This document shows positions 1 through 38,908 of a stretch of 38,908 nucleotides of DNA, one piece after another. The stretch comes from a candidate division Zixibacteria bacterium HGW-Zixibacteria-1 (GTDB lineage Bacteria; Zixibacteria; MSB-5A5; GN15; PGXB01): assembly GCA_002838945.1 (NCBI GenBank), contig PGXB01000033.1, positions 1 to 38,908 on the forward strand, given 5' to 3'. The notes under the pieces are model-generated. The model saw nothing but the letters and a program-made list of their open reading frames with translations, did not search any database and was not told where the DNA came from. How positions within the stretch are numbered: position 1 is the stretch's first letter; each line of letters starts with the position of its first letter. The position numbers and the translations under genes are program-made.

Positions 1-24
1 CGAATCCCATTGCCGTCGCTTCAT
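1..24 (-). CDS. IS3-family transposase OrfA, N-terminal fragment cut by the window edge
   Basis: Only eight codons are inside the window (MKRRQWDS). OrfA of IS3 elements is a short helix-turn-helix protein that binds the inverted repeats and is fused to OrfB by programmed frameshifting. The start is supported by a good Shine-Dalgarno sequence seven bases upstream. The IS3 assignment is inferred from resemblance to OrfA proteins that begin K-R-R-Q-W-D; nothing further can be checked here. Confidence 0.45.
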
Positions 25-103
25 GACTGATCTCCTTTGTGAAATCAGCCACAAGATACTCTCTTAACAATCCTTGTCAATTAATGGGGAGCAGTATACC
101 TGA
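1..103 (-). mobile_element. IS3-family insertion sequence, partial (5' end of element)
   Basis: On the minus strand a ribosome binding site (AAAGGAG, about 36-42) precedes an ATG at 24 that opens M-K-R-R-Q-W-D-S, the usual N-terminus of one group of IS3-family OrfA proteins. Outside it, the minus strand reads ACTGCTCCCCATTAATTGAC (about 77-96), which resembles an IS3-family terminal inverted repeat. The element therefore runs leftwards out of the window and ends near position 100. The exact boundary and target duplication cannot be set from one edge. The identification rests on eight codons plus the terminal repeat. Confidence 0.5.
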
Positions 104-320
104 TACCCTGCCTCTTCAGGAAAATGAAGAGATTGGTCGGTATTTTCGCGAGAAAGGTTCTCCAACATATTTAATATACGGTTATCATTCCGGTAATTTA
201 AATGAAAAATGCCGCCAATTATAATTACTGGATTAAATGGATATTACCTTCGCCGGATGTGACTTTTACGAACGGGTTTTGCGTGAATCTAAGAGACCAA
301 AGCAGTCCAGTTTTATTTCC
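104..320. other. Intergenic stretch without a recognisable gene
   Basis: A short open frame crosses the IS edge (39-224, GTG start), but it has no ribosome binding site, overlaps the IS end and resembles nothing I know. I see no terminator, RNA gene or repeat between the IS edge and the presumed ccm promoter. Confidence 0.5.
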
Positions 321-349
321 TTGACTACAATATATTAGATAGTTACCTT
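321..349 (+). promoter_or_regulatory. Possible sigma-70-type promoter of the ccm operon
   Basis: TTGACT (321-326) is followed after 17 bases by TACCTT (344-349). The -10 match is weak. Transcription would begin within a few bases of the ccmA ATG at 360, which also lacks a Shine-Dalgarno sequence, so a near-leaderless message is possible. Confidence 0.3.
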
Positions 350-359
350 AGTCCGACTT

Positions 360-977
360 ATGCTGAAACTGGAAATTGAAAAGCTTGGCAAATGGTTCGG
401 CCCAAGGAAGATATTTGAGGACATAGACTTAGTTCTCAAGATTGGGCAGTCGGCGGCTATTACCGGCCCCAATGGTTCGGGCAAAACGACTCTACTAAGA
501 CTGTTAATGGGATTATCTTATCCGACCAGTGGGAAGATTAGTTTTTCGGAAGACGGCAAAAAGCTCGATTTTGAGCAGTATCGAAAGAAAATGGCTCTGG
601 TTTCGCCATATCTCTCACTGTATGATGCTTTGACCGGGTTTGAAAATCTCCTCTTTCTTGCCAAGGTTGACGGCCGTGTAAAGACAAGAGACGAGATCGA
701 ATCGCTGTTGAAGAAAGTGGGTCTGGCCGGACGGGGAGATGATTTTGTCGGAGCCTATTCCACCGGGATGAAGCAGCGCCTTAAATATGCCGCGGCATTA
801 TTGAAAGAGCCGACCATATTACTGGTCGATGAGCCGAGCGCGAATCTTGATGAGTCGGGAAAACAGATTGTCTGGGATATTATTCGCTCCCGAAAAGAAA
901 GTTCCATCACGATCGTGGCCACTAATGAAAGGGAGGAATACTCGCTTGCCGAGCAATTCTGTAAGTTGGGCAGCTAA
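360..977 (+). CDS. ccmA: Cytochrome c maturation ABC transporter ATPase CcmA
   Basis: ATPase subunit of the CcmAB(C) complex, which in System I releases heme-loaded CcmE from CcmC. The 205-residue length is normal for the family. Walker A is GPNGSGKTT (residues 36-44), the ABC signature is YSTGMKQRL (133-141) and Walker B is ILLVDEP (153-159), followed by the D-loop N-L-D. No Shine-Dalgarno sequence precedes the ATG. The gene opens an operon with ccmB, C, D, E and F, and its end overlaps the start of ccmB, which suggests translational coupling. On sequence alone it could be another short ABC ATPase; the neighbours settle the assignment. Confidence 0.93.
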   Translation: MLKLEIEKLGKWFGPRKIFEDIDLVLKIGQSAAITGPNGSGKTTLLRLLMGLSYPTSGKISFSEDGKKLDFEQYRKKMALVSPYLSLYDALTGFENLLFLAKVDGRVKTRDEIESLLKKVGLAGRGDDFVGAYSTGMKQRLKYAAALLKEPTILLVDEPSANLDESGKQIVWDIIRSRKESSITIVATNEREEYSLAEQFCKLGS

Positions 978-1629
978 AGTTCTTGCCGTCACGCGAAAAG
1001 ATATCACGGCCGAGTTTCGAACCCGCTATGCGATCAACTCGATTTTGATGTTTGCGCTGGTGACGTTGACCGTGATTTCGGTGGCGCTTGGTATCAGCAC
1101 ACCCGACAGCGACCTGATGGCGGCGCTTTTCTGGGTCATTCTCTTTTTTGCATCGATGTCGGGCCTGGCGCAGGTCTTTATAAGGGAAGAGGAATCGGGC
1201 ACGGCCCTGATTCTAAAGCTTTCCACCGACGGGCTGGTGATTTTTTTCGGCAAGCTGATTTTCAATCTGTTGCTGCTGACCATACTATCGATTCTTATCG
1301 TGCCTTTGTTTATTATTCTTCTAAAGGTGACCCCGCAAAATTGGGCCATTTTTCTGGTCGGCCTGATACTCGGCGATATCGGTCTGGCCGGCGCCACGAC
1401 CATCATCGCGGCGATTGTGGCCAAGGCAACCGTAAAGGGGACGCTATTCACGGTATTGTCATTCCCGATTTTGCTGCCGCTTCTTCTGGCGGTCATAGAA
1501 ATTACCAAGGTTGCATTCGGCGGCGGCGGGTTTGCCGATATTTCTTTGCCGCTCCAGGTGCTGATTCCATATGATGTGGTGATGGTCACCATTTCGGTAA
1601 TGCTGTTTGATTTTGTCTGGCGGCAGTAA
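946..1629 (+). CDS. ccmB: Heme exporter membrane subunit CcmB
   Basis: Integral-membrane partner of CcmA. The product has about six hydrophobic segments and the conserved early basic stretch A-V-T-R-K-D-I-T-A-E-F-R-T-R, typical of CcmB. I chose TTG at 946 because GGGAGG lies nine bases upstream (931-936). It gives 227 residues, close to the usual ~220, and a 32-base overlap with ccmA. An in-frame ATG at 925 is the alternative. The longer open frame back to 829 runs through ccmA coding sequence and is not credible. The protein retains a conventional FIREEESGTA motif near the middle of the N-terminal half. Confidence 0.9.
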   Translation: MPSNSVSWAAKVLAVTRKDITAEFRTRYAINSILMFALVTLTVISVALGISTPDSDLMAALFWVILFFASMSGLAQVFIREEESGTALILKLSTDGLVIFFGKLIFNLLLLTILSILIVPLFIILLKVTPQNWAIFLVGLILGDIGLAGATTIIAAIVAKATVKGTLFTVLSFPILLPLLLAVIEITKVAFGGGGFADISLPLQVLIPYDVVMVTISVMLFDFVWRQ

Positions 1630-1709
1630 AAAAGGAAAATGGGTTGATTTTGTTCATTTTTTTCTTAATTTGGGTGCCAATTGGGGCGTATAATTGAAAT
1701 GGTATAATT

Positions 1710-2393
1710 ATGTGGTGGAAAATTTTGATATTTACGGCGATGTCCGCGGTTATAGTCGCGGCCTTCCTGACTCATTCGCCGATGAACCCGGCCGTATCAC
1801 TTGGTGACGCCGATGTTTATCGTATTTTTTATTTTCATGTTCCGCAGGCATGGGTGGCGGCGCTGGCCTTTGTTACTTCGATGGTGTTTTCCATACAATT
1901 TTTAAGAACCAGGAACATGGATTACGATACCAAGGCGGTCCTGGCGGCCAGGCTGGGTCTGGTCTTTTCGATTCTTGCCACCGTGACCGGATCGATTTTC
2001 GCCCGGATGACATGGGGCGAATTCTGGAACTGGTCGGAGATCCGGGAAGTATCGATATTCATTCTACTCATTATATATGGCGCCTATTTTGCTTTGCGGT
2101 CGGCGCTTCCGAATGCCGAAACCAAAGCGACTCTTTCGGCGGTTTTGTCGATTCTGTTTGCGGTGTCGGCTGTTTTCTTGATATTTATTCTGCCCCGCCT
2201 GTATGCCGATTATTCGCAGCACCCTTCCGACTCGGTGGTTGACAACGAAGGCCAGATAACCATGGGGGCCACGGTAGCGGTCATATTTTTTGGGTCGCTG
2301 GCGGTGTTTACGGCGCTTTTTGCCTGGATTTACAATCTTTCGCTGCGGCTGGCGAGAGTCGCGGATAAAAATTTACCGGGGTATTCAAAATGA
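1710..2393 (+). CDS. ccmC: Heme handling protein CcmC
   Basis: Membrane protein that presents heme to CcmE. It has 227 residues, six predicted membrane segments, the family start F-Y-F-H-V-P-Q-A-W and a later segment A-D-Y-S-Q-H-P with a conserved His. The tryptophan-rich periplasmic loop is unusual: WGEFWNWSEIREVS stands where CcmC normally has W-G-x-x-W-x-W-D-P/A-R. The loop Asp is absent and the stretch is one residue longer. The flanking sequence stays in frame, so this is not an obvious frameshift. Its stop overlaps the start of the next gene (ATGA). An 80-base gap separates it from ccmB. Confidence 0.9.
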   Translation: MWWKILIFTAMSAVIVAAFLTHSPMNPAVSLGDADVYRIFYFHVPQAWVAALAFVTSMVFSIQFLRTRNMDYDTKAVLAARLGLVFSILATVTGSIFARMTWGEFWNWSEIREVSIFILLIIYGAYFALRSALPNAETKATLSAVLSILFAVSAVFLIFILPRLYADYSQHPSDSVVDNEGQITMGATVAVIFFGSLAVFTALFAWIYNLSLRLARVADKNLPGYSK

Positions 2394-2506
2394 ATGCGAA
2401 CTATATCGTCATGATTGTTGTTCTGATAATCTGGATCGGAATATTTTTATATTTAATGGGTCTTGACCGAAGGATAAAGAGGATCGAAAAGAAAAATGAA
2501 GGCTAA
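2390..2506 (+). CDS. ccmD: Small membrane protein CcmD
   Basis: A 38-residue ORF overlapping the ccmC stop by four bases and the ccmE start by eleven. It has one membrane helix (about residues 5-23) followed by the basic, coiled-coil-like tail L-D-R-R-I-K-R-I-E-K-K. Single helix, positively charged cytoplasmic tail, small size and position between ccmC and ccmE are the hallmarks of CcmD, which is needed for release of holo-CcmE from CcmC. Sequence conservation in this family is low, so the assignment rests mostly on topology and place. Confidence 0.8.
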   Translation: MNANYIVMIVVLIIWIGIFLYLMGLDRRIKRIEKKNEG

Positions 2507-2894
2507 GTACATTATCGGCAGTATTATAATCATTGTTTTCATAGCCTGGGGGGCCTCGGCCTTTTTCAAAACCACGGTCAAATATGTTTCATTCGAAGAG
2601 GCCAGAAATGCCACCAGGACGGTTCAGGTGGCGGGCAAAATCGACTTTGATGATGTCACCTTTGACGCCGATAATAACCGATTGATATTTTCCATATATG
2701 ATATAGAAGCTGACAGCCCGTCAGGGGCCGATCGGCTAAAAGTAATCTACAAGGGGGTCGTTCCCGGCAATTTTGACCAGGCCACGTCGGTTCTGGTGCG
2801 CGGCAAGCCGGGCGAGGGAGGTTTTATAGCCGAAAAGCTTCTGGTCAAATGTCCCTCCAAGTATCAGGGAACGGCAGGCGAAACTCAGGGATAA
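2496..2894 (+). CDS. ccmE: Heme chaperone CcmE, CXXXY variant
   Basis: Membrane-anchored periplasmic chaperone that carries heme from CcmC to CcmF. One N-terminal anchor (residues 4-23) is followed by an OB-fold domain with the family signatures V-Q-V-A-G-K-I and Y-K-G-V-V-P-G-N-F. The canonical heme-binding His of the H-D-E-N-Y motif is replaced by Cys119 in C-P-S-K-Y (119-123). This is the CXXXY form known from archaea and some bacteria such as Desulfovibrio. The total of 132 residues is slightly short for the family. Spacing to ccmF is three bases. The start overlaps ccmD and has GAAAAG as a weak binding site. Confidence 0.93.
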   Translation: MKAKYIIGSIIIIVFIAWGASAFFKTTVKYVSFEEARNATRTVQVAGKIDFDDVTFDADNNRLIFSIYDIEADSPSGADRLKVIYKGVVPGNFDQATSVLVRGKPGEGGFIAEKLLVKCPSKYQGTAGETQG

Positions 2895-2897
2895 AAT

Positions 2898-5234
2898 ATG
2901 TTATCAGGACAGTTGGGCGATTTAGTAATCTACCTGGCCCTGGGAATGACTATACTCTCGGGGCTGGCTTTTTTTATCACCGCTTTGGGCAGGCGTAATC
3001 TTTTCGATCTGGGCAGCAAGGCTTATTATCTATTTCTGGTTCTAATTGCCGGCGCCTCGGCCTATTTATACTTTTTGTTCTTTTCGCATGATTTTGCGAT
3101 TGAATATGTTTACAGTTATTCATCATCGGACCTCCCCTTCTTCTACCTGCTTTCAGCTTTCTGGGGCGGGCAGGAAGGAACGTACCTTCTGTGGGCCCTT
3201 TTTAGCGGCCTATTGGGATTGATAATATTGTTCAGAGGCGGTCGGTATAAAACATGGGGGATGTTCTTCTATTCTCTCATCAATTTATTCCTGGTTGTTA
3301 TGATGATGACACTCTCGCCGTTCGAGCGCCTGGCTACGGCGGCGGCTGAAGGCGCGGGTCTCAATCCGCTGCTGCAGGATCCCTGGATGGTGATTCATCC
3401 GCCCATCATGTTTATAGCTTATGCCATGGCCGGGGTGCCGTTTGCTCTGGTTCTGGCGGCCATGGTTCGGAAGGATTACACCGATTGGCTGAAAACGTCT
3501 TTTCCTTATATTGTCATTACCTCTTTATCCCTGGCGGTGGCGAATGTTTTGGGGGGCTACTGGGCCTATAAAACGCTGGGATGGGGCGGTTATTGGGCCT
3601 GGGATCCGGTCGAAAACACATCCTTCGTACCCTGGGTTGTTTCGCTGGGACTGATTCACAGCCTGCTGGTCGAAAAGCGTATCGGCGCTCTCCGCAGGAC
3701 CAACCTGTTTTTGTCGATTTTTGTCTTTTTGCTGGTCATATATGGAACATTTCTGACGCGATCAGGGGTGCTGGCCGATTTCTCGGTGCACTCATTTGTC
3801 GATCTCGGGGCCAATGCGATTTTGATTTCCTTTATGATTTTGTTCCTGGCCCTGGCGGCGGCTTTGTTTATATTTTTCCGCAGCCCTGAAATGCCGGGTA
3901 ATCCATTGACTTATAATCTGCTTTCGAGGGATTTTATATTGTTTGTCGGGATGCTTCTCCTGGTCGTTCTGGGGGTGGTGGTACTGTTCTGGTCATCGCT
4001 GCCGCTGATAACCCAATATGTTACCGAAAATCCGGTCGCCGCTGAAGTATCCACCTATAATACATTTGCGTTCCCGTTTGCCATATTGATAAGTCTGTTT
4101 TTGACAATAAGTCCCTTTATCAAGGGATTGGGAGAAAAGATCGAGGGTTTGAACGTCAGATTATTGACCGCAATTTTGACGGCCCTGGTTATTTCGGCGA
4201 TTCTCTGGCTGGTCGAGCTGATCAGTCTTGCGATTGCGATAACGCTCCTGATTTATCTGACGGCGATCATATTATACTTTAGATTTCCGAATATGGGCCG
4301 GAATCTGATCATCTCATTGTCGGCCGGACTGGCCGGACTGATCATTGCATTGTTGCTTGGAGTCGGGGAAATCGAAAATCTTTTCTTTATTGTTGCGGCC
4401 ACAACCGCAGCAGGGGCGCATATAATTGTGCTGTCGAAACATATTCCGGGAAACCTTGGCGCGGCCGGCGGCTATTTGACTCATTTCGGATTTGCTATGA
4501 TGCTGGTCGGTATTCTGACTTCGTCCGTTTATTCCTCCAACCGTAATTTGGTCATTCCGCGATCGCAGGCAAAATCCGCCTATGATATTGATGTTACCTA
4601 TCAGGGGACAACAGGATCGATTGCCGACGCGAAGAATGAAATCCTGCTGGCTCTTGACCACAATGGAAAACAGACCGAGGGACGCCCGCAATATTTTTAT
4701 ACTCGTCGGCTGGATGGAATCATGAAGAAGCCGTATATACAAAAGAATCTGACTTATGACCTATACTTCTCGCCACAGGAAATTCAGGAGATGACCGGCG
4801 GGCACGGCATGATGCTTCGCAAGGGACAGAGTGAGTCGGTGGGTGACTACACGATAAAATTCGTCGATTTCGAAGTGGCCTCTCATGAGGGTTCTGCCGG
4901 AATGTCGGTGGGCGCCTGGCTTGAAGTTGGTTACGACGGCCGGACCGAAACAGTCGTCCCGGTTCTGCGCTCCGATCCATCCGGGACAAAGATGGTCTCT
5001 GATCCGATCAACCTGTTCAGCGGCTCTGAGTACAAGATAAAGCTGGATAAGATCTTTGCCGATCAGGGCACGGTCTCGCTGTCGATTCCGGGATTGGTCG
5101 AGGCGGGATCGCCCGACAGGCTTATTCTGGATGTTTCCAGGAAACCGGGGATAAATTTGCTATGGCTGGGGACAATAATTGTCTTTATCGGGATGTTTCT
5201 TTCCGCCAGAAGGCGGCTTAAACGGGCTGCCTAA
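2898..5234 (+). CDS. ccmF: Cytochrome c heme lyase subunit CcmF
   Basis: Multi-pass membrane protein that attaches heme to apocytochrome c. It has a perfect tryptophan-rich loop, GWGGYWAWDPVEN (228-240), the earlier motif G-Q-E-G-T-Y-L-L-W (91-99), and conserved His in H-P-P (167-169) and G-L-I-H-S-L-L (251-257). At 778 residues it is longer than the roughly 650 of enterobacterial CcmF; the extra length is a periplasmic beta-rich segment (about 540-755) before a last membrane helix (about 755-770). It closes the operon. No ccmG or ccmH follows, since a terminator and unrelated genes come next. Confidence 0.95.
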   Translation: MLSGQLGDLVIYLALGMTILSGLAFFITALGRRNLFDLGSKAYYLFLVLIAGASAYLYFLFFSHDFAIEYVYSYSSSDLPFFYLLSAFWGGQEGTYLLWALFSGLLGLIILFRGGRYKTWGMFFYSLINLFLVVMMMTLSPFERLATAAAEGAGLNPLLQDPWMVIHPPIMFIAYAMAGVPFALVLAAMVRKDYTDWLKTSFPYIVITSLSLAVANVLGGYWAYKTLGWGGYWAWDPVENTSFVPWVVSLGLIHSLLVEKRIGALRRTNLFLSIFVFLLVIYGTFLTRSGVLADFSVHSFVDLGANAILISFMILFLALAAALFIFFRSPEMPGNPLTYNLLSRDFILFVGMLLLVVLGVVVLFWSSLPLITQYVTENPVAAEVSTYNTFAFPFAILISLFLTISPFIKGLGEKIEGLNVRLLTAILTALVISAILWLVELISLAIAITLLIYLTAIILYFRFPNMGRNLIISLSAGLAGLIIALLLGVGEIENLFFIVAATTAAGAHIIVLSKHIPGNLGAAGGYLTHFGFAMMLVGILTSSVYSSNRNLVIPRSQAKSAYDIDVTYQGTTGSIADAKNEILLALDHNGKQTEGRPQYFYTRRLDGIMKKPYIQKNLTYDLYFSPQEIQEMTGGHGMMLRKGQSESVGDYTIKFVDFEVASHEGSAGMSVGAWLEVGYDGRTETVVPVLRSDPSGTKMVSDPINLFSGSEYKIKLDKIFADQGTVSLSIPGLVEAGSPDRLILDVSRKPGINLLWLGTIIVFIGMFLSARRRLKRAA

Positions 5235-5466
5235 AATCGACCGGTTATGACCGGATTTCCTGATGGCGGGTACGACATAGTATACTAATCGACTCTATAA
5301 TCGGCTGCCTGGATAAGGGGTATTTTCCAATAATTACGATTATACCGACGGCAATAAGGCCTTATCCGAAAAGCGATTAAAAAACTTCAAAAAAAAGAAA
5401 TTTTTATTATCAAATTTGAAACTTGAGCGTATAATATAGTGCCTTACACATAGTCCCTCCCAGAAG

Positions 5467-5499
5467 GATGTCGCCGGAGACGGCGGCATCTGTTTTTTT
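5467..5499 (+). terminator. Rho-independent terminator after the ccm operon
   Basis: GATGTCGCCG (5467-5476) pairs with CGGCGGCATC (5481-5490) across a GAGA loop, with one G-U pair, and is followed by T7 from 5492. It lies 230 bases after ccmF, so it may end the ccm message or a short separate transcript starting near the TATAAT box at 5430. Confidence 0.85.
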
Positions 5500-5513
5500 A
5501 GGGAAAAAATTAA

Positions 5514-5541
5514 TTGACTTTACTTAAAAATATCGTTTAAT
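5514..5541 (+). promoter_or_regulatory. Promoter of the STAS-like gene pair
   Basis: TTGACT (5514-5519), a 16-base spacer and TTTAAT (5536-5541) lie just after the terminator and about 80 bases before the first gene's ATG. Confidence 0.5.
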
Positions 5542-5622
5542 TGGTGCTTCGTAATTACGATACCTTTGGTCGCCATTTTAGGTCCATCTGCTGACCACCT
5601 TACCCATTTAGGAGTACGGAAC

Positions 5623-6012
5623 ATGAGCATTAGTATGAACTATACAGTGGAAGCCGATGTCGAGAGGAAAATTATAAGGGAAAAGATATACGGAATCTGG
5701 AAAGAGGAGACGGCCCGCTCCTATCATGAGGATTTTATGGCCGAAGCCGAGCCGCTGATAAAGGGAAAATGGGGAAAAATTATTGACCTGCGGAACTGGA
5801 AATCATCATAGCCGGAGGTGGTCGATGTTATTGGGAAACATCTGAAATGGTGTCGGGAGAACGGAATGATTCTCTCGGTTAATGTAATCGATAATCCGAT
5901 TACTCTGGCTCAGCTTAAGAGAATGTTTATAATGGGTGGAACAGAAGACATAAGTAAGGTGTTTAATTCAGTTGAAGAAGCCGATCGTCATTTGAAAAAA
6001 AGCGGCTTCTGA
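5623..6012 (+). pseudogene. SpoIIAA/STAS-like protein interrupted by one TAG codon
   Basis: The frame from ATG 5623 (AGGAG at 5610-5614) to TGA 6012 is continuous except for TAG at 5809-5811. Its translation aligns without gaps, residue for residue, to the next gene, about half identical. At the stop position the downstream copy has Tyr (W-K-S-S-Y-P-E against W-K-S-S-stop-P-E), so a single TAC/TAT to TAG change is enough. Both halves remain well conserved. The stop is therefore recent, a sequence error, or read through. The family resembles SpoIIAA-like single-domain proteins of unknown role, where the fold is known but the ligand is not. Confidence 0.75.
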
Positions 6013-6097
6013 TAGAACACGAAAATCAGTCGTTTGAATTATACTCTTGTTAACCAGTATAAAAGGTGGGTCGAAATCCTAAACCGGGGTTTGGGTT

Positions 6098-6487
6098 ATG
6101 AATCTAAGCATGTTTTACAACATCGATGTCGACACCGAGAAGAAACTGGTTACGGCAAAGATTTATGGCATCTGGAAGGCCGAAACGGCCCATGATTACC
6201 ATAGAGATTATACCGTTGCTGCCAAACCGCTGCTTGGCAACAAGTGGGCTAAGCTGACTATCCTGACGAATTGGAAGTCATCTTACCCTGAAATTACAAA
6301 TATTATCGGTGAGCACATGCTGTGGAGCCTGGAAAACGGAGCGGTAATATCAATATATGTTATCGATAATCCGGTCACCATGCGCCAGTTGAAACAAATG
6401 ATAGATAAAGGGGCCGCGGCCGATATTACCAAGCTTTTCAGGTCGCTTGGAGAAGCCGAAAAATACTTAAGAGAAAACGGTTACTAA
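6098..6487 (+). CDS. SpoIIAA/STAS-like protein, intact paralogue
   Basis: This 129-residue soluble protein has no signal peptide or membrane segment. Its layout fits the SpoIIAA-like alpha/beta fold: an opening strand around F-Y-N-I-D-V-D, the helix A-H-D-Y-H-R-D-Y, a strand around K-L-T-I-L-T-N-W, a helix, then V-I-S-I-Y-V-I-D-N-P followed by the helix M-R-Q-L-K-Q-M. It is a tandem duplicate of the interrupted gene upstream, 85 bases away. The ATG at 6098 aligns with the neighbour's start, although the binding site is poor. The function is unknown to me and the family assignment is moderate. Confidence 0.75.
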   Translation: MNLSMFYNIDVDTEKKLVTAKIYGIWKAETAHDYHRDYTVAAKPLLGNKWAKLTILTNWKSSYPEITNIIGEHMLWSLENGAVISIYVIDNPVTMRQLKQMIDKGAAADITKLFRSLGEAEKYLRENGY

Positions 6488-6491
6488 TGAA

Positions 6492-6526
6492 AAGGCCGCC
6501 GGATCTATTCCGGCAGCCTTTTTTTT
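6492..6526. terminator. Terminator between convergent genes, probably bidirectional
   Basis: AAGGCCGCCGGA (6492-6503) pairs with TCCGGCAGCCTT (6509-6520) with one mismatch, followed by T8 on the plus strand and preceded by an A-run that serves the minus strand. It separates the STAS-like gene from the convergent peptidase gene. Confidence 0.85.
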
Positions 6527-6539
6527 ATTTTCCCCCCGA

Positions 6540-8555
6540 TTATTTGAGATATCTGTCAAACCATTTCAAGATCCAGTTCAACCTGGCGATTCGCCGATCG
6601 GGGCGGCCATGCCGGGATAATCCATGAGGTTCCCCCGGGAATCTTATAAATTCCACTTTCTTTTTCATCATCATGAGCGTCGCAAAGAGCTGTTCCGCCT
6701 GCTCAATGCTGCATCTGAGGTCATTCTCCGAATGGATGATTAACAAGGGAGTCTTGATTTTTGAGGCGAAAGTCAGGGGAGAGTATTTCCGGTATGTCTC
6801 CTGATCGGTCCAGGGATAACCCTTGAACTCCTTGCTCAAATCATAACCCATATCGGATGAGCCGAAAAATGATTCCAGGTTGACCACCGATCTTTGAGTG
6901 ACCGCCGCCCGAAACCGGTTGGTGTGACCGACAATCCAGTTGGTCATAAAGCCCCCGCATGAACCGCCGGTAACGCCCAGCTTGTTTTTATTCACAAAGG
7001 GCAGCTTTTCCATAAAATCGGTCGCCGACATGCAGTCAAGATAATCGATTTCACCCCAGCAGCCGGTAATCGCATCGGCGAATGTTTCGCCCCGGCCGAC
7101 ACCGCCGCGCGGATTAGTATAAAATACGACATACCCTTTTGTGGCCAGCAGCAACATTTCATGGAAAAAGGTGAAACCGTACTGGGTGCGAGGACCGCCG
7201 TGAATTTCAAGAATTGCGGGGTATTTCCGGTTTTTATTAAAACCTGGAGGTGTAACCAGCCACCCCTGCAGCTCCAAGCCGTCATGAGCCTTAAACCAGA
7301 GCTCTTTCGTTTTGGGCCAGTCGATCCCCGCAAACATTTCTTTATTAGGCGAAACCAGGATTCTTGCCTTGATGTCTCCCTGATAAACAGGCGGCATAAC
7401 CAGCAGATCGGTGGTGACGGTAAGATCGGAAAACACGGCCGCAATTGTTCGGCCCCTGCCATTCATGCTGAAGCCGCGGATATGGCACTTCCGGTGGGTA
7501 ACGCGAGTGGGCAGGCCGCCGCGCGAAGGGACATAAAAGATATGGGTCGAGCCAAGATCCGAGGATGAAAAATATATCTTTTTACCATCCGGTGTCCAGA
7601 ACATCATATTTGCCTGCACTCCTTCGCCGATATCCCCAAGGGTCGAATCATAAGCATGCCGATCATATTTAGGCATTAGATCTTTTGCGGCCGGGCGCCC
7701 GTTTATACCTACGGTCCAGATATGCGTGTTGGTGACGCCCCAGGCGTCATCAGGGTTGTCATGGCCGATGTAGGCTATTCTTTTGCCGTCGGGCGAGAAT
7801 AAGGGGGCGGTCATGGGGCCCTTCGGGGTCGCAATCTTTTTTTCTTTGCCGCCATTTATCGGAATAATAAACAGGTCATCATGCAAAAAATAGAGGTCCG
7901 GATTGGCCGAACGGTTGGAAATAAAGGCGATCCATTTGCCATCAGGCGATACAGTCGGCGAGATCTCATCATGCTTTCCGGTGGTCAGTTGCTTACTGCT
8001 TCCCGAAGCAACGTCGACTTTCCAGATATGATTTCTGTCTTTTGGCAGAAATCCCAACCCGTCAAGACGATAAAATAGGCGGGTGATATGTCTGAAAAGC
8101 GGCGGTTCTTTCTTTTCTTTCTCATCGGTGATTTCGTGGGAATCGTTGTAACGAAACGCAAAAACCAGCTCTTTGCCATCGGGTGTCCAGTTAAGGCCGG
8201 AGAAGGAACCGTCCTTTTCGAGTAATTTCCTTTCCGCTCCTCCTGTTGTCGGAATGACATAAATACCGGACTTTTTGTTGCGGCTGGAGATAAAGGCGAT
8301 CTGGCTGCCGTCGGGCGACCAGACCGGTGAGTGATCGGAGATTTCGCCGAAAGTGTACTGCCGGGTATCGCCACTTTTTATATCAGCTACAAAAAGTCTC
8401 GAGAAATATTTTTTCTTATCGTCCGAGACAGTCTCCATAGTATAAGCTGCTTTGGTTTCGTCGGGCGAAATAGCCACCGAGTTGATTACATTCAACCGGC
8501 AGATATCGGCTGCTTCAAGCAATCGCTTTTTTTTCTTCGTGGTTTTCTTTTTCAT
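6540..8555 (-). CDS. S9 family prolyl-oligopeptidase-type serine peptidase
   Basis: A two-domain peptidase of 671 residues, resembling acylaminoacyl-peptidases and dipeptidyl peptidases (S9C-like). The N-terminal half is a propeller with at least five W/S-P-D-G repeats, for example H-S-P-V-W-S-P-D-G, S-P-T-V-S-P-D-G-K and F-W-T-P-D-G-K. The C-terminal alpha/beta-hydrolase domain has H-G-G-P-R-T as oxyanion region, nucleophile Ser532 in G-G-S-C-G-G, Asp612 in S-E-N-D and His644 in E-P-H-G. There is no signal peptide. The N-terminus is Lys-rich, so it is probably cytoplasmic and cleaves short peptides. The start has GCGGAG upstream. It stands alone on the minus strand. Confidence 0.92.
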   Translation of the reverse strand: MKKKTTKKKKRLLEAADICRLNVINSVAISPDETKAAYTMETVSDDKKKYFSRLFVADIKSGDTRQYTFGEISDHSPVWSPDGSQIAFISSRNKKSGIYVIPTTGGAERKLLEKDGSFSGLNWTPDGKELVFAFRYNDSHEITDEKEKKEPPLFRHITRLFYRLDGLGFLPKDRNHIWKVDVASGSSKQLTTGKHDEISPTVSPDGKWIAFISNRSANPDLYFLHDDLFIIPINGGKEKKIATPKGPMTAPLFSPDGKRIAYIGHDNPDDAWGVTNTHIWTVGINGRPAAKDLMPKYDRHAYDSTLGDIGEGVQANMMFWTPDGKKIYFSSSDLGSTHIFYVPSRGGLPTRVTHRKCHIRGFSMNGRGRTIAAVFSDLTVTTDLLVMPPVYQGDIKARILVSPNKEMFAGIDWPKTKELWFKAHDGLELQGWLVTPPGFNKNRKYPAILEIHGGPRTQYGFTFFHEMLLLATKGYVVFYTNPRGGVGRGETFADAITGCWGEIDYLDCMSATDFMEKLPFVNKNKLGVTGGSCGGFMTNWIVGHTNRFRAAVTQRSVVNLESFFGSSDMGYDLSKEFKGYPWTDQETYRKYSPLTFASKIKTPLLIIHSENDLRCSIEQAEQLFATLMMMKKKVEFIRFPGEPHGLSRHGRPDRRIARLNWILKWFDRYLK

Positions 8556-8664
8556 GTATTCTCCGCTAAGAAAATTGATGAGATTTCTTAATTATATTAA
8601 TGTCGATTATATATTAAGACTTAATGAGAGACGGGTCAACCCGGAACTTTCTTAATTTTCAATG

Positions 8665-8692
8665 TTGACAAATCGGATAAATTTCATATTAT
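8665..8692 (+). promoter_or_regulatory. Promoter of the beta-helix dockerin gene
   Basis: TTGACA (8665-8670), a 16-base spacer and TATTAT (8687-8692). The predicted start near 8700 leaves a short leader with GGGAGAGAG before the ATG at 8724. Confidence 0.65.
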
Positions 8693-8723
8693 TTATTAAA
8701 TCCCACTAACCACCGGGAGAGAG

Positions 8724-9875
8724 ATGAAAAAACTATATGTAATCTTTACGGCTCTCGCTTTGTTGCTTTTGATTATTATTTCTTCTTCATCACGGGCGGA
8801 GACAATTGTCGTTCCCAATGATATGCCCACCATTCAACAGGGAATCGATGATGCCAAAGAGGGCGATACGGTGCTGGTTGCGCCGGGCACTTATATCGAA
8901 AATCTGGATTATTTCGATAAGAGCATCGTCGTAACCACCCTCGGTGGGGCCGATTCGACCTTCTTACAGCCGGCCGACCCCAATGCCATTGCGGTCAATA
9001 TTGCCGGAGGCAACAGCAGTGAAACCGAATTTTCCGGTTTTACTTTGTCCGGAGGAAGCAACAGCCACACCATTTTTATCAATAACGGCGCCTCGCCGGT
9101 TATTAAGAACAACATCTTTTGTTATAACCTGGCTGTCAATAAGCTTGATATTGCGGTTGTCACCTGCTGGGATTCGGTTGGTGTTCCGGTAATCGAACGG
9201 AATATCTTTTATGAAAATCTGGGAAAAGCCTGTGTCTGGGTGATGTATGGTAAGGCCTATATTATCAACAATACTTTCAACGCCAATCAATCGGCGTCGA
9301 TGTGCAACAGCGGGCAGGCGACTTCCTTGAATAATATTGTCAGCGGATCGCTCGGGACCGCCGTGGACGGCAGTTATGCCGAGCTGGATTATGTTTGTTT
9401 TTTCAATAATGATATCGACTTTGGCTGAAGCTGCGTCCCGGGTCTGAATTGCCTTTATGAGGACCCGATGCTGGCCGGTCCGGCCGAGCAAGACTTCAAT
9501 CTGCTGATGGGCTCACCGTGTATAGATGCCGGGCATCCCAGCCCGAGTTATAATGATCCCGATGGATCCCGCAGTGATATCGGCGCCGTTCCGCTGGTTC
9601 CTCCGCCGTTTATCTGCGGCGACGCCGACGGCAGCGGCGCTATCAATGTTCTCGATGCCACCAGCCTGATCAGATATCTATATAAAGGCGGGCCGGCTCC
9701 GATCCCGATTATATCGGGCGACACCGACGGCAGCGGGGCCATTAATCTTCTGGATGTGACGCATTTGATCAGGTTCCTGTACAGTAATGGAGTCGGACCA
9801 ATTTGCGACAATGAATTGAAGGGTCCCCGACATAAATTCGAACCGAAGCGCCCCGGCAATTGTCCGACGAATTAG
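8724..9875 (+). pseudogene. Exported right-handed beta-helix protein with dockerin pair, interrupted by one TGA
   Basis: The frame runs from ATG 8724 to TAG 9875 with one in-frame TGA at 9426-9428. A signal peptide (residues 1-25, cleavage near S-R-A-E) is followed by a pectin-lyase-like beta-helix (about 30-255): P-T-I-Q-Q-G-I-D-D-A-K-E-G-D-T-V-L-V-A-P-G-T-Y opens it and N-N-I/N-T-F repeats follow. The tail holds two dockerin EF-hand segments, G-D-A-D-G-S-G-A-I-N and G-D-T-D-G-S-G-A-I-N. The TGA sits at D-F-G-stop-S-C-V-P-G, where related proteins usually have Gly; GGA to TGA is one change. As read, the protein would lose its dockerin and end at residue 234. Confidence 0.8.
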
Positions 9876-10031
9876 CTTCTAAATCTGTACTTCAGCGCCG
9901 GTCAGTAAGCGGAGTCCAATGATATTTTCGGGCCGTTTTATCGAAATCCATAATTTTTTCTGCCACTCCGGATTTTTAATAAAAAATATTTTATATAGCA
10001 TCGATTTATCTTTACGAGTCCTTATAATTTC

Positions 10032-10059
10032 TTGACAATATTTAATTTATGGCTATATT
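10032..10059 (+). promoter_or_regulatory. Promoter of the C10 peptidase gene
   Basis: TTGACA (10032-10037), a 16-base spacer and TATATT (10054-10059), a near-consensus sigma-70-type promoter about 60 bases before the ATG. Confidence 0.7.
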
Positions 10060-10118
10060 TTCAAAGTACCACCTAAGTTCGCCTGCTATATGAAACGTGC
10101 AAATTTGAAGGGGACACT

Positions 10119-12242
10119 ATGCGCATCCATAATTATGACACCATGTTAAAAATTTGTCTGACCGGTATTATTTTGCTTGCCGCCGCAGTTTCGGTTCATG
10201 CCGAAACCGCCACGTCCGATGAAATGCAATTAGCGGCGCAAAACTGGTTGAATTATCTGACCGTACAGCATGGTGACTGGGGCGGTTCGGCGAATCCGGG
10301 GATTTCCGGATTTGAGGATATTTTAATGAATGACACGCTGATTGCGCATTGTTATCACGTGGCCCCGCTGGGTTATATTATTGTGCCGATACTCAAGGAT
10401 CTTCCTCCGGTTATGGCCTGCTCCGATGAATATGATTTTGAACTTCTGCCGGATGAGAAATTCGGCTTTCCGGCCCTGATCAGGGATGTCCTGCAGCATC
10501 GCGCCCGGCTGTTTGTCGAATTTTACGGCAGCCTTGAGGTGGTTCCGAGCGACAAGGGCGAGCGTCTCCTGGGCGTGGAGCATCGGCAGCAATGGGATTT
10601 CTTCCTGACCGATGAAGCTGTCTTCATGGAAAATCTGACGGCGAAAGCATTGCAGCCGATGGAAGAGTTCGGCCCCCTTCTTACCAGCATCTGGCATCAG
10701 AATACACCTTATAATAATGATTGTCCAATCGGCGACGGGGGGCGGACGGTGGTTGGCTGTGTGGCGACGGCGGCGGCCCAGATTCTGAATTATTATCAAT
10801 GGCCGTCGGAGGGAATCGGCGAGCTGACCTATTACTGGTATGGTGATAATTCATGCGGCGGTTCTTCTCCCGGCCAGTTTTTATCCGCCGATTACAATAA
10901 TCCGTATGACTGGGCCAATATTAAAAACAGTCACAGTGTCAGTGACACTCCCGAACAGAAGGCGGCTGTGGCCGAGTTGTGTTATGAGGTCGGGGTGGCT
11001 TTTATGATGGATTACGGCGCATGCGGCTCAGGGGCTTATACGGCCGATGCCGCAACCGTATTCCCGACTTATTTCCGTTATCATAACTGGACGGAAATTC
11101 ATGAGCGGACCGATTATGGAATTCAAGCCTGGTCGGACATTTTAAGCACGCAGGCCGAGCTGGCGCAGCCGGTCCAGTACCGTATTTATTCGCATTCAAT
11201 CGTGGGTGACGGCTGGAGACAGGTTGAGACATTGAACCAGGTTCATATGAATTACGGCTGGGGCGGAAGCCGCAATGCCTGGTACACGATAGATGCTCTT
11301 CACTGTCCGTGGGAAGGTTGTTCGCAGTGGGTAGAATTCGCCGTCACCAATATTGTCCCTGACCGGGGGGTGCATTTTATCGCGGATACTTTATGGGGTG
11401 CGGTTCCGCTGGATGTTCAGTTCACGGGTGTCAGCGAACTGGCCGTCGACAGCTGGACCTGGGATTTCGGTGACGGGGATTCGGCCTACATTCAGTCGCC
11501 GCTCCATACTTATCATCTTCCCGGCCGCTATAATGTAAAGCTCGAGATATCATCGGGCGGACAGAAAACGAGCTACCAGACATTAAAATATATAACGGCC
11601 CTGGCCGACTCGCTGCTGAGTATAGATGCCATGGGTGACCCCGGCGATACGGTTGAGGTGATTATAAATGCCCGGAACACGGTTCCGCTTCAGTCGCTGC
11701 GTATTCCGGTTGAGTATGCCGGCACTTTAAATCTGGATTATGTGACATTTTCCACCTCGGGATGCCGCACCGATTATTTCGATCAGAGAAAACAGATAAG
11801 TTTCGACCCTTATAACAAGCGAATGACATTTTCATTGCTGAACACCAATACGGCGACACCCGATCTGGTTCCGGGATATGGGCCGATCCTGAAGATCTAT
11901 TTTGTTATTCCCGGCTCGGCCACTATGGATCAGGAATCGGCCATCGAACTTGACGGTTATTCTTCCTATCTGCCCATGTTTTATGGTCCGGTGATAGATT
12001 ATTCGCCCGTGTTTATAAATGGTTCGATTATGTTGGATTATGTGTGCGGAGACGCCAATGCCAACGGCGCGGTCAATCTGCTTGATGTGACATATCTGAT
12101 TAATTACATTTATAAATATGGTCCGCCTCCGATACCGGTCGCGGCAGGTGATCCCAACGGCAACGGCGCGTGCAATCTGCTCGATGTAACTTACCTGATC
12201 AATTATATTTATAAAGGCGGGCCGGCGCCGGTCTGTCCCTAA
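10119..12242 (+). CDS. Exported C10 (streptopain-like) cysteine peptidase with PKD, cohesin-like and dockerin domains
   Basis: A mosaic exported protein of 707 residues. After a signal peptide (to about residue 29, V-H-A-E) comes a streptopain-type propeptide (about 30-180). The catalytic domain (about 185-410) has nucleophile Cys214 in V-V-G-C-V-A-T-A-A-A-Q, His359 in S-H-S-I-V-G-D-G and the family motif N-Y-G-W-G-G (378-383). A PKD domain follows (about 418-495, W-T-W-D-F-G-D-G-D), then a cohesin-like beta domain (about 497-640), then a dockerin pair (about 645-707). The start has AAGGGGA upstream; ATG 10143 is an alternative. The gene lies among other dockerin genes and probably acts at or outside the cell surface. 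Confidence 0.9.
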   Translation: MRIHNYDTMLKICLTGIILLAAAVSVHAETATSDEMQLAAQNWLNYLTVQHGDWGGSANPGISGFEDILMNDTLIAHCYHVAPLGYIIVPILKDLPPVMACSDEYDFELLPDEKFGFPALIRDVLQHRARLFVEFYGSLEVVPSDKGERLLGVEHRQQWDFFLTDEAVFMENLTAKALQPMEEFGPLLTSIWHQNTPYNNDCPIGDGGRTVVGCVATAAAQILNYYQWPSEGIGELTYYWYGDNSCGGSSPGQFLSADYNNPYDWANIKNSHSVSDTPEQKAAVAELCYEVGVAFMMDYGACGSGAYTADAATVFPTYFRYHNWTEIHERTDYGIQAWSDILSTQAELAQPVQYRIYSHSIVGDGWRQVETLNQVHMNYGWGGSRNAWYTIDALHCPWEGCSQWVEFAVTNIVPDRGVHFIADTLWGAVPLDVQFTGVSELAVDSWTWDFGDGDSAYIQSPLHTYHLPGRYNVKLEISSGGQKTSYQTLKYITALADSLLSIDAMGDPGDTVEVIINARNTVPLQSLRIPVEYAGTLNLDYVTFSTSGCRTDYFDQRKQISFDPYNKRMTFSLLNTNTATPDLVPGYGPILKIYFVIPGSATMDQESAIELDGYSSYLPMFYGPVIDYSPVFINGSIMLDYVCGDANANGAVNLLDVTYLINYIYKYGPPPIPVAAGDPNGNGACNLLDVTYLINYIYKGGPAPVCP

Positions 12243-12701
12243 AGAGCGCTTAAATTCGGCGGTGTGTGGAAAATAGTAAGCTGAAATGTAAATTATTGTC
12301 CATAGTTTTTATAAATGTCCCTATAGAATCCGTCTTTCGGAGCCTTCGTTGCTATTCACCAAGCGGGGACAAAATCGTGGCACCAACGGTATCTCTTTGT
12401 CATTCGATCAGCAGGTCATTCCCGGTCTTCATAATTTTCGCCATAACAGAGGGGCTTATATTGGGAAAATATACATATGAACACTTTTTGACGTAAGAAT
12501 TTAGCCTGATGAAACCCATAGTAGTTGACAGGACAAAATTGGCAGGGAAAATGGATGTTGGGCAATTGCGTAAGATGCTTTGTTTCAACAAAATGACGAT
12601 TGGAGCGTTTAAAATAGGAAGGTCTCTGACTCATTGGGAAACCGGATTAAGAAGGTAACATCGAAATGCCTGTAAACAGGGATTGTGCCCGAGGGAGGAG
12701 C
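12243..12701. other. Long intergenic region without a recognised gene
   Basis: A stretch of 459 bases. It contains open frames of 60-76 codons on both strands without binding sites or recognisable products, and one TTGACA (12525-12530) without a credible -10 at the right distance. No hairpin with a T-run was seen. The promoter for the next gene must lie here, but I cannot place it. Confidence 0.55.
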
Positions 12702-14426
12702 ATGAAAAGTCTGACAGAGGTTTTTGCGATAATTTTCTCGTTTTTCCTTATCATGTTTCCAAGTCCGTCCTTGTCGGCCCTTTTATTCTCAAAATCTGAT
12801 ATTTTTGTCGGTGGCAATTGCCAGAATATGGTGGTTGATCTGAATAATGACGGGTTCAACGATTTAGTGACGGACCGGGTGTTTCTCAATAATGGCGGGG
12901 GAGAGTTTCTCCTTTATGATTCGCTGGGGCTTATGGACGGCAGCAATGATGTCAGAGATATCGACAATGACGGCGATTTGGATTTTATAAACTGTTTCGG
13001 CGATTATGTAAATCTTTATCTGAATGACGGCAGCGGGCATTTTAATTATGATACTTCCTACGACGTTTCTCCGGGAGAGGTCTACGGGGGCAGGGTGGCC
13101 GACCTCGATAATGACGGTTTCGTGGATATTGTGGTAAACGGGCATGGCTACAGTTACCAGGCTAATATATTATGGAACTGTGGCGACGGAAGATTTTTGG
13201 TCCAGGGCGTGATGCCTAACGGTATTTCCAAGGATGTTGATGTCGGCGATATCGATAACGATGGTGATTTTGACCTGCTGTGGTCGAATAATGCCAGCGC
13301 CTCGGCCGTTTACACCAATGTTGCCCGAAGAGTGTTTAATTACTCGGTATGGTTCAAAGACACATACAGCAACGGCTACCCGTGGAGCACCTTCACTGAT
13401 CTCAACAGTGACGGCTACCTCGACGTCCTTCTTCTTGAATATCTTACCTATAAGGCCTATCGATATATCAATAACGGCTCCGGTGAGTACACACAATTGG
13501 GAAATCCCACCGGGCAATCGGGTAATTACAGGATTTATCGATCCCCCGATGTTGACTGTGACGGTGATGATGATATTTCGCCCAAGTATTTGAATGACGG
13601 CCTCGGCAATTTAACCTTATCGACGGAAACCTGGCCGTTGTGGATGGGGTTGGGTCATTTAAATGACGACGGTTTTCTGGATGCGGCCAATTGCGATGGC
13701 TATATTTATTACCATCTGGTTTCCGGGGGAACCAATTTTGCCCCGGGAGTGCCCGGAGGATTTACTACTTCGCTTACCGATTCGACCATTACATTTGGCT
13801 GGGAGCCCTCGCTGGACGACCATACTTCCCAGGCTCTTATAAAATATAACCTTCGGATCGGAGTTACGCCCGGAGGAAATGAAATAATGTCGGGAGTGAC
13901 ACCGCCCTGGGCGCCCAATGTCGAACATAACGAACGCTGGACGATTTATATTGACACACGGCTATATTGTGATATTTACTGGTCTGTCCAGGCCCAGGAC
14001 GGCAGTTATCTGCGTTCGGAATGGGCGGCCGAAAGAGTCTTCAGGAATGATCCCGACGGTGATGGGATCGGGTTTGCATGCGATAATTGCCCCGACAACA
14101 CCAATTCATCCCAGTCAGATGTCGATGAGGACGGCTTTGGCGATGTCTGTGACAACTGCGCCAATGTTTATAATCCGGACCAGGCCGATTTGGATAATGA
14201 CGGGACCGGAGATGCCTGCGATTTTCTTTGCGGGGATGGCAATGGCGACGGCATTATTAATATGCTTGACATTTTATTCATTATAAACTATCTTTATAAA
14301 AATGGGCCAGAGGCGGTTCCATTGGAGGCCATGGACGTCGATGGGAACGGGTTTTATAACCTGTTCGATATTATTGTCTTTATTAATTATCTTTATCGAA
14401 ACGGTCCCACTATTCACTGTCCATGA
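12702..14426 (+). CDS. Exported seven-bladed FG-GAP/VCBS propeller with TSP3 repeats and dockerin
   Basis: The product has 574 residues from ATG 12702, preceded by GGGAGGAG and followed by a typical signal peptide (to about L-S-A). Seven Ca-binding blade loops of the type D-x-(D/N)-x-D-G-x-x-D can be counted, starting with D-L-N-N-D-G-F-N-D and ending with H-L-N-D-D-G-F-L-D, which fits one integrin-alpha-like seven-bladed propeller. A fibronectin-III-like segment follows (V-P-G-G-F-T-T to A-A-E-R-V-F), then thrombospondin type-3 Ca-binding repeats (D-P-D-G-D-G-I-G, D-V-D-E-D-G-F-G-D, D-L-D-N-D-G-T-G-D), then a dockerin pair. It is probably a surface adhesin or structural protein. The longer frame from 12666 adds a poor N-terminus. 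Confidence 0.88.
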   Translation: MKSLTEVFAIIFSFFLIMFPSPSLSALLFSKSDIFVGGNCQNMVVDLNNDGFNDLVTDRVFLNNGGGEFLLYDSLGLMDGSNDVRDIDNDGDLDFINCFGDYVNLYLNDGSGHFNYDTSYDVSPGEVYGGRVADLDNDGFVDIVVNGHGYSYQANILWNCGDGRFLVQGVMPNGISKDVDVGDIDNDGDFDLLWSNNASASAVYTNVARRVFNYSVWFKDTYSNGYPWSTFTDLNSDGYLDVLLLEYLTYKAYRYINNGSGEYTQLGNPTGQSGNYRIYRSPDVDCDGDDDISPKYLNDGLGNLTLSTETWPLWMGLGHLNDDGFLDAANCDGYIYYHLVSGGTNFAPGVPGGFTTSLTDSTITFGWEPSLDDHTSQALIKYNLRIGVTPGGNEIMSGVTPPWAPNVEHNERWTIYIDTRLYCDIYWSVQAQDGSYLRSEWAAERVFRNDPDGDGIGFACDNCPDNTNSSQSDVDEDGFGDVCDNCANVYNPDQADLDNDGTGDACDFLCGDGNGDGIINMLDILFIINYLYKNGPEAVPLEAMDVDGNGFYNLFDIIVFINYLYRNGPTIHCP

Positions 14427-14523
14427 GCTTGAAAAAAATAATGACATAAATATGGGGTCGGCGGCACATTATGTGGCGTAGGAATGTACCATGAGGTTTT
14501 GTCCTGTTGGGAATTATCCTTTC

Positions 14524-14552
14524 TTGACACAAATCAATTCCGTGTATATATT
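14524..14552 (+). promoter_or_regulatory. Promoter of the giant propeller gene
   Basis: TTGACA (14524-14529), a 17-base spacer and TATATT (14547-14552), with a leader of about 105 bases to the ATG at 14667. Confidence 0.65.
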
Positions 14553-14666
14553 CTTATGTCTAATACGTGCAGGGTCTTATAAATGTCTTCGCAGTGTTAG
14601 CATTGTCCGAAATTACTGCTGAGCCATCTGGTTCAAAAAAAAGGACTCTATATTGTAAGGTGAGAG

Positions 14667-17600
14667 ATGCTCTGGTATCTCAAAAATCTGGCGGGTGTGC
14701 CGGCCCTGATTATTTTTTTGGGCAGTATTTCTCTATGGGCTCAGGCGCCGCAGGTAATTACTGTTCATCCCCGGCAAAATGAGGTCCATACTTCGTCGAG
14801 TCCGATTATTTCGGTCGAATTCGACATGGACATGGGCCTGTCAAGTGTCAATAGTACCACCATGATTATCAGAGGCGCTTCGACAGGCTATCATGACGGG
14901 ACCTTCTACTTTAGCTCCGGCCTTCGGGCCTTCGCCTTTGAACCATCGGCCGATTTCGCCCCCGGTGAGGTCATAACAGTTCTTCTGACAACCGGCATAA
15001 AATCGCTGCAGGGCATTTCTATGGAGAATAGCTTTAGCTGGTCATTTACCGTTGCGGGCAACGACCGCGGCGGAAACCTGATCGATCATGTTGATTATCC
15101 CGCAGGCGACTATGCATCCTCGATTTATTCGGCCGATATGGATGGCGACGGCGATATTGACCTGGTCACCGGTAACCGGGGTTCCGGAGGGAGCCTGGCA
15201 ATTCTTATGAATGACGGGATCGGTCGGTTCGATAATATGTCGCAGTATCAATTGGATTCCGATCCACAGAAAATCACCTGCGCCGATTTCGATGCTGACG
15301 GGGATCTGGACATCGCCTCGGCCAATTATGACACAGACAATGTTTCGATTTTATTTAACACCGGTGACGGCACAATCGATTATCGTGCCGACTACCCCGC
15401 CGGCCGGTCCGGTGCGGCGATAGCCGCCGCCGACTTTAATGGAGACGGTCTCATTGATATAGCTGTCACCGGATATGACAGCCCAAGAATTCTCCTGATG
15501 ATAAATAACGGAACCGGCGGTTTTGCTGATACCCTATCATATCCCCTGGCCGGCGTGGCGTTATCATTATGCGCCGCAGATCTGGATAATGACGGAGCCA
15601 TTGATATTGCGGCTGCCAATATAGACTCTTCCGGAATCTCAATACTTTACAATAACGGCCAGGGCGCTTTGAATGTAAGACAGGGCCTTTTTCTTGGGGC
15701 GATTGCATATGATGTTCATATTGCCGATTTGAATGGTGATGGGAAAAATGATATCTCTTCGGCCTGCTACAGTACTTCTAAAGTTTCCGTAATTATGAAT
15801 CTTGGCAACAGGATTTTTGCCGGCCGTGTTAATTATACGGTCGGGGGAGGGCCTTATTCGATTACCACGGGTGACCTTGACGGTGACGGGGATCTGGAAC
15901 TGATGACCTCCAATGAATTGAGTGCGGATGCCAGTATTCTACGAAATAACGGCAATGGCGTTTTTTCGATGCCTTCGGCGGCCCCGGTCGGAGCATATCC
16001 CCGGGGGGTTTGTACTTCCGATTTCAATGGTGACGGCGATATCGATGTAGCCGTGGCCAACGGTGTCACGGATGATGTTTCCATCCTGCTCAATCGGCAT
16101 GATTATATTTATCAAACATCCCCCGAAGCGAATTCGATCAGTGAGCCCGGCTCGTGTGAAATTTCGGTCGAATTTGACTCCGATATGGACGCAACTTCAA
16201 TCAATGCATCATCATTTCATGTCTATGGTTCATTATCCGGAGCTTGTTCGGGAAATATTATCTACGATGACGCGACGCGTACGGTAACTCATTACCCTGA
16301 AACAGGACTGTGTTGCGGAGAGACGATTACCGCCGTTCTGACCGGGAATGTCCGGTCAGCAACCGGAATAAATATTTATTCACCTTATGTCTGGTCATTT
16401 ACGGTCGGGGTTTCCGGCGGGACCGGGGCTCTTGGACCGGTAAAAACGGTTGCTTTCGGACTGACGCCGGACGCGATATGCGCATCGGATCTTGACGGCG
16501 ACGGCGATTTAGATATTTCAGCCGCCGTCAATAGTTCGGATGAGATTCTTATTCTCCTGAACGACGGCGAGGGCGGCTTTGAAATCGACACTTCACTGGT
16601 CACAGGTGAGGGGCCGCGATCGGTTTTTTCCGCCGATTTTGACGGCGACGGCGATCTTGACCTTGCCAGTGTTAATTTTGATGCCGGCAATATATCAATA
16701 TTTTCAAATGATAACGATACCGCTTTTCTCCCGCCCGTTTTCTATAATGTGGGCAGTTTCCCTCATGAAATGGTCTCTCGTGATTTTGACGGTGACGGCG
16801 ATCTCGACATCGCGGTAGTCAACGGTGGTTCGGATAATATTACGGTGCTTAAAAATCTGGGCAGCGGAACTTTTTCCAGTGGGGGGCAATATAATGCCGG
16901 TCCCTACCCCAATGCGTTGAGTTCCGGAGATTTTGACGGGGACGGAGATATTGATCTGGCTACGGCCAACCTGGAAGGAAACAATGTATCGATATTATTA
17001 AATAACGGTACCGGTCTTTTTGGCGCCCCCACCATGGTTGCCTGCGGTTACAATCCGCTTGATACCAAAGCCCTCGATCTTGATGGCGACGGCGATCTTG
17101 ATCTGGTTGTTGCCAACGGCGGGACCAGCTACATTTCAGTTCTGCGGAACGGCGGGCAGGGCAACTTTGTTTTCCTGACCCAGGTTAATGTCGGCTTTAA
17201 TCCCAAAGCACTTGCCGCGGGGGATGTAAATCAGGACGGCCGGATTGATTTAATTACGGCCAACTGGGGCTCCAACTCAATTTCGGTTTTGGTCAACAAT
17301 GGGTCGGGGCAGTTGATTCCGTACGGTGAGTATTATGTCGGAATCGATCCTGTTTCGGTCCTTGCGGCCGATTTTGACGGCGACGGCGATCTTGATGTGG
17401 CCACCTCCAACAACAGTGGCAATAATATTTCCATTCTATCCAACCTGGGGATTATAGTCGAATCCACCGTACCGGCAGCCAACGCCCAAAATATTCCCGG
17501 TTCCACGACCATATCCGTAGCCTTCAATGTCGGAATGGATGCGAGCAGCATCAATGACACCACTTTTGTCGTCACCGGCCATCTTACGGGGCGCCATTCC

Positions 17601-18999
17601 GGAGTGATCTCATATAATGGGCCGACCCATACTGTAGTCTTTAATCCGAATCGGGATTTTTTGCCGGGAGAAATTGTTACCTGCGCCATGACGGAACATA
17701 TATGCTCGGACCTTGGTTCGCCGTTGGAACATAGCCGGATTTGGTCTTTTGCTGTTGAGGTGGACGGAGGTGCGGGAGTCTTTGAACGGGATACTGCCTT
17801 CGCGGTCGGCGACGGCCCGCAGTCGGTCAGGGCGGCCGATTTCAACCGGGACGGACTGGCCGATTGGGCGGTCGCCAACAGATTTACCGACAATGTTACG
17901 GTGCTGTTTAATGATGGCAACGGACATCCGGCAATGACCAGAACCTGTCTGGCCGGTGATAATCCGGCCGCACTATTTGCAGTCGATTTTGATTATGATG
18001 GCGACCCTGATCTGCTGACCGCCAACTATAATTCTGGGAACGTATCCATTATAAAAAATAATGGAAATAATACGTTTGCACCGCAATATATCATAAATAC
18101 CGGCGGCAAACCCCAGTGCCTGAACGGGGGCGATTTTGACGGTGACGGTGATTTCGATTTGATCTATGGCAGCGATGAATCCAATGATATTGTTATTCTT
18201 GATAATACTAATGATGTCTTCGTAACGGGGGAAATATTAAATGTCGGCGGTATTCCCACAGATATAACAACGGGAGACTTCAACGGGGATTATAATATTG
18301 ATCTGGCAGTGGTCCTGCACGGCAATAATCAAGTGGTTCTCTTGATTAATAATGGTTTCGGTCAGTTTCCGGTTATGTCGGTGGTATCGGTCGGAGCCGG
18401 CCCGCAGCAACTGGCGGCGCTGGATGCAGACTGCGATGGCGATCAGGATCTGGCCGTGGTGAATATTGATTCTAATGATATTGTCCTTCTATTAAATCAG
18501 GGAAACGGGGCATTTATTGCCGGCAGTGGCATGAGTGCAGGCATTGGACCGGTATCGGTTTTTATCGGGCGATTTCGACGGTGACGGATGGCCGGATCTG
18601 GCGGCGGCCAATAAGGGCTCCAATGGCGTCTCGATATTTCTTAACAGTGGTACAGGGACATTTTTGACACAGCCTGAGGTGGCCGTGGCCAGTATGCCAA
18701 ATTCCCTTGCGGCGGCCGATTTCGATGGAGATGGCGATCTTGACTTGATTACGACTGAGTATTTTCTGGATAAAATAGTCCTTCTGGAAAATGTTCAAAT
18801 GTTTTGCGGCGACGCCAACGATGATGGTGCCATTAATATTCTGGATATTACATATCTATTGAATTACCTTTACCACAGCGGCCCGGCGCCGTCCGATCTT
18901 CCCAATGCCGACGCCGACGGCAATGGAGCTGTCAATATTCTGGATGTTACTTACCTTATCAACTATCTTTATAAAAGCGGTCCTGAACCATCCTGCTGA
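14667..18999 (+). pseudogene. Giant exported protein with three Ig-like plus seven-blade propeller units and dockerin; one-base frameshift
   Basis: Start ATG 14667 with AAGGTGAG upstream and a signal peptide ending near W-A-Q-A. The first frame stops at 18584. The +1 frame then continues to 18999. At the T5 run 18559-18563, removing one T restores V-S-V-L-S-G-D-F-D-G-D-G, giving about 1443 residues. Architecture: Ig-like (Big_5/SbsA type) domain, seven FG-GAP blades, second Ig-like domain, seven blades, third Ig-like domain, seven blades, dockerin pair. The lesion falls between blades 5 and 6 of the third propeller, so the unrepaired product lacks its last two blades and dockerin. It is probably a very large surface adhesin. 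Confidence 0.85.
15130..18770 (+). repeat. 21 FG-GAP/VCBS coding repeats in three blocks of seven
   Basis: Each repeat spans about 45-50 codons and centres on D-(F/L)-(D/N)-G-D-G-D-(L/I)-D. The codons for this loop are often nearly identical between repeats (GATTTTGACGGCGACGGCGA at several places), so DNA-level recombination, slippage and misassembly are possible here. Repeats 1-7, 8-14 and 15-21 are separated by Ig-like domains starting near 16100 and 17450. Confidence 0.85.
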
Positions 19000-19094
19000 A
19001 TAGTCTATTCCAGTAATCCCAGCGACGGGAAAACGAGCCGGGTAGATTTTATTAGATTTTTATTTATGATTGAACTCCCTATATTAATAAAATT

Positions 19095-20603
19095 ATGTCG
19101 AGTCTAATCGGACAATTCGGGAAAAATATATTCAGCAGCTGGGCATCTCTGGCGATCAGAGTTATCCTGGTTTTCCTCGTCAATCCCTTTATAATTCACA
19201 CGCTGGGAAATGAGCAATATGGCGTCTGGATACTGGTCATTTCCGTTCTGAATTATGTCACCGTCCTGGATCTTGGAATCAAGCAGGCACTGCTGCGTTT
19301 CATCTCGAAGTACCTTGGCCTTGGTGACATGGAAAAAGTCAACGCGATGCTGAGTACCGCTTTTTTTATATACGGTATAGTCGGTTTGATTGTCATTGCG
19401 GCGACTTTTATCCTCTCCTTTTTCGTATTTGACTGGCTGCAAATCCCCGAACAATATCTTGTCCAGGGGAGACTGGCGCTGCTGATTATGGGATTGAACA
19501 CCGCTCTGAGTTTTGTCATGATCTGCCGGGGCGACTCGCTGGGCGCTTTTCATCGTTATGATATCGTTTATGGATTGATGATCTTGGAAGATGTTCTTCG
19601 TACCGCGGCCATCATCATTCTTCTCAAGAGCGGATACGGTTTGGTGGCGTTTGCCCTGGCCTTTTTCGTTTTCAGTCAGGTACGGCTGCTTCTCGGAGCC
19701 GGCTTTCAAAAGAAGCTTTTCCCCAATGTCAGGATCAAATTTAAGCCGGCGGCGCGTGAGATCGCCCGGGATTTTCTTAAATACGGATTTATAAGTTTCC
19801 TGATTTCCTTTGCCTGGCTTTTTATTTCGAATACCGACAATATCCTGATCGGATATTTTTTGGATCCTGCCTCTGTGACAAAATATTCTATTGCGGCCGG
19901 TTTTATTGTCTATTTAAGGGCCTTTATTCATGCGGTCACTTTCCCCTTAAGACCGATTATCAGCCATTATGAAACGATCGATAAATCCGGCAACATCAAA
20001 TTTATTTATACCAGAGGGATAAAATATTTCTCTTTTCTGGCTTTCATCGTGGGCGGTATCACACTGAATTTTGCCGACTCCCTGATCTTGCTCTGGATGG
20101 GGCCGGGTTATGAGACGTCGGCCGTGATACTAAAAATCCTGATCCTCCCGGCGGCGATTTTTCTTCCCCAGGCCATTGCAACATCGGTTATGTATGGTGT
20201 CGACAAGCACCGCAAGCTGCTGTATATTATTATTGCCGAGGGTTTATTGAACCTTGTTTTGAGCGTATTGCTGGTTGGCCGGTACGGGCTGTCCGGAATC
20301 GCCTACGGGACTATCATCCCCCAGGTAATCATTTACCTGCTGGTCGTGCCCGCTATTATCCGATCCATTCTGGGTATCGATTTGAGGCAGCATTATATTT
20401 CTTTTTTCTATGCGGTGTCGATCGCCCTGGCTGTTTCGTACGCGGGCGGTTATCTGCTGACCCGCCTGTTAAGCCCGTCAACCTGGGGTATCTTCTTTGC
20501 GGAAGTGGTTCTTACGGCCGCTTTATCGCTCTCCATGGGATTTTTCATTTTTGATCGGGAGGAGTCCGGGACCATTTTACGCCGCCTGCGCGGCGTGAAT
20601 TAA
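19095..20603 (+). CDS. Lipid-linked saccharide flippase (Wzx/MOP-type polysaccharide exporter)
   Basis: An integral-membrane protein of 502 residues with 12-14 predicted helices. The N-terminal segment (residues 1-50) has the pattern N-I-F-S-S-W ... N-P-F-I-I-H-T-L-G-N-E-Q-Y-G-V-W, typical of O-antigen/teichoic-type flippases of the MOP superfamily, followed by D-L-G-I-K-Q-A-L-L-R-F. These proteins flip undecaprenyl-linked sugars to the outer face for capsule, O-antigen or glycan synthesis. No glycosyltransferases are nearby, so the substrate cannot be inferred. The start follows an A/T-rich stretch without a clear Shine-Dalgarno sequence. The next gene begins about 150 bases downstream in the same direction. 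Confidence 0.88.
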   Translation: MSSLIGQFGKNIFSSWASLAIRVILVFLVNPFIIHTLGNEQYGVWILVISVLNYVTVLDLGIKQALLRFISKYLGLGDMEKVNAMLSTAFFIYGIVGLIVIAATFILSFFVFDWLQIPEQYLVQGRLALLIMGLNTALSFVMICRGDSLGAFHRYDIVYGLMILEDVLRTAAIIILLKSGYGLVAFALAFFVFSQVRLLLGAGFQKKLFPNVRIKFKPAAREIARDFLKYGFISFLISFAWLFISNTDNILIGYFLDPASVTKYSIAAGFIVYLRAFIHAVTFPLRPIISHYETIDKSGNIKFIYTRGIKYFSFLAFIVGGITLNFADSLILLWMGPGYETSAVILKILILPAAIFLPQAIATSVMYGVDKHRKLLYIIIAEGLLNLVLSVLLVGRYGLSGIAYGTIIPQVIIYLLVVPAIIRSILGIDLRQHYISFFYAVSIALAVSYAGGYLLTRLLSPSTWGIFFAEVVLTAALSLSMGFFIFDREESGTILRRLRGVN

Positions 20604-20750
20604 ATGCGGATAAATGTCGTCATTTTTGTCCGCCCGGGTGTATCAATTAAGTGGTTTGCCGGAAGAACAAAAATTCAAATCTCCCCAGGCGGGAAAATGA
20701 TTTGCAAAGAAATAATTGACAGCCAACGGGATAAGGTTTATTTTCAGCAT

Positions 20751-21893
20751 ATGGGAAACCGCGTTATTTTATTCGCTTCTCTGATAATTTGTCTCTTTTC
20801 TTTTGCATCGGCGTCGGAGAATCCCCTTATCCTCAATGTGGAATTCCCCTCGCTGGATGGTGAAATTCGGCTGGCTGCCGGCGATACTGTCCTGTATACA
20901 CCTTATCCGCTGCAATTCGATGTCGAATTCTATCTATCATCTGAGGGCAAGGTGGACTCTTTCTCGTGTTTTCCTGTGAAAAAAAAGATGTATTTGGATA
21001 AAATCGGTAAGACTCTGCGTGGTTTACAATTTTTCCCGGCCAGGATAGACGGAATCAGCCGGCCATTTATATTGGCGGGGGAAATTATTTTTCGGCCGGT
21101 ATTCAACCGACCGGAGTTTCTTGTAAGATTTCCATTTGATGAACCGAATTGTGAATTAATCAATCATCTGGTGGAGAAATCTCTTCTTCTGAATGGTTTC
21201 AGTCTGCCGGAGATTGTGAGGTTTCCCTCTTATTACTGTCCCCGACCGGTTCCGACCGTTAATGAGACTGATTATCCTTTTGTAATATTTGAAATTGAGC
21301 TGGATTCGGCCGGCACATTAATCGATTATGACCAAATTTTTACGAATCGTTCTGATTGTGCCCATCTGCTGTCGAATGTTCTGTTGCACTCGGAATTTTC
21401 GCCGCCATTGTATCATGGACGGCCTTTTGGGGCCAGGTTGAACATTGCGGTGAGATTATTTAGTCAGGTCAGTTACCCTACGGTGCTTTGGTCAACCGGC
21501 AGCGCAAAAACGGGCCGGAACATTTTCGAAATGACGCGGGTTGAGGCGCTTTTATATCTTGGATCCGTCGTAAATCCCCCATATCCAATAAACGCTCCCG
21601 CCGGGGATTACACCTATGGTTCCCTTGTTCCTTTTCGGGATTCTGTTGATATTCTGGTACATATTGACAGTCTCGGGAAAGTAAGTTCGGCGAAATACCA
21701 GTTTTATACACCCGATCGGTTGCGACGGGTTATTGATGATATATTGAAGAAACTGAAATTTACGCCGGCCGTGAATCGGGAGGGGGAATCAATTGGCTTT
21801 GACGGCGCTTTGAGATTCGGCTTCAACAATAGTAAAAACATACGAATTCAGCCCAATTGGCTTCCTTTCGCAGCCGGCAAAGCGAATAAGTAA
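20751..21893 (+). CDS. Exported protein with three TonB-C-terminal-like repeats
   Basis: The product has 380 residues from ATG 20751, chosen because a textbook signal peptide starts there (N-R-V-I-L-F-A-S-L-I-I to A-S-A-S-E); the frame upstream to 20604 adds a non-signal extension. Three segments share the TonB-C pattern of strand, G-K-V turn, helix, x-F-x-P-A-x-x-x-G and strand. They are around D-V-E-F-Y-L-S-S-E-G-K-V ... F-F-P-A-R-I-D-G; F-E-I-E-L-D-S-A-G-T-L ... E-F-S-P-P-L-Y-H-G; and I-L-V-H-I-D-S-L-G-K-V ... K-F-T-P-A-V-N-R-E-G. There is no Pro-rich linker and no permanent membrane anchor. It probably acts in the periplasm, and the nearby ExbB/ExbD/TonB cluster supports an envelope role. 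The exact function is unknown. Confidence 0.7.
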   Translation: MGNRVILFASLIICLFSFASASENPLILNVEFPSLDGEIRLAAGDTVLYTPYPLQFDVEFYLSSEGKVDSFSCFPVKKKMYLDKIGKTLRGLQFFPARIDGISRPFILAGEIIFRPVFNRPEFLVRFPFDEPNCELINHLVEKSLLLNGFSLPEIVRFPSYYCPRPVPTVNETDYPFVIFEIELDSAGTLIDYDQIFTNRSDCAHLLSNVLLHSEFSPPLYHGRPFGARLNIAVRLFSQVSYPTVLWSTGSAKTGRNIFEMTRVEALLYLGSVVNPPYPINAPAGDYTYGSLVPFRDSVDILVHIDSLGKVSSAKYQFYTPDRLRRVIDDILKKLKFTPAVNREGESIGFDGALRFGFNNSKNIRIQPNWLPFAAGKANK

Positions 21894-22150
21894 TTGTCTG
21901 TCGTTCAATGCCTTAGAGGTGCGACCCAAATGTCTCCAAAATCGAGGCGCATGATTTGCGTAGACGGGCAAAGCGGGATTTATGGCAGTAAATTTCTTGA
22001 CTGTAACTTGTTGCCTTGTAATGGATAATCGGTGCCGCAGTTAAAGGGCGCGGCGGCATGTTTGTTGTTATTCAATAACTTGGGATGTTATTCTGGATTG
22101 TGATGGAAAGATAAGGGCCGAAAAAATGTATAAACATTAGGAGATAAAAT

Positions 22151-22366
22151 ATGGATTATTCCCGGCCTCAGAAAATAGTGAACATTTTGTCCGCGATTAT
22201 TGTTTTGATTGCTGGTTTTTATGTATTGTTCTTTATGCCGGCAGTCGGAATTTCTCCGATGGGGAAGGGGGCCATTGGTATATTATTAATACTATATTTT
22301 CTATTCAGAATGAGGTATTATTACAGAAGATATAAAAGGCACGATGATCAGTCGGGAAATGAGTGA
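22151..22366 (+). CDS. Small membrane protein of unknown function
   Basis: The product has 71 residues with two hydrophobic helices (about 9-30 and 39-55) and a strongly basic, tyrosine-rich tail (R-Y-Y-Y-R-R-Y-K-R). AGGAGA lies six bases before the ATG, which makes this a convincing small gene. I do not recognise the family. It sits directly upstream of the promoter of the TPR/ExbB/TonB cluster and may be co-inherited with it, though it has its own spacing. A weak promoter (TTGACT at 21997-22002) lies upstream. Confidence 0.7.
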   Translation: MDYSRPQKIVNILSAIIVLIAGFYVLFFMPAVGISPMGKGAIGILLILYFLFRMRYYYRRYKRHDDQSGNE

Positions 22367-22385
22367 GAGGCTTTCAATAAAAAGC

Positions 22386-22413
22386 TTGACAAAAGGGCGA
22401 ATTGGTTTATTAT
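22386..22413 (+). promoter_or_regulatory. Promoter of the TPR-ExbB-ExbD-TonB operon
   Basis: TTGACA (22386-22391), a 16-base spacer and TATTAT (22408-22413). The predicted start is near 22420, about 30 bases before the chosen start codon. Confidence 0.65.
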
Positions 22414-22450
22414 ACCAGATTAAATTTTAAGCGTGAGTGAGGTGTTGAAT

Positions 22451-24394
22451 TTGGATCACTTTGGCGAAAAAACAGGCAACCGGATAGCATTTGTAATCAT
22501 CTCGATTTTATTCCTTCTGCCCGCATTTTTGCTTGCACAGGAGGTTAAAAAGGAAATTACCGATGTTCTTATGTCCGGCGATACGACTCGTGCAATCGAG
22601 ATGCTGAATAATGAAATCAAGCTCGATCCAAGTTATGAATACAATTATTTGGTTCTCGGCGATATTTACAAAGAGCAAAAGAATCTGAAAGCGGCCAAAG
22701 AGCAATTTCAGATGTCGGTTACCAAGAACAAAAAGTTTTACCCCGGATTGTATGCTCTGGCTTTAATTCAGCTTCAAATGGGCGATCTGGATGAGGCCGA
22801 GAAAAATTTTAGTGCCGGGTTGAAGAAATCCAAGGGCATGGAAAAAGCGATGTTCCATAATGGCATGGCATTATCGTATATGGCTCGCGGGGATTACAAC
22901 AGTGCGGACAGCGAAATTCGTAAGGCGCTTCTCATTGACACGGCCAATGCGGATTTTTATGTAAGTTTAGGAGATGTCAACTATCAGATGCAGATTTATC
23001 CGTTGGCGATTGACAATTACGCCAAGGCGCTTGCGCTCGATACCGCTTCGCTGGATGTTTATTTCCATTGGGCCGAAGCCTGCCTGGAATTAAAAGATTA
23101 CACCTGTGCTCTCGACAAACTCAACCTGGTCCTGCGCAAAGATTCCACTCATGCCGACGCCTGGATGAAGGCGGGGGGAATCTATTACAAGGCGGCCCGG
23201 TCGGCGAAGCAGTTTGCTGAGGCCAAAGAGCATTATAGAGCCACCATCGGTTCATACAAGAAGTATTTCGAATTATCGAAGGAGAAACCGGACAGCACCA
23301 ACGGCCGCGCTTTCTATGAAGCCGGTATGTCATATCTGGTGCTCGGCGGTTATTCCGAAGCGATTGAGAATTTCCGGATCGTTTTATCGATACCGGTCGA
23401 GCCCAAGGATATCTATTTCTATTACGGCCGTGCCTTCCAGGGCAATCAGGAATTTGATTCGGCTCTGGTTTATTACAACCAGCATCTTAAGAAAATGGAA
23501 GGGGAGGATTATCGCTCTTCCGTCGATGTCAGTGATCTGTATAAAAAAATGGGCGAATGTTACGAGAGCCTGAAGGATCATTACAACACAATTACATATT
23601 ACAAAAAATCTCTTGAGTACGATTCGACGCAGGAGCGTCTTTTGTATGGAGTGGCCGTAGCATACAACTATATACAGGACTATCGCAATGCTCTTATTTA
23701 CTACATGAAGCGCATTGCTCTCGGTGCTGATGAAAAATACTGGTCGATTTATTATAATGCCGCCATGGCGGCCCTGTATCTGGCTGATAAGGGCGGCCAG
23801 GCTGCGATGCAGGAAGAGGATATCGGCGAAGAGGATTTTGAAACCGCGCCTGCGGATGATCCGCTGGAGGGAATCAACCTGGCGGCGCTGGCCACCGAGT
23901 ATCTGGAGAAGATTGCGGTTGATTTCTGGGGCTATGTCAGTTCCAATGAGAAAAATATGCCGACCGCGATAAAGGCGGTCAATATGCTCGGCTCGACGTA
24001 CCTTTATCAGCTTAAAGACTGCGCCAATGGCGTCAAATATCTGGAGCGTGTCCTGGAATTGGAACCGGGCAACTGTGATGCCCTTAAGTCGCTTGGGTAT
24101 GCCTACTTTGGCGGGATTTGCCCCAATAATTACACCAAGGCGCTGACCTATCTTAAAAAAGCGCTTGACTGCAAGGTCGCGTCCGGATCAGCTCGTTGCG
24201 ACGAAATAGACCTGATCCTCTGGATCGGGCAAACATATCAGTTCCGCGCGCTGGCCGAGACTGATGCCAAGCAGAAGACCGAGGCGCAGGCGGACTTCAA
24301 ATTAGCTCATGATTGGTATCTGGATTGCCTTAAGTGCGATCCCGGAAATAAATCTTGCATAGAAGGAGAACAACAGACTAAATTCATGTATTAA
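22451..24394 (+). CDS. Exported tetratricopeptide-repeat protein of the ExbB/TonB cluster
   Basis: The product has about 647 residues. I prefer TTG 22451, with GAGGTG six bases upstream; GTG 22433 is the alternative. A signal peptide or anchor (I-A-F-V-I-I-S-I-L-F-L-L-P-A-F-L-L-A-Q) is followed by at least ten TPR-like helical pairs, for example N-Y-L-V-L-G-D-I-Y-K-E-Q-K-N and A-L-K-S-L-G-Y-A-Y-F-G-G. An acidic loop (about residues 455-475, E-E-D-I-G-E-E-D-F) interrupts the array, and the last part is Cys-richer. TPR proteins of this type often scaffold envelope complexes. Its position at the head of the ExbB/ExbD/TonB operon suggests a periplasmic partner of that motor. Confidence 0.82.
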   Translation: MDHFGEKTGNRIAFVIISILFLLPAFLLAQEVKKEITDVLMSGDTTRAIEMLNNEIKLDPSYEYNYLVLGDIYKEQKNLKAAKEQFQMSVTKNKKFYPGLYALALIQLQMGDLDEAEKNFSAGLKKSKGMEKAMFHNGMALSYMARGDYNSADSEIRKALLIDTANADFYVSLGDVNYQMQIYPLAIDNYAKALALDTASLDVYFHWAEACLELKDYTCALDKLNLVLRKDSTHADAWMKAGGIYYKAARSAKQFAEAKEHYRATIGSYKKYFELSKEKPDSTNGRAFYEAGMSYLVLGGYSEAIENFRIVLSIPVEPKDIYFYYGRAFQGNQEFDSALVYYNQHLKKMEGEDYRSSVDVSDLYKKMGECYESLKDHYNTITYYKKSLEYDSTQERLLYGVAVAYNYIQDYRNALIYYMKRIALGADEKYWSIYYNAAMAALYLADKGGQAAMQEEDIGEEDFETAPADDPLEGINLAALATEYLEKIAVDFWGYVSSNEKNMPTAIKAVNMLGSTYLYQLKDCANGVKYLERVLELEPGNCDALKSLGYAYFGGICPNNYTKALTYLKKALDCKVASGSARCDEIDLILWIGQTYQFRALAETDAKQKTEAQADFKLAHDWYLDCLKCDPGNKSCIEGEQQTKFMY

Positions 24395-24428
24395 TCTGGA
24401 AGGAATTGATTGAATATCAGGAGAAATT

Positions 24429-25373
24429 ATGGCCGAAAAGAAAGACAGCGGGGCGAAGCCGGATAAGGCGTTCGACCCCGATAACAGATTTAGGTATATC
24501 GGCTTTGAGGTACATCCAGGTAAGATAAAGGATCTTTTTAAGTCTGAAGCGGAAAAGGAAGCGTTGGTCAAAGAGGTCAGGGCAAAACGGGAGTCCGGGA
24601 TGCTCGGCCGGGAGAAGACCACGTTTGATATTCCTCGAATCGCTTCTTATGAAAAGATCGTTCTGACAATAACCTCTCTGGTGCTGATCGTATCCCTTTT
24701 CCTCCCCTGGTTTTCCGGTTACAGGGAATTCGTTGTCGAGAGCATTGACACGACGGTTGTTGGGGAGCAGGCAATGCTTCCCGATTCTCTCGGCATGCAG
24801 ATGACCGATTCCTCCGCCCTGGCGGCGGGAATGATCGGCTCGGCGGAAGCGACGGGGACCCAGGTTGCCGGCCGGGTTGCGGATGCCACCGCCTCGCAGC
24901 CGGTAAAAGATGATAAGGGTTTTGCCTCGGTCAGTTCGCAGAGAAAGCGTCAGGAGCTTCGCCGGGAATACGAGAAAGCATCCGCAGTCGGGTCGCTTTT
25001 ATTGATGGGAGATGTCTTATCATCCGGAATCATTCTGAAGATTACCGGTATCCTTTTTTTGCTTTATATGATTTTCAGCCTGGGTGGAGGATTATATAAT
25101 CTTTATGCTCTCTACGGCTTAAAAGGTGATATGGACACCAAGGCCCTGAAATTGAAAAAGGTCATGGCCTATGCCTGGGTACCGGTCGGTATCTGGTTTT
25201 TTTGCCTTATCTTATCATTTTTCGGGGCATCTTATTCATTTGATTCCACGGAAACCATAAAGCAGATCGGGACCAGCTATGGGCCGGGAACGTATTTGAG
25301 CATACTGGGTTATGGATTTTATATCTCTCTCGCTTGTTTCATCATGAATGCTGTTAAGGCGGCAGAGATTTAA
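24429..25373 (+). CDS. Membrane protein of unknown function in the TonB cluster
   Basis: The product has 314 residues with a good binding site (CAGGAGA) before the ATG. The charged cytoplasmic N-terminus (1-75) is followed by one helix (about 76-95), an Ala/Ser/Thr-rich extracytoplasmic loop (about 100-190), then three helices (about 200-225, 240-265, 285-310). The N-terminal piece F-R-Y-I-G-F-E-V-H-P-G-K-I-K-D-L-F is distinctive, but I do not recognise a family. It lies 34 bases after the TPR gene and 47 before the ExbB gene, so it is probably a component of the same system. Confidence 0.75.
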   Translation: MAEKKDSGAKPDKAFDPDNRFRYIGFEVHPGKIKDLFKSEAEKEALVKEVRAKRESGMLGREKTTFDIPRIASYEKIVLTITSLVLIVSLFLPWFSGYREFVVESIDTTVVGEQAMLPDSLGMQMTDSSALAAGMIGSAEATGTQVAGRVADATASQPVKDDKGFASVSSQRKRQELRREYEKASAVGSLLLMGDVLSSGIILKITGILFLLYMIFSLGGGLYNLYALYGLKGDMDTKALKLKKVMAYAWVPVGIWFFCLILSFFGASYSFDSTETIKQIGTSYGPGTYLSILGYGFYISLACFIMNAVKAAEI

Positions 25374-25420
25374 GCTTTAGGAAACTAAGAAAACTAACTA
25401 TTTTTGGAGGATTAATAGAC

Positions 25421-26179
25421 GTGAAACAGACATTATTTGTCACGCTGAACGTTCTGATTTCCTTTACGATTGCATATGTCGTTTGGGGTGTAATATTGGG
25501 AGCGCAGCCGGCGGGAACTATTGCCCATTCGGTTTACCAGGGCGGGCCGCTGGTGGTTGCTTTGATAACAATGTTGCTTATGCTTCTGGCTTTTGTAACG
25601 GAAAGGTTCTTGTCCCTTTACAGAGTGGCCAAAGGCAAGAGCTCTGTCCAAGTATTTTTCAAGAAACTGATCACCATGCTTCACAGCGACGATTATGATG
25701 GCGCTCTGGCCGCCTGTGACAAGCAGCGGGGCACCACGGCCAACGTCCTCCGCGCGGGTATCGAGAAGTTTCGTGAAATAAGAGAAGACGGCTCTATTGA
25801 TCCGGAGAAGAAGATATCACTGACGCAGAGCGCGATTGAGGAAGCCAATGCTCTCGAGGGCCCGCTTCTTGAAAGAAACCTGATTGCTCTTTCGACAATT
25901 GCCTCGATTGCCACCATGGTCGGCCTTCTGGGAACGACCATCGGTATGATTCGTGCCTTTGCCGCGACCGGTAATGTTGAGGGCGGTGTTATTGATGCCC
26001 AGCAGCTGGCGGTTGGTATTTCCGAGGCTCTGGTCAATACGGCCGGCGGTCTCGTATCCGGTATTTTGGGAATATTTTTCTACAACTTTTTTGTTAATAA
26101 GGTGGATTCCTTTAACTATACGACGGATGAAGCGACCTATGAGGTCCTTCAACTGTTCAAAGACAAAGTAGGTAAGTAA
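25421..26179 (+). CDS. MotA/TolQ/ExbB-type proton channel protein
   Basis: The product has 252 residues from GTG 25421, with TTGGAGG ten bases upstream. It has three membrane segments: an N-terminal helix (about 8-28), a second (about 42-62) and the long conserved pair starting at L-S-T-I-A-S-I-A-T-M-V-G-L-L-G-T-T-I-G-M (about 155-175), then I-S-E-A-L-V-N-T-A-G-G-L-V (about 202-214). These last two motifs define the ExbB/TolQ family. With ExbD it forms a pentamer-dimer stator that converts proton flow into motion of TonB. The extra N-terminal helix is common in the longer ExbB variants. Only one ExbB gene serves three ExbD genes here. Confidence 0.92.
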   Translation: MKQTLFVTLNVLISFTIAYVVWGVILGAQPAGTIAHSVYQGGPLVVALITMLLMLLAFVTERFLSLYRVAKGKSSVQVFFKKLITMLHSDDYDGALAACDKQRGTTANVLRAGIEKFREIREDGSIDPEKKISLTQSAIEEANALEGPLLERNLIALSTIASIATMVGLLGTTIGMIRAFAATGNVEGGVIDAQQLAVGISEALVNTAGGLVSGILGIFFYNFFVNKVDSFNYTTDEATYEVLQLFKDKVGK

Positions 26180-26182
26180 CTT

Positions 26183-26680
26183 ATGGCGATTAAGAAAAAA
26201 AGGCGTATCAGTGTTGTGCTGGATATGACGCCTATGGTGGACATTACCATCCTCCTGCTTATCTTCTACATGACGACCACCAGCTTTAAACCGCCGGAGG
26301 CAAAGAAGGTTACGCTGCCTCAATCGCATTCGCAGATCGAATTGCCGGATAAAGACATTATCAATATTACCGTTACGAAAGATGATTCGATTTTCGTAGA
26401 TTTCTTACAGAAGGAAGAGGTTGTCATTGAGGGGCAGAAATTGCTGACAACCGTCCGGAAGTATGCCGAAACGGATATCTATGATGTCTCTAACAAAATC
26501 AACTGGGCGCGCTCGAAGAATTTGAGGGCGCTGGTCGTGATTAAAGCGGATCGTGATGCCAGCTATGGTGTTATGGATAAAATCATGGAATCCATGAGAG
26601 ATAATGCCTTGACGCGATTTCTGATTATTACTGATAATGAAATGGAACAGGCCATGTTGGAAGAACAGGCGGGAACATGA
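26183..26680 (+). CDS. ExbD/TolR family biopolymer transport protein (first copy)
   Basis: The product has 165 residues, beginning three bases after the ExbB stop. A basic cytoplasmic start (K-K-K-R-R) is followed by the single helix with the proton-carrying Asp in D-M-T-P-M-V-D-I-T-I-L-L-L (Asp20 by position), then a periplasmic domain. It is the shortest and most divergent of the three ExbD copies: it lacks the E-I-N-(L/V)-P segment shared by the other two and has K-V-T-L-P-Q-S. It probably forms the core stator with ExbB. Confidence 0.9.
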   Translation: MAIKKKRRISVVLDMTPMVDITILLLIFYMTTTSFKPPEAKKVTLPQSHSQIELPDKDIINITVTKDDSIFVDFLQKEEVVIEGQKLLTTVRKYAETDIYDVSNKINWARSKNLRALVVIKADRDASYGVMDKIMESMRDNALTRFLIITDNEMEQAMLEEQAGT

Positions 26681-26706
26681 TGACCCCTTTGAAAGGAGTG
26701 ATATAA

Positions 26707-27372
26707 ATGTCTGGTGGTGCAGTAGCAGAATCCAGTAGAGGTAAAGGGAAGGGTAAGGGTGGTCGTCGTCCCAAGCGCCGTATTCACATCAGAATAGATA
26801 TGACCCCGATGGTCGATATCGTCATGTTGCTGTTGATTTTCTATATGGTTACCACGGTTTTTTCGATGCCTCAGGCGATGGAAATCAACCTCCCGCCGGA
26901 AGAGCAAACCGAGACGGTGGAAGTCAAGGAGTCGCGGCTTCTGACAATCAGGATTGACGGGGAAAATCATTTCTTGTGGAACATCGGCGACCCGGCCAAG
27001 AACCTGCCGCAGCTTTTGCCTTCGATCCGGCCGGCTGATGACACTCTGGGTTATCTGGTTGATCCCGATTCATTGAGGTTGCTGTTGAAAAATCTGAATT
27101 ACGATATTGAGAAATTGAATACACTGATTTTGATTCGCGAAGATGCCAAGTACAGCTCGATGGTGGACATTCTTGATGAAATCGATCTTTTGGAAAGATC
27201 ATGGAATGCCGCCAAGGCCAAGGAGCTTGGAATCAAGGTCGAGGATTTGGATAAGCCTGAGTACAAAGAGCAGAAATTCTCCTACCGTTATGCGATGGGC
27301 AAGTGGGAAGATACGGACGACCGTATCGTCGATTATGCCATGAATGCCCTTGCGACAGGAGGAGGTGAATAG
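26707..27372 (+). CDS. ExbD/TolR family protein (second copy)
   Basis: The product has 221 residues with AAAGGAG before the ATG. A Gly/Lys/Arg-rich cytoplasmic head (S-R-G-K-G-K-G-K-G-G-R-R) precedes the helix R-I-D-M-T-P-M-V-D-I-V-M-L-L-L with its essential Asp. The periplasmic part is longer than in standard ExbD (about 140 residues) and contains W-N-I-G-D-P-A-K-N-L-P. It closely resembles the third copy at 28412. It ends one base before the TonB ATG, and the GGAGGAGGTG near its stop is the TonB binding site, so the two are probably coupled. Confidence 0.9.
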   Translation: MSGGAVAESSRGKGKGKGGRRPKRRIHIRIDMTPMVDIVMLLLIFYMVTTVFSMPQAMEINLPPEEQTETVEVKESRLLTIRIDGENHFLWNIGDPAKNLPQLLPSIRPADDTLGYLVDPDSLRLLLKNLNYDIEKLNTLILIREDAKYSSMVDILDEIDLLERSWNAAKAKELGIKVEDLDKPEYKEQKFSYRYAMGKWEDTDDRIVDYAMNALATGGGE

Positions 27373-27373
27373 T

Positions 27374-28123
27374 ATGGCACGCGCTTTTTCGGGATTATAC
27401 GGCGGTTATGGCGCCTATGAATTAAAGGCCAGGTATCAGCGCAATATGTTCATGGGGACGATGATTTGTCTGGCGCTGGTGGTGGTCATTGTCGGCGGGG
27501 CACTGCTTTACAAGGTGCTGACGTCGAGTGATGATGATATCCCAATGCAGGTCACGATTATCAAAACGGTGGCCGATCTGGGACCGCCGCCGACTATTTC
27601 AAAGCCCAAGCCGCAGGTCCAGGTGGCACAGCCCAATCGGGCCGCCCCGAAGGTTGGTATTCCCAAGCCGGTGGCTGATGATGAGGTGATCGATGATGAT
27701 CTCGTCATTGCCTCCCGTGAAGAACTGGCCGATATCGTGGCACCTGATATTTCTCAGCAGCAGGATGACGCCGGCGGGCAGATCGTGGTTGATATTCCCG
27801 ATGAGGAATATATGCCCGATATCAACGAGTTCGTTCCGGTCGAAGTCCCGGCCGAGATGATTTATGAGCATACGCCGGAGTATCCGAGACTGGCCAAACA
27901 GGCCGGTATGGAAGCGATCGTCTGGGTGAAGGCGCTGGTTGACAAAAACGGCGAAGTTAAGAAAGCCGTTATCTTTAAGTCATCCGGCTCCAAGGCCGGC
28001 TTTGATGAAGCCGCGGTGGCCGCAGCTTTTAAATGCAAGTACAAACCGGCGATTCAAAACGGACGACCGGTACCTATCTGGGTGGCGTATCAGGTCGAAT
28101 TTACGCTGACCAACGCCAACTAG
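27374..28123 (+). CDS. TonB family energy transducer (first copy)
   Basis: The product has 249 residues from ATG 27374, with GGAGGAGGTG upstream; the frame back to 27344 lies inside exbD. After a cytoplasmic head with Y-G-A-Y-E-L-K-A-R-Y-Q-R-N comes one helix (about 36-56), a short Pro-rich linker (P-P-P-T-I-S-K-P-K-P-Q-V), the motif V-G-I-P-K-P-V-A-D-D followed by acidic residues, and a TonB-C domain (about 165-249; Y-P-R-L-A-K-Q-A-G-M-E-A, G-F-D-E-A-A-V-A-A-A). TonB spans the periplasm and pulls on outer-membrane receptors. None is encoded in this window. Confidence 0.92.
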   Translation: MARAFSGLYGGYGAYELKARYQRNMFMGTMICLALVVVIVGGALLYKVLTSSDDDIPMQVTIIKTVADLGPPPTISKPKPQVQVAQPNRAAPKVGIPKPVADDEVIDDDLVIASREELADIVAPDISQQQDDAGGQIVVDIPDEEYMPDINEFVPVEVPAEMIYEHTPEYPRLAKQAGMEAIVWVKALVDKNGEVKKAVIFKSSGSKAGFDEAAVAAAFKCKYKPAIQNGRPVPIWVAYQVEFTLTNAN

Positions 28124-28147
28124 GGCCTCAGGGTTCGATAATTTCGA

Positions 28148-28190
28148 GGCACACCCTCACACAGGGTGTGCCTTATTTATTTCTGTTTTC
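28148..28190 (+). terminator. Terminator after the first ExbD-TonB cassette
   Basis: GGCACACCCT (28148-28157) and AGGGTGTGCC (28163-28172) form a perfect ten-base stem with a CACAC loop, followed by a T-rich but interrupted tail. It separates the main operon from the second cassette. Confidence 0.75.
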
Positions 28191-28411
28191 ATGCCATCCT
28201 GACTTTCCCATCCATAATTAAAATATTTTTGGGAAGAAACCCGGTCTTTATCGGTATTCCCGTTGAAGGTAATATTTTTGAATGAACAAGACGGCAATCG
28301 TATACGTCGATTAAACAGAGGCTGGTGTTTTCCATCGCTTCCCCCGCTGCCAAGGGACACCAATTCACAGCCGGCTATCGAGGTTTATATCCGTAAGGAG
28401 GAGGGTGTATT

Positions 28412-29053
28412 ATGTCCGGTGAACCGATTAAAAGGCAGGCCGGGCCCAAATCGGGCCGTCGAAGCCGCAAAAAAAGAAGGATCCCCGCCCGGACCGACAT
28501 GACCGCCATGGTCGATATTGTCATGCTGCTCCTGATATTCTATATGGTGACGACGGCTTTTATGATGCCGCAGGCCATGGAAATAAATGTACCGGAAGTC
28601 TCCCCCGATCCGCCGATAGTCCGATGGTCACGATTGCTGACGATACGAATTGACGCCGACAACCGCTTCTTCTGGAATGTCGGCGACCCGGCCGAGAATC
28701 TTCCGAAGCTTATTCCATCCGTTCGCGGCAAAGATGGCCCGGGTGCATATATGGTTGATTCCGATGCGCTTCGCTCGGTTCTCCGGGATGTTAATCGTCG
28801 GATTGACAATCTTAGTACACTGATAAAAATACATCCCGCGGCCAGGTACAACGCCATGGTCGATGTTCTCGATGAAATCGACTATATGGAGCGAGACTGG
28901 AACATGCAGATGGCGGCCGAGCTCGGCAAGGCGCTGGAGAACCTGACGAAGGAGGAGCGTTTTTCATATCGTTATGCCATCGACGATTGGGTGGGCACCG
29001 ATGACAGAATTGCGACCGAAGCACTGGCGGCGGCCGGGAAGGGAGGTGAGTAG
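28412..29053 (+). CDS. ExbD/TolR family protein (third copy)
   Basis: The product has 213 residues with a strong binding site (AAGGAGGAGGG) before ATG 28412. It shares architecture and long stretches with the second copy: basic head (R-R-S-R-K-K-R-R), helix D-M-T-A-M-V-D-I-V-M-L-L-L with Asp (but M-T-A in place of the usual M-T-P), M-P-Q-A-M-E-I-N-V-P, W-N-V-G-D-P-A-E-N-L-P and F-S-Y-R-Y-A-I-D-D-W at the end. It is followed at once by a second TonB, so the pair is a duplicated cassette. No ExbB accompanies it. Confidence 0.9.
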   Translation: MSGEPIKRQAGPKSGRRSRKKRRIPARTDMTAMVDIVMLLLIFYMVTTAFMMPQAMEINVPEVSPDPPIVRWSRLLTIRIDADNRFFWNVGDPAENLPKLIPSVRGKDGPGAYMVDSDALRSVLRDVNRRIDNLSTLIKIHPAARYNAMVDVLDEIDYMERDWNMQMAAELGKALENLTKEERFSYRYAIDDWVGTDDRIATEALAAAGKGGE

Positions 29054-29054
29054 C

Positions 29055-29789
29055 ATGGTTAGAACAAATGTGAATCCTTATGGGGCGATGGAACTGAAAT
29101 TGTACTACCAGCGCAATATGCTGCTGGGGACAATTGTGATAGCGGCCATAGCACTGGCCGGAATCGGTGCAGCGCTTCTTGGGACATCAGCCGGCGATAT
29201 TATCGTTATCGACCCGAATCGACATGTGGATACGGTGTCTGTTACCATAGTACCACCACCCACAATTATCAGGCCCCTCATACCAACACTTCCGGGAAAT
29301 GCCCCAGCAATCAGCAGTCGAGTAGGCATTCCGGTCCCGGTAGCGGATGATGCTATGATTGATGATGATGTCTCGATTGCCACGGGAGATCAGCTTGCGA
29401 TGATAAATTCGGACTCGATTCCTGATATCGGAAACGGATCAGGAAACATTGTGATAGATATACCGGATCAACCTGTTGTTGAATATCCGGAAATCAATGA
29501 TTGGGTGCCATATCAGCACCTGCCGGAAATGATTTATGAAGCTGTTCCTGATTATCCAAGGCTGGCCAGGCAGGCCGGGATGGAGGCGTCAGTCTGGATC
29601 AAGGCGCTGGTGGATAAAAAGGGAAATGTGATTAAAGCGGTTGTATTTAAGTTTTCCGGGTCAAAAGCCGGGTTCGATGAGGCGGCGGTTGCTGCCGCAT
29701 TTAGCTGCAAGTACAAACCGGCGGTGCAGAATGGTTATCCGGTCCCGGCATGGGTAACATATAAGGTGGAATTCATATTGAATAAATAA
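29055..29789 (+). CDS. TonB family energy transducer (second copy)
   Basis: The product has 244 residues from ATG 29055, with GGGAGGTGAG upstream; the longer frame from 28974 runs inside exbD. It matches the first copy along its length: Y-G-A-M-E-L-K-L-Y-Y-Q-R-N head, one helix (about 20-42), a linker with P-P-P-T-I-I-R-P, the motif V-G-I-P-V-P-V-A-D-D followed by acidic residues, and a TonB-C domain (about 158-244). The TonB-C domains are the most similar part (Y-P-R-L-A-R-Q-A-G-M-E-A, S-G-S-K-A-G-F-D-E-A-A-V). The linker is the most diverged part. Confidence 0.92.
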   Translation: MVRTNVNPYGAMELKLYYQRNMLLGTIVIAAIALAGIGAALLGTSAGDIIVIDPNRHVDTVSVTIVPPPTIIRPLIPTLPGNAPAISSRVGIPVPVADDAMIDDDVSIATGDQLAMINSDSIPDIGNGSGNIVIDIPDQPVVEYPEINDWVPYQHLPEMIYEAVPDYPRLARQAGMEASVWIKALVDKKGNVIKAVVFKFSGSKAGFDEAAVAAAFSCKYKPAVQNGYPVPAWVTYKVEFILNK

Positions 29790-29821
29790 ATTGCGACCGA
29801 CTTCTGGCGGGGGATTGGTCG

Positions 29822-29861
29822 GGCGTCGCTGTTCCGTTTCGGCGGGCAGCGGCGTCTTTTT
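29822..29861 (+). terminator. Terminator after the second ExbD-TonB cassette
   Basis: CGTCGCTG (29824-29831) pairs with CAGCGGCG (29847-29854) with one G-U pair, followed by TCTTTTT. The stem is shorter than in the other terminators here. Confidence 0.65.
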
Positions 29862-29922
29862 ATATCATGGACTATTCATGTGCGGATTGCAACTCATTAT
29901 GACCTGATCCACCATATAATGA

Positions 29923-29950
29923 TTGACAAAGAAAGATATCTGTTTATATT
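29923..29950 (+). promoter_or_regulatory. Promoter of the cohesin-like protein gene
   Basis: TTGACA (29923-29928), a 16-base spacer and TATATT (29945-29950), the same form as the promoter of the C10 peptidase gene. Confidence 0.7.
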
Positions 29951-30031
29951 AGACAGGTAGAGATATATTTGCGTCGGTAGGTTATAATTAAAGAAATTTT
30001 CGCCGTGAAATACATTTTGGAGGGATGCCAA

Positions 30032-33000
30032 ATGTCTATCATCCATCGACTTAACCATATAACATCACTCGTTTTCATAATAATAATGTTTGTCATTATT
30101 GGTTCTGCTTCTGCCATAGACTCAGAATCATTGGTCGAACTGAAAATCGCATACAGGACAAATATTGTCCCCGGCGATATGGCCGGACTCAATATTTATC
30201 CGCTTGGAGACGATGTTCAGGTTTCGGAATTTGAATTAAGAATCGCTTTTGATGCTTCCGTTCTGAGCATCGCTGATGTTCTCCCCGGGCCGTTTTATGA
30301 GAGTAATGGTTGGGAGTATTTCGACTATCGGCTGTTACCGCCGGATCCATCCAGACCCGATTCACTATCAGGAATTGTCCGCATCAAGGCGGTGGCTGAT
30401 CTGGCGGATAATGATGCAACCCCGTCGAGCCTATATTTGCCCAATGCCAGGCCGATGGTTAGCATAATATTTAATACAATTGAGGATCCGGCGCTTGCAG
30501 GAAGGCTGTATCCGGTCAGGTTTTACTGGACCGGGTGTGGGGATAATATTCTCTATTCCGGCGACAGCGATACGGTTTTTGTGTCAAATCTGGTCACTGA
30601 CTATATCGGGGGTCAGTATATCACGGATAATACCCTGTTGCCGACCATTCACGGCGCGCCGGATGTCTGCCTTATCGGTGATAATCCGGACTGGGGGAAG
30701 ACGGTCACGCGGGCGGTTGATTTTCACAATGGATATATAGCCTTCGGGCCGGATACGTTGGTGGAGCCGTTTGAATTTATGATTGAAAGGAAAAGTGCCA
30801 TAAATCCGGGGGAGTCTTATGATATCGGTGTGTTCAAGACAAAGGGGACGGAATTATTAAGGGGATTTGATTTCCTGATTGGCTATGATTTAAGTAAAAT
30901 GACATTCAATGGGTTCGATCCCGGTGAATTGACCCGGGATGACGGCAATTATCAGTGGGAATATATAACTTATCGATATGAAATCAATAATGATTGTATT
31001 GAGGATTGTCCTACCGGCCTGATTAGAATTATCGTCCTGGCCGAGACCAATAATGGGGCACATCATCCGTTGAGTCTGAGTTTGCCTGATGGCATGCGGC
31101 TGTTTACCCTCAAGTTTTTTGTTCCGTCGATTTTTAATATCATAGGAACCTTTTTGCCTATCAGCTTTTATTGGATGGACTGCGGTGACAATACCATTGC
31201 CTTTTCCTATCGGGATAATTCAGAATCAGTTTTGGCCGGAATATCCGAGAAAGTTTTTAAGTATGTTAAATATTTGATAAGTCATTATCAGGAGATAACC
31301 GATACATTGGCACAATTCCCGACCTATTTCGGGGCTCCATCGGGGTGCTTCGAAATGGCCGATCCTTTCCAACCGCTCCCGATTCCATTAATCAGATTTT
31401 ACAATGGCGGCATTGATATTGTAGGCTGGGATGTCGATGCGATTGGTGATATCAATCTCAACGGAATTCCCTATGAAATAGCTGATATGATTTTGTTCGC
31501 GCATCAAATGACGCGGTGCAATTATGATCTTTTCACCGTTAATATTGACGGACAGAAGGCGGCCAGTGATGTCAACCAGGATGGGATTACGATGACGATC
31601 GAAGATCTGGTTTACATGGCCAGAATAATTGAGGGCGATGCCTTGCCGGGACAGCCGTTCGATTCGACTTATCCGGGGCAGATTCTTATCAATGAGTTCC
31701 CCGATGAAATCGATATCCATGGGACATTTTCCACTGACGTCGGCGGAATGCACCTGATGTATCTGCTTGACACCACGACGACTATTCTTAATGTCGAGGG
31801 TTGGCCGAGCCTTGAGGAAATGACGCTGGATTATAATATATGTTTTGATACGCTCAAAATTCTCGTCTATGATCTCGGAAACGGAAGCATCTCGGCCGGG
31901 GAATATACTGATCTCTTAAGAATTCATTATGCCGGCAAGGTTCCTGATCTCATCTCGATCACGGCGGCAGCGTATGACGGCCATAAGTTTGATTTATATA
32001 TTGAAGAGCCGTTTCAGATTTATATCGAGACCGCAATGGATCAACTCCAGGGGCATACGACATCGATTGATGTCGTGAAGGAGAAAGGCTCCGGCAGAAT
32101 TTATGGTTTTAATTTTCTGATTGGATTTGATCAGAATGCCCTGACTCTCAATGGAGTATCCGCCGGGGTATTGTTTGACGAGCAGGGGGACTATCAATGG
32201 GAGTATTTCACTTACAGTTATGTCGATAATGTGGGTTGCGGTGATGATTGTCCGACAGGATTGGTTCGAGCGGTCGCGATCTCCAACATTAATGACGGAG
32301 TGCATGTTCCACTAAGCAGGGACATTCCTGACGGCATGACATTATTCTCTATGGACTTTACGATTGCGAATGATTATCAATTATCCGGGACTTTTGTACC
32401 GATTGATTTTTTCTGGACGGACTGCGGCGATAATGTCATGTCATTCGAAAAATATGGTTATTATGCTGGCTATCCTAATTGTCTGGCTCATTCGCGAAAA
32501 GTCTATCGCTATGACAGCACACAATATTCTGAGGTAAGTGATATCACGACAGGATTTCCCACTTATACCGGGACGCAGGCGGAATGCCTGGTGGAGTTCA
32601 ATCTGGAAGCCCCCATGCCGATACCCATTGTCGATTACTACGGCGGGGGTATCGGGATAATTATGCCGGAAGAAATACCGGCACGCGGGGATGTAAATCT
32701 TAACGGATCTCCCTTTGAAATTGCCGATGCAGTTGTATTCGGTAATTATTTTAGGGGTTGTAATTATGATGCTTTCACAATTGATCCAGAGAAACAGGCT
32801 CTGGCTACTGATATCAATATGGACGGGCAATTGCTGACAATTGCAGATTTTATTTATCTGATACGAATTATAGTCGGGGATGCCCTGCCCCTTGATTCAG
32901 TCCTTATTCCTTTTCATGGATGGATTGGCTTTTATGACGATGGTACCGCCGTTGAGATTGGAGCCTTATTCGATGAGGTGGTCGGCGAAATTTATCTGCT

Positions 33001-33559
33001 TTATAAATTGAATGGCGCTGTTATCCAGGATATTTCTCCATTGTCGGGCTTGGGAGAAGGGCATCCGAGTTATACTACTTGCGGAGATACCCTGAAGCTT
33101 TGGATTAGGTTTGATCCTGGGCTGCCCGTTGGTCAGCGGGAATTATTGCGGATAAATTATTCGGGAGGGGCGCCGGAGCTTATTTCAGCTGATGCTGCGG
33201 GAGTCTATGGCCGCAAGGTAGATCTTGATTGTGTTATTTTGGAACCGACCGGCACTGATGAGGCCCAGTCGCCCGCTTTGCCGACTATTTACAAGTTATA
33301 TAACAACTATCCCAACCCATTCAATATGAGTACGCAGATTAATTTTGATCTGCCTGAGCAGGCCGAATGGAACCTTGATATTTTCAATATCGCCGGGCGG
33401 AAGGTACGGAATTTCTCCGGTTCAAATGAGGCCGGGACATATCGGGTGTCCTGGGACGGCAAAGATGATAATGGTGTCGAAGTCGGTTCCGGCATCTACC
33501 TGTATCGAATCAAGGCGGGGGAATTCGTTGACTCGAAAAAGATGATTATGCTTAAATAG
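30032..33559 (+). CDS. Exported multidomain cohesin-like/dockerin-like protein with C-terminal sorting domain
   Basis: The product has 1175 residues from ATG 30032, with GGAGGG upstream; GTG 30005 is less likely. A signal peptide ends near A-S-A. One divergent cohesin-like module (about 30-245) is followed by a unit repeated twice: cohesin-like domain (about 246-460 and 660-875; shared F-D-F-L-I-G-Y/F-N-F-L-I-G-F, Y-Q-W-E-Y, D-C-P-T-G-L), dockerin-like pair (G-D-I-N-L-N-G and G-D-V-N-L-N-G openings) and a small beta domain. The last about 85 residues (Y-P-N-P-F-N-M-S-T-Q-I-N-F to K-K-M-I-M-L-K) match FlgD-like/type-9-secretion sorting domains. It is probably a cell-surface scaffold. Its dockerins diverge from those of the neighbours. 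Confidence 0.82.
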   Translation: MSIIHRLNHITSLVFIIIMFVIIGSASAIDSESLVELKIAYRTNIVPGDMAGLNIYPLGDDVQVSEFELRIAFDASVLSIADVLPGPFYESNGWEYFDYRLLPPDPSRPDSLSGIVRIKAVADLADNDATPSSLYLPNARPMVSIIFNTIEDPALAGRLYPVRFYWTGCGDNILYSGDSDTVFVSNLVTDYIGGQYITDNTLLPTIHGAPDVCLIGDNPDWGKTVTRAVDFHNGYIAFGPDTLVEPFEFMIERKSAINPGESYDIGVFKTKGTELLRGFDFLIGYDLSKMTFNGFDPGELTRDDGNYQWEYITYRYEINNDCIEDCPTGLIRIIVLAETNNGAHHPLSLSLPDGMRLFTLKFFVPSIFNIIGTFLPISFYWMDCGDNTIAFSYRDNSESVLAGISEKVFKYVKYLISHYQEITDTLAQFPTYFGAPSGCFEMADPFQPLPIPLIRFYNGGIDIVGWDVDAIGDINLNGIPYEIADMILFAHQMTRCNYDLFTVNIDGQKAASDVNQDGITMTIEDLVYMARIIEGDALPGQPFDSTYPGQILINEFPDEIDIHGTFSTDVGGMHLMYLLDTTTTILNVEGWPSLEEMTLDYNICFDTLKILVYDLGNGSISAGEYTDLLRIHYAGKVPDLISITAAAYDGHKFDLYIEEPFQIYIETAMDQLQGHTTSIDVVKEKGSGRIYGFNFLIGFDQNALTLNGVSAGVLFDEQGDYQWEYFTYSYVDNVGCGDDCPTGLVRAVAISNINDGVHVPLSRDIPDGMTLFSMDFTIANDYQLSGTFVPIDFFWTDCGDNVMSFEKYGYYAGYPNCLAHSRKVYRYDSTQYSEVSDITTGFPTYTGTQAECLVEFNLEAPMPIPIVDYYGGGIGIIMPEEIPARGDVNLNGSPFEIADAVVFGNYFRGCNYDAFTIDPEKQALATDINMDGQLLTIADFIYLIRIIVGDALPLDSVLIPFHGWIGFYDDGTAVEIGALFDEVVGEIYLLYKLNGAVIQDISPLSGLGEGHPSYTTCGDTLKLWIRFDPGLPVGQRELLRINYSGGAPELISADAAGVYGRKVDLDCVILEPTGTDEAQSPALPTIYKLYNNYPNPFNMSTQINFDLPEQAEWNLDIFNIAGRKVRNFSGSNEAGTYRVSWDGKDDNGVEVGSGIYLYRIKAGEFVDSKKMIMLK

Positions 33560-33584
33560 CATGTTTTTCTCTCTCTCATTAGTC

Positions 33585-33612
33585 GGGCCGCTGTTTTTAG
33601 CGGCCCTTTTTA
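33585..33612 (+). terminator. Rho-independent terminator after the cohesin-like gene
   Basis: GGGCCGCT (33585-33592) and AGCGGCCC (33599-33606) form a perfect eight-base stem with a T-rich loop and T5 tail. Confidence 0.88.
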
Positions 33613-33705
33613 TTAATTTATAAATCTATATATTGCGTACGATTAGCCCAATATTTCCATATATAGCCCACCCTTAAGAAAGTTTAAAAAATCGAAAAAA
33701 GCGGC

Positions 33706-33734
33706 TTGACAACTGCACATTTGTGCAGTATATA
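33706..33734 (+). promoter_or_regulatory. Promoter of the zinc-ribbon/helicase operon
   Basis: TTGACA (33706-33711), a 17-base spacer and TATATA (33729-33734); TATAAT at 33733-33738 is an alternative -10 with a long spacer. The spacer is almost wholly occupied by a palindrome, so repression by occlusion is likely. Confidence 0.75.
33712..33729. promoter_or_regulatory. Perfect 18-base palindrome, probable LexA operator (SOS box)
   Basis: ACTGCACATTTGTGCAGT is its own reverse complement apart from the central TT, and lies between -35 and -10. Its core TGCACATTTGTGCA fits TGCNCN4GTGCA, the LexA-binding consensus I recall being reported for Fibrobacter succinogenes. The gene context (a helicase) agrees with SOS control. 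The lexA gene is not in this window. Confidence 0.65.
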
Positions 33735-33775
33735 TAATAGGAGCCGAAAATAATCAGACAAAGGAGAATAGACTG

Positions 33776-33976
33776 ATGATAGATGACAACACCCGCTTTG
33801 TCTCTTTAGGGGTCCCGGCTGCTGATTTCGAAAGTGATGAATTCAGTTATAACCGGCCGGAAGAAGACAAATCAGCCATGGCTGTTGGCCATGCCTGTCC
33901 CGATTGCGGGGTGGGCCTGGTGCGCCTTGGCGCCTGTTTCAGTTGCCCATCCTGCGGTTATGGCGGATGCGGCTGA
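33776..33976 (+). CDS. Small zinc-ribbon protein
   Basis: The product has 66 residues, AAGGAG upstream. The acidic, probably disordered N-terminal half is followed by a ribbon with two knuckles, C-P-D-C-G (about 46-50) and C-P-S-C-G (about 58-62), plus extra Cys near the end (Y-G-G-C-G). The pattern C-x-x-C-G ... C-x-x-C-G-Y-x-x-C-G resembles the C-terminal ribbon of adenosylcobalamin-dependent ribonucleotide reductases. Here it is a free-standing protein, 39 bases before the helicase gene and under the same palindrome-bearing promoter. It may be a helicase partner or a nucleic-acid-binding cofactor; that role is inference. Confidence 0.78.
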   Translation: MIDDNTRFVSLGVPAADFESDEFSYNRPEEDKSAMAVGHACPDCGVGLVRLGACFSCPSCGYGGCG

Positions 33977-34015
33977 TTTGGATATCTTTCCGGCCCCATG
34001 CTAAAGGGGGAGGAG

Positions 34016-36658
34016 ATGAAGTTAAATGATTTACTCAGGTTTGGTATGCCGCAATCAATAATCGATGCCTGGAAAGCACGACAGGGGGAATACCTTCTGC
34101 CGCTTCAGGAGCGGGCCGTCAAAAACGGCCTGCTCGGTCTGCATGATGAGGATCACCCGGAGAATTTATTCATCTCGGCACCGACATCAGCGGGTAAATC
34201 ATTCTGCGGTGAAATGGCGGCGATCGAAGCGCTGGTTAAACGGCGCAAGGCGGTGATGATGGTGCCGCTGAAATCGATTGCCGAGGAAAAGTATCGGTAT
34301 TTCCGGGAGTGTTACCATTCGCTCGGTATCCGGACACTGATTGTTACCGGCGATCATCCCGAAAACGATGCCGCTTTTCAGGGCGGCAAGTTCGACCTGG
34401 CCATTGCCATATATGAGAAATTCAACCGTGCCTTGACGGCCAATCTCGATATTGTCCGGCAGATCGGTCTGGTCATTGTCGATGAGGTGCAGATGATATC
34501 CGAGCCGGAACGCGGTCCGGAACTGGAACTGGCGCTGGTTAAGATTCTTGGTTCGGGATACAATCCGCGTATTGTGGCCTTGTCGGCGGCACTCGATAAT
34601 GAAAGCGATCTGGCCGATTGGCTGGGTTGCCGGGTTATCAGGGAGACGGTGCGCCCGGTTGATCTGCTTCTGGGGGTGGCGGTGGACGGCTCATTCAAAT
34701 ATCGCTCATTCAACAGTGGCCTCGAGGGGCAGGATGAAATAGATCTGAAAGGCGGCGACTGCCCGGATGAGAGCCTGATTGATTTTCTCAAATCGGATGA
34801 TGGTCAGAAGCTGGTTTTTCTGAAATCGCGGCGGGATACGATCAAGGCGGCGCGCCGGCTGGCGGCGGCTGTTAAATGGGATGCCGCGAAGGAGACGGCG
34901 GGTGAGCTTGAGGATGAAGAATCAAGCTGCCTGACGCGAAGTCTGCGGCAGGTGCTTTCGCATGGCGTGGCCTTTCATAATTCCGACCTGACCGCCCATC
35001 AGCGGTCGGCGATAGAAGCGGGATACAGAAAGGGCGAAATCAAAGCAATTTTCACGACCACGACTTTGGCCATGGGGGTGAATCTTCCGGCGGAGACAGT
35101 ACTGCTGGAAACGATGAAGTACTCATCGGGGCAGTATGGTTCCGGGCCGACGCTGGTGCCGATCAGTGCCGCTGAGTTTCAGAGTATCTCCGGGCGGGCC
35201 GGACGTTTCGGTTTGAAGCCGGAGCAGAAACCGGGGCGGGCGGTGGTCGTGGCCGGGTCCGATTTTGAAGGTGATGTTCTCTGGAATGAATATATCGACG
35301 GCGCCAAAGGAAACCGGCCATGTTCGGCATTGCAACCATCCGCTTTGCCCGATATCGTTCTCGATCTTATTGTGTCCGGATTTGGCCGCGATCGGACGTT
35401 ACTTGAAAACAGCCTGTCATGTTTATTCCACTGCCGGCAGGGAGGTATCATTGAGCGGCAGCAGTTGGATGAGATTCTTGATCTGTTGATAGCCGGCCGT
35501 TTCATCCGGTCGTCGCTGGAAACAACACCGCTGGGGAAGGCGGTGGCCGAGTCGGGGCTTTCTATTGCTTCGGCGGAACATTACATGCAGTTTTTGTCAC
35601 GGATGTCTCCCGTTTCCGACGTTGGCTGGCTGTTTCTGGCCCTGAGTGCGGCTGATTTTGATATATCGCTGGGTGGTCTGGATGGGCGGGAATATCGCGG
35701 GCGGGTTTATGAAAAACTGCTCCACCAGCAATTCGATGAATATGTGGGTGAGATAAACAAATTGATTGAATCCGAACTCGGCCGCGAGCCGCTTGATTTC
35801 AAGAAGGCGTCGGTTCTGAAGGCAGTACTGCTTCTCTCGGAATGGGCCGGCGGTATTGAAGTCAATCAACTGGAGCAGCGCTACCAGCTTCGTCATGGGC
35901 AGATTATCAAGCTGGCCGAGACGGCCGCCTGGCTGCTGGCTTCTCTGGGACGTATGGCGGATGCGTCCGGCTGTAATGGCGGTCTCTCCGGCCGGCTTGA
36001 TGAGCTTGTCTTCCGCGTGCAGTTCGGTATTCATGGCGCGATGCACGAGTTGTACTACCTGGCCGGCGACCGGCTCCATCGAGGGCATTATCGATGCCTG
36101 TATGAAAATGATATTATTTCCGTTCGCGGGTTGCATGAAGCGGGAGCGGAGTATCTGGGGAAAATCCTGAAATCAGAAAAGAAGGCAGATGAACTTATCG
36201 ACATGATAAAATCCATGCAAGAGGAGGATAAAATGAGCAGGAGTTTTGCACATCATCAGGTTGATACCATTTTCAATCCGTCACTGATTGAGCTTGACGG
36301 CGGATATGAAAAGGAAAGGTATCTGGTCAAGATTGATGGTTTCCCGGTCCGGTTGACCGGCAAATCATTCAAATATCTGGCCAAACTGGCATTCTCGAGG
36401 CTTGTCGATCGCGACGGCTGGGTTTACAAGGATGATATCGAATCCGGTTTCAATCAGGCCCGTTATCTGTATCGACTGAAACAGGAATTGAAAGCGGGGG
36501 GCGTTTCCTGGTCGATTTTTGAGAACAATCGGCTGGGATATTATCGTCTTTCGCTGGACCCCTCGAAAATACGGCTCAATTTGAGTAACTTCAAGAATCA
36601 CTATGACTTCGAGTTGCGCAAGATGGCCGACCAGCTGGCCCTTCGCGCGGCCTCATAA
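34016..36658 (+). CDS. Ski2/Hel308-like superfamily 2 helicase fused to a C-terminal winged-helix domain
   Basis: The product has 880 residues from ATG 34016, with GGGGGAGGAG upstream. Motifs: Q-like L-L-P-L-Q-E-R-A-V (27-35), Walker A A-P-T-S-A-G-K-S (55-62), D-E-V-Q (156-159) in place of the usual D-E-V-H, S-A-A (190-192) in place of S-A-T, T-T-T-L-A-M-G-V-N-L-P-A-E (348-360) and Q-S-I-S-G-R-A-G-R-F-G (389-399), the last typical of Ski2/Hel308. A helical region (about 430-700) follows. The last about 135 residues form an OmpR/PhoB-like winged helix (L-T-G-K-S-F-K-Y-L-A-K-L, Y-L-Y-R-L-K-Q-E-L, L-G-Y-Y-R-L). Hel308-type enzymes act on stalled forks. Probably DNA repair, SOS-controlled. Confidence 0.85.
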   Translation: MKLNDLLRFGMPQSIIDAWKARQGEYLLPLQERAVKNGLLGLHDEDHPENLFISAPTSAGKSFCGEMAAIEALVKRRKAVMMVPLKSIAEEKYRYFRECYHSLGIRTLIVTGDHPENDAAFQGGKFDLAIAIYEKFNRALTANLDIVRQIGLVIVDEVQMISEPERGPELELALVKILGSGYNPRIVALSAALDNESDLADWLGCRVIRETVRPVDLLLGVAVDGSFKYRSFNSGLEGQDEIDLKGGDCPDESLIDFLKSDDGQKLVFLKSRRDTIKAARRLAAAVKWDAAKETAGELEDEESSCLTRSLRQVLSHGVAFHNSDLTAHQRSAIEAGYRKGEIKAIFTTTTLAMGVNLPAETVLLETMKYSSGQYGSGPTLVPISAAEFQSISGRAGRFGLKPEQKPGRAVVVAGSDFEGDVLWNEYIDGAKGNRPCSALQPSALPDIVLDLIVSGFGRDRTLLENSLSCLFHCRQGGIIERQQLDEILDLLIAGRFIRSSLETTPLGKAVAESGLSIASAEHYMQFLSRMSPVSDVGWLFLALSAADFDISLGGLDGREYRGRVYEKLLHQQFDEYVGEINKLIESELGREPLDFKKASVLKAVLLLSEWAGGIEVNQLEQRYQLRHGQIIKLAETAAWLLASLGRMADASGCNGGLSGRLDELVFRVQFGIHGAMHELYYLAGDRLHRGHYRCLYENDIISVRGLHEAGAEYLGKILKSEKKADELIDMIKSMQEEDKMSRSFAHHQVDTIFNPSLIELDGGYEKERYLVKIDGFPVRLTGKSFKYLAKLAFSRLVDRDGWVYKDDIESGFNQARYLYRLKQELKAGGVSWSIFENNRLGYYRLSLDPSKIRLNLSNFKNHYDFELRKMADQLALRAAS
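36221..36235 (+). promoter_or_regulatory. Internal ribosome binding site and in-frame ATG inside the helicase gene
   Basis: GAGGAGG (36221-36227) lies five bases before ATG 36233, which is in frame (codon 740) and falls at the junction of helicase and winged-helix parts. Initiation here would give a separate 141-residue winged-helix protein (36233-36658). The E-E-D residues could also explain the motif by chance. Confidence 0.45.
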
Positions 36659-36677
36659 ATATGCGGAACGAGCAGCC

Positions 36678-36805
36678 GGGGTATGCGGTTTAAATAAGTA
36701 GAGATAGCGCTCAAAATGATTATCGGCCCGGTTTAGTAAATTTAGCCGAAAGCCGATACGAGATAAAAAGGAAGCAATGACCGTGAAAAGGAAGCCGCAT
36801 ACCCC
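36678..36805. repeat. Inverted repeat flanking the start of the 76-codon ORF
   Basis: GGGGTATGCGG (36678-36688) and CCGCATACCCC (36795-36805) are exact inverted copies about 106 bases apart, the second just inside the ORF that starts at 36777. It could fold the leader over the binding site; there is no T-run and no evidence for an operator. Confidence 0.35.
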
Positions 36806-37007
36806 GCCGAGAAATATTGCACCGGAACGGATACTTCCAGACTTTCCGGCGAAGGCCGGGATTTTTTATTTTGGGTCGACTGTGCCAGGTAAGCTGCTAA
36901 ATTATAATGACATAGCCAGCTATGCGGCCGTCGGTAAAAAATCCTTAGAACGGCTGTTATTGCCAATAGATGACACCCGTGGAGAAATTTGTGAAATCAG
37001 GAATTAA
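36777..37007 (+). CDS. Short uncharacterised ORF overlapping the Lon-like gene
   Basis: The frame has 76 codons with AAGGA upstream of the ATG. It overlaps the Lon-like frame by 38 bases in another frame. The stretch L-P-D-F-P-A-K-A-G-I-F-Y-F-G-S-T-V-P loosely recalls the start of the Lon N-terminal (LAN) domain, L-P-x-x-P-L-R-x-x-V-V-F-P-G-x-x-x-P. It might therefore be a remnant or separated piece of an N-domain, or a leader peptide for coupled translation. I do not recognise a family and it may not be translated. Confidence 0.4.
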   Translation: MTVKRKPHTPPRNIAPERILPDFPAKAGIFYFGSTVPGKLLNYNDIASYAAVGKKSLERLLLPIDDTRGEICEIRN

Positions 37008-38739
37008 TCGCAATAATACTGCAAAGGCTATTTCCGAGCATCTTTTGAATGAATTAAGACGTCGGGTCGAAGCCGAGAAGGACCTGACAAAAGAGGTTCG
37101 GGAGCGCTGTTTTATGGAAATCGATCGGCTCGAGCAATTGTCCGATGCTTCGGTCGAATATGGCGCCACCCGGCAGTATATTGAATGGTTATTGTCGATC
37201 CCATGGAATACTAACAGCAAGAAGCGAACGGATTTGAAGAGGATAGAGCGGCACATTGATCAGGACTATTTCGGATCGCAAAAAATTAAAAGAAAAATAC
37301 TTGAGCGAATCGCCATTCGGAAACTGACCGGGAATAAAAGTATCAACTCGATTCTTTGTCTGGCCGGTGTTCCGGGAACCGGCAAAGCTTCACTGGCCAA
37401 GGCCATAGCCAAAGCGATGGGCAAGGAATTTATTCGGGTGTCGATTGGCGGCCTGACCAAAGTTTATGATATCAAGGGCTCGGTCCGGACATATCTTGGC
37501 GCCATGCCGGGGGTTATAATTCGAACATTACACAATGCCGGCACTTCCGATCCGGTAGTTTTAGTTGAAGACATTGATCATCTGGGCGGGGACTCGGCGA
37601 CGGTTCTGGCGATGACACTGCTGGAGGCCATTGATCCTCGATATAATTGCCGGTTTCTGGATAATTACATCGGGTTCCCTATCGATCTGAGCAATGTTTT
37701 CTTTATTTGTGCCGTTAAATCATCGGAGGATATTCCCGAGGTTTTCAATCATCGTTTTGAGGTTATCGAACTGCCCGGGTATATTGAGAAGGAAAAGATA
37801 CATATTGCTCTCAAGTATATTATTCCGTCGGTCTTAAAAAATCACGGCCTTTGCGCAAAGGATATAGTTTTCAGCGATAAGGGTTTGCAGAAAATCATAC
37901 GGAATTACACTCTTGAAGCGGGACTGCTTCACCTTAAACGACAGATTGAAATCATCTGCCGTCATGTGGCCAAGGAAAAAGCGTCAGGTGTTAAAAAGAT
38001 CTGGATGGTGAACGAAAAAACCGTCGGTTCTTTCCTCGGGACATCTCAGTACACTCTGGAAAAGCCGGGAGACACACCCGAAATCGGCGTTGCCATCGGT
38101 CTGGCCTGGACCGGACAGGGCGGTGACCTGATGATCATCGAGGGGTTACGCATGAAGGGGAGCGGTGAGGTGATAACCACCGGATCGCTGGGCGACGTGA
38201 TGAAAGAATCGATCCAGGCGGCGCACAGCTATGTTCGCTCAAAGGCTGATGTTCTTGGTATCGACCACAATGATTTCGACAATTTCGACATCCATATTCA
38301 TTTCCCGTCCGGGGCCATTCCCAAAGATGGGCCCTCGGCGGGCGTGGCCGTTTCGCTGGTCATCGCTTCGGTGATGGCCGAACGTCCCATTCGCAATGAA
38401 ATTGCCATGACCGGCGAAGTGACTTTGCGCGGTAAAGTGCTTCAGGTCGGCGGGTTAATCGAAAAAGTATCGGCGGCATATCGGGCCGGTATCCCCACGG
38501 TTTTTATTCCGAAGGAAAACAAGAAGGACCTGAAAGATTTGCCGTCGGACATTCTGAAAAAGACCAGATTTGTTTTTATAGAAAGCGTCGATGATATTTT
38601 TGCCCGGGGGCTTCTCGATTTTATTCCCTCCAGCTATACCCTGGAGAAGCTTTTCGCCGAGGAAATGAAAAAGGCGAAAAATCGAAAGAAAGGCAGTGGC
38701 GCGCGCAAAATCGCCGCCAAAGGCCGGAAGAAGAAATAG
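36970..38739 (+). CDS. Lon-type protease without N-domain and with degenerate ATPase (LonC-like)
   Basis: The product has 589 residues; classical Lon has about 800. The N-terminal substrate domain is missing; it begins in the helical region (E-V-R-E-R-C-F-M-E-I-D-R-L-E, Y-I-E-W-L-L-S-I-P-W). The AAA+ part (about 105-335) is altered: Walker A G-V-P-G-T-G-K-A (133-140) lacks the Ser/Thr, Walker B is V-E-D-I-D (199-203) instead of L-D-E-I-D, sensor 1 has Lys250 for Asn, and the sensor-2 Arg is Leu315. Arg262 (finger) remains. The protease domain keeps Ser456 (P-K-D-G-P-S-A-G) and Lys499. It is probably ATP-independent. The tail is Lys/Arg-rich. GTG 36991 with GGAG upstream is an alternative start. 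Confidence 0.85.
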   Translation: MTPVEKFVKSGINRNNTAKAISEHLLNELRRRVEAEKDLTKEVRERCFMEIDRLEQLSDASVEYGATRQYIEWLLSIPWNTNSKKRTDLKRIERHIDQDYFGSQKIKRKILERIAIRKLTGNKSINSILCLAGVPGTGKASLAKAIAKAMGKEFIRVSIGGLTKVYDIKGSVRTYLGAMPGVIIRTLHNAGTSDPVVLVEDIDHLGGDSATVLAMTLLEAIDPRYNCRFLDNYIGFPIDLSNVFFICAVKSSEDIPEVFNHRFEVIELPGYIEKEKIHIALKYIIPSVLKNHGLCAKDIVFSDKGLQKIIRNYTLEAGLLHLKRQIEIICRHVAKEKASGVKKIWMVNEKTVGSFLGTSQYTLEKPGDTPEIGVAIGLAWTGQGGDLMIIEGLRMKGSGEVITTGSLGDVMKESIQAAHSYVRSKADVLGIDHNDFDNFDIHIHFPSGAIPKDGPSAGVAVSLVIASVMAERPIRNEIAMTGEVTLRGKVLQVGGLIEKVSAAYRAGIPTVFIPKENKKDLKDLPSDILKKTRFVFIESVDDIFARGLLDFIPSSYTLEKLFAEEMKKAKNRKKGSGARKIAAKGRKKK

Positions 38740-38812
38740 CGCAAATTCTCTCCAATCGCATCCTTATCAGGCCAGAAAAATATCCGGTGGCCATCAGTCG
38801 GTCATCACTATC

Positions 38813-38908
38813 TGGTCTTCCCCTAAAAAAATGGACACATAGTTAAGATAGGGTAGCCGCCCGTTCGAAGTCAACTGGATTTTTAAAACCCAGGCTCGAA
38901 TGACGGCG
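38813..38908 (-). mobile_element. IS3-family insertion sequence, partial (3' end of element)
   Basis: The element runs in from the right on the minus strand. Its outer end reads TGGTCTTCCCCTAAAAAAAT on the plus strand from 38813, typical of an IS3-family terminal inverted repeat, and a transposase C-terminus ends just inside it. The target-site duplication cannot be assessed because the other end lies outside the window. Confidence 0.7.
38843..38908 (-). CDS. IS3-family transposase OrfB, C-terminal fragment cut by the window edge
   Basis: The last 21 codons read R-R-H-S-S-L-G-F-K-N-P-V-D-F-E and so on before the TAA at 38843-38845. R-R-H-S-(A/S)-L-G-(Y/F)-x-(S/N)-P is the conserved end of the DDE integrase domain (rve) of IS3 OrfB. 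The rest lies beyond the window. Confidence 0.8.
   Translation of the reverse strand, partial: RRHSSLGFKNPVDFERAATLS

Follow-up and report, generated by a model that had tools for sequence, protein, structure and literature searches.

Comparable systems

RecA-stimulated cleavage of LexA on DNA damage is established LexA biology. The LexA box of the B. subtilis type is CGAACN4GTTCG, and the box of Fibrobacter LexA is reportedly TGCNCN4GTGCA. Helicases of the Hel308/Pol theta type are known mainly from archaea and eukaryotes. In searches of the full-text literature, which covered open-licence papers only, no published description of a LexA-regulated Hel308-like system was found, nor a paper that joins Hel308 with LexA-regulated bacteria. 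The claim of a preliminary description of the locus studied here, that no described system pairs a zinc ribbon with such a helicase, is not contradicted by these searches.

Two other described systems have features in common with this locus. The C-terminal tail of the ribonucleotide reductase NrdJ has four cysteines that bind zinc and two that are the proposed redox pair; electron transfer needs all six and can occur between subunits. NrdJb is a naturally separate form of this cysteine-rich domain (CRD), and expressing an NrdJ CRD separately failed to restore activity in trans (PMC5704485). In the case of Cas11d inside Cas10d and RpnS inside RpnL, an in-frame internal start generates the C-terminal domain as a second, short product, which can be helpful or opposing (PMC10327210).

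The operon described here lies in a window of 38,908 nucleotides (the whole stretch of DNA that was analyzed) from a Zixibacteria genome. It is a probable SOS operon of an otherwise known kind, although the combination of its parts is unusual. What is new is the end of the helicase, a tentatively OmpR/PhoB-like winged-helix domain preceded by a conserved in-frame Shine-Dalgarno sequence and start codon.

A predicted LexA box fills the promoter spacer of the operon

The features of the operon are listed in Table 1. A terminator parts it from the transcription unit of the upstream gene. The operator is built from two 8-nt arms, 100% complementary, around a 2-nt center (ACTGCACA-TT-TGTGCAGT), so that 16 of its 18 positions are palindromic; the perfect 18-base palindrome of the preliminary description is not confirmed. 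The placement of the box between the -35 and -10 elements and its fit to TGCNCN4GTGCA, both stated there, are correct.

Table 1. Sequence features of the ribbon-helicase operon and its upstream boundary
Feature	Coordinates	Strand	Basis and remarks
Intrinsic terminator of the upstream secreted-protein gene	33585..33612	+	Inverted repeat 33585-33592/33599-33606 (GGGCCGCT...AGCGGCCC + T run)
-35 element TTGACA	33706..33711	+	Sequence; kept in nearly all orthologous promoters
Putative LexA box ACTGCACATTTGTGCAGT, filling the promoter spacer	33712..33729	+	Conservation; same box on the lexA promoter of the genome
-10 element TATATA, best candidate, 17-bp spacer	33729..33734	+	Inferred from sequence and phylum consensus TATntT
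Six-cysteine zinc ribbon, 66 aa, Cys at 0, 3, 13, 16, 19, 24 as in the NrdJ C-terminal tail	33776..33976	+	ORF and profile match
Hel308-like SF2 helicase, DExQ motif II, winged-helix end	34016..36658	+	ORF from 33998; conserved start M7 at 34016
Internal Shine-Dalgarno GAGGAGG in the helicase gene	36221..36227	+	Sequence, ortholog comparison
Nested ORF, 141 aa, predicted OmpR/PhoB-like winged-helix domain, own in-frame ATG	36233..36658	+	Ortholog conservation, model

In the 3.83-Mb genome there is one exact copy of the full 18-mer. When up to two mismatches are allowed, the only second place is upstream of lexA, and with up to three mismatches there are only five places in all. Looser half-site patterns are uninformative in a genome scan, as TGCNCN4GNGCA gives 16 matches versus 6 for its reversed-pattern control and GNACANNTGTNC gives 22 versus 23. 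These numbers are close to background, and the case for the site is therefore made by the extended box together with its position and conservation.

The genome has a single lexA gene (LexA matches with E 2.5e-20 and 3.9e-33), and its promoter has the same box (G000:C21:2673-2690) at the same spacing from TTGACA as in the helicase operon. This box, TCTGAACAAATGTGCAGT, is located 59 bp before the ATG and 2 bp after TTGACA, in the arrangement TTGACA-TC-TGAACAAATGTGCA-GTA, which has the layout of the operon promoter in the window. The proposed LexA control of the ribbon and the helicase would have been refuted by the absence of lexA or by a different box on the SOS genes; it is supported by the box on lexA. 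For the other classical SOS genes the picture is mixed: no box is found at recA (L173) or at the two Y-family polymerase loci (L217 and L218) of this genome, and sites at such genes are seen in relatives. Since recA is without a box, the SOS circuit may be small in this organism.

Conservation of the box in the phylum

The box and its promoter elements are present at 80 of the 84 orthologous helicase operons having at least 300 nt of upstream sequence, and at none of 252 shuffled upstream sequences. A search with the full-promoter pattern (up to three mismatches) finds sites in 117 of the 132 genomes of the phylum, with no match for the reversed pattern; LexA itself is detected in 108 of these 132 genomes. 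The consensus of the box is TTGACAaCTGCACAAATGTGCAGTATntTg at the helicase operon (82 sites) and TTGACAncTGAACAnaTGnGCAGTA at lexA (30 sites). The boxes within the phylum differ in that the helicase has TGCACAnnTGTGCA and lexA has TGAACAnnTGnGCA, and in the TGAACATTTGTTCA-type families the helicase operon retains the TGAACATTTGTTCA variant.

Many genomes of the phylum have two sites alone, at the helicase operon and at lexA. A third site is found ahead of Y-family polymerase and ImuB/DnaE2-type genes in more distant families, where in two cases a DnaE2-type polymerase follows further downstream, and ahead of recA in one genome (G126). A lexA that is presumably autoregulated, a palindromic box over the promoter, and putative Y-family and DnaE2-type polymerase targets in relatives are features shared with known LexA/SOS regulons. 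Different from these, the predicted target found most constantly after lexA itself is the Hel308-like helicase operon, and recA is mostly without a box in this phylum. The box is conserved at lexA as well as at the operon of ribbon and helicase. The regulation and anatomy of the operon are well supported computationally. The site in the operon promoter is almost certainly the LexA box of the genome, as judged from sequence in the absence of binding data, and the phylum thereby gains a predicted LexA box.

The Hel308-like helicase

The helicase ORF resembles Hel308 along most of its length (profile match E 1.6e-101; PDB entry 2zj2, 1.8e-59) and has the whole Hel308 domain architecture (PRK02362 match, residues 8-747). 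The best Foldseek matches are structures of Hel308 and Pol theta (9b15, 2p6r, and 2zj8; E 5e-39, TM 0.86 by target). This is in agreement with the earlier assignment as a Hel308-like helicase with DEVQ as motif II and SAA as motif III, and both motifs are present. All 19 aligned orthologs have the glutamine of motif II, so that DExQ, instead of the DExH of Hel308, characterizes the family; in motif III, SAV is more usual than SAA. The curated NCBIfam cut-offs for Hel308 are missed by far (340.8 versus 887 and 222.2 versus 1200 bits), and the protein is for this reason named Hel308-like. Helicase activity is not guaranteed, given the DExQ motif in place of the usual DExH. It also differs from Hel308, HELQ, and Pol theta in being bacterial and in having an extra C-terminal winged helix.

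The helicase is found in 124 of the 132 phylum genomes and in 76 of the 78 good ones. Beyond the phylum, a single scan of genome contigs finds one archaeal fragment, and searches of plasmids and phages find distant helicase cores only. Plasmid-borne Hel308-like helicases of Rhizobium, Bradyrhizobium, and Manganitrophus are 26-32% identical over the helicase core, but they are about 1000 aa long, have an N-terminal extension, and are located on mobile elements, and the matches end at about residue 714, before the winged helix.

The zinc ribbon resembles the proposed redox tip of NrdJ

The ribbon matches the C-terminal 39 residues of the B12-dependent ribonucleotide reductase model (NCBIfam PRK08665, E=7.9e-6), as the preliminary description had suggested, and the ribbon-helicase pair, which had been seen there at this locus only, recurs in most families of the phylum. 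The comparison included 71 ribbons taken from between the box and the helicase with a six-cysteine pattern of variable spacing. In all 71 aligned sequences the cysteine offsets are 0, 3, 13, 16, 19, and 24, at the extreme C-terminus. As the pattern required six cysteines, their presence is partly selected, whereas the exact spacing is a result. The cysteine layout is identical in twelve NrdJ tails from the phylum, one of them from the window genome itself, and the ribbons keep the equivalents of the proposed redox pair of the class II reductase tail (positions 13 and 24). The more distant families have a second CxCG ribbon, at the N-terminus, and in five families (f8, f12, f13, f14, and f17) the box is close to the helicase without a ribbon in between.

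The idea that ribbon and reductase are the parts of a split NrdJ was rejected, because NrdJ retains its own tail in these genomes; in this respect the ribbon is different from NrdJb, the partner of a tail-less NrdJa. There is also no reductase gene adjacent to the ribbon.

The biochemical role of the ribbon is inferred and is the least certain part of the operon. It is possible, but rather doubtful, that the ribbon is a damage-inducible electron shuttle that acts in trans on NrdJ and raises dNTPs, in which case it would share an operon with the helicase merely because both are needed after damage. The invariant cysteines, spaced as in the NrdJ tail of the same genome, fit such a shuttle, as do the NrdJ-type matches in 129 of the 132 genomes and the properties of NrdJ itself: the need for all six cysteines, the transfer between subunits, and the existence of a separate NrdJb (PMC5704485). 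The shuttle is harder to reconcile with the size of the ribbon (66 aa versus 150-220 aa for the full CRD), with the tail already carried by the reductase of the window genome, with the lack of rescue by a separately expressed CRD (PMC5704485), and with the presence of NrdJ in families that have no ribbon upstream of the helicase. With this naturally separate copy of the reductase redox tip, it becomes possible to test directly whether the damage response is linked to dNTP supply.

The C-terminal winged-helix domain

Residues 764-886 of the helicase form a winged helix (pLDDT 92.8 when the domain is modelled alone), preceded by a disordered linker (residues 744-759). The predicted fold has the N-terminal three-stranded sheet, three helices, and C-terminal hairpin of OmpR/PhoB proteins. 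Most of the top structural matches of the model are of the OmpR family (ArlR, PhoP, and BaeR; Foldseek E 0.015-0.8), and a PDB profile search finds ArlR weakly (E 0.07). Different from OmpR/PhoB, the domain is fused to a helicase, it has no receiver domain, and no Pfam family is matched, Trans_reg_C included. None of these E-values is strong, and the predicted OmpR/PhoB-like fold is assigned from the consistency of the matches. Neither this domain nor the internal translation start is mentioned in the preliminary description.

In every complete ortholog examined, the winged helix is fused in frame to the helicase. Two separate genes were considered and rejected, as a stop at the junction is absent from all orthologs examined and the few in-frame stops lie elsewhere. 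Without a stop between helicase and winged helix in the examined orthologs, both the fused and the short product are expected. In one draft genome (G086) the box is directly followed by an ORF for the winged helix only, with its own Shine-Dalgarno sequence, and no helicase body was found in this genome. Together with the internal start described in the last section, it is probable from sequence evidence that the winged helix is also made as a separate protein of about 141 aa, although this second product has not been observed. The arrangement would then resemble those of Cas11d and RpnS, the difference being that the nested ORF lies within a LexA-controlled helicase.

Instead of helping the full-length helicase, the separate product could inhibit it, or it could serve as a transcription factor induced by damage. 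This is about as doubtful as the shuttle function of the ribbon. Its basis is the OmpR/PhoB-like fold, the occurrence of box and winged-helix ORF without a helicase body in G086, and the precedent of RpnS, an inhibitory C-terminal product (PMC10327210); however, no operator or target is known, and the winged helix is always also fused to the helicase in the complete orthologs.

Proposed mechanism

A LexA-repressed SOS operon for helicase, nested winged helix, and ribbon, ancestral to most of the phylum, is the interpretation that we consider fairly likely, although there is no experiment. The operator shared with lexA, the promoter occlusion geometry, the conservation of the gene order and of the internal start, and the folds are computational observations. 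LexA bound to the box, which occupies the whole -35/-10 spacer, would block RNA polymerase; box and promoter are defined by conservation, and binding is inferred. DNA damage would then release the operon by LexA cleavage, an induction that is likewise inferred. The helicase, inferred to have the 3'-5' polarity of the Hel308 type, may unwind or remodel intermediates of recombination at replication forks that have stalled or broken. Its winged helix, held by the flexible linker, would in most families also be translated alone, and this lone product, as a DNA- or partner-binding module, could exceed the full-length helicase in amount, by analogy with Cas11d or RpnS; its partner is inferred. The ribbon may serve the helicase as a zinc or redox adaptor, or it may shuttle electrons to the reductase, and both the structural and the redox role are inferred. 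As about eight families are without the internal start and five without the ribbon, neither is indispensable.

If this is true, a Hel308/Pol theta-type helicase is central to a bacterial SOS response, with phylum-wide conservation, and the gene of a repair helicase likely contains a second gene. A still more specific proposal, a phylum-wide SOS repair device in which a DExQ Hel308-type helicase and a nested, separately translated OmpR-like subunit are accompanied by a free redox tip that couples the class II reductase to repair, remains speculative and is improbable in this full form.

Very improbable is a role in defence against phages or mobile elements, with LexA as the alarm, instead of chromosomal repair. 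Such a role would fit the matches of many PADLOC HamB (helicase) models to the helicase core, the occurrence of related bacterial helicases on plasmids near restriction-modification genes, and the intragenic small proteins of phage-defence toxins (PMC10327210). However, the HamB models cover the shared helicase core only and the Hel308 match is better, there is no nuclease partner, the operon is near-universal in the phylum with vertical-looking conservation, and lon is frequently the downstream gene in families f1 and f2.

The probable internal translation start

The sequence GGAG is present 10-13 nt before an in-frame ATG or GTG (codon 746) in 49 of 69 orthologs, with the motif GGAG-N6-ATG. 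This start occurs in all examined members of families f1, f2, f3, f5, f9, f18, and f19, in 2 of 3 members of f4, and in the sole member of f10, and it is absent from all examined members of f7, f8, and f12-f17. As a control, 719 other in-frame ATGs were compared, of which only 14 are preceded by GGAG at -10. The predicted folding energy of the 63 nt at the internal start is -8.4 kcal/mol, and for 527 control ATGs it is -17.0 kcal/mol (P 7.5e-24; 4.6e-8 after GC correction); the orthologs are related and are not independent samples, so that these P values overstate the evidence. The codon for E743 is GAG in 95% of the aligned sequences, and two other glutamate columns reach 79-83%.

A mere coincidence of a conserved K/Q-E-E...M peptide, which with E743 and M746 conserved would by itself keep much of the DNA, can hardly be maintained, since GGAG is kept while the codons ahead vary (GAG, AAG, CAG, and TTG), the flanks and the linker length vary widely, RNA structure and GC both fall sharply at this point, and one ortholog (L049) has GTG instead of ATG.

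Genes on either side of the ribbon and helicase genes

Downstream of the helicase gene lies a lon protease gene without the LON N-terminal domain; the adjoining small ORF looks like a relic of this domain. At least 17 orthologous loci likewise have lon after the helicase gene. The secreted protein encoded on the other side contains repeats that resemble cohesin and, at its C-terminus, a sorting domain of the FlgD/Por type; its gene ends with its own terminator.

Features on either side of the ribbon-helicase gene pair (window positions)
Feature	Position	Remark
Secreted protein, 1184 aa	30005-33559	just upstream of operon
lon	36777-38739	downstream of helicase; range includes the 76-aa ORF
ORF, 76 aa	36777-37007	adjoining lon

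Related loci in the phylum

In the distant families f5, f6, f15, f16, f18 and f19, the ribbon protein has a second, N-terminal ribbon (CxCG...CxxC), either gained or retained there. In G086 (locus L276), a single draft genome, a winged-helix-only ORF lies directly 3' of the LexA box, and no helicase body was found.

LexA-like boxes also precede genes that resemble, by eye and without a family search, the Panacea/SocA type (DUF4065) in G045 (L219), G077 (L222), G085 (L223) and G089 (L224), which suggests SOS-linked toxin-antitoxin genes. Such a box is also present 39 nt upstream of an HD-domain-like protein gene in G099 (L228).
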